Origin: Candidatus Endobugula sp.
Lineage (GTDB): Bacteria > Pseudomonadota > Gammaproteobacteria > Pseudomonadales > Cellvibrionaceae
Direction of reading: 5' to 3'
DNA: 56,165 nucleotides
Assembly: GCA_020628895.1 (NCBI GenBank)
Contig: JAHDEM010000009.1
Span: 1,736-57,900, forward strand
Shown: positions 1 to 56,165 of the stretch, piece after piece
How positions within the stretch are numbered: position 1 is the first letter of the stretch
Layout of the letters: every line of letters begins with the position of its first letter
Made by a program: the position numbers and the translations under genes
The notes under the pieces: model-generated
The model's database searches: none
Seen by the model: the letters and a program-made list of their open reading frames with translations, nothing else
Told to the model about the DNA's origin: nothing

Positions 1-551
1 TCATAACAGAATCAGGCACTGCTTTATTTGAGTCTGATGCTATTGTTGAATATCTTGATGAAATAAGCCCTCCTATTGAAACCGGTGTTACACCAGAGCA
101 AAGAGCAATAGACCGTGCGTGGAGCTATATAGCGACTAAGCATTATTTAGTGCAATGTAGCACGATGCGTAGTTCGGATGGTATGACACTGCAGGAGCGA
201 GTGAATAAACTTAAAAAAATATTTGCTAAAGTAGAGGCTGCGTTGACAACATCGACCTATTTTAAAGGGGAAAGCTTGAGTAACGTTGATATAGCGTGGT
301 TACCTTTATTACACCGTTCTTCTATTATTTGCCGTCGCTCTGGTTATGATATGTTAGAAGGCTACCCTAAAGTGCAGGCATGGAGAAAAGCAACAATGAA
401 CTCGGGTATTGTGGCTGGCTCGGTGGCAGAGGACTTTGAGGAAGCATTTTCAGGATTTTATTTGTCAACAGAAACGTATTTGGGGGCTCAGGCAGAGTCT
501 TCAGCATTATTAAAATGTGTTGCAGAAAATCAATGTGCAAATTGTTGTTAG
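1..551 (+). CDS. Glutathione S-transferase family protein (5' truncated)
   Basis: The gene enters from the left edge; the frame is open from base 3 and the first internal ATG (base 150) is not the true start. The visible start matches the end of a GST thioredoxin-like N-terminal domain, with the glutathione-contacting pattern ESDAIVEYLDE. A mostly helical C-terminal domain follows, including the usual LSNVDIAWLPLL segment (GST-C 'xxADI' region). The tail is Cys-rich (NQCANCC), which is unusual. GSTs conjugate glutathione to electrophiles or reduce peroxides in the cytoplasm; the substrate here cannot be told. Roughly the first 45-50 residues are missing. Family assignment is good, subclass unknown. 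Confidence 0.85.
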   Translation, partial: ITESGTALFESDAIVEYLDEISPPIETGVTPEQRAIDRAWSYIATKHYLVQCSTMRSSDGMTLQERVNKLKKIFAKVEAALTTSTYFKGESLSNVDIAWLPLLHRSSIICRRSGYDMLEGYPKVQAWRKATMNSGIVAGSVAEDFEEAFSGFYLSTETYLGAQAESSALLKCVAENQCANCC

Positions 552-600
552 CTATTATAAATATTTGCGCTTTTTTTAACCCGTTTTAAATATTATTGAC

Positions 601-645
601 AAAGCTTAGACATTTTTAAATTAGTTTTTAAAGCGTCTAAGCTTT
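601..645. terminator. Hairpin between convergent genes
   Basis: An 11-bp perfect inverted repeat, AAAGCTTAGAC (601-611) and GTCTAAGCTTT (635-645), with a 23-nt AT-rich loop, lies in the short gap between the GST gene and the leftward WYL regulator. Its position suits a bidirectional terminator, although the T-runs are short. Confidence 0.5.
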
Positions 646-658
646 TGATTGTTATTCT

Positions 659-1363
659 CTACATAAAATAATCTTTCTTATCACATGCAGAATCTTGTTC
701 GATATAAGCTGCTAAGTTTTTACCCGTCTCGTCGTCAAATATTTCTTGGGTACATTGTAAGGTGCGTATTCTGTCGAGCCTAAAATGACGGAAGTCTTTA
801 CGTTTTTCACACCAGCTTGCGAGCAACCAGACAGGGCTTAAAAATATTAAAGCCAAAGGCCGTAAGGTACGAGAGGTGGCTCGATTGGCTTCATCACTAT
901 ATTCAATTAAAATTTTTCTGCGTATACGAATAGATTCTCGCAAATCAGAAAAACTCACTGTCCAAGGAGGCATCGCCTTAGTTGGCACGGAGTAGGTGGT
1001 AATTTGTTGGAGCTCACCTTGTACTTCTGCAGGCAATACCGCTTGAATCTTATCGAATGCATTATTGGCTTTTTCTGCGAACTTATCGTCTGTCCACTGG
1101 CGCACTATACTGATACCTAAGCCAATAGCCTCTAGCTCATCTCTATCAAAGGTGATAGGAGGTAGATAGTATTGCTTGTCGATCACATAGCCTACACCAG
1201 CCTCTCCCGTAATAGGCACTCCAGAGTCCATCAAATCGTGAATATCTCGGTAAACCGTGCGTGTACAAATATTAAACTCTTCCGCGATACGCTGAGCGGT
1301 TACCGCACGGCGTCGTCCACGTAAAAAGTGAGTTAATTTGATTAATCTATCTGCACGTCGCAT
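659..1363 (-). CDS. YafY-type WYL-domain transcriptional regulator
   Basis: 234 residues. An N-terminal winged helix-turn-helix of the HTH_11/DeoR-like type occupies about residues 5-55 (recognition region AEEFNICTRTVYRDIHDL). A WYL domain lies at about 146-200, ending in the typical FRHFRLDRI block; the name-giving W-Y-L reads W-L-L here (VWLLASW). Such proteins bind DNA and sense small ligands through the WYL domain. The gene is divergent from a VOC-fold gene, a common pairing, and a 10-bp palindrome sits in the shared upstream region. Cytoplasmic repressor or activator; ligand unknown. Confidence 0.88.
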   Translation of the reverse strand: MRRADRLIKLTHFLRGRRRAVTAQRIAEEFNICTRTVYRDIHDLMDSGVPITGEAGVGYVIDKQYYLPPITFDRDELEAIGLGISIVRQWTDDKFAEKANNAFDKIQAVLPAEVQGELQQITTYSVPTKAMPPWTVSFSDLRESIRIRRKILIEYSDEANRATSRTLRPLALIFLSPVWLLASWCEKRKDFRHFRLDRIRTLQCTQEIFDDETGKNLAAYIEQDSACDKKDYFM

Positions 1364-1431
1364 GGCTGTCTCTATTTTTTGTCTCTAACTGATAGGGTTT
1401 CATCTTTTTAGAAATTATAGTGTAAAGCAAG

Positions 1432-1457
1432 CCTACTGACACCATGCTGTCAGTAGG
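1432..1457. promoter_or_regulatory. Candidate operator palindrome in divergent promoter region
   Basis: CCTACTGACA (1432-1441) and TGTCAGTAGG (1448-1457) form a perfect 10-bp inverted repeat with a 6-nt spacer, between the WYL regulator (start 1363, minus strand) and the VOC gene (start 1580). It could bind the regulator or form a leader hairpin. No T-run follows, so it is not an obvious terminator. Confidence 0.45.
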
Positions 1458-1579
1458 TGGTGGATATACTGCATTTTCTTAATGAGCACCTATTTTAAAT
1501 CTGGCTAGTTATTTTGAGTGACGGTGCATGAGATAGGTATTTATTAATAATAACTCAGTAATTAATAGGAGAGAATGTT

Positions 1580-1957
1580 ATGAATAACCCAGTTGGTTGG
1601 TTTGATATTTATGTGGATGATTTATCAAGAGCTCAACAATTTTATGAATCCGTACTTGATGTAAAACTAGATGATTTTAGCGACCCTAGTGACCCACAAA
1701 TACAAATGAAATCATTTACTTCAGATATGGAAAAATACGGCGCTACAGGTGCTTTGGTTAAAATGGAAAGTATAAAAGCAGGGCAAAATAGTGTTGTGGT
1801 TTATTTTTCATGCGGTGACTGTGCTATCGAAGAATCTCGTGTGGAGTCTGCAGGCGGAAAAGTAGAAAGGCCAAAATTTTCCATCGGTGAGTATGGCTTT
1901 ATATCTTTAGTGCAGGATACCGAAGGCAATACCATTGGCTTGCATTCTATTAGTTAA
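1580..1957 (+). CDS. VOC-family (glyoxalase/bleomycin-resistance fold) protein
   Basis: 125 residues, the usual size for a single VOC protein made of two beta-alpha-beta-beta-beta units. The start WFDIYVDDLSRAQQFYESVL and the end LVQDTEGNTIGLHS are hallmark VOC segments. The terminal IGLHS lacks a clear metal-ligand Glu, as in the YdcJ/PhnB-like uncharacterised branch. A good Shine-Dalgarno (TAGGAGAG) lies 9 bases before the ATG. It is divergent from the WYL regulator, which may control it. Substrate unknown; cytoplasmic. Confidence 0.85.
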   Translation: MNNPVGWFDIYVDDLSRAQQFYESVLDVKLDDFSDPSDPQIQMKSFTSDMEKYGATGALVKMESIKAGQNSVVVYFSCGDCAIEESRVESAGGKVERPKFSIGEYGFISLVQDTEGNTIGLHSIS

Positions 1958-2390
1958 ATGATGTTTAGTGAGACCTTTTTACATTATTATCTTGCTCATC
2001 AGGGCAAGATAGTAATCGATTTATTTAAGCTGTTATCAAGTAAGTCTTAAATTCTAATACGTCACCTTTTTACTATCGTAAAACCTCAACCTCGTTACAC
2101 TCTGTTACATATATCACTTCCTGTGCTATTGAGTTTCTTTGTCTAGACCTTCACACTTTATCCATAGTCTTATACTTATTGTGATATTCAGTGAATGATA
2201 TGTGTTGGTTGTTGTCCTAAGGCCTAAATAGCATTGATAAGATCGCATGTTAGATCATCAACTCATCATCACTTTGCGTAGTGTAATTAATATATTTAAC
2301 GTGCTAATTAGGTGTACGAGTAACTACTTTATTTTTAATCAATGGTATACATCTGACTATTAGCATGACATTTACAGGTAACGTTTCTCT
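1958..2390. other. Non-coding gap, 433 bp
   Basis: AT-rich and without a credible gene on either strand. It holds one 8-bp hairpin (TATCTTGC 1988-1995 / GCAAGATA 2004-2011) that may end the VOC transcript, and presumably the promoter of the following ABC operon. No clear -35/-10 pair can be picked by eye. Confidence 0.5.
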
Positions 2391-3098
2391 ATGATTAATG
2401 CGCGTAATATTAGTAAATCGGTCAATACAGCCGAAGGTCCCTTAACCATATTAGATAATATTGACTTGTCGGTGAGTGATGGTGAGAGCCTTGCCATTGT
2501 TGGTGCATCAGGCTCAGGCAAGTCAACCTTATTAGGGATTTTGGCGGGTTTAGATATTCCCAGTTCAGGAGAAATGGTACTGGCAGGAAAGTCACTGACG
2601 TCTATGGATGAAGAGGGAAGAGCGGCAGTACGTGCCGAAAGTGTAGGGTTTGTTTTTCAGTCCTTTCAATTATTACCGGGATTAAATGCGTTAGAAAATG
2701 TGATGCTGCCTTTAGAACTACATGGTGTTGCCCAAGCAGAAGAAAAAGCTAGAGGTTATTTGGAGCGTGTAGGTCTGTCCCATCGTTTATATCATTATCC
2801 TAAACAGCTCTCAGGTGGGGAGCAACAGCGAGTAGCGGTAGCGCGCGCATTTGCTAGTGAGCCAGAAATCTTATTTGCCGATGAGCCAACAGGTAACTTA
2901 GATAGTGCCACAGGGGCGCATATTATCGAGCTTATTTTTGCCCTGAACGCGGAGCAAGGTACCACTTTAGTTTTAGTCACCCATGAAGAACGCCTAGCAC
3001 AGCGCTGCTCTCGCAAGATTACTTTAGATGCTGGAAAATGTATTGACACTGATGAGGTATCAATGGATTCACCTGCAGAGGTAGCAACAGGAGCGTGA
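2391..3098 (+). CDS. ybbA: ABC exporter ATP-binding subunit, YbbA/LolD type
   Basis: 235 residues. Walker A GASGSGKST at 38-46, Q-loop VFQSFQLLPGL near 88-98, signature LSGGEQQRVAVARAF from 140, Walker B LFADEPTGNL at 161-170, H-loop VLVTHEE. The FADEPTGNLD block is typical of the MacB/LolD/YbbA class, which energises FtsX-like permeases rather than importers. Its stop overlaps the Shine-Dalgarno/start region of the next gene, a YbbP-type permease, so the two form an operon. The exported substrate of YbbAP is not established. Cytoplasmic, membrane-associated. Confidence 0.9.
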   Translation: MINARNISKSVNTAEGPLTILDNIDLSVSDGESLAIVGASGSGKSTLLGILAGLDIPSSGEMVLAGKSLTSMDEEGRAAVRAESVGFVFQSFQLLPGLNALENVMLPLELHGVAQAEEKARGYLERVGLSHRLYHYPKQLSGGEQQRVAVARAFASEPEILFADEPTGNLDSATGAHIIELIFALNAEQGTTLVLVTHEERLAQRCSRKITLDAGKCIDTDEVSMDSPAEVATGA

Positions 3099-3100
3099 CT

Positions 3101-5620
3101 ATGAAGGCATTGAATGTTGCTTTGGCCGCTAAATTACTATGGCGCAATTGGCGTAGTGGTGAGGTAAAAATTCTGACTAGTGCATTAGTGTTGGCGGTTG
3201 CTGTAGTGACCGCCATCGCGGTATTTTCTAGTCGTATGGACCAATCTTTAATTCGTCAGAGCAATACCTACTTGGCGGCTGATCGAGTGATCTCTAGTCG
3301 TTTGGCTATACCCGAAACATGGCAAACACAGCCTAACTCCTACGACTTGCAACAAACCCGAGTGACTGAATTTAGCTCGATGGTGTTTGCTAGCAAAGAT
3401 GATGTTGATGAAATGCATCTAGCCTCGGTGAAAGCGGTTGGTGATTTATATCCCTTGCGTGGACAACTGGAAGTCAGCGATATTGCCTTCGCTTTAGGAG
3501 ACGATATTAGTATTGCCCAGTCTGTTCCCGAACCTGGGGAAGTTTGGGTGGATTCGCGCTTATTGCCACTGATGAATATAGACTTGGGTGATACCTTAGC
3601 GGTAGGGGATAAATCCTTTAATGTCAGCAAAATTGTAATACGGGAGCCAGATACCACTGCGAGCTTCTCGATGCTTGGCCCCAGAGTATTAATGAATCAA
3701 AAAGACCTTGAGGATACAGGCGTCATTCAACCGGGTAGTCGAGTGACTTACCGGTGGTTAATCGCGGGGGAGGAATCAAACCTACAGCAATTTGAGCAGT
3801 GGTTAACACCACAGCTAGGCGAACATTACCGCTTTAGAACCATCAAAAATTCGCAACGTAATATTAGTTCCGCTTTAGATCGTGGCACACGTTTTTTAAT
3901 GCTTGCTGCGGTTATTGGTGTGTTATTAGCTAGTGTGGCGATTGCCATTGCGGCTCAACAGTTTTCTCGCCGCCATGTGGATCAGGTGGCTTTACTAAAA
4001 AGTTTAGGTGCTAGTGCTAGATTAGTTAGGCTGCTGTATTTCATGCAAATGCTTATTTTAGGCGTTATTGCTGCAATTGTTGGTGTTTTGGCCGGTGAAT
4101 TTATTCAGCGTGCTATTGCCTCAAGTATAGAGTCGTTATTTGCGATAGAGCTCGTGTCTGCGACTTGGAGCGCTTATGCAACGGGCTGGTTAACAGGGCT
4201 TTTATGCTTATTATGTTTTGCTTTACCTCCATTGTGGCATCTACCTAAGGTTTCTCCTTTAAAAATATTACGCCGAGAGTTGGCTGTTGCGGGGGTTAGT
4301 GTATGGATTAAAGGTCTGCTAGGTGTTGCTGCTATTATTGCGTTGATTGGTTTTTATAGTGGCGATAGTTTTATTACGCTATCCATCGTTGGTGGTTTTA
4401 GCGTTGTGGTCTTACTTGGCGGTTTATTGGCTTTAATCATGCTGCGTTATAGCCACCAAATGGGTAGTAGAGCGGGTAGCTATTGGCGTTTAGCACTCAC
4501 TAATTTAGAACGGTATCGTACACAAAGCATTATGCAAATTTTAGTGTTTGCCTGTGCTTTAATGTTATTGATGGTCCTATATGCTATACGCACCAGTCTT
4601 ATCGAAGAATGGCGGCTGCAGCTACCTGATGATGCACCCAATCATTTTGTTATGAATATTGCGCCTTACGAAGTCAATGAAGTTGAACAACTATTTGCAG
4701 ATAATCAGTTAGTTCCTAGTCCTTTGTATCCTATGGTATTGGGGCGCATTAGTGCGCTTAATGAGGTGATTTTTACTCAGGAAGATAGACAACGTTCTAA
4801 CTCTCTGCGTCGAGAACTCAATTTAAGCTGGGCGGAATCTATAGCCCCAGATAACCAGCTATTGGAAGGACAGTGGTGGGACAGTTGGCAGAGTACTACT
4901 GGGTTGCCTGGTGTGTCTGTTGAAGTTGAGGAAGCAAAAGAAATTGGCCTGTCACTGGGTGATGTTATTACCTTTAGTCTAGGTGGAATTGAATTAAAAG
5001 CAGAGGTAGCGAGTTTTCGCTCGGTAGATTGGAATGCTATGCGGCCTAATTTCTTCTTTTTATTTTCACCAGGAACACTCGATAATTATTCAGCCAATTT
5101 TCTGACGAGTGTTTTTATTCCTGCGGAGCAAAAACCGTTTGTGAATACCTTATTAAGACAGCACCCAACCATTGTTATTATTGAGGTCGACCGTATTATC
5201 GAACGTATTCGCTCTATTGTAGAACAAGTCGGTAGGGGAATAGAGCTGGTATTATGGTTAGTACTCTTAGGTGGTGTAATGGTACTGATTGCTGCAGTGA
5301 ATGCGAGTATGGCTAACCGAATGCAAGAGACGGGTTTGTTAAGAGCATTAGGTAGTGGGCGAGCACTTATCTTGCGTAGCTTGGCTATAGAATTTGCAGT
5401 ATTAGGATTATTAGCCGGTGTCTTAGGCGTATTGGGCGCTGAGGTTCTGTTGATGGGATTGCAGTGGATGGTATTCGAAGGGGATATTTATCCGCACTAT
5501 GAACTATGGGCTGCTGGGCCAATACTGGGCGCACTATTTATTGGTGCTCTAGGGGTGATTTCATGCCGACGAGTGGTTTCTGTTCCACCCAATTTGGTAC
5601 TAAGAGAAATTGAGTCTTAG
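3101..5620 (+). CDS. ybbP: FtsX-like ABC permease, YbbP type
   Basis: 839 residues from the ATG at 3101. A GTG six bases upstream is in frame, but AGGAG at 3089-3093 is correctly spaced only for the ATG. An N-terminal TM helix (about 28-48) is followed by a large periplasmic region. Two FtsX modules follow: a three-helix bundle around 265-390 with FSRRHVDQVALLKSLGAS, then further helices, and a C-terminal module near 710-835 with RMQETGLLRALGSGRALILR. The duplicated FtsX architecture and the YbbA partner place it in the YbbP/DevC-like predicted-permease group (COG3127). Inner membrane; likely lipid or lipophile handling, by inference only. Confidence 0.9.
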   Translation: MKALNVALAAKLLWRNWRSGEVKILTSALVLAVAVVTAIAVFSSRMDQSLIRQSNTYLAADRVISSRLAIPETWQTQPNSYDLQQTRVTEFSSMVFASKDDVDEMHLASVKAVGDLYPLRGQLEVSDIAFALGDDISIAQSVPEPGEVWVDSRLLPLMNIDLGDTLAVGDKSFNVSKIVIREPDTTASFSMLGPRVLMNQKDLEDTGVIQPGSRVTYRWLIAGEESNLQQFEQWLTPQLGEHYRFRTIKNSQRNISSALDRGTRFLMLAAVIGVLLASVAIAIAAQQFSRRHVDQVALLKSLGASARLVRLLYFMQMLILGVIAAIVGVLAGEFIQRAIASSIESLFAIELVSATWSAYATGWLTGLLCLLCFALPPLWHLPKVSPLKILRRELAVAGVSVWIKGLLGVAAIIALIGFYSGDSFITLSIVGGFSVVVLLGGLLALIMLRYSHQMGSRAGSYWRLALTNLERYRTQSIMQILVFACALMLLMVLYAIRTSLIEEWRLQLPDDAPNHFVMNIAPYEVNEVEQLFADNQLVPSPLYPMVLGRISALNEVIFTQEDRQRSNSLRRELNLSWAESIAPDNQLLEGQWWDSWQSTTGLPGVSVEVEEAKEIGLSLGDVITFSLGGIELKAEVASFRSVDWNAMRPNFFFLFSPGTLDNYSANFLTSVFIPAEQKPFVNTLLRQHPTIVIIEVDRIIERIRSIVEQVGRGIELVLWLVLLGGVMVLIAAVNASMANRMQETGLLRALGSGRALILRSLAIEFAVLGLLAGVLGVLGAEVLLMGLQWMVFEGDIYPHYELWAAGPILGALFIGALGVISCRRVVSVPPNLVLREIES

Positions 5621-5657
5621 AGATTATTTTAATTAAAAAAATAAAACGAGAGCTTTT

Positions 5658-6092
5658 ATGTCTCACCTTACAAAAATATTAATCTCAGGGCTATTGATAT
5701 TATTCATATTTTCATCGGCATATGCAGATGAAAAAACAATACTGGCTAGTGGTTATGTAACCGCAAAATTTAAGGCTGATGGCCAGCCATCCGTTGAAGG
5801 ACGTTGGCAAATATATACCGATGGCCAGCGCTATTTTATAGAGCTACTTGACGATTTTAGAGCGAAAGAAGGGCCGGATGTTAAAATATTTGTATCGGCT
5901 AAAAAAGAGAGGCGAATCGAAGGTTATAACGCTGCTAGAGATAGTATATTCGTGTCTAACTTGCGTTCTTTTTCCGGTACCGAAATTTATGAAATTCCTG
6001 AAGATGTGAATATAGAAAATCTGAAAACGCTAATTTTTCATTGTGAATTTTACAGTAAATTATGGGGCACTAGTGTTATTAATCAAAAATAG
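5658..6092 (+). CDS. Exported DM13-domain protein
   Basis: 144 residues with a Sec signal peptide (hydrophobic ISGLLILFIFSSAYA, cleavage near residue 23). The mature part matches the DM13 domain: it runs from ASGYVTAKFKADGQPSVEG to GPDVKIFVSA, with the conserved G-R-W and the GPDxKxxxS segment. DM13 domains occur in exported proteins and have been proposed to take part in electron transfer; the conserved Cys of some members is not evident in the core here (one Cys near the C-terminus). It follows ybbP by 37 bp on the same strand and may be co-transcribed. Function unknown. Confidence 0.75.
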   Translation: MSHLTKILISGLLILFIFSSAYADEKTILASGYVTAKFKADGQPSVEGRWQIYTDGQRYFIELLDDFRAKEGPDVKIFVSAKKERRIEGYNAARDSIFVSNLRSFSGTEIYEIPEDVNIENLKTLIFHCEFYSKLWGTSVINQK

Positions 6093-6132
6093 TTGCCAGT
6101 AAATACTTCTCCTTGTTCAAGATAATATTGAT

Positions 6133-7101
6133 TTACAAATCATACTTTATAGTTTGTAGAATATCTTCGACGTTATCCTTTGTGACTGCTGAACCTTTTA
6201 TCGCAATCCAACTAGGAATCGCACGCTCTAGAAGAGATAAAATCGTTGTCCGAGCAACAACCTCTCCCTGAATATAAGGGTTTTGTGCGACTACGCCAAT
6301 AACATGGTGCCCATTCGATAAAGCATTTGCTGTGTTTTGGCTGAGATCAACAGTAACCAAGGGTAGATTTAGATTTTTTTCGTCAATAACCACAATAGTA
6401 TCCATAGCTGGTACATCCCACACGACAAAAATGCCAGATAATTGTGGATTATTTTCGATTAATTCCTGAGCGGCCACTTTTACGTGCTTTAATGAATGAA
6501 ATCTTGTTGTAATAATATCTGTATCTGGGCGATTGCTTCTAAACCAGCGTCCAAAAGAGATTTCACGCTCGTTGGTTGCATAGAAATCTGTCCCAAATGT
6601 TAATATTCCTACAGCCCCTTTGTGAGGAATATGAGGCGATAATATTTCGGCAGCAGTTGTTCCAATATGAAAATTATCGGACGAAATAAAAGAGGAATAA
6701 TCTCGGCCAGGTAGCAGTCCAGTCGGCACGCTGTCATGCAGGATAAGTTTTTTTCCTGATTCAGAAATATGACGATGGGCATCAATGACATCTAAGTTAC
6801 CTATGGGAATAGAAATCACAGCATCAATATCAGAGCGTTTTGATAAAGTGGTCAGTGCATCTATTTGAAGTTGAGGGGTAAATTGGCAGTCAATAATATC
6901 GTCAACGATGATGTCATGTTCACTAAGTATATTCATCAATCCTTTTAGCGATTGCTTAGACCAGTCGCTACTTGTCGTATGGTATACCACTGCAATACGA
7001 AATTTCTGATCACGAGCCTGTTGGCTTTGAATAGGTGATAGTGATACTTCATTAAGCTTAGTGGGATGTTCTCCATGCGGTCCTAAACCAGTAACCGACA
7101 T
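6133..7101 (-). CDS. Signal-peptide-less periplasmic-binding-protein-like protein
   Basis: 322 residues with the type I periplasmic-binding fold (Peripla_BP_4/RbsB-like) but no signal peptide: the N-terminus MSVTGLGPHGEHPTKLNEVS is polar. It is clearly related over its full length to the secreted binding protein encoded at 9597-10718. Compare GPHGEHPT with GPNGENPT, DWSKQSLKGL with DWSRAQIEGL, and VVWDVPA (residues 226-232) with AVWDVPA. It has no helix-turn-helix, so it is not a LacI regulator. It lies 33 bp downstream of the ROK regulator with an AGAGG ribosome site, so the two are probably co-transcribed. The likely role is a cytoplasmic sugar sensor or co-regulator; this is inference. No upstream in-frame signal sequence was seen. 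Confidence 0.75.
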   Translation of the reverse strand: MSVTGLGPHGEHPTKLNEVSLSPIQSQQARDQKFRIAVVYHTTSSDWSKQSLKGLMNILSEHDIIVDDIIDCQFTPQLQIDALTTLSKRSDIDAVISIPIGNLDVIDAHRHISESGKKLILHDSVPTGLLPGRDYSSFISSDNFHIGTTAAEILSPHIPHKGAVGILTFGTDFYATNEREISFGRWFRSNRPDTDIITTRFHSLKHVKVAAQELIENNPQLSGIFVVWDVPAMDTIVVIDEKNLNLPLVTVDLSQNTANALSNGHHVIGVVAQNPYIQGEVVARTTILSLLERAIPSWIAIKGSAVTKDNVEDILQTIKYDL

Positions 7102-7134
7102 AACAGTGCCTCTTTAATAATTATTATATAAAAG

Positions 7135-8475
7135 TTAATCGACTATAAATTCTTCGATTCTATTATCTTGATTCAATTCACCTAATAATCCCTTAAATTT
7201 CGGCTCGTTTGCTGGGTGCCCATATAAAACCCATTGTTTTAAATAGGCAGGTTCAAATAAGCCATCAGCTGCAATCGCAGCTGAACCAATTAGTCCTGCA
7301 GAATGCCCCAACACAGATGCTTCTACTAAAGTATCCTTAGATATCAGTGGATGTGCATTACGATATATCATTTCTCTAATTGCAGCTAAAAGAATGTCAT
7401 TATCCTGTACTAGTGAGCCGCTAATAATAATTCTTGATGGATTGAGCATATTGGCTATCGTCGCTATATTTTGTCCTATTCGTCTTCCGCAGTTAGAGAG
7501 TATTTCCATCGCAACATGATCTGCAGCTCTAGCTGCATTGGACACATCAATAGCATTTATGTTTGCTTGTTGTGCCAGAATATTTTCTAGTATTTTACTT
7601 TGTCCAGAATTCGCAGCGTCATTTCCTAATTTTGCGACCATCAACTCACCAGCTACCGAATTTAATGAGCTAGTAGCACCTGCTGACTCAACAGGAGTGT
7701 GCCCTATAAGTCCTGTCAGTCCATTAGCACCTTGGTATAGTGATCCATTGATAATAAGACTAGCTTCGATACGATTACTTACTTTAACAAATAGCACAGT
7801 CTCTGATTCAAAAGTGTCTAGTGACTGAGTTTGTCCCATAGCCATGGCTTCCACACTACCACGTATCCACACAGGAGCTTTATAGTAGGATAATAGTTGT
7901 TCAATTAGAGGTGCATCAGCCCATGCTGAGGGCATTGAAGGGGTTTTGTAAAAAAAGTGGGAGTTCGAAAAACTTTCTACAGGCCCTGGTATAGATAAAC
8001 CAATACCTAGTACATCGATATTTGTTACCTCGCGATCAAGTAATAAATCGAATAAAGCAATCAAATGCTTCATTATCTGATCGCTACTAGCATTTGCATC
8101 TATATTTTCATGGTGCTCGGTGAGTAAATTACCTGATAAGTCGGCCATACCTACACCTAATACCTCTTGTTCAATAGAGGCTACCAGAAATCGGCCAGCA
8201 TCAGCATTAAACTGGATAAGCCGTGGTGCACGTCCTCCTGTAGTGACTCCTAGACTACCTTCATTGATAAAACCAATATCAGAAAGAACGGATAGCCTAT
8301 CGGTAACTGCTGTTCTACCCATTTCACAGGTTCGCTCTATTTCTTGTCGAGTTAGGTGTTTTTTATTGCGAAGTAAATTAAGAATTTGCTCTACACCGGG
8401 TGCAAGTGACTTTGAATAGGTCTCACGTACTCTAAGATTCTTCGATGTTTGGTTCTTATCGTTTTGTACAAACAT
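7135..8475 (-). CDS. ROK-family transcriptional regulator (NagC/XylR-like)
   Basis: 446 residues, longer than the usual 380-410. A winged helix-turn-helix at about 30-80 (QEIERTCEMGRTAVTDRLSVL) is followed by a ROK actin-like domain with GIGLSIPGPV (157-166) and GLTGLIGHTPV (252-262). The kinase-type catalytic N-D is absent (IRGSVEAMAMGQ at 204-215), so it is a regulator. Where ROK proteins carry a CxCGxxGCxE zinc motif this one has GATSSLNSVAGE (266-277), with no cysteine. It is divergent from the sugar cluster and is its likely regulator, with candidate sites at 8575-8622. The ligand is probably the imported sugar or a catabolite (inference). Confidence 0.88.
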   Translation of the reverse strand: MFVQNDKNQTSKNLRVRETYSKSLAPGVEQILNLLRNKKHLTRQEIERTCEMGRTAVTDRLSVLSDIGFINEGSLGVTTGGRAPRLIQFNADAGRFLVASIEQEVLGVGMADLSGNLLTEHHENIDANASSDQIMKHLIALFDLLLDREVTNIDVLGIGLSIPGPVESFSNSHFFYKTPSMPSAWADAPLIEQLLSYYKAPVWIRGSVEAMAMGQTQSLDTFESETVLFVKVSNRIEASLIINGSLYQGANGLTGLIGHTPVESAGATSSLNSVAGELMVAKLGNDAANSGQSKILENILAQQANINAIDVSNAARAADHVAMEILSNCGRRIGQNIATIANMLNPSRIIISGSLVQDNDILLAAIREMIYRNAHPLISKDTLVEASVLGHSAGLIGSAAIAADGLFEPAYLKQWVLYGHPANEPKFKGLLGELNQDNRIEEFIVD

Positions 8476-8574
8476 GTCTTATTCTTTGGCCCGCTATCAT
8501 TTTCTTATTATTGAGGATGCAAGGTGATTATATCTGCTGCTTTGCAGTATTCAATGGCATATTTCGTTAAAAAC

Positions 8575-8622
8575 CAATCTTTTGCATAAAAAATACAAAA
8601 GATTGTTATCTTTTGCATAAAA
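8575..8622. promoter_or_regulatory. Candidate ROK operator: inverted plus direct repeats
   Basis: CAATCTTTTG (8575-8584) and CAAAAGATTG (8596-8605) are a perfect 10-bp inverted repeat. ATCTTTTGCATAAAA occurs twice (from 8577 and from 8608), spaced exactly 31 bp, close to three helical turns. The array ends just before the predicted promoter of the rightward sugar operon. Confidence 0.6.
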
Positions 8623-8625
8623 TGT

Positions 8626-8655
8626 TTGACTGTGGGCGCTTAGTTGTCGTATAAA
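8626..8655 (+). promoter_or_regulatory. Predicted sigma-70 promoter of the sugar operon
   Basis: TTGACT (8626-8631), an 18-bp spacer and TATAAA (8650-8655). It lies directly downstream of the repeat array and 31 bp before the first gene's ATG, so a bound regulator would overlap or abut the -35 box. Confidence 0.55.
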
Positions 8656-8686
8656 GTAACCAATCTTCTGTTGGAGAATAAAAATA

Positions 8687-9511
8687 ATGATAAAAAACAA
8701 ACTATCTTATCAAGCAAACTGTTGGGGTCCATTAGGCGGTAATGCCGTAGGCGTGACTTCTACCACTAAATTAACCTACCGTACCTTTGGTGATATGGAT
8801 AAAGCTTTCGCTGATATTCGTGCAGCAGGTTATGTAGGAGTGGAAATATTTGATGGCAATTTGTTAGATCTGTCAGTTTCAGAGAGTAGATCTTTACTGA
8901 ATAACAATGGTCTTGAACTTGTTGCTGCCTACTCTGGAGGCAACCTCATATTTAAGGACATTTTATCTGAGGAGTTAAATCGATTTAGAATTGTTGCGGA
9001 TCGGTTGGCTGAATTAGGTGCACCTCACTTAGTTGTTGGCGGAGGAGCTAAAAGATTCGACGGGCCAAAAGACAGTGATTACTCAGTGTTAGCAGATTCC
9101 TTGGAACAAGTAGTGACAATAGCTAAAGAAAGGGGACTTGAAGCTCACTACCATCCGCACTTAACGACTTTGGCTGAAACCGAAGACCAAGTGCGCCGAG
9201 TTTTTGAACAGACCTCCATTCGCTTTTGCCCAGATACGGCTCACTTGGCTGCAGCAGGTGGGAACCCTGCACAAATGATAAAAGAGCATAAAGATAGGAT
9301 TAGCTACGTCCATCTTAAAGGATTTCAGGCAGACCCATTTGCTTTCACACCTTTAGATCAAGGTACCCTTGATCATGCATTTATTCTTGATGCACTTAAA
9401 GAAATAAATTTTTCAGGTTGGTTAACTACTGAGTTAGACGAGTGGCCAGACCCGAGTGAAGGTGCCAGAAGTAGCATGGCCTACCTAAAAGATCAGTTGA
9501 ACCTTAGCTGA
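8687..9511 (+). CDS. Sugar phosphate isomerase/epimerase-like TIM-barrel protein
   Basis: 274 residues of the xylose-isomerase-like TIM barrel (AP endonuclease 2 / IolE-IolI superfamily). Putative metal-site segments are GLEAHYHPHLTT, FCPDTAHLAAAGG, ISYVHLKGF and TTELDEWPDP, which supply the expected His, Asp and Glu ligands near strand ends. Such enzymes isomerise, epimerise or dehydrate sugars, inososes and keto-sugars with a divalent metal. GGAG at 8673-8676 precedes the ATG. As the first gene of the operon that also encodes a sugar importer and a dehydrogenase, it probably processes the imported sugar. The exact reaction is not deducible. Cytoplasmic. Confidence 0.85.
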   Translation: MIKNKLSYQANCWGPLGGNAVGVTSTTKLTYRTFGDMDKAFADIRAAGYVGVEIFDGNLLDLSVSESRSLLNNNGLELVAAYSGGNLIFKDILSEELNRFRIVADRLAELGAPHLVVGGGAKRFDGPKDSDYSVLADSLEQVVTIAKERGLEAHYHPHLTTLAETEDQVRRVFEQTSIRFCPDTAHLAAAGGNPAQMIKEHKDRISYVHLKGFQADPFAFTPLDQGTLDHAFILDALKEINFSGWLTTELDEWPDPSEGARSSMAYLKDQLNLS

Positions 9512-9596
9512 ATACCTAAGAAGTAAAATCATTACAGTAAAAATAACTATAACAAGACGAAATTTGATTTCGACTATTCACATGAGGAAAATAATA

Positions 9597-10718
9597 ATGA
9601 TGATTAAAAAAATCCTAGCCACCAGTGCTATTGCACTTTCTGTTGCTGCAGGAGGTATAACCTCTTCAGTATTTGCTAATCCTGATAAAGCGCTTGCTGA
9701 ATTGGAAAAACAGGTCTGGTCTAAAGGGCCTAATGGCGAAAACCCAACACCAGCATCTGATTTAGTTCTCACATCATCAGAACTTGAGAAAATTAAATCA
9801 ATGAAAGCTAAAGCAGCAATTGTTATGCACTATGGTGGCAATGATTGGTCTCGTGCTCAAATTGAAGGTTTGGAATATCAGTTTAAAGAAATGGGTATAG
9901 AGGTTATTGCTATCACCGATGCCGGTTTTAAACCCGAAAAACAAGTCGCTGATATTGAAACAGTGATGACGCAAAAGCCTGATATTATTATCTCAGTTCC
10001 TAGCGATCCGGCAGCAACAGCAGCAGCTTATAAAAGAGCAGCAGAAGCGGGAATTAAAATCGTCTTCATGGAAAATACACCACCAGGTTTAAAGGCGGGC
10101 GAGGATTACGTTTCAGTAGTTTCTGCTGATAACTATGGTAATGGTGTTGCCTCTGCTCATTTAATGGCTAAAGCGTTAAATGAAAAAGGCAAAGTAGGGC
10201 TGGTTTATCACGCGGCTGATTTTTTCGTTACTCGCCAACGCTATGACGCCTTCAAAAAAACGATCGCTGAAAATTATCCCAACATTAAAATTGTGTCTGA
10301 ACAAGGTATTGGAGGACCGGATTTTTCAGGTGACGCAGATAAAGTCGCTTCGGCAATGTTGATATCAAATCGTGACATAGATGGCATTTGGGCGGTGTGG
10401 GACGTTCCGGCCGAAGGTGTTATTTCTGCAGCTCGTGTAGCTGGTCGCGACGATCTTGTTATTACGACTATCGATCTTGGAGAGAATGTGGCTATTAATA
10501 TGGCTCAAGGTGGTTTTGTTAAAGGATTAGGAGCACAGCGACCATTTGACCAAGGTGTTGCTGAAGCTATTTTAGCCGGTTACGGTTTGTTGGGTAAAGA
10601 GGCACCTGATTTTGTCGCGTTACCTGCCTTACCTGTCTTTAAAGATAATTTACTTGATGCCTGGAAAGAGGTTTATCGAACAGAAGCAACAAAAAATATT
10701 AAGAAAAGTTTACGATAG
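9597..10718 (+). CDS. Sugar ABC importer periplasmic binding protein (RbsB-like)
   Basis: 373 residues from the ATG at 9597. GAGGA at 9584-9588 is well placed for it, and the more upstream TTG (9564) and ATG (9582) have no ribosome site. A classic signal peptide (MIKKILATSAIALSVAAG, cleavage after VFA) is followed by a Peripla_BP_4 domain. An N-terminal ENPTPASDLVLTSSE extension precedes the fold, and WAVWDVPAEGV lies in the second lobe. It belongs to the ribose/galactose (CUT2) class and feeds the RbsA/RbsC-type subunits that follow. The ligand is unknown. A stable intercistronic hairpin follows it. Confidence 0.9.
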   Translation: MMIKKILATSAIALSVAAGGITSSVFANPDKALAELEKQVWSKGPNGENPTPASDLVLTSSELEKIKSMKAKAAIVMHYGGNDWSRAQIEGLEYQFKEMGIEVIAITDAGFKPEKQVADIETVMTQKPDIIISVPSDPAATAAAYKRAAEAGIKIVFMENTPPGLKAGEDYVSVVSADNYGNGVASAHLMAKALNEKGKVGLVYHAADFFVTRQRYDAFKKTIAENYPNIKIVSEQGIGGPDFSGDADKVASAMLISNRDIDGIWAVWDVPAEGVISAARVAGRDDLVITTIDLGENVAINMAQGGFVKGLGAQRPFDQGVAEAILAGYGLLGKEAPDFVALPALPVFKDNLLDAWKEVYRTEATKNIKKSLR

Positions 10719-10730
10719 ATCTATTTTAAA

Positions 10731-10757
10731 CAGCCTGACAAGTATCTAGTCAGGCTG
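10731..10757 (+). promoter_or_regulatory. Intercistronic hairpin after binding-protein gene
   Basis: CAGCCTGAC (10731-10739) and GTCAGGCTG (10749-10757), a perfect 9-bp stem with a 9-nt loop and no T-run. It lies between the binding protein and the ATPase gene. Such hairpins typically protect the upstream mRNA from 3' decay and limit readthrough, so that binding protein exceeds membrane subunits. Confidence 0.6.
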
Positions 10758-10793
10758 ACTTAATCACTTAAATTAATAAAAATAATAAGCATT

Positions 10794-12353
10794 ATGAAAG
10801 ATACAGAATTTGTTGTAGATCTAAAAAATATATCTAAAAGTTTTGGCGGAGTTAAAGCATTAACGGGTGTCAACTTCCGTTTATTACCAGGTGAAGTTCA
10901 TGCTTTGTTGGGCGGTAATGGTGCAGGTAAATCAACGGTACTTAAAGTGCTTAATGGAGTTCATCAACCAGACTCTGGCAGCATTAGTATTGCTGGAAGA
11001 GTGATGCATAATTTAACACCAGAAACAGCTCGTGAATCTGGTATTGCTATGATTTTTCAGGAACTAAGCTTAATTCCTTCATTGAGTGTTGCTCAAAATG
11101 TATTTTTGACAAGAGAAAATAAATCGAATTTTGGCTTAATTGATGACACTACAGCAGAGAAAAAGTCTCAAGAATTATTCAATATGCTGGATGTTGATGT
11201 TAATCCAAAAAGCTTGGTTTCCGAGCTGGGGGCAGGGCAGCGCCAACTAACAGAAATAGTAAAAGCAATCAGCCAAAATGCAAAAGTGCTTGTGCTTGAT
11301 GAACCATCAACAGCGCTCTCTGTATCTGATGTGGAGCGTTTATTTGTTTTTTTGCGAAAACTAAAAAAACAAGGTGTTGCAATCGTCTATGTTAGTCATC
11401 GTATGGATGAAATTGCGCGAATAGCGGATCGTGCAACTATTTTTCGTGACGGAAGAAATGTTATCACCGCCCCAATTGATCAGCTACCGATTGATACAAT
11501 GATTGAATATATCGTGGGTAAAAGGTCGTTGGGGTTAAGTGACATTAAACGTGATTCTGTCAAATTAGGTAAAGCCTTATTGACTTTAAAAAATGTTTCA
11601 GGCCGTTATAAACCAAATAATATTTCCTTGTCTTTGCATCAAGGAGAAGTTATTGGTTTAGCAGGGCTTTTGGGCTCTGGTCGATCGTCGTTAGCAAAAG
11701 TTATTGCAGGTGTCGATCCAATTGTTGAGGGTGAGGTTTTTGTTAATAGCAATAATATTAAACTTCGTAATTCTAGTGATGCCATAACTGCAGGCATCGC
11801 TTTGGTACCTGAATCTAGAGCAACCCAAGGTATGATTGCTAGCCACTCGCTTGCAAGTAATATTACTTTACCAATATTAGAAGAGCTGTCGACAAATGGG
11901 ATTGTTAATAATGCGAAAGTGCGAAAAATTTCTCAGGAAAAAATTCGTGAATTGAATATCAAAACAGCTTCGCAAGATCATGCAGTATCTACATTATCCG
12001 GTGGAAATCAACAAAAGGTTGTTATCAGTAAATGGTTAGTAACTAATCCAGATATTTTAATTTTAGATGAACCTACAGCAGGTATCGATATTGGATCGAA
12101 GTCTGAAATTATTGAATTAATTCGTGATCTAGCAAGAGAGGGTAAAGCCATTTTGATGATTTCTTCAGAACTAACAGAGCTTCTTGCTGCCTGTGACCGA
12201 ATAGCTGTTATGAATGATGGAGAAATTTTTAATATTCACGATAGAAAAGATCTGGATGATCCAACTCTGTCCGATGATCCAGAAAACCAACTTCAGGATG
12301 CTGAGCAAAAACTTCAGTTGCTTATCCAAGATGCATTAACCATTAAATCTTAG
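10794..12353 (+). CDS. CUT2 sugar ABC importer ATPase (RbsA/MglA type)
   Basis: 519 residues with two fused ABC domains. The first has Walker A GGNGAGKST (40-48), signature-like LGAGQRQLTEI, Walker B VLVLDEPSTALS and H-loop YVSHRM. The second has the degenerate Walker A GLLGSGRSSLAK, signature LSGGNQQKVVISKWL and Walker B ILILDEPTAGID. This tandem layout, with a weak second P-loop, is diagnostic of RbsA/MglA/XylG ATPases. It follows the binding-protein gene and precedes the permease by 10 bp. There is no strong Shine-Dalgarno before the ATG. Cytoplasmic face of the inner membrane. Confidence 0.93.
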   Translation: MKDTEFVVDLKNISKSFGGVKALTGVNFRLLPGEVHALLGGNGAGKSTVLKVLNGVHQPDSGSISIAGRVMHNLTPETARESGIAMIFQELSLIPSLSVAQNVFLTRENKSNFGLIDDTTAEKKSQELFNMLDVDVNPKSLVSELGAGQRQLTEIVKAISQNAKVLVLDEPSTALSVSDVERLFVFLRKLKKQGVAIVYVSHRMDEIARIADRATIFRDGRNVITAPIDQLPIDTMIEYIVGKRSLGLSDIKRDSVKLGKALLTLKNVSGRYKPNNISLSLHQGEVIGLAGLLGSGRSSLAKVIAGVDPIVEGEVFVNSNNIKLRNSSDAITAGIALVPESRATQGMIASHSLASNITLPILEELSTNGIVNNAKVRKISQEKIRELNIKTASQDHAVSTLSGGNQQKVVISKWLVTNPDILILDEPTAGIDIGSKSEIIELIRDLAREGKAILMISSELTELLAACDRIAVMNDGEIFNIHDRKDLDDPTLSDDPENQLQDAEQKLQLLIQDALTIKS

Positions 12354-12363
12354 GAAGATTAGT

Positions 12364-13335
12364 ATGTCTTTAAATGATACATCCACAGAAAAAACAACCC
12401 TGCTTGAATGGGGTTTAATAAATTGGCGCCGTAATATTATCTATATCGGATTTATCGCTATTTTTATCATCTTCTCTATTACCTTACATGATAAAGGCTT
12501 TTTAGATCCAACTAATTTACTCAACATTATTCGTCAAACAGCAATGATTGCGGTAATGGCTATTGCCATGACTTTTGTATTATCTTGCGGAGAAATTGAT
12601 CTCTCGGTTGGCGCAGTAGCTGGACTAACTTCTGTCACCGTTGCCATGGCTATTGATGCTGGAGGGATGATTTTTGGAATAGGGATTGGTATCGCTACTG
12701 GTATCGCTGTTGGTGTTTTTAATGGATTGTTAACCACAAAAATTGGTATCCCTTCCTTTTTAACTACCTTGGCTATGATGGGTATCGCTAAAGGAGTGGC
12801 TATGTGGATTAGCGATACTGCTGCAGTACCAATCATTGAACCGAGTTACTCTTGGTTATTCGGTGGTGGTTCAATAGGCATTATCCCTGTATTAGCAATT
12901 TGGATGTTAGTTCTAGGTATTCTTGGGCATTTTACACTAAAGCGTACAGGGTTTGGGCGTCGAGTTTTAGCCACCGGTGGTGGTGAGCAAGCTGCACGTT
13001 ACTCGGGTATTAATACTAATGCGATTAAATTTAAAGTGTTAGTGCTTTCATCTTGTGCTGCCGCATTAGCTGGCATGCTTTACGCAGGGCGCTTGCAATC
13101 TGGAAGATTTCAGTTGGGTGAAGGAGATGAACTGTCTGTTATTGCAGCAGCAGTATTAGGTGGAACTAGTTTATTCGGTGGATATGGCACAGTTATTGGC
13201 ACCATTGTTGGTGCTTTGATGATCGGTCTAATTAATAACGGACTGATTTTAATGGGGTTGGAATTCAGCCAACAACTTATCGCACGTGGAGGGATTATTA
13301 TCCTTGCCGTCGCCCTCAGTCAAAAAAGGAGCTAA
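12364..13335 (+). CDS. CUT2 sugar ABC importer permease (RbsC type)
   Basis: 323 residues with 8-10 predicted hydrophobic helices. Family landmarks are CGEIDLSVGAVAGLTSV near the N-terminal third, GGGEQAARYSGINT in the cytoplasmic coupling region, and the C-terminal GGTSLFGGYGTVIGT block followed by NNGLILMG. These are typical of RbsC/XylH/MglC permeases, which act as homodimers with one RbsA-type ATPase. AGGAAG precedes the ATG, and the stop is 3 bp from the next gene, indicating one operon. Confidence 0.93.
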   Translation: MSLNDTSTEKTTLLEWGLINWRRNIIYIGFIAIFIIFSITLHDKGFLDPTNLLNIIRQTAMIAVMAIAMTFVLSCGEIDLSVGAVAGLTSVTVAMAIDAGGMIFGIGIGIATGIAVGVFNGLLTTKIGIPSFLTTLAMMGIAKGVAMWISDTAAVPIIEPSYSWLFGGGSIGIIPVLAIWMLVLGILGHFTLKRTGFGRRVLATGGGEQAARYSGINTNAIKFKVLVLSSCAAALAGMLYAGRLQSGRFQLGEGDELSVIAAAVLGGTSLFGGYGTVIGTIVGALMIGLINNGLILMGLEFSQQLIARGGIIILAVALSQKRS

Positions 13336-13338
13336 TGT

Positions 13339-13650
13339 ATGATTCCTAAATGTACCATTATAGGCACTGTGATTGCTAAACCAGAAAAGAGAGAGGAATT
13401 GAAAGATATCCTCTACGCGCAGGTTGACCCAACGCGTTCTGAAGAAGGTTGTATCAATTATGATTTTCATAGCGATGCTAAAGATTCTTGCGTGTTTGTT
13501 TTTTATGAGAATTGGCAAACACAGGAAGATCTTGACGAGCATTTGCGTAAACCGCATTTAAAGCCTCTGTTTGAACGACAGGAAGAATTATTGGCTAGGC
13601 CAGTAGAGATACGCTACTTAAATATGATCAGTGACTTTGTGTCTCAATAA
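13339..13650 (+). CDS. Antibiotic biosynthesis monooxygenase (ABM) domain protein, YgiN-like
   Basis: 103 residues, a single ABM/dimeric ferredoxin-like domain. Characteristic segments are KPEKREELKDIL, EEGCINYDFHSD, FVFYENWQTQEDLDEHLR and HLKPLFE. The SD GGAG overlaps the end of the permease gene. Members of this family act as quinol monooxygenases or as small accessory or isomerase proteins. Tight placement between a permease and a TIM-barrel enzyme argues for a role in this sugar pathway, perhaps on an oxidised or keto intermediate, but that is inference. Cytoplasmic. Confidence 0.82.
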   Translation: MIPKCTIIGTVIAKPEKREELKDILYAQVDPTRSEEGCINYDFHSDAKDSCVFVFYENWQTQEDLDEHLRKPHLKPLFERQEELLARPVEIRYLNMISDFVSQ

Positions 13651-13666
13651 TATAGGAGTATTTTTT

Positions 13667-14722
13667 ATGGGACAGATTAAAGGTCCAGGTATTTTTCTAG
13701 CCCAATTTTCAGGTGATCAAGCCCCGTTTAATAATCTAGAATCAATTGCACAATGGGCTGCAAATCTGGGTTATAAATCTGTTCAGCTTCCTACCTTTGA
13801 TCGACGATTATTTGATCTAGATAAGGCAGCAAGTAGTCAAACTTATTGTGATGAAATTGTCGGTAAATGCCGAGAAGCAGGTATAGAAATTAGTGAATTG
13901 TCCACGCATTTGCAAGGCCAATTAGTCGCTGTTAATCCCGCCTACGATTTAAGCTTTGATGCCTTTGCTCCCAAAGAACTAAAAGGTAAACCTTCTGTAA
14001 GACAGGCTTGGGCAGTGGACCAGCTTAAGCAAGCTGCTATTGCCTCGCGCCGAATGGGTTTAAATACTACGGTTAGTTTTACTGGGGCTTTGGCATGGCC
14101 TTATATATACCCTTGGCCGCAGCGACCTCAGGGTCTTGTAGAGGAAACATTTGCTGAGCTAGCTAGGCGTTGGTTGCCTATCTTTGATGCTTATGCAGAA
14201 CAAGGTGTAGACATTGGTTTTGAGATTCACCCGGGGGAGGACGTTTTTGATGGTGCAACATTCGAAATGTTTTTAAATGCAGTTAATGATCATGAGGTAT
14301 GTAGAATTAACTACGATCCGTCCCATTTTCTTTTACAGCAGATGGATTATCTTGAGTTTATTGATATTTATCACGAGCGTATTTGTGCATTTCATGTAAA
14401 AGATGCAGAGTTTAATCCAACAGGTCGGCAAGGTGTTTACTCCGGTTACCAAGGATGGCAGAACCGTGCAGGCCGTTTTAGAAGTCTTGGCGATGGACAA
14501 GTTAACTTTGGTGCTATTTTTTCTAAGTTAACGCAATACGGATACGATAGCTGGGCAGTATTAGAATGGGAGTGCTGCTTAAAATCATCAGAGCAAGGGG
14601 CTAGAGAGGGAGCTCCATTTATTGCAGAACATATTATCGAGTCGACGGGTAAGGCTTTTGATGATTTTGCTGGAGGTAATGTAGATAGATCTGTTATCAA
14701 CTCAATGTTAGGGATAACGTAA
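13667..14722 (+). CDS. Second sugar isomerase/epimerase-like TIM-barrel protein
   Basis: 351 residues from the ATG at 13667, chosen because TAGGAG (13652-13657) precedes it; an in-frame upstream start at 13631 would overlap the previous gene. Xylose-isomerase-like TIM barrel with probable metal-binding segments GFEIHPGED, INYDPSHFLLQQ, FHVKDAEFNPTG and AVLEWECCLK. It is larger than the 274-residue paralog and belongs to a different branch, with the N-terminal motif FLAQFSGDQAPFNNLES. This branch is often found beside Gfo/Idh/MocA oxidoreductases, as here, where its stop overlaps the next start (TAATG). Reaction unknown; isomerase, epimerase or dehydratase on a keto-sugar is likely. Confidence 0.85.
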   Translation: MGQIKGPGIFLAQFSGDQAPFNNLESIAQWAANLGYKSVQLPTFDRRLFDLDKAASSQTYCDEIVGKCREAGIEISELSTHLQGQLVAVNPAYDLSFDAFAPKELKGKPSVRQAWAVDQLKQAAIASRRMGLNTTVSFTGALAWPYIYPWPQRPQGLVEETFAELARRWLPIFDAYAEQGVDIGFEIHPGEDVFDGATFEMFLNAVNDHEVCRINYDPSHFLLQQMDYLEFIDIYHERICAFHVKDAEFNPTGRQGVYSGYQGWQNRAGRFRSLGDGQVNFGAIFSKLTQYGYDSWAVLEWECCLKSSEQGAREGAPFIAEHIIESTGKAFDDFAGGNVDRSVINSMLGIT

Positions 14723-15852
14723 TGAGAAAGCTTAGATTAGGAATGGTTGGTGGAGGACAGGGAGCCTTTATTGGTGGTGTGCACCGTATTGCGGCTAGAC
14801 TTGATGGACAATGGGACTTAGTTGCAGGTGCCTTGTCTTCAGATCCAGAAAAATCTATAGCTTCTGCTCAGGAGTTGGGTATTGATTCCCAGAGGGCATA
14901 TACAGATTTTAAAGAAATGGCAAAAGCTGAGGCAACAAGAACTGATGGGATAGATGCTGTAGCCATTGTCACTCCAAATCATATGCATGCTGATCCAGCT
15001 GTCACTTTTCTAGAGTCTGGTATTCATGTTATCTGTGATAAACCGTTGGCTTCGACTGATCAGGATGCAGTTCGAATTAAACAAGCCGCTCATGCGTCAA
15101 ACGCCAGTTTTATTCTTACACATAACTACACAGGGTACCCAATGGTTCGTCAAGCACGAGAGATGTTTTTGTCTGGTTGTCTGGGTGAACTTAGGTTACT
15201 GCAAGTTGAATATTTGCAAGATTGGCTAAGTCACCCCTCATCACCAGATAATAAACAAGCGAAATGGCGAACAAATCCTAACTTAGCAGGTGCTGGTTGT
15301 ATTGGTGATATTGGAACACACGCTTTTAATTTAGCGCACTTTATCACCAATCAATTACCTTCAAAATTATCAGCGGACTTAACAAGCATAGTCGATGCTA
15401 GAGCAGTGGATGATAACGCGAATGTCTTACTTCGTTACCCAAATGGTGCTAGAGGTATTTTGTGGGCCAGTCAAGTCGCAGTGGGTAATGAAAATGGTCT
15501 AAGGCTTCGTATTTATGGTGATAAAGGCGGCTTAGAGTGGCATCAAGAAATGCCAAATCAATTAATGTTTACCCATTTTGGGCAGGCAACTCAGGTATTG
15601 ACTAGAGGTTCTGAATCAATGACAGCACCTATAGCACATCAAGCCACACGTCTACCTGCGGGCCATCCTGAAGGTTATCTTGAGGCTTTTGCTACGTTAT
15701 ATAAGGAAGCTGCTGAGTTGATTCGCGGTAACATGCATATGAGTACTTTATTACCCACTCTCAACGACGGGCTTATAGGTATGGAGTTTATTCGTGCAGC
15801 GATTGATTCGAGTAAACAAGACAGTGTTTGGGTACCCTTAAATTGTTCATAA
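14722..15852 (+). CDS. Gfo/Idh/MocA family NAD(P)-dependent sugar oxidoreductase
   Basis: 376 residues. A Rossmann glycine motif GMVGGGQGAFIG (7-18) lies in the N-terminal domain, VTPNHMHA at 83-90 and CDKP at 105-108; this is the family EKP motif with Asp for Glu, its Lys being the catalytic one. The C-terminal alpha/beta domain has GDIGTHAFNLAHF supplying the usual catalytic Asp and His. It overlaps the TIM-barrel gene by one base pair. The family oxidises sugar or inositol hydroxyls, often to 3-keto sugars, with NAD(P). It is the likely oxidising step of this cluster. Substrate unknown. Confidence 0.9.
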   Translation: MRKLRLGMVGGGQGAFIGGVHRIAARLDGQWDLVAGALSSDPEKSIASAQELGIDSQRAYTDFKEMAKAEATRTDGIDAVAIVTPNHMHADPAVTFLESGIHVICDKPLASTDQDAVRIKQAAHASNASFILTHNYTGYPMVRQAREMFLSGCLGELRLLQVEYLQDWLSHPSSPDNKQAKWRTNPNLAGAGCIGDIGTHAFNLAHFITNQLPSKLSADLTSIVDARAVDDNANVLLRYPNGARGILWASQVAVGNENGLRLRIYGDKGGLEWHQEMPNQLMFTHFGQATQVLTRGSESMTAPIAHQATRLPAGHPEGYLEAFATLYKEAAELIRGNMHMSTLLPTLNDGLIGMEFIRAAIDSSKQDSVWVPLNCS

Positions 15853-15955
15853 ATATACAAAGGTCTATATATATCAGCTAATAACTCACTTAGTGTTTGA
15901 AGGATGCGCTGTAAAGGGATGAATGGCAAAACTACATAACAGGATGTTCTTCTAA

Positions 15956-15969
15956 TTATAACGTTAACA
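15956..15969. promoter_or_regulatory. AACGTT palindrome resembling the LacI-type motif of the hexose region
   Basis: TTATAACGTTAACA lies 14 bp before the ATG of the following gene. It matches the first 10 positions of the sites at 46130 and 46342. A single 14-bp match could be chance, so this is a weak candidate. Confidence 0.25.
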
Positions 15970-15982
15970 CAGGAAAACAATA

Positions 15983-16558
15983 ATGAATATCAATAAAACA
16001 TTGGCTTTAATAACGTTTATTATTTTTTCTTCTGCTCTCTCTTCAGCCCATGCTGAAAAAGCAGACTATGGAAAATTGTACGATAAGGTTACCACACAGG
16101 AAAAAACATTAGTTTTTAATCAATTTACTAATGATGATGCTATGAGCTTAGGTATGCAGATGGTAAAGGATGCACAAAAAGATAATTTGGCCATTACTAT
16201 TGATATTGCTCGTAATGGGCAGCAATTATTTCACTATGCTTTACCTGGTACAGCACGTGAAAATGATATTTGGGTTCAACGTAAAAATGAGGTGACTAAT
16301 CGTTCGTATCAATCTTCATTAAAAATGTGGTATTGGCAAGAACAAGGATGGATGGAAGAGCTTTTCCACATGAATTATATTGAGATGTGGGGATTAAATA
16401 CAGAAAAAGCAATGAACTTAGGAGGAGCTTTTCCATTAACAGTTAAAAACGTTGGCACTATTGGTACTATTACTGTATCTGGTCTACCTCATGAAAAAGA
16501 CCATGACTTTATTGTAAAGTCTCTTGAGAAGTATTTAAACGTCAAAGTTCCTAACTAA
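15983..16558 (+). CDS. Exported UPF0303/heme-degrading-domain-like (DUF336 family) protein
   Basis: 191 residues. The core matches the UPF0303 family: FTNDDAMSLGMQMV, ITIDIARNGQQLFHYALPG, DIWVQRKNEV, GGAFPLTVKNVGTIGTITVSGLP and the final HDFIVKSLEKYL. Family members are normally cytoplasmic; this one has a clear Sec signal peptide (LALITFIIFSSALSSAHA, cut near residue 24). AGGAAA precedes the ATG. It follows the sugar operon by 130 bp and ends at a strong terminator, so it may be its last cistron. Biochemical function of UPF0303 is uncertain; relation to HbpS/GlcG heme- or cobalamin-binding folds is known only at fold level. Confidence 0.8.
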   Translation: MNINKTLALITFIIFSSALSSAHAEKADYGKLYDKVTTQEKTLVFNQFTNDDAMSLGMQMVKDAQKDNLAITIDIARNGQQLFHYALPGTARENDIWVQRKNEVTNRSYQSSLKMWYWQEQGWMEELFHMNYIEMWGLNTEKAMNLGGAFPLTVKNVGTIGTITVSGLPHEKDHDFIVKSLEKYLNVKVPN

Positions 16559-16595
16559 ATATTTATTCAACAGGTAAACAAGAAGTTACCACTTT

Positions 16596-16630
16596 AGCGT
16601 AGCTAATCATTGATTAGCTACGCTCTTTTT
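16596..16630 (+). terminator. Rho-independent terminator
   Basis: AGCGTAGCTAATCA (16596-16609) and TGATTAGCTACGCT (16611-16624) form a near-perfect stem, effectively 12 bp with a 5-nt loop, followed by CTTTTTAATTTTT. It ends the rightward sugar-cluster transcripts ahead of the convergent trpG. Confidence 0.85.
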
Positions 16631-16667
16631 AATTTTTAGTAAGACATATAAATATCTATATTAGATG

Positions 16668-17342
16668 TTAGTCGTTAGTTGGTAAAAGAAATAAAAAATT
16701 ACTCACTATCTCCTTCCCGCATTCTGTCGCAAATGACTCAGGGTGAAACTGAATACCGTATATAGGATATTCTTTGTGTTGAACGCCCATAATTTCGAAT
16801 TGGCCACCTTGATGAATTTTTTCTAAATCATCAAATGATTCGGTACCACAGTCACCCACCGTAGCGGTTAAGCGCAAGCAATCCGGTAACGTGTGAGGTT
16901 TTGCTATTAAAGAGTGGTAACGCATCACTTCTACTTGATCAGGTATATTAACAAATATGCCTTCGCTTTTATGAGTGACTGGGCTAATTTTTCCATGCAT
17001 CGGTAAATGTGCTTTGATGATGTCGCCACCAAAACCATGCACAATGCCCTGCATGCCTAGGCAAACACCTAATAGGGGGGTTGTTTTACCAATCTCTTGT
17101 ATTACTTGTGCGCATACACCAAAATATTTTTCATCATCAGGTGAGCCTGGTCCGGGTGAAATAATGACTCGGTCGGGTTGTTCTGCCTGAATATCTTCGA
17201 TGGTGACTTCGTCGTTACGTTTAACAATAATCGTAAAGTTTTCTATTTCACCTGCATATTGTTTGCTAGTGAGAATTTCACCAACAAATTGATATAGGTT
17301 GTAGGTAAAGGAATCATAATTATCAATAATATAGACTTTCAT
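16668..17342 (-). CDS. trpG: Anthranilate synthase component II (glutamine amidotransferase)
   Basis: 224 residues of a class I glutamine amidotransferase, supplying ammonia for anthranilate formation from chorismate. N-terminal IIDNYDSFTYNLYQF, oxyanion segment ISPGPGSPDD, nucleophile Cys94 in GVCLGMQ, and His200/Glu202 in GIQFHPES complete the triad. The usual GHQ after the nucleophile is GMQ, and the protein is about 30 residues longer than common TrpG/PabA, with extra sequence near 24-45 and 165-190. Its ATG overlaps the trpE stop (TAATG). It could also serve PabB, but the operon with trpR and trpE favours tryptophan. Confidence 0.88.
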   Translation of the reverse strand: MKVYIIDNYDSFTYNLYQFVGEILTSKQYAGEIENFTIIVKRNDEVTIEDIQAEQPDRVIISPGPGSPDDEKYFGVCAQVIQEIGKTTPLLGVCLGMQGIVHGFGGDIIKAHLPMHGKISPVTHKSEGIFVNIPDQVEVMRYHSLIAKPHTLPDCLRLTATVGDCGTESFDDLEKIHQGGQFEIMGVQHKEYPIYGIQFHPESFATECGKEIVSNFLFLLPTND

Positions 17343-18751
17343 TAGGCATTCCCTTGTCCAGCAGTTTGATTTTCGGGTAAAAACTTATCGAGCACTTTTT
17401 TGGTTCCTGCAAACTTTCTTTGAATTTCTTCGTATTCGTCATCAGGGTTAGAGTCGTAAACATTGCCACCACAGGTTTGTACATAAGCGTTATTGCCATT
17501 GGCAAATACGGTGCGAATAGGGATAGCAAAGGCGCAGTCACCGTTAAACGAAAAATGTCCAACCGCACCACCATAAGGTCCACGTCCGTCGACTTCTAAG
17601 TCATCGATAATTTTCATGGCTTCTATTTTTGGTGCGCCTGTTAATGTACCTGCAGGGAAATTACTGGCTAAGGCAGAGAACATATCGTCTTTTTCTGAAA
17701 TAATACCAACAATTTCACTGGCAATATGTTGAACATGGCTAAAGCGTTTAATATCCATCAAGCTACGTACTTTTACTGTGCCGAATTGTGCAACACGGCC
17801 AATATCGTTACGGTGTAAATCCACAATCATATTGTGTTCGGCAATTTCTTTGGGATCGTTTAGCAGTGTTCTTGCTAAAGCGGTATCTTCTTCGGGTGTT
17901 GCACCGCGTTTAGTTGTACCGGCCAGCGGGAAGGTTTCCATCTCTCCTTGCCGCAAGCGGAATAATAATTCAGGGCTGGCGCCAATTAATCGTTGTTCAC
18001 CAAATTTCACGTAATACATTTGTGGTGATGGGTTCACTTCTCTGAGTTGCTCATAAATATTAATCGCATCGCCATCGAGTGAATAATGTTTTTTAAACCC
18101 AACTTCTGTTTGAAATATTTTTCCGTCGATAATATCTTGTTTGACCTTTAGAACGGCATCACGATGCTGTTCTCTATTCATCGTTTCTTTAATGGGGGTT
18201 ACTACTAGCTTCCCACTGACAACATTATCGGCTTCGATAAATTTCTCAACAAGAGACAATCGACTATTCTCATAGTAAAAATAAATAATCTCTCCTGTCA
18301 TTTTGTCTAATATAAGACCGTCTTTATATAAGCCAAAGCGAAAGGTATCGAACATATCACTGTCTTGTAGATGAAGTGATGGTTCAAAATAATTCATACT
18401 GTCATAGGCAAGGTAACCACTTAGACCACCAGCATATTTACGCGATACAATATCCTGTGGCACGATGCTACGCAGTAATTCATAAGGATTATCTGACGGG
18501 TAGTTTTCTACATGTCCGTCTTTTTCCTCTATGCTCAAAGTATTGTCATTAGCATAGATTAACTTTTCCGGATCGAAACCAATAATAGAATAACGGGAGA
18601 TATGGCTGTCTTCACCTAGGGATTCAAAGTAAAAGCAGTTATTATATTCTTGTTCTATTTTTTTAAATAATTGAAAGAAATCACAATCCGCAGTAATCGT
18701 CACATAATGCGGTTTGCGAGGGAGCGTGATTTTGGGTGGTTGTTTACACAT
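17342..18751 (-). CDS. trpE: Anthranilate synthase component I
   Basis: 469 residues of the chorismate-binding family. An N-terminal regulatory domain contains YFESLG (41-46), aligning with the LLES feedback segment that binds tryptophan. Catalytic blocks are IFQTEVG, GASPELLFRL, PLAGT (275-279), LVDLHRND-like VDLHRNDIG and PAGTLTGAPKIEAM (365-378). PLAGT with Ala, rather than Lys, fits anthranilate synthase and not the aminodeoxychorismate synthase type. It makes anthranilate with TrpG. It is co-transcribed after trpR with a 44-bp gap. It is shorter than the roughly 490-520-residue proteobacterial TrpE and looks divergent. Confidence 0.88.
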   Translation of the reverse strand: MCKQPPKITLPRKPHYVTITADCDFFQLFKKIEQEYNNCFYFESLGEDSHISRYSIIGFDPEKLIYANDNTLSIEEKDGHVENYPSDNPYELLRSIVPQDIVSRKYAGGLSGYLAYDSMNYFEPSLHLQDSDMFDTFRFGLYKDGLILDKMTGEIIYFYYENSRLSLVEKFIEADNVVSGKLVVTPIKETMNREQHRDAVLKVKQDIIDGKIFQTEVGFKKHYSLDGDAINIYEQLREVNPSPQMYYVKFGEQRLIGASPELLFRLRQGEMETFPLAGTTKRGATPEEDTALARTLLNDPKEIAEHNMIVDLHRNDIGRVAQFGTVKVRSLMDIKRFSHVQHIASEIVGIISEKDDMFSALASNFPAGTLTGAPKIEAMKIIDDLEVDGRGPYGGAVGHFSFNGDCAFAIPIRTVFANGNNAYVQTCGGNVYDSNPDDEYEEIQRKFAGTKKVLDKFLPENQTAGQGNA

Positions 18752-18795
18752 AATTCAGTATTTTGCCCTTATCAATAAAACAAAATAGCTTATTG

Positions 18796-19047
18796 CTACT
18801 TTATTTGTTGTCTTTTAAGCGCATTAGAGCCTCGAGTAACCGTCGCAATGCCCACACCAAGTTTCTCGGCGATTTGGCGCTGCGGCATACCCGACTTTAA
18901 AAGCTTAAAAATTTGTAATCGTTTACTAATTTCATCTATTTCATTTTCAGTTAGCAGGTCGTGTAAAGTGTTTTCTAACTTTTCAGCAGTGTCACCTTCT
19001 AACAGATGTTGTATTAGCTCATCGATATATTGTTGTTTTGTATTCAT
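18796..19047 (-). CDS. trpR: Trp repressor family regulator
   Basis: 83 residues, all-helical TrpR fold; E. coli TrpR is 108 residues, so the N-terminus is short. The helix-turn-helix is MPQRQIAEKLGVGIATVTRGSNAL (about 54-77), nearly the canonical TrpR helices D-E including the GIATITRGSN-like block. It is the first gene of a trpR-trpE-trpG operon. A palindrome, TGTACTAGTACA, lies over the start codon, so the protein probably represses its own operon when tryptophan is bound. No Shine-Dalgarno is present before the ATG. Confidence 0.92.
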   Translation of the reverse strand: MNTKQQYIDELIQHLLEGDTAEKLENTLHDLLTENEIDEISKRLQIFKLLKSGMPQRQIAEKLGVGIATVTRGSNALKRQQIK

Positions 19048-19083
19048 GTACTAGTACATTAACACGCTCGGTAGATAAGTCAA
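19047..19083 (-). promoter_or_regulatory. trpR promoter with overlapping trp operator
   Basis: On the minus strand: TTGACT (19083-19078), a 16-bp spacer and TAATGT (19061-19056), then TGTACTAGTACA (19058-19047), whose last base is the A of the trpR ATG. The CTAGTAC core resembles E. coli trp operator half-sites (ACTAGT). The transcription start should fall at or within a few bases of the ATG, predicting a leaderless or nearly leaderless mRNA. Confidence 0.6.
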
Positions 19084-19114
19084 CTATTTAGAGCAAATAT
19101 ATTAGTATTAAACT

Positions 19115-19142
19115 TAGAGGCTAGAGGCTAGAGGCTAGAGGC
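19115..19142. repeat. Four tandem copies of a 7-bp unit (TAGAGGC)
   Basis: TAGAGGC is repeated at 19115, 19122, 19129 and 19136 without mismatch. The last copy overlaps the rlmA stop codon (CTA at 19135-19137 on the plus strand, read TAG). It looks like a simple-sequence slippage tract. Confidence 0.95.
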
Positions 19143-19959
19143 TGGTTTTTTGATACAAATATATTTTAAAATCCCCAGTATCCTGTAATGAATGTGTATC
19201 TTGTAAACGTAAACGTCCTGAGTAGGGAATTCGATGGGCATGTGGAGTCATGCTGACGAGTTGCATAATACTCGTATTATCTTTTAGATGAATAGGCACT
19301 TGTATGGCTTGTTCATGTACCAAAGTAAAACTCTCAGAAAAATAGCTTTGATGTTTTTCTGTGGAGTAATCGTTAACATTATCATAAATAATGCGGCGTA
19401 AGGCATGTAAATGGTTATCACCTGGGCCTGCGTAGAGTACATAGCCGTTAGGCTTTAAATGTTGTAAGAAAGAGTTTGCCTCTACGCGAGAAAAAATACT
19501 CACAATCACATCAAATGCCTCTTTAACGTAAGGTAAACGGCTACTTGATGCCACACACCAGTGAACTTCCTTATTAGTTGCAGCGGCATGAATAGCGGGC
19601 TTGGAAATATCCAAGCCGTAAACGCGGCTGTTTTCTAGTGATTGTTGAATCTGTTGAGTATAAAACCCCTCGCCACAACCGGAATCTAAAATAGAAAAAT
19701 GATCAGATGGTTGGCAATGGGATAACACCGACAATATCGCATCGGCAAATGCTTGATAATGACCTGCTCTGAGAAAATCGCTGCGAGCCTTAACCATTTG
19801 CGCATTATCACCAGGGTTTTTGGAGCTTTTATACTGTGATAACAATAAATTAATATATCCCTTTTTGTGAAAATCAAAACTGTGGTTTTGGTCACAGCGC
19901 AAGGAATTATTGTTAACCTTTAACGGGCTTTGGCATATGGGGCAGGCATATAGAGTCAT
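19135..19959 (-). CDS. rlmA: 23S rRNA (guanine-N1)-methyltransferase RlmA
   Basis: 274 residues. An N-terminal zinc finger with Cys6, Cys9, Cys22 and His26 (CPIC...CDQNH), and the family segment FDFHKKGYINLLL followed by NPGDNAQMVKARSDFL. The SAM-binding domain has ILDSGCGEGFYTQQ (motif I) and YGLDISKPAI. These are the signatures of RlmA, which methylates G745 (enterobacterial) or G748 (RlmA-II type) in helix 35 of 23S rRNA; Gram-negative context favours G745. Its stop codon lies in a 7-bp tandem repeat. It lies upstream of trpR on the same strand. Confidence 0.93.
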   Translation of the reverse strand: MTLYACPICQSPLKVNNNSLRCDQNHSFDFHKKGYINLLLSQYKSSKNPGDNAQMVKARSDFLRAGHYQAFADAILSVLSHCQPSDHFSILDSGCGEGFYTQQIQQSLENSRVYGLDISKPAIHAAATNKEVHWCVASSSRLPYVKEAFDVIVSIFSRVEANSFLQHLKPNGYVLYAGPGDNHLHALRRIIYDNVNDYSTEKHQSYFSESFTLVHEQAIQVPIHLKDNTSIMQLVSMTPHAHRIPYSGRLRLQDTHSLQDTGDFKIYLYQKTSL

Positions 19960-20014
19960 TTATTGAATAATGCTAGTGTGATGAATAGTCGTAGCAAATC
20001 ATATTAGATTCGGC

Positions 20015-20320
20015 TTATTGTGACAATGTCTTTCCTTGTAGCTGATAAGCAAAAGCAATGATTTGTGCAATAGCAATGTAAAGGCTTTCGGGAATTTCAT
20101 CGCCTAATTCGAGTTCTGCTAATAATTCTAACAAGGGTGGGTTTTCACATAGTGTCACTCCGTTGGCTTTGGCGATATCAATAATCGTTTGTGCTGTTTC
20201 GCCTTCACCTTTAGCGGTGATTGTTGGTGTATTTTCTCCATCATAATACAGAGCAACAGCTTGTATTAAGTCTTCGGTGGTTATTGCTGGCGTTTCTTCA
20301 TATGACATTTTATTGATCAT
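20015..20320 (-). CDS. FlhB-like C-terminal domain protein (FlhX type)
   Basis: 101 residues, equal to the cytoplasmic C-terminal domain of FlhB/YscU without the membrane part and without the autocleaving NPTH motif. Shared features are VALYYDGENTPTITAKGEGE, then NPPLLELLAEL and IPESLYIAIAQIIAFAYQL. Such stand-alone copies can partly replace the FlhB C-domain in the flagellar export-specificity switch. It follows fliK by 5 bp, its functional partner in the switch. An in-frame ATG four codons downstream (20308) is an alternative start. Confidence 0.88.
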   Translation of the reverse strand: MINKMSYEETPAITTEDLIQAVALYYDGENTPTITAKGEGETAQTIIDIAKANGVTLCENPPLLELLAELELGDEIPESLYIAIAQIIAFAYQLQGKTLSQ

Positions 20321-20325
20321 TCGTA

Positions 20326-21948
20326 TTAAGTGGTTACATCCACTAAATTGTAGTCTAGTGATAATGACTGTTTAGGTGGCTTTCCTTCTATACAAGTTAA
20401 GTCTTCTACATTAAGTCCCTTGGCAATTAAATTGTTTCTTAAGGAGGCGAGTCGGTTTTTAGCCGTTTGGCAAAGCCAATGAGATTCTGTCCATAGCGTG
20501 ACAGAGACAGTGTCTTGTATCACTGTTAATTGGGTATGAAGTTGTTCAATATTTTTCGTATCTTTCCCTGGTAAATCAAACGACATAAAGACTTGCCAGC
20601 GACGGGTGAGATGATGATTCTCGTCACTCTCATTATCGTTTTCATTTTCATTATCATCGTCGTAGTTAAATCTTCTCCCATTGTTTTCTTCATGAATTTC
20701 TTTAATACTCAGTTGTAATGGAAGCACTTGATCCCCCCAACGAAGCGCTATTTCGGTGTTGATAGTTAAGCCTTTGGTTAACACGTTTTCAGCTTCACTA
20801 TTGAGTGACCTTAATTGATTAAAGTGGATTTTTTCTTGAGAACTCTGGATTAATTGTGCTAATTGTTTATGAATGACCTCTTTTAATTTTTTCGTACTAT
20901 GATTGGTATTTTCGGATACTTTAATGCCTAATAATTGCAAAATATGAGTAATTTGTTCAGGAGGGGTCGAGCTTTTTCCATGGGTGCTGGTTACCAGTGG
21001 TATGTTAGATAAAAATTGTACCAGTGCATTTTCCAGTGTCGATAGTTGCTTAGTTGAGCTCAATAAAGTGTTAGCTGAGTTATGTGGTGATTCATTATTT
21101 AACGCTTGCGATAGCTTCCCTAAAATAGTTCTTAAATCATGACTTAGTGATTGCTGGGAATGCACCTTCTGCTCCGTGAATATACCACTGGTGTTAAGGG
21201 CCGTTTTTAATTGTGGACCAGTCGATAGGGTTTGATTCGAATGAATAAAAGTCGATAACTGTTTTAGTGCTTGCTGTATTTTAGGTGAGGCTAGATCGGC
21301 TTGCAGATTAACTGGAAGTTTCTCTAATAAGTGAATCACATTGAGTAAACGGCTGGTATTTTGTTGCAGTGGTAGTGATTGCCTTAGCCCTTCTGTCATG
21401 GCAGTACGTATATTACTAATTGATGGTTTGATGACAATGTCCTTGTTGTGATTCATTTGTAATAAGAGCATGTCACCTTTTTTAAAGGTATTGGGAGTAA
21501 TTGTAGTTAGTATTTTATGTCCAGTAGAGGGATCGACCAGCTTCACCATATAAAGAGTATTCTGCGTAGTCGGTTTAGAGAGTATTTGTGCCGCTACCTC
21601 GGGATTGAGCTTAGCAAGTAACAGTTGGTTTTGTTTATTTAATGGCTGTATGCTTTTTACTTCGGCATGAAGCTGTTGTTGACCTTGTAATCGCTGAACG
21701 ATGGCCTGTAATTGTTGAGCTTGTGTTGCTTTAATGGCCAACTGAGTATTATTAGCGATTGTTGGCTTTTGGCTTTGCTGTACATTACTTGTATCAGCCG
21801 TTATTGCCTGCGATGCTGATTGGCTCTTCGGTGCAGATGCTTGGGTAGAAGACGCAGTGACTACAACACCAGTGGTTGATTGCCCGCCAGCGGCTTTGGG
21901 TGTATGACTAACAGTAGAGACAGGTCTTGTATTAGGGAGCTCGCTCAT
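20326..21948 (-). CDS. fliK: Flagellar hook-length control protein FliK-like
   Basis: 540 residues. A long, low-complexity Gln/Ser/Thr-rich N-terminal region (about 1-160) is typical of the secreted molecular-ruler part. The C-terminal Flg_hook domain lies at about 400-520, containing the pattern RRWQVFMSFDLPG, then IQDTVSVTLWTESH and LRNNLIAKGLNVEDL. An acidic Asp/Asn/Glu run at about 425-442 interrupts it. FliK measures the hook and switches FlhB specificity. The gene stands with the FlhB-like protein only; the main flagellar operons are not in this window. Divergent from ccmA, a synteny also seen in pseudomonads. Confidence 0.82.
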   Translation of the reverse strand: MSELPNTRPVSTVSHTPKAAGGQSTTGVVVTASSTQASAPKSQSASQAITADTSNVQQSQKPTIANNTQLAIKATQAQQLQAIVQRLQGQQQLHAEVKSIQPLNKQNQLLLAKLNPEVAAQILSKPTTQNTLYMVKLVDPSTGHKILTTITPNTFKKGDMLLLQMNHNKDIVIKPSISNIRTAMTEGLRQSLPLQQNTSRLLNVIHLLEKLPVNLQADLASPKIQQALKQLSTFIHSNQTLSTGPQLKTALNTSGIFTEQKVHSQQSLSHDLRTILGKLSQALNNESPHNSANTLLSSTKQLSTLENALVQFLSNIPLVTSTHGKSSTPPEQITHILQLLGIKVSENTNHSTKKLKEVIHKQLAQLIQSSQEKIHFNQLRSLNSEAENVLTKGLTINTEIALRWGDQVLPLQLSIKEIHEENNGRRFNYDDDNENENDNESDENHHLTRRWQVFMSFDLPGKDTKNIEQLHTQLTVIQDTVSVTLWTESHWLCQTAKNRLASLRNNLIAKGLNVEDLTCIEGKPPKQSLSLDYNLVDVTT

Positions 21949-22055
21949 ACAGTTTTGATCTTAAAATAGTGGCAATATATCTTTAAGCATAGCAAGTTCT
22001 ATCTATTTCTGTAGTTGTTCGTATAATAGCTGCTTTTAATAAATATTGATGATTA

Positions 22056-22766
22056 ATGGCTGCTCTTACTACTCATTCAACTGATCATAAAACAAACACT
22101 GCATTGTTAACATTTAAGCAGTTTGGTTGTACTCGTGACAGTCGTGTTTTATTTGAGGGAATTGATTTCGATATTTATGCTGGAGACGTAGTTCAAGTGG
22201 AAGGACCTAATGGAACAGGTAAAACCACTTTATTACGTGCGCTAACAAGGCTGCTCCCTGATTACGAAGGGGAGATACTATGGCGCGGTAAAACACTCAG
22301 TCATGCTCATTATGATTTTTTATCTCAGCTGTTATTCATTGGGCATCTACCCGGTATAAAAAAAACCTTAACCCCTCGCGAAAACCTCGCTTTTTTATCC
22401 AGTCTTAATGGCACCAGTACGCTCTCAGATATTGATGACGCTCTAGCACAGGTGGGCTTGTACGGTTATGAAGACATGCCATGTTACCAATTATCAGCAG
22501 GCCAAAATCGGCGCATTGCTTTGGCACGGTTATATCTTACAAAAGCATTGGTTTGGGTATTAGATGAACCTTATACCGCAGTAGATGTGGCGGGTATCAA
22601 AAAGCTAGAAGCACTATTTGAATATCATGCCAAGCAGGGCGGGTGCGTTATACTCACCAGTCATCAACCACCGAATATCCGAGATTTAAAACACCTGTCA
22701 CTGACGGATTATTCAGGTGGTGATTCATCATCGGCTTCAGTTATTGAAGGGGCGTATGATGAGTAA
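22056..22766 (+). CDS. ccmA: Cytochrome c biogenesis ABC ATPase CcmA
   Basis: 236 residues. Walker A GPNGTGKTT (50-58), signature LSAGQNRRIALARL, Walker B VWVLDEPYTAVD and H-loop ILTSHQP. This is the ATPase of the CcmABCD complex, which frees heme-loaded CcmE from CcmC. The LSAGQ signature, instead of LSGGQ, and the short 230-residue length are usual for CcmA. The first gene of the ccm operon; its last codons overlap the ccmB start. Cytoplasmic side of the inner membrane. Confidence 0.95.
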   Translation: MAALTTHSTDHKTNTALLTFKQFGCTRDSRVLFEGIDFDIYAGDVVQVEGPNGTGKTTLLRALTRLLPDYEGEILWRGKTLSHAHYDFLSQLLFIGHLPGIKKTLTPRENLAFLSSLNGTSTLSDIDDALAQVGLYGYEDMPCYQLSAGQNRRIALARLYLTKALVWVLDEPYTAVDVAGIKKLEALFEYHAKQGGCVILTSHQPPNIRDLKHLSLTDYSGGDSSSASVIEGAYDE

Positions 22767-23448
22767 CTCTCAATCCCTGTCTGCCACATTATTATCGGTG
22801 TTTCGTCGCGACTTGGTGATCGCCTTTCGTCAACGTAGTGATATGCTCAATCCGATTGTGTTTTTCTTGATGGTGGTGACGATGATGCCATTAGGTATCT
22901 CTCCGCAAGCAAGCACGCTAGCCCAGTTGGCTCCGGGATTATTATGGGTGATTGCATTATTAGCCTGTTTACTATCATTAGACGGTTTATTTCGAACAGA
23001 CTACGATGATGGTACCTTAGAGCAATTGATCTTAAGCCCGCAACCTCTGTATTTTATTGTGATTATCAAAGCGCTAGTGCATTGGTTAACCACGGGTTTA
23101 CCTTTAACGTTAGTTGCTCCATTATTGGGCGTTTTGTTAGCTTTGCCCTCCGATGGGTTTATTCCTCTGTGGTTGTCATTACTACTAGGAACATTAACAT
23201 TAAGTTTTGTGGGTGCTATTGGTGCGGCATTAACCGTATCTCTACGTAAAGGTGGCCTGTTATTATCATTAATAATTATGCCTTTATACGTTCCTGTACT
23301 TATTTTTGGGGCGAGCACAGTCCGTTCTGCGGTTGAGGGAATCCCTTATACAGGGGCATTAGCCGTATTAGGTATGTTTTGTGCTTTAGCGTTGATGCTT
23401 GCGCCATTAGCCATTGTTGGAGCATTAAAAATGAGTGTTCAGGAATAA
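22759..23448 (+). CDS. ccmB: Heme exporter membrane subunit CcmB
   Basis: 229 residues and about six TM helices. The start is taken at the second ATG of an ATGATG pair (22756/22759) because GAAGGGG at 22746-22752 is best spaced for it; a further in-frame GTG at 22717 would extend far into ccmA. Family segments are FRRDLVIAFRQRSDMLNPIVFF, here split by the hydrophobic start, DGTLEQLILSP and LPLTLVAPLLG. CcmB pairs with CcmA and CcmC. The start overlaps the ccmA 3' end by 8 bp, implying translational coupling. Confidence 0.94.
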   Translation: MSNSQSLSATLLSVFRRDLVIAFRQRSDMLNPIVFFLMVVTMMPLGISPQASTLAQLAPGLLWVIALLACLLSLDGLFRTDYDDGTLEQLILSPQPLYFIVIIKALVHWLTTGLPLTLVAPLLGVLLALPSDGFIPLWLSLLLGTLTLSFVGAIGAALTVSLRKGGLLLSLIIMPLYVPVLIFGASTVRSAVEGIPYTGALAVLGMFCALALMLAPLAIVGALKMSVQE

Positions 23449-23492
23449 AGCAAACGCGTTAGCATAACGTATATTGAAGAGAGGATATTATT

Positions 23493-24233
23493 TTGGGTTG
23501 GCAGTGGTTTCATCAATTGGGTTCTCCAAGGTGGTTTTATGAAAAAACTAGCCGTTGGATGCCTTGGATAGGTGCTATTGCACTTATTTTATTGGTTGTT
23601 GGGGCAGTATGGGGACTGGCTTATGCCCCTGTAGATGCGAAGCAAGGTAATAGTTATCGAATCATTTACATTCATGTGCCTGCTGCATTTCTGGCTTTAG
23701 CAGGTTACTACATTATGGCTATTGCCGGTGCAGTAGGGATTATTTGGCAAATGAAGTTGTCCTACACGGTGATGCGATCGGCTGCGCCTATTGGTGCGAC
23801 ATTAACTTTTATTGCCTTGGTAACAGGGGCAGTATGGGGCAAGCCTACATGGGGTACATGGTGGGTTTGGGATGCTCGCATCACCTCAATGCTTATTTTG
23901 TTTTTCCTATATCTAGGGGTGATGGCATTACAAGGGGCGTACCAAAACCAGAATACGGCCAATAAAGCAGGTGCTATTTTGGCTTTAGTAGGGACTATTA
24001 ATATCCCCATTATTTATAAATCCGTTGATTGGTGGTTCACTTTACATCAGCCTGCCACTTTAAAATTAACTGGCGAGTCAAGTATCGATCCCTCAATGGC
24101 GTATCCCTTATTGATTATGATTGCTGGATTTTATGGTTTGTATGCATGGTTATTAATGCATTGGACAAGAATGGATATTTTACACTCAGAGCAAAAAACA
24201 GCTTGGGTAAAAGCGTTAGTCAGTAGTAAATAA
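23493..24233 (+). CDS. ccmC: Heme handling protein CcmC (TTG start)
   Basis: 246 residues and six TM helices. The tryptophan-rich WWD segment WGTWWVWDARITSMLI binds heme, flanked by conserved His in IYIHVPAAF and TLHQPATL. CcmC loads heme onto CcmE. GAGAGGA at 23479-23485 is correctly placed for the TTG at 23493, with no nearer ATG that keeps the conserved N-terminus WQWFHQLGSPRWFY, so a TTG start is well supported. A full-length family member. Confidence 0.94.
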   Translation: MGWQWFHQLGSPRWFYEKTSRWMPWIGAIALILLVVGAVWGLAYAPVDAKQGNSYRIIYIHVPAAFLALAGYYIMAIAGAVGIIWQMKLSYTVMRSAAPIGATLTFIALVTGAVWGKPTWGTWWVWDARITSMLILFFLYLGVMALQGAYQNQNTANKAGAILALVGTINIPIIYKSVDWWFTLHQPATLKLTGESSIDPSMAYPLLIMIAGFYGLYAWLLMHWTRMDILHSEQKTAWVKALVSSK

Positions 24234-24259
24234 TAGTTAGCCTATTGATAGGATATTTT

Positions 24260-24445
24260 ATGACATTTCAGTTTAACTCATTGATCGACTTCTTAAATAT
24301 GGCAGGCCATGGCCCTTATGTATGGGCCAGTTATGCTATTACCACCATTGCTCTTGTCACATTAGTGGTTTATCCACTCATGCAAAAGAAGCAGATAATA
24401 GCCCAAATTAGGCGCCAGCAACGTATAAGTAATCCGCCAGAGTAA
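24260..24445 (+). CDS. ccmD: Heme exporter small subunit CcmD
   Basis: 61 residues from the ATG at 24260, preceded by TAGGA (24249-24253). One TM helix lies at about 18-38, after the CcmD-type sequence FLNMAGHGPYVWASYAIT. A basic cytoplasmic tail (KKQIIAQIRRQQR) completes the family pattern. CcmD stabilises the CcmABC-CcmE release complex. An in-frame TTG at 24245 exists but sits on the ribosome-binding sequence. Confidence 0.92.
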   Translation: MTFQFNSLIDFLNMAGHGPYVWASYAITTIALVTLVVYPLMQKKQIIAQIRRQQRISNPPE

Positions 24446-24494
24446 CCTCCTGAGTAAAGAGTAACGTCATTCAGCCAAGAGTATATTGTTAATT

Positions 24495-24962
24495 ATGCAT
24501 CCAGCCCGAAAGCAACGACTGTTTATTGTTTTATTTATTGTGATATTTTCCAGCATCGCCATTTTGTTGATGACCTATGCTCTACGTGAAAATATCAACT
24601 TATTCTATCCACCAACGAAAATTGTTTCTGGCGAGGCCCCAGTGAATACTCGTATTCGGGGTGGAGGTTGCGTCGTTCCTGGTTCAATCGTGCGCTCTAC
24701 ACAAGATCTAACAGTGGACTTTCTTATCACCGATGGTGTCGCAGAAGTGGCTGTTACTTATACAGGAATACTGCCTGATTTGTTTGCTGAGGGAGAGGCG
24801 GCAGTAGTCAATGGTACGTTAAATGCCTCTGGTGTGTTTGAAGCAACCGAGGTGCTGGCGAAGCATGATGAAAACTATATGCCAGCCGAGGTTGTTGAAG
24901 CTATGGCTGAGTCATCAGAACGTACAGGGACTCAACATCAAGCCACTTGTGATGGTATATAG
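24495..24962 (+). CDS. ccmE: Heme chaperone CcmE
   Basis: 155 residues from the ATG at 24495. An N-terminal TM anchor (about 10-30) and a periplasmic OB-fold, ending in the heme-binding motif LAKHDENYMPAEV with His124 and Tyr128 (HxxxY). CcmE binds heme covalently through the His and passes it to CcmF. The usual FRxGGxV segment reads IRGGGCVVPGS, with a Cys at residue 59; a second Cys lies at 152, so a disulfide is conceivable. Ribosome site before the ATG is weak. Confidence 0.93.
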   Translation: MHPARKQRLFIVLFIVIFSSIAILLMTYALRENINLFYPPTKIVSGEAPVNTRIRGGGCVVPGSIVRSTQDLTVDFLITDGVAEVAVTYTGILPDLFAEGEAAVVNGTLNASGVFEATEVLAKHDENYMPAEVVEAMAESSERTGTQHQATCDGI

Positions 24963-25058
24963 CTCACTTATCGATGTATACGTGATAAATATTGCCAATA
25001 AAGTAATATGTCTAATGACATACAGCTAAACCAATCTATTAACTAAGAGTCACCACAT

Positions 25059-27068
25059 ATGTTGCCAGAACTCGGTCATGTCGCCTTGATTATTTCCTTA
25101 CTCCTGTTTGTGTGTTTGGCAATCGTGCCGTTAGTAGGGGTATATACACATAATCGCTTACTCATGGCCAGTAGCCGATCATTGGCATTAGGCAGTTTTA
25201 TTTTTATTTTGATCAGCTTCTTATGCTTGGTAAAAGCATTTTTAGATGATGACTTCTCCGTGGCTTATGTCGCTAATCACTCCAATACCTTACTGCCTAC
25301 TGTCTATAAAGTGAGTGCAGTGTGGGGAGGGCATGAAGGCTCATTGTTATTATGGGGGCTGATTCTTTCTACATGGACATTCGCCGTCAGTATTTTTAGC
25401 CGCCATCTGCCGATTGATATGTTGGCCCGTGTGTTAGCGGTGATGGGGATGATTTCTATAGGCTTTGTCCTGTTTATGTTGTTTACGTCAAACCCTTTTG
25501 ATCGAATTTTACCGATTATGCCTACCGAAGGCAGTGACTTAAACCCATTGCTTCAGGACCCTGGTCTTATTATTCATCCTCCTATGTTGTATATGGGGTA
25601 TGTGGGTTTTTCAGTGGCTTTTGCTTTTGCTATTGCCGCACTAATGTCTGGACGGTTAGATAGTGCATGGGCGCGTTGGTCCCGTCCGTGGACGACAGTA
25701 GCATGGTCTTTTTTAACAATAGGTATTGCTCTAGGCAGCTGGTGGGCGTACTACGAGCTTGGTTGGGGAGGCTGGTGGTTCTGGGACCCAGTAGAAAATG
25801 CTTCCTTTATGCCTTGGCTGGTGGGTACAGCGTTAATGCACTCGTTGGCGGTAACAGAAAAGCGCGGTGTGTTTAAAAGCTGGACAATTCTTTTAGCGAT
25901 ATTTGCCTTTTCGTTAAGCCTATTAGGGACGTTTTTAGTTCGTTCGGGCGTCTTGACCTCAGTACACGCATTTGCCACAGACCCAGAAAGAGGTTTGTTT
26001 ATCTTACTGTTCTTACTGGTGGTGATTGGCGGTTCCTTATTGCTGTATGCGGTTCGAGCACCAGCCGTGAAAAGTATTGCTTCTTTTGAGTGGCTATCGC
26101 GTGAATTATTTTTATTAAGTAATAATATTCTACTCGCGGTTATTATGCTGACCGTGCTTTTAGGTACTTTGTATCCATTATTTGCAGATGCGCTCGGATG
26201 GGGGAAAATATCGGTTGGCCCTCCCTATTTTAACGCGTTTTTTGTGCCGTTGATGGGTGTACTATGCCTATTAATGGGCATAGGCCCACTCACGCTATGG
26301 AAGAAGACCAGCAAAGAAAAGTTATGGAACTTCATCAAACGGCCTATCGTGGGTAGTATTGTCTTAGGCGTAATATTCCCTGTATTTTATGGTGAAAGTT
26401 ATTCCGTGTTTGCGGCAATTACAGTGATTGTGGCTATGTGGATTGTATTGACTTTAGTGGTTGATATACGCCACAAAATACGTAACGCATCCAGTATAAC
26501 CATCGGCTTGTCACGATTGACTCGAAGCTATTATGGGATGGTGGTTGCCCATTTAGGGGTTGCCGTAACCGTCTTGGGCGCTTGTTTAAATACCATTTAT
26601 AGTGATCAGCGTGATTTGCGTATGGAAGAGGGCGAACGTTTAGCGTTAGGACGTTACGAATACCACTTGGTTGCTATTAATGGGGTTGCTGGACCTAATT
26701 ACAGAGCGCAGCAAGGTCATATAGATGTTTATAAAAACGAACAACTCGTGGCCAGTTTATTCCCAGAGAAAAGGCGTTACTTATCTGGTGGGAATATTAT
26801 GACCGAAGCAGGTATTGAATCCAGTTTTTGGGGTGATATTTACGTTGCACTGGGAGAGTCCTTAGGTCGCACCGATAATGGTCTTCAGGCTTGGGCTGTA
26901 CGTTTGCATGATAAACCATTCGTTAACTGGATATGGTTAGGTTCTTTGTTAATGGCCTTAGGGGGTATCTGGGCAATCAGTGATAAGCGTTACCGTTTGA
27001 AAAATAAAACAGCCCAGAAAAAAACAGCTGTTTATCCACCAGCAGAGAGTATAGAATCAAACGTATAG
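25059..27068 (+). CDS. ccmF: Heme lyase subunit CcmF
   Basis: 669 residues and about 14-15 TM helices, normal for the family. The WWD domain is WGGWWFWDPVENASFMPWL, with conserved His in VWGGHEGSLLLW, IIHPPMLYMGY and MHSLAVTEKRG. CcmF receives heme from CcmE and, with CcmH and CcmI, attaches it to apocytochrome CXXCH motifs in the periplasm. The operon here continues with ccmG but not with ccmH or ccmI. Confidence 0.95.
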   Translation: MLPELGHVALIISLLLFVCLAIVPLVGVYTHNRLLMASSRSLALGSFIFILISFLCLVKAFLDDDFSVAYVANHSNTLLPTVYKVSAVWGGHEGSLLLWGLILSTWTFAVSIFSRHLPIDMLARVLAVMGMISIGFVLFMLFTSNPFDRILPIMPTEGSDLNPLLQDPGLIIHPPMLYMGYVGFSVAFAFAIAALMSGRLDSAWARWSRPWTTVAWSFLTIGIALGSWWAYYELGWGGWWFWDPVENASFMPWLVGTALMHSLAVTEKRGVFKSWTILLAIFAFSLSLLGTFLVRSGVLTSVHAFATDPERGLFILLFLLVVIGGSLLLYAVRAPAVKSIASFEWLSRELFLLSNNILLAVIMLTVLLGTLYPLFADALGWGKISVGPPYFNAFFVPLMGVLCLLMGIGPLTLWKKTSKEKLWNFIKRPIVGSIVLGVIFPVFYGESYSVFAAITVIVAMWIVLTLVVDIRHKIRNASSITIGLSRLTRSYYGMVVAHLGVAVTVLGACLNTIYSDQRDLRMEEGERLALGRYEYHLVAINGVAGPNYRAQQGHIDVYKNEQLVASLFPEKRRYLSGGNIMTEAGIESSFWGDIYVALGESLGRTDNGLQAWAVRLHDKPFVNWIWLGSLLMALGGIWAISDKRYRLKNKTAQKKTAVYPPAESIESNV

Positions 27069-27088
27069 TCACTCGTATTAGGCAAGGT

Positions 27089-27622
27089 ATGATGAGTCGT
27101 TTAAAGTTATTTATTCCTTTTATTATTTTTATTGTACTAGCGGCATTCTTCTGGAGAGGTTTATCGCTAGATCCTACCGAAATGCCATCGGCGCTAATTG
27201 ATAAAACATTCCCTGAATTCTCATTGCCTTCATTGGCAGATGAAAACAATAGTCTTACTCGCGAAGACCTCCTAGGGCAGGTGAGTTTAGTGAATGTATG
27301 GGCTACTTGGTGTGCTGCCTGTAAATTTGAACACCCGGTCTTAAATACTTTGGCTGATCAAGGGGTGGCTATTATTGGTATTAATTATAAAGATAATACC
27401 AGTGGTGCACGTAAATGGTTAGACGAGCTGGGAGATCCTTACCAAATGACGATTGTGGATACACGAGGTTCATTGGGTATTGATCTAGGTGTTTTTGGTG
27501 CTCCAGAAACCTATGTGGTCGATAAAAAAGGTGTGATTCGTCATAAGCATGTGGGTATTGTTAATATGCAGGTGTGGAATGAAAGTTTAGAGCCATTGTA
27601 TAAGCAATTAGCCCAAGAATAA
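27089..27622 (+). CDS. ccmG: Thiol:disulfide interchange protein CcmG/DsbE
   Basis: 177 residues. An N-terminal TM anchor (about 7-24) and a periplasmic thioredoxin fold with the active site WCAAC (Cys75, Cys78; WATWCAACKFEHPVL). GVFGAPETYVVDKKG carries the cis-Pro loop and the CcmG-type substrate groove. It reduces apocytochrome c or CcmH disulfides before heme attachment. Two adjacent ATGs (27089, 27092) are possible starts. Usual motif is WCxxC with WCVPC or WCPTC; WCAAC is a common variant. Last ccm gene present. Confidence 0.94.
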   Translation: MMSRLKLFIPFIIFIVLAAFFWRGLSLDPTEMPSALIDKTFPEFSLPSLADENNSLTREDLLGQVSLVNVWATWCAACKFEHPVLNTLADQGVAIIGINYKDNTSGARKWLDELGDPYQMTIVDTRGSLGIDLGVFGAPETYVVDKKGVIRHKHVGIVNMQVWNESLEPLYKQLAQE

Positions 27623-27801
27623 GAAATTCGATAGTTTTTTCTGTAAATGAAAACAAGAAAAGTGTAGCTTGAGCCACTTCACCGATAAAATGAATTGTTG
27701 ATTTAAAGACCAATAATAGTAATAATGTAGATAGCTATATAAGCTGAAACATATCACTGGAAGATAAAGTATCTAAAAGGGAATCTCTTAAAAACCTTTA
27801 A

Positions 27802-27897
27802 CCTCCTTGTGAAAAATTTATCAATCAATAAGTTTAAATACTAATTTTTAGTTTTAAATGGATAGGCATATCTATGTCAAAAAGGAGGATTCACTGA
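27802..27897 (+). promoter_or_regulatory. Unusual translation-initiation region with micro-ORF
   Basis: A perfect AAGGAGG (27882-27888) lies 5 nt before an in-frame CTG (27894). A 7-codon ORF (ATG 27874, MSKRRIH, stop TGA 27895-27897) contains that ribosome site, and its stop overlaps the CTG as CTGA. Upstream CCTCCTT (27802-27808) is exactly complementary to AAGGAGG and could mask it. Confidence 0.4.
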
Positions 27898-28223
27898 AAA
27901 TCGTTTTAACTATTATTGGTTTATTAATGGTGGCTTCCGTCAATGCTGCACAGGAAGATTCTCACGGTACAATTACCAATATATATTCTTATACTCAATA
28001 TGGCGGTGGTGATATTCAAATACAGGTTTCTCATCCTTCCCCTAGCTGTCAGGGTGGGTTTTGGCTAAGCCCAGATGACCCAGGATTTACTTCAACGTTG
28101 AGTTTTCTGCTTTCTGGTTATCATGCAGGAAGTACTTTTCATTTTTCAGGCGAAAATACACAAATTTGGGGTGGTTCGGGTGCCGATTATTGTCGCCTAA
28201 CCTCTGTTGGATTACGACAGTAA
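27894..28223 (+). CDS. Small exported protein of unknown function
   Basis: 109 residues if started at CTG 27894, which has a perfect Shine-Dalgarno and gives a textbook signal peptide (KIVLTIIGLLMVASVNA, then AQED). An in-frame ATG at 27858 would give 121 residues but has no ribosome site and adds a charged N-tail. The mature part is rich in Gly, Ser and aromatic residues, with two Cys (SPSCQGGFWL, ADYCRL) that could form one disulfide. It carries short beta-strand-like segments. I do not recognise a named family. It stands alone between ccmG and yejF and ends at a strong terminator. Confidence 0.65.
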   Translation: MKIVLTIIGLLMVASVNAAQEDSHGTITNIYSYTQYGGGDIQIQVSHPSPSCQGGFWLSPDDPGFTSTLSFLLSGYHAGSTFHFSGENTQIWGGSGADYCRLTSVGLRQ

Positions 28224-28243
28224 TTCGATCAAATACGTTAATT

Positions 28244-28278
28244 AAATCGAACAAAACAATAATTTTTTTGTTCGATTT
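28244..28278. terminator. Bidirectional terminator
   Basis: AAATCGAACAAAA (28244-28256) and TTTTGTTCGATTT (28266-28278) form a perfect 13-bp stem with a 9-nt loop. A/T runs on both flanks suit the convergent small exported gene and yejF. Confidence 0.8.
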
Positions 28279-28335
28279 TGTAAAGTTTGCAGAAACAAAT
28301 TAAGTGTTAAGCTACATAATTCTAATGAGCGAACG

Positions 28336-29973
28336 TTAAGTTAATGCAGCAGATAATAGCTGTTGAGTGTAAGGGTGCGATGGTTTGTTGAGTACGCTCT
28401 TTGCTTCACCTTCTTCTACGATTTCTCCATTTTTAATCACAATAATATTATGACTGAGCGCCTTGATAACGTGTATATCATGGCTGATAAAAACGTAAGT
28501 CAGCTGGCGTTCTTTTTGTAGTTTTCTTAATAAGTCGATAACCTGCATTTGCACCGCACGATCCAATGCCGAGGTGGGTTCATCTAAAAATACGACTTTG
28601 GGGTTAATGATGAGTGCTCTAGCAATAGCAATGCGTTGACGCTGGCCACCTGAAAACTCATGGGGGTACCGGTTTTTAGTGGCTGGATCTAATCCAACCT
28701 CTTGCATAATTTCATCGACTTTACGATCTATCTCATCAATATCCATTTTTCCATACAGGTGTAATCCTTCACTGATAATTTGTTTAACGCTCATACGTGG
28801 ACTTAAGCTAGCAAATGGGTCTTGGAAAATCATTTGCATTTTGCGCCGTAGAGGGCGTAGTTCTTTTTCCGTTAAATCCGAAATTGACTGGTTATCTAAT
28901 AAAATTTTCCCTTCTGATTGGATTAATCGAAGCATGGCCAGCGCTAATGTAGACTTACCCGAGCCACTTTCACCTAATATCCCTAGTGTGCTGCCTGACT
29001 CTATCGACAAATTAATATTGCGAAGTGCGTGAAAAAAATCAGTGCAACGGCCAAAAAGTGGTTTATTTTTAGGGAAGCTTACCGACAGAGACTTTGTAGA
29101 AATAGTATGAGTTACTGCTTCTTCACTCGTTGTTTGCTTTTTAATGGCAACGGGCTCACCACTGGGGTGACTATCAATTAACAATTGAGTGTAAGTATTT
29201 TTGGGTTGCTCTAAAATATTTTGTGTTTGACCACTCTCTACAATTTCACCTTGGTTCATCACCAAAATTCGGTCTGCCATATATTTTACGACGCCTAAAT
29301 CGTGGGTGATGAGTAAAATACTCATTTTATATTGCGTTTGTAATTCTTTTAATAAATCGAGAATTTCTTTTTGTACCGTAACATCTAATGCCGTAGTAGG
29401 TTCATCAGCGATCAACAATTCTGGTTGATTGGCTAAGGCCATTGCAATCATCACTCGTTGTCGTTGGCCACCTGAAAGTTCGTGAGGGTAAGAGGTCAAC
29501 TTTTCCTCGGCATCTGTAATATGTACTTGTTTGAGTAATTCAATCACCTTTTCTTTGATGTGTTTTTTAGGAACAACTTGGTGAATGCGTAACACTTCCG
29601 CAATTTGTTTTTCGATAGTGTGTAATGGATTTAAGGCACTCATAGGCTCTTGGAAAATCATGCCTATTTTGCGTCCCCGAATAGATGTCATTGTATTTAG
29701 TGGTAATGTTAATAGATCTTCATCATCAAAGAGTATCTCTCCACTTGGGTGATAAGCCACCGGGTAGGGGAGTAGACGCATAATCGAATGCGCAGTAAGA
29801 GACTTGCCTGAACCTGATTCACCAACAAGGGCTAGTGTTTCATTATGATATACATCAAAACTCACATTTTTCACAATATGAGTATTGCTTTGACCCTGAT
29901 GAAAAGAGACGGACAGTTGATTAACTTGTAATAGTGTATTCATTGAGATTTTATTCATTGGGCCTTTCTTCAT
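28336..29973 (-). CDS. yejF: Peptide ABC importer double ATPase YejF
   Basis: Up to 545 residues with two fused oligopeptide-type ABC domains (DppD-like then DppF-like). Each has Walker A GESGSGKS, signature LSGGQRQRV or FSGGQRQRI, and Walker B LLIADEPTTALD or VVFLDEPTSALD. It overlaps the yejE stop as ATGA. In-frame ATGs at 29958 (behind AAAGG) and 29943 are alternative starts, giving slightly shorter proteins. It energises the YejBE permease. Members import oligopeptides, including peptide-nucleotide microcin C in E. coli. Confidence 0.93.
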   Translation of the reverse strand: MKKGPMNKISMNTLLQVNQLSVSFHQGQSNTHIVKNVSFDVYHNETLALVGESGSGKSLTAHSIMRLLPYPVAYHPSGEILFDDEDLLTLPLNTMTSIRGRKIGMIFQEPMSALNPLHTIEKQIAEVLRIHQVVPKKHIKEKVIELLKQVHITDAEEKLTSYPHELSGGQRQRVMIAMALANQPELLIADEPTTALDVTVQKEILDLLKELQTQYKMSILLITHDLGVVKYMADRILVMNQGEIVESGQTQNILEQPKNTYTQLLIDSHPSGEPVAIKKQTTSEEAVTHTISTKSLSVSFPKNKPLFGRCTDFFHALRNINLSIESGSTLGILGESGSGKSTLALAMLRLIQSEGKILLDNQSISDLTEKELRPLRRKMQMIFQDPFASLSPRMSVKQIISEGLHLYGKMDIDEIDRKVDEIMQEVGLDPATKNRYPHEFSGGQRQRIAIARALIINPKVVFLDEPTSALDRAVQMQVIDLLRKLQKERQLTYVFISHDIHVIKALSHNIIVIKNGEIVEEGEAKSVLNKPSHPYTQQLLSAALT

Positions 29974-31025
29974 TGGGAAAGTAACCTTGGATCAAATGCG
30001 TCTCTGATACCTTCACCAATAAAAACTAATAGAGTCAACATGGTTGATAACACCATAAAAGCGGTAATGGCTAGCCAAGGTGCGTGTAAATTTCCTTTGC
30101 CTTGAGACATTAACTCACCTAGAGAGGCTGATCCTGCTGGAAGTCCAAAACCTAAAAAATCTAAAGAGGTAAGGGTGCTGATTGCTCCGGTTAATACAAA
30201 AGGTAGCATAGTCATGGTAGCGACCATGGCATTGGGTAGAATGTGCCGATACATAATGGTTGTGTTGCTCACACCCATTGCTTTTGCTGCTCGGACATAG
30301 TCGAGATTTCTGCCGCGTAAAAATTCAGCACGCACCACATCCACTAATCCAGTCCAGCTAAACAAAAGCATAACTGCTAGTAGCCACCAAAAATTAGGCT
30401 GGATAATACTGGCAAGTATTATCAGTACAAAAAGTTGTGGCAGGCCACTCCAAATTTCTAAAAAGCGTTGGCCATATAAATCAATCCGTCCGCCATAAAA
30501 GCCTTGTGCAGCCCCTACAGCAACACCAATAATACTGCTACCGATGGTCAGTGCTAAGGCAAATAGAATCGATATTCTAAATCCATACAGTACACGAGCA
30601 AATACATCTCTGGCCTGATCGTCCGTACCTATCCAGTTTTGTGCGGTTGGCGAAGAAGGCGCTGGTTCTGGTAAGTCGGCGATATGTGTATCGTAACTAA
30701 AGGGCACTAAAGGCCAAATAATCCAGCCTTTTTCCTCTATCAGTTCAACGACAAAAGGATCGCTGTATTCAGCTTCAGTTTCAAAGTCGCCGCCAAAGGT
30801 GGTTTCTGGGTAAGAAACAAAAACAGGAACATAAAGTTGATTGTCGTAGGCGATTAATAGGGGTTTATCATTAGCAATAAGTTCGGCAAACAAGCTCGTA
30901 AAAAACAAGATAGAAAATATCAATAAACTCCATGAGGCACGCTTATTATGAAAAAATGTGTCCCAGCGCCGCTGATTAATAGGGGAAAGTTTTTCATAGA
31001 GTGTGTTTGTAATACGACGGCTCAT
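29970..31025 (-). CDS. yejE: Peptide ABC importer permease YejE
   Basis: 351 residues from the ATG at 31025 (MSRRITNTLYEKLSPINQRRW), the natural family start; a longer frame to 31076 would overlap yejB. An N-terminal TM is followed by a large periplasmic insertion (about 40-130) typical of YejE, with the acid-rich AEYSDPFVVELIEEKGW. The BPD_transp_1 domain includes the EAA loop segment YVRAAKAMGVSNTTIMYRHILPNAM. Partner of YejB. 13 bp after yejB. Confidence 0.93.
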   Translation of the reverse strand: MSRRITNTLYEKLSPINQRRWDTFFHNKRASWSLLIFSILFFTSLFAELIANDKPLLIAYDNQLYVPVFVSYPETTFGGDFETEAEYSDPFVVELIEEKGWIIWPLVPFSYDTHIADLPEPAPSSPTAQNWIGTDDQARDVFARVLYGFRISILFALALTIGSSIIGVAVGAAQGFYGGRIDLYGQRFLEIWSGLPQLFVLIILASIIQPNFWWLLAVMLLFSWTGLVDVVRAEFLRGRNLDYVRAAKAMGVSNTTIMYRHILPNAMVATMTMLPFVLTGAISTLTSLDFLGFGLPAGSASLGELMSQGKGNLHAPWLAITAFMVLSTMLTLLVFIGEGIRDAFDPRLLSQ

Positions 31026-31038
31026 CTGCTCTTGCCCG

Positions 31039-32127
31039 TTAAACTTGTCGGTCTTCAAAATCGATACGGGGATCAACTAACACGTATACGAGATCGGAAA
31101 TCAGTTTAATAATTAAACCAATTAAGGTAAAAATAAAAAGAGTGCCAAATATAACCGGATAGTCTCGATTAAGTACCGATTCAAAACCCAGTAAGCCAAG
31201 CCCATCAAGAGAAAATATTACTTCAATCAATAATGAGCCAGTCACAAATATGCCTAGGAAGGCTGCAGGAAAGCCAGAAATAATAATCAACATTGCATTG
31301 CGAAAAACATGCCCGTAAAGCACTTGATTTTCTTTTAAGCCTTTCGCTCTGGCTGTGGTGACATACTGCTTATTTATTTCATCTAAAAAAGAATTTTTAG
31401 TTAGCATAGTAAGGGTTGCAAACCCACCAATAGTATAGGCAATTAAGGGTAGGGTGAGATGCCAAAAATAGTCTTTGATTTTTTCCAGTATAGTCATTTG
31501 TTCAAAGTCTGGAGACGTTAAACCCCTTAAGGGAAACCAATCTAAAAAGCTGCCGCCAGCAAATACAACAATAAATAGTATGCCTAATAAAAAACTAGGG
31601 ATTGCACTAGTAACGACAATAAAAAAACTGGTCCATACATCAAAACGACTCCCATGAGATACCGCTTTATAAACTCCCATAGGGATTGATATAAAATAAA
31701 TTAATAAGGTGCTCCATAAACCTAATGAAATAGTCACGGGCATTTTTTCTAAAATCAAATCGATGACAGAAATATTGCGAAAAAAACTATCACCAAAATC
31801 GAACTGCACGTAACTAATCAGCATATCAAAAAAACGTTCATATGCTGGTTTATCAAAACCGTATAATATTTGTATTTCTGCGATCACTTCTGGAGGTAGG
31901 CCCTGTGCGCCACGATATTGATCGTTAGCTTGAGAACTACTCGATTCAATACTACCGCTACTGCCACTAGCACGCTCAATGTTGCTATGACCATGCCCTT
32001 GTATATTAGCAATCATTTGCTCGACAGGGCCACCCGGTGCGGCCTGAATAATAATAAAGTTGATTAGCAGTATTCCAAATAATGTTGGAATAATCAGCAA
32101 AAGGCGCCTGAGAATATAATTGGCCAT
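31039..32127 (-). CDS. yejB: Peptide ABC importer permease YejB
   Basis: 362 residues. N-terminal [20 protein letters not shown] and a Ser/Gly-rich periplasmic linker (about 55-75, [20 protein letters not shown]), then the permease domain with the EAA loop [25 protein letters not shown], and a C-terminal [10 protein letters not shown]. The periplasmic [11 protein letters not shown] segment is characteristic of YejB. It follows yejA by 5 bp and precedes yejE. Inner membrane. Confidence 0.94.
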
Positions 32128-32132
32128 GATTT

Positions 32133-34016
32133 TTAGTTAGCTGCGTTATTGCTAAGTAATGCTTTGGCTTTTTCCTCGTCATACCACCAAGTAAATATAC
32201 CGCCTAAATAATATTTATCGTACTTGGGTGCAGTATCTGGGATACCAAACTTGTTCCAATAAACAATATTGCTTGATGGTTTGTACCATTGTGGGATTAG
32301 AAAATGGTGATGTAATAGTGCTCTATCTAGTGCGCGTGTTGCAGTAACCAATGCTTGTCGGCCGTCTGCTTGAATAACATGCTCTACTAATTGGTCAATG
32401 GCAGGGTTTTTAATGCCAATCTGATTGGAACTGCCTTCAGTATCTGCTGCTTTTGTTCCCCAGAAATCACGTTGTTCATTTCCTGGTGATTCACTTTGAC
32501 CAAAAGAATGTATCATCATGTCAAAATCGAAGCTGCGAGCTCGATTGATATATTGCGAGGTGTCGACTAGTCGAACACTAGCATTAATGCCGAGTTTCTC
32601 AAGACTTTTAACAAAAGGGTTAACGATGCGTTCAAAACTAGGAGAGACCAATAAAATTTCAAAACGAATAGCTTCACCTTGTTTGTTATATAGCTGGTTA
32701 TCTTTTATGCTATAGCCAGCACTATCTAATAATTTTTTGGCTGTTCTTAAGCCTTTACGATTACGTCCCGAGCCATCGGTAACAGGTAGGGTATAGGCTT
32801 CGTTAAATACACTTGATGGTAGTTGTTCTTTGAGAGGTAATAATAGTTCTAGTTCTTTTTCATCAGGTAAGCCGGATGATGCTAATTCACTGTTAACGAA
32901 AAAACTATTGGTACGTTCATAAATATTATAAAAAAGAGTCTGATTTGACCATTCGAAATCAAACGCATAAGACATGGCTTTACGTAATTCAACGTCCTGA
33001 AACATGGGTTTGCGTAGATTAAATATAAATGCTTGCATTCCGCTATTCGCTTCATGGGGAATAGTATTTTTGAGCAGCATGTTATTTCTTACAGAGGGTA
33101 CGTCATAGGCTGTTGCCCAGGATTTAGAACTATTCTCCCAACGATAGTCATACTCATTGGCTTTAAGTGCTTCGATGGCAACATTCGTATCTCGATAATA
33201 ATCTACGCTAATCGAATCAAAATTATATTGGTCCTTATTAACTGCTAAATCTTTAGCCCAATAATTGTTGTTACGTTGATAAGTAATGTTACGACCTGCA
33301 TCGACACTGGCCACACGGTAAGGTCCACTGCCTATAGGTATTTCTAGACTGCTTTTAGCGAATTCTTTATCTTGCCAAAAATGTTTAGGTAAAACGGGTA
33401 CTTGACCAATAATTAATGCTAATTCTGCATTTTGATTATTTTTAAACGTAAACTTAACGGTATGTGTATCTAAAGCCTCAACCTTTTCTACATCGGCATA
33501 ATAGAATTTATATAAGGGTCGCCCTTGATCAATCAAAAGGTTAAAGCTAAAAACAACATCATCAGCCGTAACGGGCCTGTCGTCGTGAAAGCGAGCTTCT
33601 GGGTGTAAATGAAAGATAATCCAGCTTCTATCTTTAGGGTATTCGATACTCTTTGCTAATAGACCATATTTGGTAAAGGGTTCGTCCAGTGAAGCAACCA
33701 TTAGAGTATCGTACAATAAGCCAGTATTACCTGCCGGAGTGCCTTTAGCGATAAAAGGGTTTAGACTGTCGAAAGTTCCCGTACCATGTAAGCGTAACTT
33801 GCCGCCTTTTTTTGCTTTGGCAGAGGTGTAATCAAAGCGCTCGAAGTTAGCTGGATATTTGATCGAACCGTGCATGGATATAGCATGGCTTTTGATTATT
33901 TCTTGATCAGCCTTGGGTGAAGTATTCGCTTGGCTGTGTAAACTGAATAGAAGAGTGATAAAACTAATGAGTAGTGCGGGTAAAGAAATAAAGACGATAT
34001 TTTTCACGTGATTCAC
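32133..34016 (-). CDS. yejA: Extracellular peptide-binding protein YejA
   Basis: 627 residues, SBP family 5 (DppA/OppA/NikA). Signal peptide from [19 protein letters not shown] to SQANTSPKA. The family-5 signature region [11 protein letters not shown] and the YejA-type [16 protein letters not shown] and [22 protein letters not shown] segments are present. It delivers oligopeptides to YejBEF. First gene of yejABEF. No cysteine lipobox, so it is a free periplasmic protein. Confidence 0.93.
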
Positions 34017-34448
34017 TCTTTTTAGTTAGCGGAATTATAGTGGGTTATTTAAATCATTATGACTATGATTATAGCGGCTATTTAAAACTTCTGTCATTGC
34101 TCTATGACTACTATTTATCGTCGATAGTTCACTCAGTCAAATTGACGCTTTTATGTGAGTATAAAAAGTAGCAATATTTATGCTGCATAAGATGAAAATA
34201 ATTTTTATATGGTTGCATACAAAAGGAAATGCTTTTTAGTTTGTTTGTTTTTCGATCAATTTTACGGTTTGGGTTAACTCTTAGATCAATTTGGGTTAGA
34301 TTCTGAGGGCTAACGGGCTATTAATTAGAGCAAAAATGTGTTTCCTAGTGTATTTTATTAAGCACTCGATTAGAATCTCGTACCGTCGCAAGGTGGCAGT
34401 CATGTTACTGATTTCCTATTTACTTCTAAAATTATAGATACTGACTCA
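34017..34448. other. Divergent intergenic region, 432 bp
   Basis: No gene on either strand. It must hold the yejA promoter (leftward) and the promoter of the AGE-family gene (rightward). No AACGTT-type operator is seen here, unlike upstream of the binding-protein genes and gap. No clear -35/-10 pair with correct spacing could be chosen. Confidence 0.4.
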
Positions 34449-35639
34449 ATGAATAATAATCCTGACTTTCGATCTAAAGATTTCCTTAAATCTCATATCA
34501 ATGCGATTTTTGATTTTTACCACCCTACTTGCGTGGATGCCCAAGGTGGGTTCTTTCATGTATACAATACGAATGGGAATATCCCTGCTCCTAATAGCCG
34601 TCATTTAGTGAATAGTACTCGCTTTGTCATTAATTATGCGCGTATGGCACGTATTAACAATGATGAATCATATCTTGAGTACTGCCATCACGGGTTAAAT
34701 TTTATACAGCAAGTGCATAGATCGGTTGATGGTAATCAATTTTATTGGGAGCTGGATAATGCTAAGCCTGTGTTAGAGAATGATTACTGCTATGGTTGGG
34801 CGTTTGTTATGCTGGCCTATGCCGAAGCGATCAATAGCGGACTTAGTGAATATAAAGATGCTTTGTACGAAACCCACGAATTGATGAGTCAAAAGTTCTG
34901 GCAAGAAGAACATCAACTATATGCCGATGAGTACAATGCCAGCGGTCAGATAGATGATTATCGTGGTCAAAATGCCAATATGCATTCTGTTGAGGCATTA
35001 TTAAGTTGTTATGCTGCAACCAAAGACGAGCAATTTCTTGATAGGGCTTATCAGATTGCTTCTCGTATCAGTAAGGATCTTGCTGATTCAAAACAACAAT
35101 TAATATGGGAGCATTTCACCCAACAGTGGGATATTGATTGGCAATACAATATCGATAAGCCAGATGATATGTTTCGTCCTTGGGGATTTCAAACCGGTCA
35201 TCAAACAGAGTGGACCAAGTTATTATTAATGTTATATCAGTATCGCCCAGAAGCATGGATGGTTGAGCGTGCAGAGCACCTATTTGTTAAAGGTATGGAG
35301 TATGGATGGGATGATACTCACGGTGGCCTAGTTTACGGTTTTGATCCAGAAGGTAATGTCTGTGATTGGGATAAGCATTTTTGGGTGCATGCAGAGTCCT
35401 TTGCAGCGGCAGCTTATCTAGTTGCGGTTACAGGTAAGGAGCAATATGCATCTGATTATCAGCGCATCTGGGAATATTCGTGGAAGCATTTGGTCGATCA
35501 TGAATATGGTGCTTGGCATCATAAGTTAACCCGGGAAGGTCAGCTTATTTCTGATATTAAAAGTCCATTAGGCAAAAATGACTACCATACATTAGGGGCT
35601 TGTTACGATTCTTTAAATGCGTTTGCTTTAATAGACTAA
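34449..35639 (+). CDS. AGE-family sugar isomerase/epimerase, probably mannose isomerase-like
   Basis: 396 residues of the N-acylglucosamine 2-epimerase (AGE) superfamily, an (alpha/alpha)6 barrel. Conserved blocks are GGFFHVYNTNG, NSTRFVINYAR, GYGWAFVMLAY-like YCYGWAFVMLAY, QNANMHSVEALL, FQTGHQTEWTKLLL (a catalytic His), KHFWVHAESFAAAAYL and the terminal YHTLGACYDSL (second catalytic His). Length and the GHQTEWTKLL segment fit the D-mannose isomerase/YihS branch (mannose-fructose) better than renin-binding-protein-type epimerases. The neighbouring fructokinase and Gts-type importer support mannose use. No good Shine-Dalgarno precedes the ATG. Cytoplasmic. Confidence 0.82.
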   Translation: MNNNPDFRSKDFLKSHINAIFDFYHPTCVDAQGGFFHVYNTNGNIPAPNSRHLVNSTRFVINYARMARINNDESYLEYCHHGLNFIQQVHRSVDGNQFYWELDNAKPVLENDYCYGWAFVMLAYAEAINSGLSEYKDALYETHELMSQKFWQEEHQLYADEYNASGQIDDYRGQNANMHSVEALLSCYAATKDEQFLDRAYQIASRISKDLADSKQQLIWEHFTQQWDIDWQYNIDKPDDMFRPWGFQTGHQTEWTKLLLMLYQYRPEAWMVERAEHLFVKGMEYGWDDTHGGLVYGFDPEGNVCDWDKHFWVHAESFAAAAYLVAVTGKEQYASDYQRIWEYSWKHLVDHEYGAWHHKLTREGQLISDIKSPLGKNDYHTLGACYDSLNAFALID

Positions 35640-35646
35640 TAAAATA

Positions 35647-35680
35647 CCCTCGTATCATCAATTGATATGAGGGTTTATTT
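35647..35680 (+). terminator. Rho-independent terminator
   Basis: CCCTCGTATCA (35647-35657) and TGATATGAGGG (35663-35673), an 11-bp stem with one G-T pair, followed by TTTATTT. It ends the AGE-family transcript. Confidence 0.85.
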
Positions 35681-35948
35681 CTACGGCACTTTTTACCGCA
35701 CTTTTTTATTTGCTATCACGCCTTTTTCTACTTATTGTTTTTATTTAAAAACAATATCTCCATAGATTTAATTTCCAGTTAAAATATTATAATTTTTTAT
35801 CGATATTTTTAATTTTTTTCTTTTATTAAATACTCTTATTTAAATTCTCCCCAAATTTAATAATAATTTTTCTTTTAAGTGACTTTTTAGATCATTGTAT
35901 TGATGATGATTTTACTTTTTGATTAACAGTTTCTGTTTTTATCAACTG

Positions 35949-35992
35949 AGTTAACTAACGACTCCTGGCCATATTTGTTTTGTTAGTTAACT
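35949..35992. repeat. 11-bp perfect inverted repeat
   Basis: AGTTAACTAAC (35949-35959) and GTTAGTTAACT (35982-35992) with a 22-nt spacer, just left of the decayed gtsA-like remnant. No matching pair was noticed elsewhere. It may be an old mobile-element end, a protein site or a weak terminator. Confidence 0.55.
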
Positions 35993-36014
35993 TGTTTGGT
36001 TAAAATCTTACAAT

Positions 36015-36375
36015 TTTTTCAGCTGTGATTGGAATATGGCGTTGCGATGGCCGCTCATAGAATGACTGGGTCTCATATTATGGATGGCTTGGCTAAAGGT
36101 GAGATTTTTTGTTAAAAGAGTACCTGAAAAAGATTTTATTTGCATATGGTTTCCTAGCGATCAGTGTGTCATTACATTTGGTTATGTACAGTCTCTTATG
36201 TTTAATAATGTAAGTGAGTAACAATCAAATATTCAAATGCAGGTGGCGTACTCTATTATTAGTTAAGAGGTTAAGGTTTAATTTAATGTTCATAGAGAAT
36301 CAATCCCGGTGCGTAAAAGCGTTTCCGGTAAAAAACTTGATGGTTGCGGTAAAGAATTGGTTGAAGCGTTATCTG
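36015..36375 (+). pseudogene. Decayed remnant of a gtsA-like sugar-binding-protein gene
   Basis: Nucleotide similarity to the C-terminal half of the gene at 36926-38191 runs in order. TTTTTTCAGCTGTGATTGG aligns with FSGRDW; VAMAAHRMTGSHIMDGLAKGE (positions about 36043-36105) aligns with [37 protein letters not shown] is identical at 36091 and 37735; GATTTTATTTG is identical at 36132 and 37778; the GGTTGCGGTAAAGAA region aligns with the conserved Cys-Lys segment. Frames are broken by several indels and stops, and the N-terminal half is gone. This is a third copy of the family, next to two intact ones. Confidence 0.8.
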
Positions 36376-36601
36376 GTTCAATAGATTCGTTAAAATATTG
36401 GTTGGAGTAGTCATATAAATGACTTAGATTTTTCATTATATTTTTTCTAAAAACTAGTATCCATTATTTATAATGATTTTTTGGTAGTGCGATAAAATTA
36501 TTTTTCTGTACTAGATCTTGATTGATTTCTTTAATGATTTATTGCCTTAATATAATTTATTGTTATCATTTTCACCCTTTAATCTATAATATGGTTTTTA
36601 A

Positions 36602-36615
36602 TTAAAACGTTTCAA
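36602..36615. promoter_or_regulatory. LacI-type motif copy, upstream of orphan binding-protein gene
   Basis: TTAAAACGTTTCAA. One of six similar sites around AACGTT in the hexose region. It lies 311 bp before the ATG at 36926. Confidence 0.5.
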
Positions 36616-36852
36616 TCTATTACGATAAGTAAAAAAATATATTATATAAATTTTTGTTGCTGTTTATTTTTTATTTTATCTTTAATCTATTTTTTTAGAC
36701 GAAATTCCATTTTTTATCCTTTATTTAATAAAATTCTTTATTTTTTCTTGCGTGTTATTGTTTTCTTTGGTTATCTAAATTGACATTTTATTAATAAACA
36801 TATGTTTTTTTCGAGCATTGTTTTTATTTACATAAAACGTCATTTCTGCAGA

Positions 36853-36866
36853 TGAAAACGTTACAA
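36853..36866. promoter_or_regulatory. LacI-type motif copy, proximal to orphan binding-protein gene
   Basis: TGAAAACGTTACAA, 60 bp before the ATG at 36926. It is 251 bp from the copy at 36602, so DNA looping is possible. Confidence 0.55.
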
Positions 36867-36925
36867 GTTTTATGTGGAAATTATTTTTGTTGAATGATGA
36901 TTGATTATGCTGAAGGAAATTAATA

Positions 36926-38191
36926 ATGATTAAGATAAAAAGAAAAATAATATGTTTAATATTCACTCTGTACTATTTAAATGCTTCTGTAAGTTATGCA
37001 GAAAATAGTGTGGAGGTGATGCATTGGTGGACTTCCGTTGGTGCAGAAGCAAAAGCTATTGGTACATTAAAGTCAGATTTGGCTGAAAAGGGGATTGGGT
37101 GGTTTGATATGCCAATTGTTGGAGGGGGTGGAGGGAATTCTAGTGAGGTTTTGCGCGCTCGAGTTATTGCTGGAAACCCTCCAACATCAGCAGCTTTGCT
37201 AGGCAATAAAATAACAGAGTGGGCTAACAGAGAGGGTGCATTAAGAAATTTAAATTCTGTCGCGGAGAAAGAGGAATGGTCTAGATTGATTCCGCGTGCG
37301 GTACAAAAGTTTTCTAAGCATAATGGTGATTGGATAGCCGCACCTATCGACTTTCACTCAACTAACTGGATATGGATTAATAAAGAGGCGCTTGATGCAG
37401 CAGGAGGTAAAGCTCCGGAGACTTGGGATGAGCTTGTTAATGTATTAGATAAAATGAAGGAAAACGGAATTGTACCCTTAGGTCATGGAGGAGAAGCTTG
37501 GCAAGAAATGACGATTTTTGATTCTATTGTTCTTGGTTTAGGTGATGATTTTTATCAATCGGCTTTTTTTGATCTGGACCCTTTAGTATTAAGTGGCCCT
37601 AAAATGCTGGAAGCTTTTGATCGTATGGCAAAGCTTCGTACTTATGTTGATGATAATTTTTCCGGGCGTGATTGGAATATTGTCGTAGCTATGGTTGCTC
37701 AGGGAAAAGCGGGTATGCAGATCATGGGGGACTGGGCTAAAGGTGAGATTCTTAATGTTGGTAAATTGCCTGATAGGGATTTTATTTGTATCCGTTTCCC
37801 TGGTACTCAGGGTGCAATAACATTTAACTCGGGTCAGTTTGTTATGTTTAACGATGTGGCAGAGGAACAAAAGGCGGTTCAGCTTGAGATGGCATCGTCA
37901 ATTATGAGTAAAAAGGTTCAGTTTGGTTTTAATGTTTACAAGGGCTCTATACCTGCAAGGGTGGATCTTGATAGCGATGGTTTTGATAGTTGTGCGAAAA
38001 AAGCAATGGAAGATTTAGCTCAAGCGGATGCATCTGGTCGTTTATACGGTTCCATGGCTCACGGACATGCGTCTACTACTGAAATTCAAGGGGCGTTTTA
38101 TGAAGTGGTTACTGCACATTTTAACGGTGAGTTAACTAGTCAAGAAGCCGTTAATGAATTGGTACAGTCAATTGCAAATCTGACACAGTAA
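36926..38191 (+). CDS. Orphan sugar-binding protein, GtsA paralog
   Basis: 421 residues of SBP family 1 (CUT1), with a signal peptide (ICLIFTLYYLNASVSYA). It is closely related over its whole length to the protein at 39832-41097. Shared blocks include VMHWWTS, RARVxAGNPPT, LVNVLDKMKENGI-type, [22 protein letters not shown] and [11 protein letters not shown]. It has one extra residue in TSVGAEAKA. AAGGAA (36913-36918) precedes the ATG. Codon use is AT-biased with many ATA, AGA and GGA codons, unlike its optimised paralog, suggesting lower expression or relaxed selection. It has no ABC partner of its own and may share GtsBCD. Confidence 0.9.
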   Translation: MIKIKRKIICLIFTLYYLNASVSYAENSVEVMHWWTSVGAEAKAIGTLKSDLAEKGIGWFDMPIVGGGGGNSSEVLRARVIAGNPPTSAALLGNKITEWANREGALRNLNSVAEKEEWSRLIPRAVQKFSKHNGDWIAAPIDFHSTNWIWINKEALDAAGGKAPETWDELVNVLDKMKENGIVPLGHGGEAWQEMTIFDSIVLGLGDDFYQSAFFDLDPLVLSGPKMLEAFDRMAKLRTYVDDNFSGRDWNIVVAMVAQGKAGMQIMGDWAKGEILNVGKLPDRDFICIRFPGTQGAITFNSGQFVMFNDVAEEQKAVQLEMASSIMSKKVQFGFNVYKGSIPARVDLDSDGFDSCAKKAMEDLAQADASGRLYGSMAHGHASTTEIQGAFYEVVTAHFNGELTSQEAVNELVQSIANLTQ

Positions 38192-38201
38192 AAATAATGC
38201 G

Positions 38202-38232
38202 ATTATACGGGTATATACCTGTATAATTTTTT
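38202..38232 (+). terminator. Rho-independent terminator
   Basis: ATTATACGGGT (38202-38212) and ACCTGTATAAT (38217-38227), one G-T pair, followed by a T6 run. It ends the orphan binding-protein transcript. Confidence 0.85.
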
Positions 38233-38257
38233 GTTGCTTTGCAGCATTTTGTTGGGA

Positions 38258-38280
38258 TGTTCTGGTTTTTTGCCAGAACA
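38258..38280. terminator. Second hairpin between convergent genes
   Basis: TGTTCTGG (38258-38265) and CCAGAACA (38273-38280) with a T-rich loop. It lies between the binding-protein terminator and the 3' end of the leftward LacI gene. No T-run follows on either strand, so its role is uncertain. Confidence 0.4.
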
Positions 38281-38317
38281 CTAACTTGCAATCATTAATG
38301 TTCAGGCAAAAAACAAT

Positions 38318-39334
38318 TTATTCGTTAGGTAAAAATTTAAGTTGCGGGGCGAGTAATGTTTGACCTAGCTCGTTATCACTATTACGCAATTTATCAAGCA
38401 TGTGTTTACCCAAAGCTTCGCCGGTCATTTCAATATCTTCGATAATTTGGTCAACCGGTGTTGCCAGCTGATCTAATATTCCTGATGTTGATTTAACAAC
38501 AAAGTTATAATGTGTGATGACATACTCTACAGGTAATTGATCTCTTAGCCCTGATGTAATCGCTAGGTAAGAACTTTCTCCTGGGCACACAAAGCCGTCT
38601 GGTGCATTTCCCTTTTTAATTCTTTCGCTTATCCATGATCGTATTTCGTGACTTTCTGAATCAAGGTCAATGTTTTCAGGGATTTCAAAATCCACATTAA
38701 AATCCCTGATTGCTTTCATAAATCCGGTGTGTAAATGCTGATTAAAAGAAAGTGTTGTTGGGGGCAAAATAATACAGATTTTTTTGCTTTTCTTTTCAAC
38801 AAGCCTTTTAACCGCTTCATAGGCAAAACGTTGGTTGTCGTAATCAACATATGAATGCGGTGCAGCAAATTCTGTTCTGCCATGACTAATAAAAGGATGG
38901 TTGACCTCTAATAAATAGCGTATGCGATTATCGAAAGGTTGTGTGCGAGTAAAAATAATTCCGTCAGAAAATTTATTTCTGACAATCGACTTGATTGGGC
39001 TTAATTCATCTTCCTTGCTAAAACTAGGGGTTATATTAAGGTGGTAGCCAGAACCATGAAGTGCTCGAGTTAGACCTACGATCAATGAGTTGCCAAAACC
39101 AATGGATTCTTGGTGTGGGCATAATACTAAGCTAACGACTTTTGTTTTTCCTGTGCGTAATCGTTGTGCAGCTCTGTCGGGAACGTAGCCAATCTCTTCT
39201 GCAACACTGGCGACACGATGGCGAGTTTTAAGGGCGATTTCTGGAGCGCCTGATAATGCTCTTGATACGGTAGTAATTGCCAAGCCCGTTAATTCCGAGA
39301 TGGTTTTTAACGTGGGGCGCTCATCTGATTTCAT
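38318..39334 (-). CDS. LacI-family transcriptional regulator of hexose genes
   Basis: 338 residues. Helix-turn-helix near 8-30 (LKTISELTGLAITTVSRAL) and a hinge at AAQRLRTGKTKVVSLV, then a periplasmic-binding-like effector domain. Located between the two gtsA-type genes and divergent from the second one. Six copies of a TTAAAACGTT-type motif occur upstream of both gtsA-type genes and of gap, making it the natural candidate to bind them. Effector unknown; a hexose or hexose phosphate is plausible. The hinge and operator style (central CG) are standard for LacI proteins. Confidence 0.9.
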   Translation of the reverse strand: MKSDERPTLKTISELTGLAITTVSRALSGAPEIALKTRHRVASVAEEIGYVPDRAAQRLRTGKTKVVSLVLCPHQESIGFGNSLIVGLTRALHGSGYHLNITPSFSKEDELSPIKSIVRNKFSDGIIFTRTQPFDNRIRYLLEVNHPFISHGRTEFAAPHSYVDYDNQRFAYEAVKRLVEKKSKKICIILPPTTLSFNQHLHTGFMKAIRDFNVDFEIPENIDLDSESHEIRSWISERIKKGNAPDGFVCPGESSYLAITSGLRDQLPVEYVITHYNFVVKSTSGILDQLATPVDQIIEDIEMTGEALGKHMLDKLRNSDNELGQTLLAPQLKFLPNE

Positions 39335-39511
39335 GATGTTAATTCGTTTGTATGCTATTTTAGTTATAGATAATTATAGGTCTTACTTATTATTATGATG
39401 GTGTTATTTAATTGTGTCACCATTTTTCACCTTTTATACATTCGCGTAGCATAACATTTTTTATCGGTTTTTTTTAATCCCTTATCCATCCCTTATTTTT
39501 AAAACCTTACA

Positions 39512-39525
39512 AATTAACGTTTTAA
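39512..39525. promoter_or_regulatory. LacI-type motif copy, lacI-gtsA intergenic region
   Basis: AATTAACGTTTTAA, the complement orientation of TTAAAACGTT. It is 178 bp upstream of the lacI start and 239 bp from the gtsA-proximal copy. It may serve autoregulation of lacI or looping. Confidence 0.5.
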
Positions 39526-39721
39526 ATTTCATAGAAAGCCTTTGCGCGAGAATTATTTTCGTTGAAATTAAAATGTATATATGTTTGGTTTTTGGTGCAA
39601 ATTTTGGTGGTTTTATACAAAATAATTATTGTTTTTTTGTTGTTTTTTTGTTTGGCGCTTCAATCTTTATCACGTGTCGATAAAAAACGAGGGTATATGG
39701 GGTCTTAATTGAAATAATGTG

Positions 39722-39764
39722 TTGCGCTTTTAGGATGATCGGGGTAAAGTTTAAAACGTTGCAA
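39722..39764 (+). promoter_or_regulatory. gtsA promoter with adjacent LacI-type operator
   Basis: TTGCGC (39722-39727), a 17-bp spacer and TAAAGT (39745-39750), directly followed by TTAAAACGTTGCAA (39751-39764). An operator covering the transcription start is the classic position for LacI repression. Confidence 0.6.
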
Positions 39765-39831
39765 AATATGTAACGCTATTATCCTTCTGATATAGGAAAA
39801 ATAACGAATAAAACCTGTTGGAGAAAAATAA

Positions 39832-41097
39832 ATGATAAGAACTAACTTAACAAAGACTCTTAAACTAACCGCATCAGCTGCACTAATTATGGGTGCTGCA
39901 AATGCTGCGACAGCAGATAGCAACGTAGAAGTAATGCACTGGTGGACTTCAGGTGGTGAAGCGAAAGCACTAGACGTGCTTAAAGCTGACTTGGAATCTA
40001 AAGGTATCAGCTGGTCAGATATGCCTATCGCTGGTGGTGGTGGTGATAATGCCAACACTGTATTGCGTGCTCGTGTAACTGCTGGTAACCCTCCAACAGC
40101 GGCTCAAATGCTAGGTTATGCAATCTTAGATTGGGCTAATGTTGATGGTGCTCTAGGTAACTTGAATGCCGCTGCTGCTAAGGAAAACTGGGATGCTGTA
40201 GTACCTAAAGCATTACAGAAGTTCGCTAAGCACGACGGTAACTGGATTTCTGCTCCTGTAAATATCCATTCAACTAACTGGATGTGGTTCAACAAATCAG
40301 CTCTTGACGCTGTTGGTGGTAAAGCGCCAACTACTTGGGAAGAATTTGTTGCGGTACTAGATGGCATGAAAGCTAACGGTATTACTCCTTTAGCTCATGG
40401 TGGTCAAGCTTGGCAAGAAGCGACAATTTTTGATGCTGTTGCTCTAAGCTTAGGTGATGACTTCTATACATCAGCCTTTATCGATCTAGATCCTGCTGCT
40501 TTAGGCGGTGCCAAAATGCTAGAAGCATTTAACCGTATGGCTAAACTTCGCTCTTATGTAGATGACAATTTCTCTGGTCGTGACTGGAACTTGGCTTCTG
40601 CAATGGTTATCGAAGGCAAAGCAGGTGTACAATTGATGGGTGACTGGGCGAAAGGTGAATTCCTTAACGCTGGTCAAGTGCCTGGTAAAGACTTTGTTTG
40701 CGTACGTTTCCCTGGTACTCAAGGTGCTGTAACATTTAACGCTGACCAATTTGCTATGTTCAACGTTAGTGATGACAAAAAAGCTTCTCAGCTAGCAATG
40801 GCATCATCAGTATTAAGCCCTGAGTTCCAATCGGCATTTAACGTAGTTAAAGGTTCTGTGCCTGCGCGTACAGACGTATCTGATGCTGCATTTGATGACT
40901 GTGGTAAGAAAGGTATTGCTGACCTAGCGGAAGCTAACTCAGCTGGTCGTTTATATGGTTCAATGGCTCATGGTCATGCTGCACCAGATGCGATCAAAGG
41001 AGCTCTTTATGACGTTGTAACTGCTCACTTTAACGGTGAATATTCTAGTGAAGAAGCCGTTCAAGAGTTAGTAGCAGCTATCGACGCAGCTAAGTAA
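39832..41097 (+). CDS. gtsA: Glucose/mannose ABC importer binding protein
   Basis: 421 residues of SBP family 1, with signal peptide ([19 protein letters not shown]). It resembles pseudomonad GtsA/GltB (glucose/mannose uptake). Conserved blocks are [78 protein letters not shown] and [12 protein letters not shown] (39820-39823) precedes the ATG. Codon use is strongly biased to preferred codons, indicating high expression. A strong hairpin separates it from gtsB. Confidence 0.92.
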
Positions 41098-41131
41098 GTC
41101 TCTTAAAAAAACGTAATTTCTGTCTGTATTG

Positions 41132-41144
41132 CTCTATAATAGAG
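41132..41144 (+). promoter_or_regulatory. Small hairpin downstream of gtsA
   Basis: CTCTA and TAGAG with a TAA loop. Minor structure preceding the larger hairpin; role uncertain. Confidence 0.3.
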
Positions 41145-41159
41145 TGATGCAGTCAGAGT

Positions 41160-41184
41160 ATTGGCCGGCTTTATGTCGGCCAAT
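41160..41184 (+). promoter_or_regulatory. Intercistronic hairpin between gtsA and gtsB
   Basis: ATTGGCCGGC (41160-41169) and GTCGGCCAAT (41175-41184), 10 bp with one G-T pair and a 5-nt loop, followed by TTTAACATT without a long T-run. It should stabilise gtsA mRNA and reduce readthrough. Confidence 0.65.
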
Positions 41185-41206
41185 TTAACATTATAGTGAG
41201 ATAAAT

Positions 41207-42082
41207 ATGAAATATAGATTCCAGCAGTGGTTGCCTAAGATTATTTTGGCGCCAAGCTGTTTACTGATTTTAGTGTGTGTGTACGGATTTATTGTATACA
41301 CAGGGTATTTGTCCATGACGGACTCTAAAATGTTACCTTCCTACGGGTGGGTTGGTCTTGAAAATTATTCTAAGTTGTGGGCGCTCCCTAACTGGTGGTT
41401 AGCTATTAAAAACTTGGCAATTTTCGGTATTCTCTACATCTTGATTAGTTCCATTATGGGATTGTTGTTGGCTATTTTGCTAGACCAAAAGATACGCGCT
41501 GAGAGTGTTATTAGACCTATCTATTTATACCCAATGGCATTGTCATTTATCGTGACAGGTACAGCATGGAAATGGTTTTTGGATCCAGGTATCGGTCTTG
41601 AAAACACTATGCAAAACCTTGGTTGGGAATCTTTCGAATTCAATTGGATTAAAGATCGTACCATGGCTATTTATACTGTAGTGATCGCTGCTGTTTGGCA
41701 ATCCTCAGGCTTTATTATGGCTATGTTCTTGTCAGGCCTTCGTGGCGTTGATAATGAGATTATCAAAGCTGCGCAAATAGATGGTGCTTCATCTGTCACT
41801 ATCTACAGAAAAATTATTATTCCTCTAATGCGCCCTGTGTTTTTGTCGGCGTTCGTGGTATTGGCGCATTTAGCAATTAAAGCATACGATTTAGTTATTG
41901 CTTTAACTGGTGGTGGTCCTGGTAGAGCGACAGAGCTCCCGGCAACCTTTATGTATTCATATACGTTCACGCGTAATTCTATGGGTATTGGTGCCTCATC
42001 AGCTATTATCATGTTAATTATGATCTTCTCGATCATTATTCCTTATGTTTACAGTGAATTGAAAAGCGGAGAGAGAAAATGA
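41207..42082 (+). CDS. gtsB: Glucose/mannose ABC importer permease GtsB (MalF type)
   Basis: 291 residues with six TM helices. EAA loop motif EIIKAAQIDGASSVTIYRKIIIPLM near 185-210. N-terminal FQQWLPKIILAPSCLLILVCVYGF. CUT1 permease, first of the GtsB/GtsC pair. Its end overlaps gtsC by ATGA. Ribosome site GTGAG is modest. Inner membrane. Confidence 0.93.
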   Translation: MKYRFQQWLPKIILAPSCLLILVCVYGFIVYTGYLSMTDSKMLPSYGWVGLENYSKLWALPNWWLAIKNLAIFGILYILISSIMGLLLAILLDQKIRAESVIRPIYLYPMALSFIVTGTAWKWFLDPGIGLENTMQNLGWESFEFNWIKDRTMAIYTVVIAAVWQSSGFIMAMFLSGLRGVDNEIIKAAQIDGASSVTIYRKIIIPLMRPVFLSAFVVLAHLAIKAYDLVIALTGGGPGRATELPATFMYSYTFTRNSMGIGASSAIIMLIMIFSIIIPYVYSELKSGERK

Positions 42083-42960
42083 GTGGTGTTTCTCAAGATA
42101 ACGCTGTTAAGGGTAATGCTCTTATACGCACAATAATTTATATCGTTCTAATATTGTTCGTTATTTATTACCTATTGCCATTATATGTAATGGTTGTTAA
42201 CTCCTTGAAGCCGTTAAGCGAAATTCGTAGCGGTGATATGATGGCTTTGCCTGTTGAGTGGACTTTTGAGCCGTGGTTGAATGCATGGTCGTACGCTCAG
42301 ATTGGTGTTCAACCAACAGGTTTAAAACCTTATTTCATTAACTCCATTTTGATGGTTGTGCCAGCAGTAATGATATCTACCGTTTTAGGTGCTTTAAATG
42401 GTTATGTCTTAACCAAGTGGCGCTTTAAAGGTGACGGTATTGTTTTTGGTATGTTGTTACTGTCTTGCTTTATTCCATTTCAGATTGTATTGATCCCAAT
42501 GGCTAAAATTTTAGGTTTGGTTGGTCTAGCGGGTTCGACATCAGGTCTGGTATTGGTTCATGTGGTTTACGGTCTAGGTTTTACGACCTTGTTTTTCCGT
42601 AACTATTATGAGGCGTTCCCAACAGAGCTGGTTAGAGCTGCACAAATTGATGGGGCGACCTTCTTCCAAATATTCTTCCGCATTCTATTGCCTAGTTCAG
42701 CGCCTATCATTGTGGTAAGTGTTATCTGGCAATTTACAGGTATTTGGAATGACTTCTTATTTGGAGCATCATTCGCTGACTTTGATACAACACCAATGAC
42801 GGTTGCATTAAACAACTTGGTTAGCTCTTCAACAGGGGTGAAGGAATATAATGTTCACTTTGCAGGCGCTATTTTAGCTGCTTTACCCACCCTAATCGTA
42901 TACATCGTTTCTGGACGTTACTTCGTCCGCGGCTTAATGGCCGGTGCAGTTAAAGGATAA
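42079..42960 (+). CDS. gtsC: Glucose/mannose ABC importer permease GtsC (MalG type)
   Basis: 293 residues with six TM helices. YLLPLYVMVVNSLKPLSEI at the N-terminus, EAA loop ELVRAAQIDGATFFQIFFRILLPSS, and a C-terminal GRYFVRGLMAGAVKG, as in MalG-type permeases. It overlaps gtsB and precedes gtsD by 6 bp. Confidence 0.93.
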   Translation: MSGVSQDNAVKGNALIRTIIYIVLILFVIYYLLPLYVMVVNSLKPLSEIRSGDMMALPVEWTFEPWLNAWSYAQIGVQPTGLKPYFINSILMVVPAVMISTVLGALNGYVLTKWRFKGDGIVFGMLLLSCFIPFQIVLIPMAKILGLVGLAGSTSGLVLVHVVYGLGFTTLFFRNYYEAFPTELVRAAQIDGATFFQIFFRILLPSSAPIIVVSVIWQFTGIWNDFLFGASFADFDTTPMTVALNNLVSSSTGVKEYNVHFAGAILAALPTLIVYIVSGRYFVRGLMAGAVKG

Positions 42961-42966
42961 AAAATC

Positions 42967-44082
42967 ATGGCTTCTCTTACTATTGAAAACTTACACAAAA
43001 CTTATGGCAAATCCGTTGATGTTCTAAAAGGTATCGACTTAGAAATCGAAGATGGCGGTTTCCTAGTATTGGTTGGGCCTTCTGGTTGTGGTAAGTCAAC
43101 ACTGTTGAACACAATCGCGGGTCTTGAAGATATCACTGGTGGTGATATCAAGATTGGTGAAAAATCCGTTGCTGGTTTACACCCATCAAACCGCGATATT
43201 GCAATGGTGTTCCAGTCGTACGCACTATACCCAAATATGACTGTTGGCGAGAATATCAGCTTCGGTATGGAAATCCGTGGTATTAGCAAAGAAGAGCAAC
43301 AGAAAGCGATCAATGAAGTATCCGATATGTTGCAAATCTCTCAGTTGCTGGATCGTAAACCAGGACAGTTGTCTGGTGGTCAGCGTCAGCGTGTTGCAAT
43401 GGGCCGTGCGTTAGTTCGTGATCCTAAGATCTTCTTGTTTGACGAGCCTCTATCAAACCTTGATGCGAAACTACGTGTTGATATGCGTACAGAAATCAAG
43501 CGCTTACACCAGAGAATGGGTACAACGATTGTTTATGTAACTCATGATCAGATCGAAGCGTTAACTCTGGCGACTAAGATTGCTGTTCTTAAAGATGGTT
43601 ATTTGCAGCAAGCAGGTAGCCCAGCTGAAATCTACAACAATCCGGTTAATATGTTTGTTGCTGACTTCATGGGTTCTCCATCGATGAACCTAATCGATGC
43701 TACGGTTGCTAAATCAGGTGACGGTCTTGAAATTGTTCTTGAAGGTAAAGAAGGTAATAACGTTACTTTGCCAATTAAAGACAAGGGTCAGCTAAGCGAT
43801 TATGTTGGTAAGAAAATTGTATTTGGTATTCGCCCAGAAGCCCTAACTGATGTTGATGGTGCAGACAGGAACTCAACAGAAATTGTTGAAAAATCTTGTT
43901 TGATTGAGGTTGTTGAGCCTGCAGGTTCTGATACTTTTGCTATTACACACTTGGGTAGTCAAGAAGTAATTGCACGTCTTCGTGCTGATGCTGAAATCAG
44001 TGCCGGTGAAAGTGCAACATTGGCATTTAATTTAAGTAAAGCGGTTTACTTTGACCCTGATACAACAATGCGTATTGCGTAA
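42967..44082 (+). CDS. gtsD: Glucose/mannose ABC importer ATPase GtsD (MalK/UgpC type)
   Basis: 371 residues. Walker A GPSGCGKST (37-45), Q-loop VFQSYALYPNM, signature LSGGQRQRVAMGRALVRDP, Walker B IFLFDEPLSNLDA, H-loop YVTHDQIEA, and a C-terminal TOBE/regulatory domain with FGIRPEALTD. Such MalK/UgpC/MsmK ATPases can serve more than one CUT1 transporter. Operon-final transporter gene. Confidence 0.94.
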   Translation: MASLTIENLHKTYGKSVDVLKGIDLEIEDGGFLVLVGPSGCGKSTLLNTIAGLEDITGGDIKIGEKSVAGLHPSNRDIAMVFQSYALYPNMTVGENISFGMEIRGISKEEQQKAINEVSDMLQISQLLDRKPGQLSGGQRQRVAMGRALVRDPKIFLFDEPLSNLDAKLRVDMRTEIKRLHQRMGTTIVYVTHDQIEALTLATKIAVLKDGYLQQAGSPAEIYNNPVNMFVADFMGSPSMNLIDATVAKSGDGLEIVLEGKEGNNVTLPIKDKGQLSDYVGKKIVFGIRPEALTDVDGADRNSTEIVEKSCLIEVVEPAGSDTFAITHLGSQEVIARLRADAEISAGESATLAFNLSKAVYFDPDTTMRIA

Positions 44083-44123
44083 TTGTTGTTATCTAAAGGT
44101 TTTGTGATTTTACGTTATTTGAG

Positions 44124-45080
44124 ATGGAGTATAGAAAACCCACAGTATGGACATTAACTAATGAGTTTACATCAGTCGATGTTCTCTCTGTGGGTGCTTC
44201 GATCGATAACCTAGTATTTAGTTTACCAGATAGCATAAAAGCAAAACCTTTAGCCTCTGCTCCTTGGGGTGAGCCTGAACTGAAGTCTTCAAGTTTAGAA
44301 TATATCCCTGCACATCTACAATTTCTAGGAGGCGAATGGCCTTGTGTGCCGTTCGGCTCAATTTCTATTGATGAATCTCACCATGGCTTTTGTACGGATC
44401 ATGAATGGGATGTGTGTTCTAAAAGCAAAGATCGTATTACTCTTCGAATAATTTATCCTGACGGCCATATAGTTAATTGTGTTGAAAGGTCAATTACTCT
44501 AGCCCCAGATCAAGCAGCTGTTGACTTCTCTTTAACTATTGATGTCAATCAAGCATGCAAGCTACCAGTTGGTTTGCACCCTATCTTTGCAGTTCCTCGT
44601 AAACAGAATAGCCTTTTTATTAAATCGCCTGAATATACTCATGCGCGGACAATTATTGAGAGGTTTTCTCCTCCCACTAGTCGCTTTGTTCCTGATACAT
44701 TATTAAATAATGACGGAAATGTTGAAGTGATGGGTGGTGGTAATGTTAATATATGGCGCCACCCGCTACCCCCAGGTGAAGATCTTGTTCAGCTCTGGGA
44801 TACAGATGGGCAAGTTGAATTACACTACCCATATGAAAATTATAAGGCAGTGCTTACGTGGGATGAAACATTGTTACCTCATTGCTTGTTGTGGGTGGCT
44901 AACCCAGGAGTGACGAGTGTTGCTCAATTGGGTGATTTTTACGGCATTGGTGTTGAACCTGTTAATTCTTGGTTTGATCGTAATGATGATCAGCCAGTAG
45001 GTCGGTCTGGAGAAGGGGTAGATTGCTCTCCTGACGAACTCCTTTGTATTCGTTATCGCTTAGCGTGTCAAACGCTATGA
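44124..45080 (+). CDS. Galactose-mutarotase-like (aldose 1-epimerase superfamily) protein
   Basis: 318 residues with the beta-sandwich mutarotase-like fold. Candidate catalytic His lies in DESHHGFCTDHEW, another in LPVGLHPIFAVP, and a Glu in FYGIGVEPVNSW. These match superfamily positions for the acid/base pair, but the sequence is divergent from GalM. It likely converts alpha and beta anomers of the imported hexose, or acts on a related sugar. It lies between gtsD and the fructokinase. Cytoplasmic; no signal peptide. Confidence 0.78.
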   Translation: MEYRKPTVWTLTNEFTSVDVLSVGASIDNLVFSLPDSIKAKPLASAPWGEPELKSSSLEYIPAHLQFLGGEWPCVPFGSISIDESHHGFCTDHEWDVCSKSKDRITLRIIYPDGHIVNCVERSITLAPDQAAVDFSLTIDVNQACKLPVGLHPIFAVPRKQNSLFIKSPEYTHARTIIERFSPPTSRFVPDTLLNNDGNVEVMGGGNVNIWRHPLPPGEDLVQLWDTDGQVELHYPYENYKAVLTWDETLLPHCLLWVANPGVTSVAQLGDFYGIGVEPVNSWFDRNDDQPVGRSGEGVDCSPDELLCIRYRLACQTL

Positions 45081-45130
45081 TTATAGCTGCAGTGTCAGCT
45101 ATTTTTTTATATTAATTAAAGGTTATATGT

Positions 45131-46060
45131 ATGATTCTTTGTTGTGGTGAGGCTCTAATCGATATGATCCCGTCGACTTCTGATGATGGGAATACCACCT
45201 ATGCTCCTCATTCTGGAGGTGCTATTTTTAACACGGCTATCGCCTTGGGTCGTTTGGGTGTTAGTACAAAAATGCTAACGGGTTTATCTACAGATCTCTT
45301 TGGTACTCAGCTGCGAGAAGCGCTAGAAGCAAGTTTGGTAGATACCTCATTGGTCGTTGAAAGTAGTAACCCAACAACACTGGCGTTTGTTCAGCTTGTC
45401 AATGGGCATGCTAAGTATACTTTTTATGATGAAAATACTGCGGGCAGGGTGTTTTCTGAAAAAGACTTACCAGAGATACCCACAGATATTGCTGCTATCT
45501 ACCTAGGCGGCATTAGTTTGTGTAGTGAGCCTGCGGCAGATGCTTATCGAGCTATTGCTGAAAATGAGTCTGATAATAAAGTCATCATGGTTGATCCTAA
45601 TATTAGGGCGAATTTTATTTCTGATGAAGCAATCTATCGAGAAAGGTTGGATCGAATGCTCGCCTGTGCTGATATCGTAAAAGTGTCTGATGAAGATCTG
45701 GATTGGATGATTGCAGATACAAGCTTGTCTCAAGATACTAAGATGGAGCAGCTTATCCATAAGGGAGCTTCTATTGTTATTATGACTCGGGGTAAGGATG
45801 GCGCGAAAGCCATGATGGCAGATAAATCCATTGTTGAAGTTCCCTCTAAGTTAGTAGAGGTGGTTGATACCGTTGGTGCAGGAGATACCTATAATGCAGG
45901 TTTTATTGCCAAATTATCCGAATTAAGTGTTTTAGATAAAACATCAATTAAAAATATAGATAAGAGCCAGTTGTCAGAAGCCTTATCATTTGGTGCTTCT
46001 GTTGCGGCAGTGACCGTTTCCCGAGCCGGTGCCAATCCTCCTTGGAAGCATGAGTTGTAA
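45131..46060 (+). CDS. Fructokinase, PfkB family
   Basis: 309 residues of the ribokinase-like fold. N-terminal MILCCGEALIDMIPS, glycine-rich GGAIFNTAIALGRLG, VIMTRGKDGAKA, and PfkB signature 2 DTVGAGDTYNAGF, with catalytic Asp in the GAGD sequence. The CCGEALIDMIP start is typical of proteobacterial fructokinases (FrK/ScrK). AAAGG precedes the ATG. It would make fructose-6-phosphate from fructose produced by the AGE-family isomerase. Other hexose or keto-sugar specificities are possible. Confidence 0.85.
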   Translation: MILCCGEALIDMIPSTSDDGNTTYAPHSGGAIFNTAIALGRLGVSTKMLTGLSTDLFGTQLREALEASLVDTSLVVESSNPTTLAFVQLVNGHAKYTFYDENTAGRVFSEKDLPEIPTDIAAIYLGGISLCSEPAADAYRAIAENESDNKVIMVDPNIRANFISDEAIYRERLDRMLACADIVKVSDEDLDWMIADTSLSQDTKMEQLIHKGASIVIMTRGKDGAKAMMADKSIVEVPSKLVEVVDTVGAGDTYNAGFIAKLSELSVLDKTSIKNIDKSQLSEALSFGASVAAVTVSRAGANPPWKHEL

Positions 46061-46082
46061 TGCTATCCTAAGTATCAATTTT

Positions 46083-46116
46083 TTATCAGCAGGTATATTT
46101 TTTATCCTGCTGATAA
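46083..46116 (+). terminator. Hairpin after fructokinase gene
   Basis: TTATCAGCAGG (46083-46093) and CCTGCTGATAA (46106-46116), a perfect 11-bp stem with a 12-nt loop. No T-run follows, so it is either a weak terminator or an mRNA-stabilising end. Confidence 0.55.
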
Positions 46117-46129
46117 TGATACGCGTAAC

Positions 46130-46143
46130 TTATAACGTTTTAA
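46130..46143. promoter_or_regulatory. LacI-type motif copy 1 upstream of gap
   Basis: TTATAACGTTTTAA, the complement form of TTAAAACGTTATAA. Identical to the copy at 46342. Confidence 0.6.
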
Positions 46144-46341
46144 ATTTTAGCTCCTGCCTTTTTTTCTTAATAATCCATAAAATCTATTAAATGTTTGTGG
46201 GTTGTAATATCTCATTAAAATAACTCGTACATACTGCATTCATAGGATTTGGAATGCTTGAAGGTCTAGTTGTAGAGGGAAAACCCAGTGTTAATTAGCT
46301 TCATATTAGAGTAGTATACAAACTTATTAATGTTTAACCTA

Positions 46342-46355
46342 TTATAACGTTTTAA
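46342..46355. promoter_or_regulatory. LacI-type motif copy 2 upstream of gap
   Basis: TTATAACGTTTTAA, identical to the copy 212 bp upstream. It lies 186 bp before the gap ATG. Confidence 0.6.
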
Positions 46356-46541
46356 ATGCATAGTTTTTGCTGAGAATATACTTTTTATCCCTTTGTGGGA
46401 GAGGTAAAGTATCTGTTTGGTTGAACGACGTAAAGTATGCTGGGTCACATAGCAATCATCTCTTGTTTTTCAAGTATGCATGTGACTCACAGTATCCAAT
46501 GAAAAATAGAAAACTAGTAAATGTAAAAATAAGGTAACCCT

Positions 46542-47543
46542 ATGAAAAAAGTTGCAATTAATGGATTTGGTCGTATCGGTCGTAATGTAATGCGTGCATG
46601 GTTAGAGCGTCGAGCAGATATCGATTTTGAAATTGTTGCCATCAACGACCTTGGTGATACAGAAATAAATGCTCACTTATTAAAATACGATTCAGTTCAT
46701 GGCACTTTACCCGAAGACATCCGTGCTGACGGTGATAGTATCCTAATAGATGATACAAAAATCACAGTATTGAGCGAGCGTGACCCAGCCCTGCTTCCAT
46801 GGGGTGATTTGGGTGTTGACTTAGTTATGGAATGTACAGGTTTCTTTACAGAAGGTAGTAAAGCACAAGCACATATTGATGCCGGTGCTAAAAAAGTGGT
46901 TATTTCAGCACCAGGTAAAAATGTTGATAAAACAGTTGTTTATGGTGTTAACCACCAGCTATTGACAGCAGAAGACAACATTATTTCGAATGCATCATGT
47001 ACAACTAACTGTTTGGCTCCATTAGTACATACCTTACACAACGAAGTAGGTATTGTTAAAGGCTTAGCGAATACTATCCACTCTTATACTAATGACCAGC
47101 GTCTGTCTGATGTTTATCACACTGATCTATTCCGTGCGCGTTCAGCAACTCAATCTATGATTCCAACAAAAACCGGCGCGGCTGCAGCTGTTGGCCTTGT
47201 TATCCCCGAGATGGCTGGAAAAATCGATGGTTTGGCGATTCGTATTCCCACAATTAACGTATCTCTACTAGACTTTACTTTTGAAGCGGGTCGCGATACT
47301 TCGGTAGAAGAGGTTAACAGCATATTAAAAACTGCTGCGGAAGGGCCTTTAGCTGGTGTATTAGCATTAAATAGCGTTCCACTAGTGAGTATCGACTTTA
47401 ACCATAATCCTGCTTCAAGTATTGCCGATGCAAGCCATACACGTGTTATTGGTAATCAAGTGAAAGTATTATCGTGGTATGACAATGAGTGGGGTTTCTC
47501 TAACCGTATGTTAGATACGTCAGGTTACTTACTTGCACTATAA
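46542..47543 (+). CDS. gap: Glyceraldehyde-3-phosphate dehydrogenase
   Basis: 333 residues, usual length. NAD-binding start [18 protein letters not shown] and catalytic [13 protein letters not shown] with the nucleophilic Cys, and the C-terminal [12 protein letters not shown]. It oxidises glyceraldehyde-3-phosphate, the other product of the Entner-Doudoroff aldolase step. First gene of gap-zwf-pgl-edd-eda, 79 bp before zwf. Two LacI-type motifs lie upstream. TAAGGT precedes the ATG. Confidence 0.96.
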
Positions 47544-47580
47544 TAGTGTGATATGCCGTTAACAATTAATAAAAACAAAA

Positions 47581-47603
47581 GCCCTACAGTGTATCTGTAG
47601 GGC
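47581..47603. promoter_or_regulatory. Hairpin between gap and zwf
   Basis: GCCCTACAG (47581-47589) and CTGTAGGGC (47595-47603), a perfect 9-bp stem with a 5-nt loop. On the plus strand no T-run follows. On the minus strand the stem is followed by TTTTGTTTTT, so it could end antisense transcripts. Confidence 0.65.
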
Positions 47604-47621
47604 ATTGAGTGACTACATTTT

Positions 47622-49085
47622 ATGATTAAGCCTTGTAATATTTTAATAATCGGCGGCGAAGGTGACCTAGCCTTTAGAAAGCTATATCCCGCCTTATTTA
47701 ATTTAGAATGCCAGGGGTTGTTACCAGAAGGTACCACTATTTATGGTATAGGCCGAGGGCGTTTTACTGAAGAAGAATTCTTCAAAAATGTCAAAACTTG
47801 GATTGAAAAAAGCGAATATACCATCGAAGTTAAATCTGATATGTGGGAATTATTTTCTGCACGTGTCAAGCAGTTTGTAGGTGATGCCACTTCTCCTGAA
47901 TCCTTGTTGACATTAAAGAGCGAACTTAATGACAACGATAATGTTGTTTATTTATCGACTCCTCCTAATATTTTCTCAAAAGTGTGTAAAGCATTAGATG
48001 ATGCTAAGTTGGTTGAAAATACACGTATAGTCGTAGAAAAGCCGCTGGGTGATTCTAAAGCTTCTTTTGAAGAGATTAATCAACATTTCCAAGCTATCTT
48101 CAACGAAGATCAGATTTATCGTATTGATCACTATCTAGGTAAAGAAACGGTTCAAAACCTTTTAGCGCTTCGCTTTGCTAACTCACTATTTGAGCCCTTA
48201 TGGAGCCGCCACTATATCGATCATGTGCAGATTACGGCAGCAGAAACGGTAGGAGCGGGTGGCCGTTGGGCATTTTATGATAAAGCGGGTGCCTTACGTG
48301 ATATGGTCCAAAACCACTTGTTGCAGTTGTTATGTTTGGTGAGTATGGAGCCGCCAGCTAAAAACGATTCTAATGATGTTCGCGATGAAAAGCTCAAAGC
48401 TTTGCGCTGTCTAAAGCCAATTACGGCAGAGAATGTTGAGGCGTTAACCATTCGTGGACAATATGAGCAAGGTGTCGCTGACGATAAAGTCGCTGCTGCT
48501 TACATCAACGAAGAAGATGCTCAAGATAGCGAATCTAATACAGAAACCTTTGTTGCTGTAAAAGCAGAAATTGAGAATTCTCGCTGGCATGGTGTGCCTT
48601 TTTATCTACGTACAGGCAAGCGTATGCCTATTCGTTACTCCGAAATCACTATTCAATTTAAACCGATTGCTCATCAGGTCTTAGCCGGCTCGGCAAGTCT
48701 GCCAGCTAACCGCTTAACGATTCGTTTACAACCGAATGAAGGTGTTGAGCTTAGGCTAATTAATAAAGTGCCCGGTTTGAGTGAAGAAACAGAACTGCAA
48801 AGTGTTGGTTTAGACCTTTCCTTTGATAAAGCATTTAAAGACCACCGTTCTCCTAGTGCTTATGAGCGTATGTTGTTGGATGTGATTAGAGCCGACCAGA
48901 CTCTCTTTATGCGTGCAGACGAGTTGGGCGCCGCTTGGGGTTGGGTTGACGGTATTATTGAAGGTTGGGAAGCGAATTCACAACCCGCATTAAAATATAA
49001 TGCCGGTAGTTGGGGGCCTGTAGAATCCACTGTTATGTTGTCTAGAGATGGGCGTCAATGGTTTGATTATGGGAGAAACTCATAA
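47622..49085 (+). CDS. zwf: Glucose-6-phosphate 1-dehydrogenase
   Basis: 487 residues. Substrate-site motif RIDHYLGKETVQN with catalytic His; the N-terminal dinucleotide-binding loop reads GGEGDLAFRKLYPALF instead of the usual GASGDLAKRKL. It also has FYLRTGKRMP and a C-terminal WGWVDGIIEGWE. It produces 6-phosphogluconolactone and NAD(P)H from glucose-6-phosphate. Shine-Dalgarno is weak. Its stop overlaps the pgl start (TAATG). Cofactor preference cannot be told. Confidence 0.96.
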   Translation: MIKPCNILIIGGEGDLAFRKLYPALFNLECQGLLPEGTTIYGIGRGRFTEEEFFKNVKTWIEKSEYTIEVKSDMWELFSARVKQFVGDATSPESLLTLKSELNDNDNVVYLSTPPNIFSKVCKALDDAKLVENTRIVVEKPLGDSKASFEEINQHFQAIFNEDQIYRIDHYLGKETVQNLLALRFANSLFEPLWSRHYIDHVQITAAETVGAGGRWAFYDKAGALRDMVQNHLLQLLCLVSMEPPAKNDSNDVRDEKLKALRCLKPITAENVEALTIRGQYEQGVADDKVAAAYINEEDAQDSESNTETFVAVKAEIENSRWHGVPFYLRTGKRMPIRYSEITIQFKPIAHQVLAGSASLPANRLTIRLQPNEGVELRLINKVPGLSEETELQSVGLDLSFDKAFKDHRSPSAYERMLLDVIRADQTLFMRADELGAAWGWVDGIIEGWEANSQPALKYNAGSWGPVESTVMLSRDGRQWFDYGRNS

Positions 49086-49774
49086 TGAAAACCTATGATA
49101 ACCATCAAGCGTTAGTAGTGGAATTAGCTGCCAATATACTGGAAAAACTTGATCAAGCGATCCAAAAAGATGGCTGTGCAAGCATTGCGTTTTCTGGTGG
49201 TGGTACACCTAAATTATTGTTTCAGTATCTAGCTAAACAAGATTTTGATTGGTCAAAAGTGCAAATCACTTTAGTGGATGAGCGCTGTGTTGATGATTCA
49301 GATTCTCGCTCCAATGCTAAATTAATTAAAGATAACTTAATTAGTCAATTGGCTAGCCAGCCTACTTTTTTTCCGATGTATGTCGGTGGTGACGGAGAGG
49401 TGGCTTTAGATAACTCTAGACAGGCGCTTTCTTCTATCAAGTTACCATTAGATGTTGCTATTTTAGGTATGGGGGGCGATGGTCACACAGCTTCTTTTTT
49501 CCCTGACTCGGACAATATCAGCCAAATGCTTGATTTGTCAGATAAGACCCGCTTAATGACAACACAGTCAGCATCTTCAATAGAGCAGCGTATTACATGG
49601 AGTTTATCCACTTTATTGGAAACCCATTGGCTGGCTTTGCATATTGTTGGTGAGTCCAAAGCGGTTGTATTTGAACAGGCAAAGAAAGATAATGATCCTC
49701 TAACTTTACCTATCAGTGCTGTTATTGATCAGCAGCAGTCTCCACTATCTGTATTTTATACTCCAGAGTCGTAA
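49085..49774 (+). CDS. pgl: 6-phosphogluconolactonase
   Basis: 229 residues, DevB/Pgl family. Blocks include SIAFSGGGTPKLLFQYL, VQITLVDERCV, DSRSNAKLIKDNLI and LGMGGDGHTASFFPDS. It hydrolyses 6-phosphogluconolactone to 6-phosphogluconate. Overlaps zwf by one base pair and is 3 bp from edd. Confidence 0.95.
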   Translation: MKTYDNHQALVVELAANILEKLDQAIQKDGCASIAFSGGGTPKLLFQYLAKQDFDWSKVQITLVDERCVDDSDSRSNAKLIKDNLISQLASQPTFFPMYVGGDGEVALDNSRQALSSIKLPLDVAILGMGGDGHTASFFPDSDNISQMLDLSDKTRLMTTQSASSIEQRITWSLSTLLETHWLALHIVGESKAVVFEQAKKDNDPLTLPISAVIDQQQSPLSVFYTPES

Positions 49775-49777
49775 ATC

Positions 49778-51574
49778 ATGAACAAAATTATCCAAGAAGT
49801 TACCGGTAACATTAAGGCGCGTAGCCAGTCATCACGTGATGCATATTTAGCACGTCTAGATAGAGTTCAGAGTAAAGCACCCCCTGCGGATTGTTTATCG
49901 TGCAGTAATATGGCTCATGTCGTTGCAGCAAGCCCTGATTCTGATAAAGATTCTATTGCTGAGCACCGTAGCCAAAACATTGGTATTGTCACTGCATATA
50001 ACGATATGTTGTCAGCACATCAACCGTTGCTCACTTATCCGGAGCGAATGAAAGAAGTGGCTCGCCAGCTTGGTGTCACTGCTCAAGTCGCTGGTGGTGT
50101 TCCGGCTATGTGCGATGGAGTCACGCAAGGCCAGCCTGGAATGGAGTTAAGCCTGTTTAGTCGTGATGTTATCGCAATGGCAACGGCGGTTTCATTAACT
50201 CACAATGTGTTCGATGCAGTGGCCTGCTTAGGTGTGTGCGATAAAATTGTCCCAGGTATGATGATGGGAGCATTGCAATTTGGGCATCTACCTACCGTAT
50301 TTATTCCAGCAGGGCCAATGACATCGGGTATCCCTAATAGCGAAAAAGCGGCTATTAGAGAGAAATTTGTTAAAGGTGAGGTGGGCACCGATGTGCTGTT
50401 TAAAACAGAGTCTGCCTCTTACCATAGTGCAGGCACTTGTACTTTCTACGGTACTGCTAATTCAAACCAGCTATTAATGGAGATGTTAGGGGTTCAACTG
50501 CCTTCAACATCGTTTGTGAATACAGGTACCGAATTGCGTGATGCATTGACTGATGAGTCAGTTAGACGGCTTGTTAAATCAGCCCCACTATCGCAGGTAG
50601 TGACGGCAGAATCATTTGTTAACTCCATTATTGGCTTATTGGCTACTGGCGGATCAACCAACCATACTCTTCATATCGTTGCTATGGCGAAAGCCGCTGG
50701 CTTAAATATCACTTGGGAAGATTTTGATGCGCTATCTAAAGTGGTCCCATTAATCGCCAAGGTGTATCCGAATGGTTCAGCGGATGTTAACCACTTCCGT
50801 GATGCAGGCGGTATTGCATTTATGGTCCATGCGCTTAGACAGGAAGGTTTGCTTAATGAAGATGTGCAAACTGTTATGGGCGCAGGTCTTGACCCCTATG
50901 AGAAAGAGCCAGAGCTCAATACTGAAACTGGCGTTTTATCGTGGTCATCATCCGTAACCGCTAGCCGTAATACTGAAATATTACGTTCGCCAAAAGAGCC
51001 TTTTGATAAAGAGGGTGGTGTGCGTCTACTACAGGGTAATTTAGGTAAGGCAGTGGTTAAGGCATCTGCCGTAAAACCTGAATTCCGCAAAATTACAGCG
51101 CCATGCCATACTTTTTCTTCTCAGGAAGAGTTACAGGAAGCCTTTAAAAATGGGGAATTGGAAAAAGACTTTGTTGCGGTTGTACGTTTTCAGGGTGCAG
51201 CGGCAAATGGTATGCCTGAATTACATAAAATGTTGCCTCCACTAGCAGTGTTGCAGGATAAAGGTTTTAAAGTTGCCCTAATCACCGACGGTCGATTATC
51301 TGGAGCCTCAGGTAAGGTGCTTGCTGCTATTCATTTAACCCCAGAAGCCAAATTAAATGGTAATATTGCGAAGTTGCAGGATGGTGATTTAATTACTGTT
51401 GATGCTGAACAAGGTCTATTACAAGTAGAGCTAGATGAAAACACGCTAAACGCACGTACAGCATCGGCGGAACCTGAAATTGACGATACGCTAGGACGTC
51501 ATTTATTTGCTTCCATGAGGAAAGTGGTTACCAGTGCTGAAGAAGGTGCTAGTGTATTTGACTGGGACGCTTGA
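49778..51574 (+). CDS. edd: 6-phosphogluconate dehydratase
   Basis: 598 residues of the IlvD/Edd family. Fe-S cluster Cys in VPAMCDGVTQGQPGME, DAVACLGVCDKIVPG and SAGTCTFYGTANSNQ, plus the C-terminal LITDGRLSGASGKV. It makes 2-keto-3-deoxy-6-phosphogluconate (KDPG) by dehydrating 6-phosphogluconate. Length fits Edd rather than IlvD. An 87-bp gap with a hairpin precedes eda. Confidence 0.96.
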   Translation: MNKIIQEVTGNIKARSQSSRDAYLARLDRVQSKAPPADCLSCSNMAHVVAASPDSDKDSIAEHRSQNIGIVTAYNDMLSAHQPLLTYPERMKEVARQLGVTAQVAGGVPAMCDGVTQGQPGMELSLFSRDVIAMATAVSLTHNVFDAVACLGVCDKIVPGMMMGALQFGHLPTVFIPAGPMTSGIPNSEKAAIREKFVKGEVGTDVLFKTESASYHSAGTCTFYGTANSNQLLMEMLGVQLPSTSFVNTGTELRDALTDESVRRLVKSAPLSQVVTAESFVNSIIGLLATGGSTNHTLHIVAMAKAAGLNITWEDFDALSKVVPLIAKVYPNGSADVNHFRDAGGIAFMVHALRQEGLLNEDVQTVMGAGLDPYEKEPELNTETGVLSWSSSVTASRNTEILRSPKEPFDKEGGVRLLQGNLGKAVVKASAVKPEFRKITAPCHTFSSQEELQEAFKNGELEKDFVAVVRFQGAAANGMPELHKMLPPLAVLQDKGFKVALITDGRLSGASGKVLAAIHLTPEAKLNGNIAKLQDGDLITVDAEQGLLQVELDENTLNARTASAEPEIDDTLGRHLFASMRKVVTSAEEGASVFDWDA

Positions 51575-51600
51575 TAATAGCAGCCATATCCATAAACTAG

Positions 51601-51631
51601 TGGCTTCGCTTTTTATATGAGGGCGAAGTCA
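51601..51631 (+). promoter_or_regulatory. Intercistronic hairpin edd-eda
   Basis: TGGCTTCGC (51601-51609) and GCGAAGTCA (51623-51631), 9 bp with one G-T pair. No strong T-run. It may tune eda expression or mRNA stability. Confidence 0.5.
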
Positions 51632-51661
51632 TCATGTTGAGTAAATATTAGGAAAGTAAAT

Positions 51662-52297
51662 ATGCAAAAGAACGTCGCTGAATTTAACCAAAATCATGCG
51701 CCAGCATTACCTGTGATAAAGGTAGATGTTGCAGAAGATATTATTCCCTTGGCGCAAGCATTGGGTCGCGGGGGTATTACGTCATTAGAAATCACTTTGC
51801 GTTCTGATGCAGCAATGGATGCTATTAAGCTAGCTAAACAAGAATTCCCTGATTTTTGTATCAGTGCAGGTACAGTCACTCAAACGAGCCAAATTGAAGA
51901 GCTGGCTAAGATGGGCTGTGTCGATTTTATGGTAACTCCAGGTATTACTGCATCCCTGCTTGATGCTGCAAAAGCAAATGGCGTAGAAATTTTACCCGGC
52001 GTTAATGGTCCGAGTGATGTCATTCTTGGAAAAGAGTATGGTTTGGAGTATTTTAAGTTGTTCCCAGCCACGGTCGTTGGCGGAATCCCAATGCTTAAAG
52101 CACTAGGTGGCCCTTTTCCTGACCTTAAGTTTTGCCCTACTGGCGGTTTAACTCCAGACAACTTTATGGACTTTTATTCTCTGCCAAATGTCTTTGCCTT
52201 TGGTGGTTCTTGGATGGTAGCTGGTTCGCTTATCGCAGAAAAGAACTGGGCTAAGGTAGAAGAATTGACTAAGCAAACAATCGACCAGATCGTATAA
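51662..52297 (+). CDS. eda: KDPG/KHG aldolase
   Basis: 211 residues of the class I TIM-barrel family. SLEITLRSDAA carries the catalytic Glu, FMVTPGITASL and FKLFPATVVGG carry the Schiff-base Lys, and FCPTGGLTPDN binds the phosphate. It cleaves KDPG to pyruvate and glyceraldehyde-3-phosphate. AGGAAAG precedes the ATG. It is the last gene of the operon and is convergent with lpxH, 20 bp apart. Confidence 0.96.
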   Translation: MQKNVAEFNQNHAPALPVIKVDVAEDIIPLAQALGRGGITSLEITLRSDAAMDAIKLAKQEFPDFCISAGTVTQTSQIEELAKMGCVDFMVTPGITASLLDAAKANGVEILPGVNGPSDVILGKEYGLEYFKLFPATVVGGIPMLKALGGPFPDLKFCPTGGLTPDNFMDFYSLPNVFAFGGSWMVAGSLIAEKNWAKVEELTKQTIDQIV

Positions 52298-52317
52298 ATT
52301 CGATCTTACCTAATGGA

Positions 52318-53049
52318 TTAAATATCAAATGATATGAGCGAAGGACCGCTGTCATCTATTTCTATATACCATCCCTTTTCCCCCCAATCTCCCAGTACCC
52401 AACGTTCAGCGTCAACAGTATTATGTTTAATGGTTAACGTGTGTTTATTCGGTCGGTGGGTATGTCCATGAATAAGGTTATGCACATTATGCTCTTCCAT
52501 AATGCGTATCACTTCTTCTTCGGTGACATCCATAATATCCGCTGCTTTTAGGCTTTTCATGGTTTGGCTTTTATCTTGTATTTCAGCCACAATTTGGCGT
52601 CTTTGCTCGATAGGCTGCCCCAAGAATTGTTGTTGCCACTGTGTGGAACGAGCCATTTTCCTAAAGGCCAGATAATCGACATCTTTAGTGCATAAGCTGT
52701 CGCCATGCATCAGCAGGTAGTTTGAATGGTTGTAACTAAGCACGTAGGGGTCATTAAGCAAGGTAGCCTGGCAGCGTTGGGCAAAATCTTCTCCTGCCAA
52801 AAAATCTCTGTTGCCATGCATAAAATACAGCTGATGGCCGTCTTGGGTGCTGTAAGTATGAAGTTTTTCGATGACTTCTTGATAAAGCGGAGTGTCGTCG
52901 TCATCCCCCAGCCAAGCTTCAAAAAAGTCGCCCAATATGTAGAGAGCTTGTACCTGTTGGGCTTTTGTTTCTAGAAAATGGTAAAAAGCCTGCGTGATAG
53001 CAGGCCTTTTAGGGTCGAGATGGAGGTCTGAAATAAACAGTAAGCTCAT
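52318..53049 (-). CDS. lpxH: UDP-2,3-diacylglucosamine diphosphatase LpxH
   Basis: 243 residues of the calcineurin-like phosphoesterase fold. Metal motifs are ISDLHLDPKRP, LGDFFEAWLGDDDD, HGNRDFL, LMHGDSLC and HGHTHRPN. It hydrolyses UDP-2,3-diacylglucosamine to lipid X plus UMP in lipid A synthesis. The adjacent ppiB-lpxH order, reading in the same direction, is common in gammaproteobacteria. Confidence 0.95.
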   Translation of the reverse strand: MSLLFISDLHLDPKRPAITQAFYHFLETKAQQVQALYILGDFFEAWLGDDDDTPLYQEVIEKLHTYSTQDGHQLYFMHGNRDFLAGEDFAQRCQATLLNDPYVLSYNHSNYLLMHGDSLCTKDVDYLAFRKMARSTQWQQQFLGQPIEQRRQIVAEIQDKSQTMKSLKAADIMDVTEEEVIRIMEEHNVHNLIHGHTHRPNKHTLTIKHNTVDAERWVLGDWGEKGWYIEIDDSGPSLISFDI

Positions 53050-53085
53050 TGGTCTCTATTAGTTTTAAGTGCTATTGGAAGCGTA

Positions 53086-53607
53086 TTAAGCGTTAGCTGC
53101 TTCGGTAGAGGCTTTTTCAGAAATAGTGACTTTTTCAATGATGACGGCTTCTACAGGTACATCTTGATGGAAGCCACTGGAACCAGTTTCAACAACTTTA
53201 ATAGCATCGATAACGTCTTGACCTTCAGTGACCTTACCAAATACGCAATATCCCCAACCTTGGGTGTTTTTAGCCGTATGGTTCAAAAAATCATTGTCTT
53301 TAACATTAATAAAAAACTGTGAGCTAGCGCTATCAGGGTCCATTGTTCTTGCCATTGCCACTGTGTAACAGTCGTTTTTAAGACCGTTGTCTGCTTCATT
53401 GGCAATAGGTGCTCGCGTTTCTTTTTGCTCCATTTGATCGTCAAAACCACCGCCTTGAATCATAAAATCATTGATTACACGGTGAAAAATAGTGCCTTCA
53501 TAAAATCCATCTTCTGCGTATTGCTGGAAATTGGCTGCCGAAATAGGCGCTTTTTCAAAATCCAACTCAATAGTAATATCACCAAAATTAGTATGTAACG
53601 TGACCAT
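53086..53607 (-). CDS. ppiB: Peptidyl-prolyl cis-trans isomerase B (cyclophilin)
   Basis: 173 residues of a cytoplasmic cyclophilin without a signal peptide. Conserved [18 protein letters not shown], then [17 protein letters not shown] and WGYCVFGKV. It speeds proline isomerisation in protein folding. It is upstream of lpxH on the same strand, 36 bp apart, likely one operon. A short charged tail ([11 protein letters not shown]) extends beyond the E. coli protein. Confidence 0.94.
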
Positions 53608-53779
53608 TAAAATATCCTGTTATTGTTAAATATAGGTATTTGAGTTCAATGCTTATACGCTATCACAGTAAATAATGTGTATTACTCTGTGAATTTATTA
53701 TGTGAGAACATCAAGAGCCCGCTATAATACGCCTTTTAACACATTTCTTCTACTCATCGGATGCTGTAACGGATAATTT

Positions 53780-55489
53780 ATGACCGTAAATGATACCCCC
53801 ATAGGTTCTAGGACCCACCTAGATAATGATAATGCCAATGACAAACCTTCTCGCCCGCCGCACTTTTTAGAACAAATTATTCAGGGCGATATTCAGTCAG
53901 GTAAAACGCCGCAAATCGTTACTCGTTTTCCTCCAGAGCCTAATGGATACCTTCATATTGGGCATGCGAAATCGATTTGTTTAAATTTTGGTTTGGCCGA
54001 GACCTTTGGTGGTGTCTGCAATCTTAGGTTTGACGATACTAATCCGGCGAAAGAAGACCAAGAATATATCGATGCCATTATTCGCGATGTTGAATGGTTA
54101 GGGTTTCGTTGGCAAGGCGATGTACGTTATGCCTCTAGCTATTTTCAGCAACTACATGACTGGGCGGTTGATTTAATCGAACAGGGTAAAGCCTATGTAT
54201 GCCACTTAACGGCTGATCAAGCACGTGAGTACCGCGGGACATTAACCGAGGCCGGTCAAAATAGCCCTTATCGTGAGAGAACGATAGAAGAGAATTTAGC
54301 CGAGTTTACCAAAATGCGAGAAGGCCACTACGATGAAGGAACATGTGTATTAAGGGCTAAAATCGATATGGCCAGCCCGAATATGAATATGCGTGACCCT
54401 ATCTTATACCGTATACGTAAGCAAACTCACCACCAAACAGGCGACGATTGGTGCATTTATCCCACTTATGATTTTGCCCATGGGCAAGAGGATGCTATAG
54501 AGGGTATTACCCATTCGATTTGTACACTTGAGTTCGCAGATCATCGTCCTTTGTACGAATGGTTTGTTCAGCATTTGCCTGTTCCTAGTGAACCGACGCA
54601 ATACGAATTTGGCCGCCTTAATTTAAATTACACCGTGACCTCAAAACGTAAACTAAAACAGCTGGTTGATGAGCAGCATGTTGACGGTTGGGATGACCCT
54701 CGTTTGCCTACGATTGCTGGTCTGCGTCGACGTGGCGTTAGACCGGAAGCCTTGCGTAAATTTTGCGATATGATCGGTGTGACTAAATCCGATGGTGTTG
54801 TTGATGTCGCTATGTTAGAACATGCGATTCGTGATGATTTAGATAAAAATGCTCCTCGAGCGATGTGTGTGCTGAATCCTTTAAAGGTCACTTTAACGAA
54901 TTATCCAGAAGATAAGACAGAAGTAATGCATGCTCAGGGGCATCCAAATAGGGATGACTTAGAAGAGCGCGAGTTACCTTTTAGCCGAGAAATTTTTATT
55001 GATGCTGATGATTTTAGAGAAGAAGCGAATAAAAAATATAAACGCTTAGTGATTGGTAAGCGAGTGCGCCTGCGTAATGCTTATGTGATTGAAGCCGATG
55101 AATGTGTAAAGGATGAGCAAGGTAATATTGTTGAAGTAAAAGCGCGAGTCATAGAAGGAACGGTTGGTAATAACCCCGAAGATGGAATTAAACCCAAAGG
55201 CGTTATTCAGTGGGTTGACGGTAAGCAACACGCTACGTTTGATGTTGCCTTATACGATCGTTTATTTACTGACGAATCGCCAGATGCGGGTGATAAAGAC
55301 TTTTTATCATTGATCAACCCAAGCAGCTTAGAGAAAAAGACTCAGTGCGTGGGTGAGATAGGTTTGGCCAATGCTGTTGTAGGTACGACATATCAATTCG
55401 AACGAGAAGGTTATTTTTGTCGTGATACTCGATCAGAAATACTCACGTTTAATCGTACCATCGGTTTACGAGATACCTTCGTAGGTTAA
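53780..55489 (+). CDS. glnS: Glutaminyl-tRNA synthetase
   Basis: 569 residues of a class I synthetase. HIGH motif in [14 protein letters not shown] (about 51-64) and a KMSKS equivalent at TVTSKRKL (E. coli MSKR; here Thr replaces Met). The C-terminal anticodon-binding beta-barrels are present. It charges tRNA-Gln directly, so a gammaproteobacterial or eukaryotic-type enzyme. It is divergent from ppiB and upstream of cysS, a common neighbour pair. Confidence 0.96.
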
Positions 55490-55540
55490 CCCGAAACGAA
55501 ATGAACAATAGATTTGCAATATTCATAAATAGAGAACGTA

Positions 55541-56165
55541 ATGACTTTAAAAATTTATAACACACTAACACGAGACAAAGCCGTATTTACACCCATAGAA
55601 GAGGGTAAGATTCGTTTGTATGTGTGTGGAATGACTGTTTACGATTACTGTCATATAGGACATGCGCGAGTATTAGTATCGTTTGATGTGATCGTACGTT
55701 TTTTACGTTCACAGGGATGGGAAGTCGAGTACGTGCGTAATATTACCGATGTTGACGATAAAATTATTAAAAGAGCACAAGAAAACCAAGAAGACAGTGC
55801 AACACTAGCAGAACGTTTTATTGATGCCATGCACGAAGATGAGGAGTTACTTAATGTACAACCTCCCAGCCAAGAGCCGCGTGCAACTGCTCATATAGGC
55901 AATATTATTAATATGGTGAGCGTGCTCGTTGACAAGGGTTACGCGTATGTAGCTAGCAATAACGATGTGTATTATCGAGTGGATAAATTTGATTCTTACG
56001 GTAAATTATCGGGCAAAAAGCCAGATGAGTTACTCGCTGGTGCTCGGATAGAAGTAGGGGACGTAAAAGAAGATCCACGAGATTTTGCTTTATGGAAATC
56101 TGTTGATACTCAGACTAAAGATGGATCAACATCATGGCCATCGCCATGGGGTGATGGTCGTCCGG
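55541..56165 (+). CDS. cysS: Cysteinyl-tRNA synthetase (3' truncated)
   Basis: It begins at ATG 55541 and runs off the right edge after 208 codons of about 460. Class I HIGH motif in VYDYCHIGHAR, with the first zinc Cys in VCGMTVYDYC. ITDVDDKIIKRA and DFALWK blocks are typical. It charges tRNA-Cys. It lies 51 bp after glnS on the same strand. Confidence 0.95.
   Translation, partial: MTLKIYNTLTRDKAVFTPIEEGKIRLYVCGMTVYDYCHIGHARVLVSFDVIVRFLRSQGWEVEYVRNITDVDDKIIKRAQENQEDSATLAERFIDAMHEDEELLNVQPPSQEPRATAHIGNIINMVSVLVDKGYAYVASNNDVYYRVDKFDSYGKLSGKKPDELLAGARIEVGDVKEDPRDFALWKSVDTQTKDGSTSWPSPWGDGRP

Follow-up and report, generated by a model that had tools for sequence, protein, structure and literature searches.

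Within the window, by which we mean the whole stretch of 56,165 nucleotides analysed here, two genes on the minus strand diverge from an operon for sugar import and catabolism on the plus strand. The first of the two encodes a ROK-family regulator of 446 residues, identified by domain search (7135..8475), and the second a leaderless sugar-binding protein of the Peripla_BP_4 family (cSBP), 322 residues long and identified by domain search and alignment (6133..7101). The coordinates and strands of the original prediction proved right, as did its spacing of 33 bp between the ROK gene and the cSBP gene, and the gene map and domain search agree with its placement of the pair opposite to the importer operon. 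That operon begins with a xylose-isomerase-like TIM-barrel enzyme (8687..9511), followed by the exported sugar-binding protein of the importer, in which a signal peptide is present (sSBP, 9597..10718), the ATPase (10794..12353) and permease (12364..13335) of a sugar ABC importer, an ABM-domain protein (13339..13650), a second xylose-isomerase-like TIM-barrel enzyme (13667..14722) and a Gfo/Idh/MocA oxidoreductase (14722..15852), all on the plus strand. The enzymes of the operon say little of the identity of the sugar, as their scores against the models for myo-inosose dehydratase and levoglucosan dehydrogenase fall far short of the cut-offs. The G+C content of the ROK/cSBP pair is 0.397, against 0.400 for the window. 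Elsewhere in the window, a weak Peripla_BP_4 match (E 3e-4, under the cut-off) was observed at 38540-38923 on the minus strand, within an open frame of 351 codons.

Recurrence and joint evolution of the two genes

Pairs of a ROK regulator with a leaderless binder are found in other genomes, though seldom. Scanning GTDB contigs gave a single relative, located in a Rhodobacter MAG; there too the ROK gene stands upstream, and the divergent operon is of the same kind. In the order of this MAG at least 6 of 390 genomes match (E 1e-64), and in its class at least 3 of 385, the MAG being counted in both; two small orders gave 2 of 22 and 2 of 11 genomes, the centre genome counted. Among relatives of the window genome the pair occurs in 1 of 117, the window's own, and at least 1 of 274 genomes of the window's class has it (again the window's own) among the best candidates scored. 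In a sample of the phylum at least 6 of 398 genomes match at E 1e-90: the window's genome, one with the contig coordinates of G135, which had already been counted, and four with exported relatives, which were not counted as leaderless because a signal peptide was evident by eye. The figures for the order, the class, the window's class and the phylum are lower bounds, since the best five to seven candidates per genome were scored where there were more. Plasmid cases were found in Paracoccus, Sinorhizobium, Ensifer, Shinella, Rhizobium, Agrobacterium, Ochrobactrum, Mesorhizobium and Rhodobacteraceae bacterium SC52.

In all 23 loci fetched, which include near-copies L024 (of L023) and L035 (of L034), the ROK gene lies directly upstream of the binder on the same strand. 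It is broken in one of the 23, L031, where an open frame of 180 codons is left. At this locus (~7448-9032, on an Ochrobactrum plasmid) the leaderless binder lies behind the broken ROK gene, and no importer genes are annotated within 8 kb. The gap between the two genes, measured to the nearest ATG in 21 pairs, is -4 to +14 bp in 17, 33 bp in the window and 71, 104 and 127 bp in the other three; the window's ROK and cSBP genes probably share a transcript.

The paired ROKs form one clade in a quick tree (SH-aLRT 99). Across 15 loci (105 pairs), the identities of the ROK proteins and of the leaderless binders are correlated at 0.97. The partial correlation of the two, given the exported binder, is 0.90, a value reached in 0 of 2000 permutations, while that of ROK and exported binder given the leaderless binder is -0.02, and that of leaderless and exported binder given ROK is 0.40. 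Tight linkage by itself could yield part of the identity correlation.

The leaderless binding protein

Homology of cSBP to the exported product of 9597-10718 had been proposed over the whole length of the protein, and residues 7-318 indeed align with it, at 31% identity over 319 columns (E 3e-48), with GP(H/N)GE and VWDVPA motifs common to both. cSBP falls in the type I sugar-binding proteins by its domain (PF13407, 67.4 bits against a cut-off of 35.1), and its structure model (pLDDT 85) resembles the binding proteins for ribose, xylose and allose with Z of 28-31. Peripla_BP_4 is the sole domain; as expected, no DNA-binding domain was found at E 0.001, and a LacI HTH fused to the binding domain is likewise absent at that threshold.

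An upstream start would not supply the missing signal peptide. The stop-to-stop frame spans 6136-7113, with an in-frame stop five codons before the ATG, and the ATG is preceded by only four in-frame codons (RGTV), none of them listed as a start; on these grounds a signal peptide gained from an upstream start is ruled out. Export signals were judged by eye and by the highest Kyte-Doolittle mean over 12 residues within the first 40, rather than with a trained predictor, and by this measure cSBP has no recognisable signal peptide, its best mean being -0.01 against 2.14 for the exported protein. No hydrophobic export signal was found in any of the 17 leaderless proteins measured (the window's and 16 others). 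With the nearest ATG taken as start, the maxima of the 16 range from 0.40 to 1.60, and those of exported relatives from 1.6 to 2.8. For 15 of the 16, the stretch with the highest mean starts at residue 25-29 and falls on the first strand of the folded domain; the remaining protein, from Mesorhizobium (L034), has a maximum of 1.31 in its N-terminal extension, and its start is uncertain. We infer that cSBP is located in the cytoplasm.

Alignment and the structure match place W47, D123, R179, F201, W228, D229, D252 and Q273 in the pocket of cSBP. For the corresponding positions of RbsB we take R141, D215, Q235 and D89 to have roles in the pocket. The ligand-pocket residues, whose loss would have marked the protein as decaying, are not lost: all 21 leaderless proteins have R179, D252 and Q273 (equivalent to RbsB R141, D215 and Q235), as well as W228 and D229. 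The position of RbsB D89 is Asp in 16 and Glu in 5 of the leaderless proteins, and that of W47 is Trp in 20 and Phe in one.

In a first tree the leaderless proteins form a clade of 16 rows (100/99); in a second the clade has 20 rows (99/99), and the exported proteins encoded in the same operons fall outside it. This separation, seen in two trees, rules out an origin of cSBP from the exported protein of its own operon. The suggestion that cSBP is a recent copy of its exported neighbour thus has to be given up: the two are homologues, but the leaderless proteins are a clade of their own. The window's cSBP sits on a long branch in the binder trees, where the protein of the SC52 plasmid groups closest to it (supports 99/93 and 99/91, subject to a long-branch warning), and because of this placement the window lineage may have acquired the locus; the ROK tree leaves the kinship open, and in G+C content the pair does not stand out from the window. 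Six exported proteins, those of L103-L106, L063:940-2115 and L066:11149-12324, score 341-353 bits against the leaderless profile, compared with ~270-280 for the same-operon binder, and the tree gives no resolution of their position relative to the leaderless clade.

Relatives of the leaderless binder are under purifying selection. Their genes gave dN/dS of 0.05-0.17 in 12 comparisons and the partner ROK genes 0.04-0.19, values from sets in which genes were reused across comparisons, several dS were saturated (>1) and the window's own pair was left out.

The sugar site of the ROK regulator and the operator-like palindrome

The ROK domain of the regulator spans residues 111-403 (PF00480, 107.6 bits against a cut-off of 22.9). 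A winged-helix region lies at about residues 30-90, aligning from residue 30 with the solved Lmo0178 and from residue 41 with Mlc, and Pfam HTH_24 matches below its cut-off only. The structure model of the regulator had a mean pLDDT of 46 and was not used.

In GNE the sugar-binding residues are N516, D517, E566, H569 and E588, the last two lying within a zinc motif, GHx9-11CxCGx2G(C/H)xE, that has been described as a feature of all ROK members (PMC2742894). At the sugar-contacting Asn, Asp and Glu the window's ROK has Gly, Ser and Leu. Its residues 205-209 (RGSVE; 7849..7863, minus strand) occupy the Asn-Asp position of ROK kinases and many ROK regulators, and residues 256-259 (LIGH; 7699..7710, minus strand) replace ExGH, after which the CxCGxxGC zinc cysteines are absent. 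Among the 21 paired ROKs compared, the sugar-contacting Asp is gone in 20 of 20 readable proteins (L070 reads X), and both the sugar-contacting Asn and the Glu of ExGH are gone in all 21; the old Asn-Asp site reads RSSVE in 14 of the 21. Zinc cysteines are missing from 18 of these proteins, the window's included, and present in L034, L061 and L066; the His of ExGH is kept in 5 of 20 readable proteins, again including the window's. At the last contact position, a Glu in GNE, ten of the 21 have Glu and nine have Asp, the window's protein has Asn and that of L034 has Gln.

These losses were set against 38 comparison ROKs: five unpaired neighbours, three from E. coli, and 30 background proteins from the order of the Rhodobacter MAG, namely those of 53 matches that came with a locus, seven of them kinase-like by length and tree. 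The Asp is kept in 36 of the 38, the exceptions being the unpaired L050 (Ser) and the background L100 (Ile); the solved Lmo0178, as read from alignments, differs at this position too. The ExGH Glu is kept in 26 of the 38, and the five unpaired neighbours have Asp (four) or Asn (one) in its place. NagC and Mlc have His at the position of the sugar-contacting Asn, and the zinc motif is not universal in the family, because 8 of the 30 background ROKs are without the zinc cysteines. Losses of the Asn, the Glu and the zinc cysteines are, on these alignments, less telling than loss of the Asp, and because the Asn and Glu losses are partly common to unpaired ROKs, our confidence in a split receptor is tempered. 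The usual sugar pocket of the partner ROK domain looks lost.

Some loci bear on the order of these changes. The unpaired Agrobacterium ROK with Ser at the sugar Asp (L050:5908-7149) is a possible intermediate; as it is sister to the paired clade, with weak support (SH-aLRT 80), loss of the Asp may have preceded the pairing. L034, L061 and L066, whose paired ROKs retain the zinc cysteines, cluster in the tree (93) and show the largest distances between the two genes, a pattern that would fit a sensing role handed over step by step. In the order of the Rhodobacter MAG, L087-L093 are ROKs with the sugar Asp and without the zinc cysteines, five of the seven also being without the ExGH Glu and His, and binding-protein-like frames occur in five of these loci (L089-L093).

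Between the divergent genes of the window lies an operator-like palindrome, ATCTTTTGC-N9-GCAAAAGAT, with one mismatch (8577..8603), adjoined on the plus strand by an extra half-site, ATCTTTTGC, read from the sequence (8608..8616). The palindrome is exact in L020 and L028. The window copy is the sole match with up to three mismatches in 56 kb, where 0.11 would be expected; the consensus was drawn from loci other than the window, and as the window repeat was known beforehand, this test was not blind. Eleven of the 21 paired loci have a palindrome with up to three mismatches upstream of the ROK winged helix, and no second site of that quality. Weaker ones are found in L023 and L024 (four mismatches) and L069 (five), and those of L011 and L025 (five) and of L034, L062 and L070 (six) are tied with matches elsewhere in the locus; none was found upstream of ROK at L061 and L066. 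The five unpaired loci have no palindrome with up to five mismatches upstream, and L050 has one with six. The ROK protein would be expected to bind this palindrome.

A candidate split receptor and its alternatives

We think it probable, from the sequence comparisons above, that the ROK and cSBP genes encode a split intracellular sugar receptor, in which sensing has moved from the ROK domain to the cytoplasmic binder. The original idea of a two-protein intracellular sensor is thus supported, and none of three signs that would speak against it, namely a signal peptide added by an upstream start, lack of conservation of the pair, or loss of ligand-pocket residues, was found. In such a receptor, the importer would bring sugar into the cell, where the leaderless binder would close on the imported sugar or on a breakdown product. 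The ROK domain, its usual mode of sugar binding gone, would be contacted in its remodelled form by the binder. The winged helix of the ROK protein would bind the palindrome between its own gene and the divergent importer/catabolic operon, and contact with the binder would alter this operator binding and, through it, how strongly the importer and enzyme genes are expressed. The likeliest effect of the ligand-bound binder would be to lift repression, though the sign is a guess.

There is a small but real chance that cSBP instead buffers sugar in the cytoplasm or carries it to the catabolic enzymes, and is co-transcribed with the regulator for convenience, with no contact between the two proteins. 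The retained pocket and the lack of a recognisable signal peptide would suit this role, and contact cannot be read from gene order. However, the binder pairs with a ROK gene, not with catabolic genes, in 23 of 23 loci, the same loci show loss of the ROK sugar-site residues, and the identities of ROK and binder track each other beyond the exported binder. A slim chance goes to a ROK protein that still senses a small molecule via its remodelled site, with a binder that only modulates it, for example by handing over the sugar. Although the sugar-contacting Asp and the ExGH Glu are gone in all readable paired ROKs, the motif that has taken the place of the old one is conserved, the ExGH His is kept in five of the 20 readable proteins (the window's included) and the zinc cysteines in three of 21, and the fifth contact residue remains Glu in 10 and has become Asp in nine of the 21. 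It is very improbable that cSBP leaves the cytoplasm by some unrecognised route and acts as an additional binding protein for the importer: it belongs to the same family as the importer's exported binder, but a hydrophobic signal was seen in 0 of 17 proteins measured, the window frame has its stop five codons upstream, and the gene lies behind a regulator, opposite to the importer. We give almost no credence to cSBP as a degrading duplicate of the exported binding protein, for which one might cite the long window branch and a mean identity over the same 15 loci of 57% for leaderless against 76% for exported proteins, as this reading is contradicted by a clade of its own that is not sister to the local exported copy, by a pocket that is invariant, window included, and by the low dN/dS in the 12 comparisons among relatives.

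Parts of a split receptor of this kind have precedents. Mlc of E. coli is described as a ROK repressor induced by a protein partner, EIICB-Glc, and not by glucose or another small inducer (PMC3901232), and because a ROK protein is there induced via a protein partner, this counts as a precedent. The partner of Mlc is a membrane PTS enzyme, the glucose transporter, which sequesters it, whereas cSBP, as a partner, would be soluble and related to binding proteins; moreover, Mlc keeps the Asp, Glu, His and zinc cysteines, whereas the paired ROKs have neither the Asp nor the Glu, and 18 of 21 have no zinc cysteines. Regulators of the LacI family join a DNA-binding part to a periplasmic-binding-protein-like ligand part inside the cell (PMC4052901), but in one polypeptide with a LacI HTH, unlike the unfused ligand protein and ROK DNA-binding protein of the present locus. 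Exported Peripla_BP_4 proteins of the RbsB type share the fold and pocket of cSBP; they are exported, whereas cSBP has no recognisable signal peptide and is encoded behind a regulator. Fusions of a periplasmic binding protein with a DNA-binding domain have been engineered as intracellular sensors (PMC6079105), and these are artificial and fused, whereas the ROK/cSBP pair is natural and split. Regulators whose ligand domain resembles a periplasmic binding protein are usually presented as modules fused together (PMC4052901, PMC6079105). Among the matches listed in the searched literature (titles and the starts of abstracts, with few subscription papers), there was no report of a leaderless binder with a ROK regulator.

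In the paired loci sensing has apparently passed between proteins and the donor pocket apparently been dismantled in steps (three pairs keep the zinc cysteines and 18 are without them). If the split receptor is real, it would be a natural template for plug-in biosensors and a directly testable case of sensor transfer between proteins, and it may help to explain ROK regulators for which no effector has been found. A wider proposal, that there is a class of split receptors in which a binder without an export signal took over sensing for a regulator with a dismantled pocket, with one ROK origin in proteobacteria and at least one independent loss of export in haloarchaea, is more tentative, and we hold it as a serious possibility just short of an even prospect.

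The haloarchaeal part of this proposal concerns plasmids of Haloarcula, Salinigranum and Halalkalicoccus, which carry a leaderless relative (L039:6971-7990, L045:3550-4578 and L046:7971-8987) besides an exported lipoprotein-like one. The three leaderless proteins group in a clade of their own (100/99) that lies within the haloarchaeal exported proteins, so loss of export has occurred at least twice. None of the three plasmid loci has an annotated ROK gene next to the leaderless gene; an IclR gene lies within ~6 kb of all three, those of Salinigranum and Halalkalicoccus being confirmed by Pfam. The pocket Asp (D252 position) is Gly in two of the three proteins. Beside the haloarchaeal sugar loci we also noted, at L045:7787-9452 and L046:2985-4635, a small HTH gene that overlaps by a few bases the gene for a protein of ~450 residues; these larger proteins match no Pfam family with confidence, and one of them is annotated as a beta-agarase.
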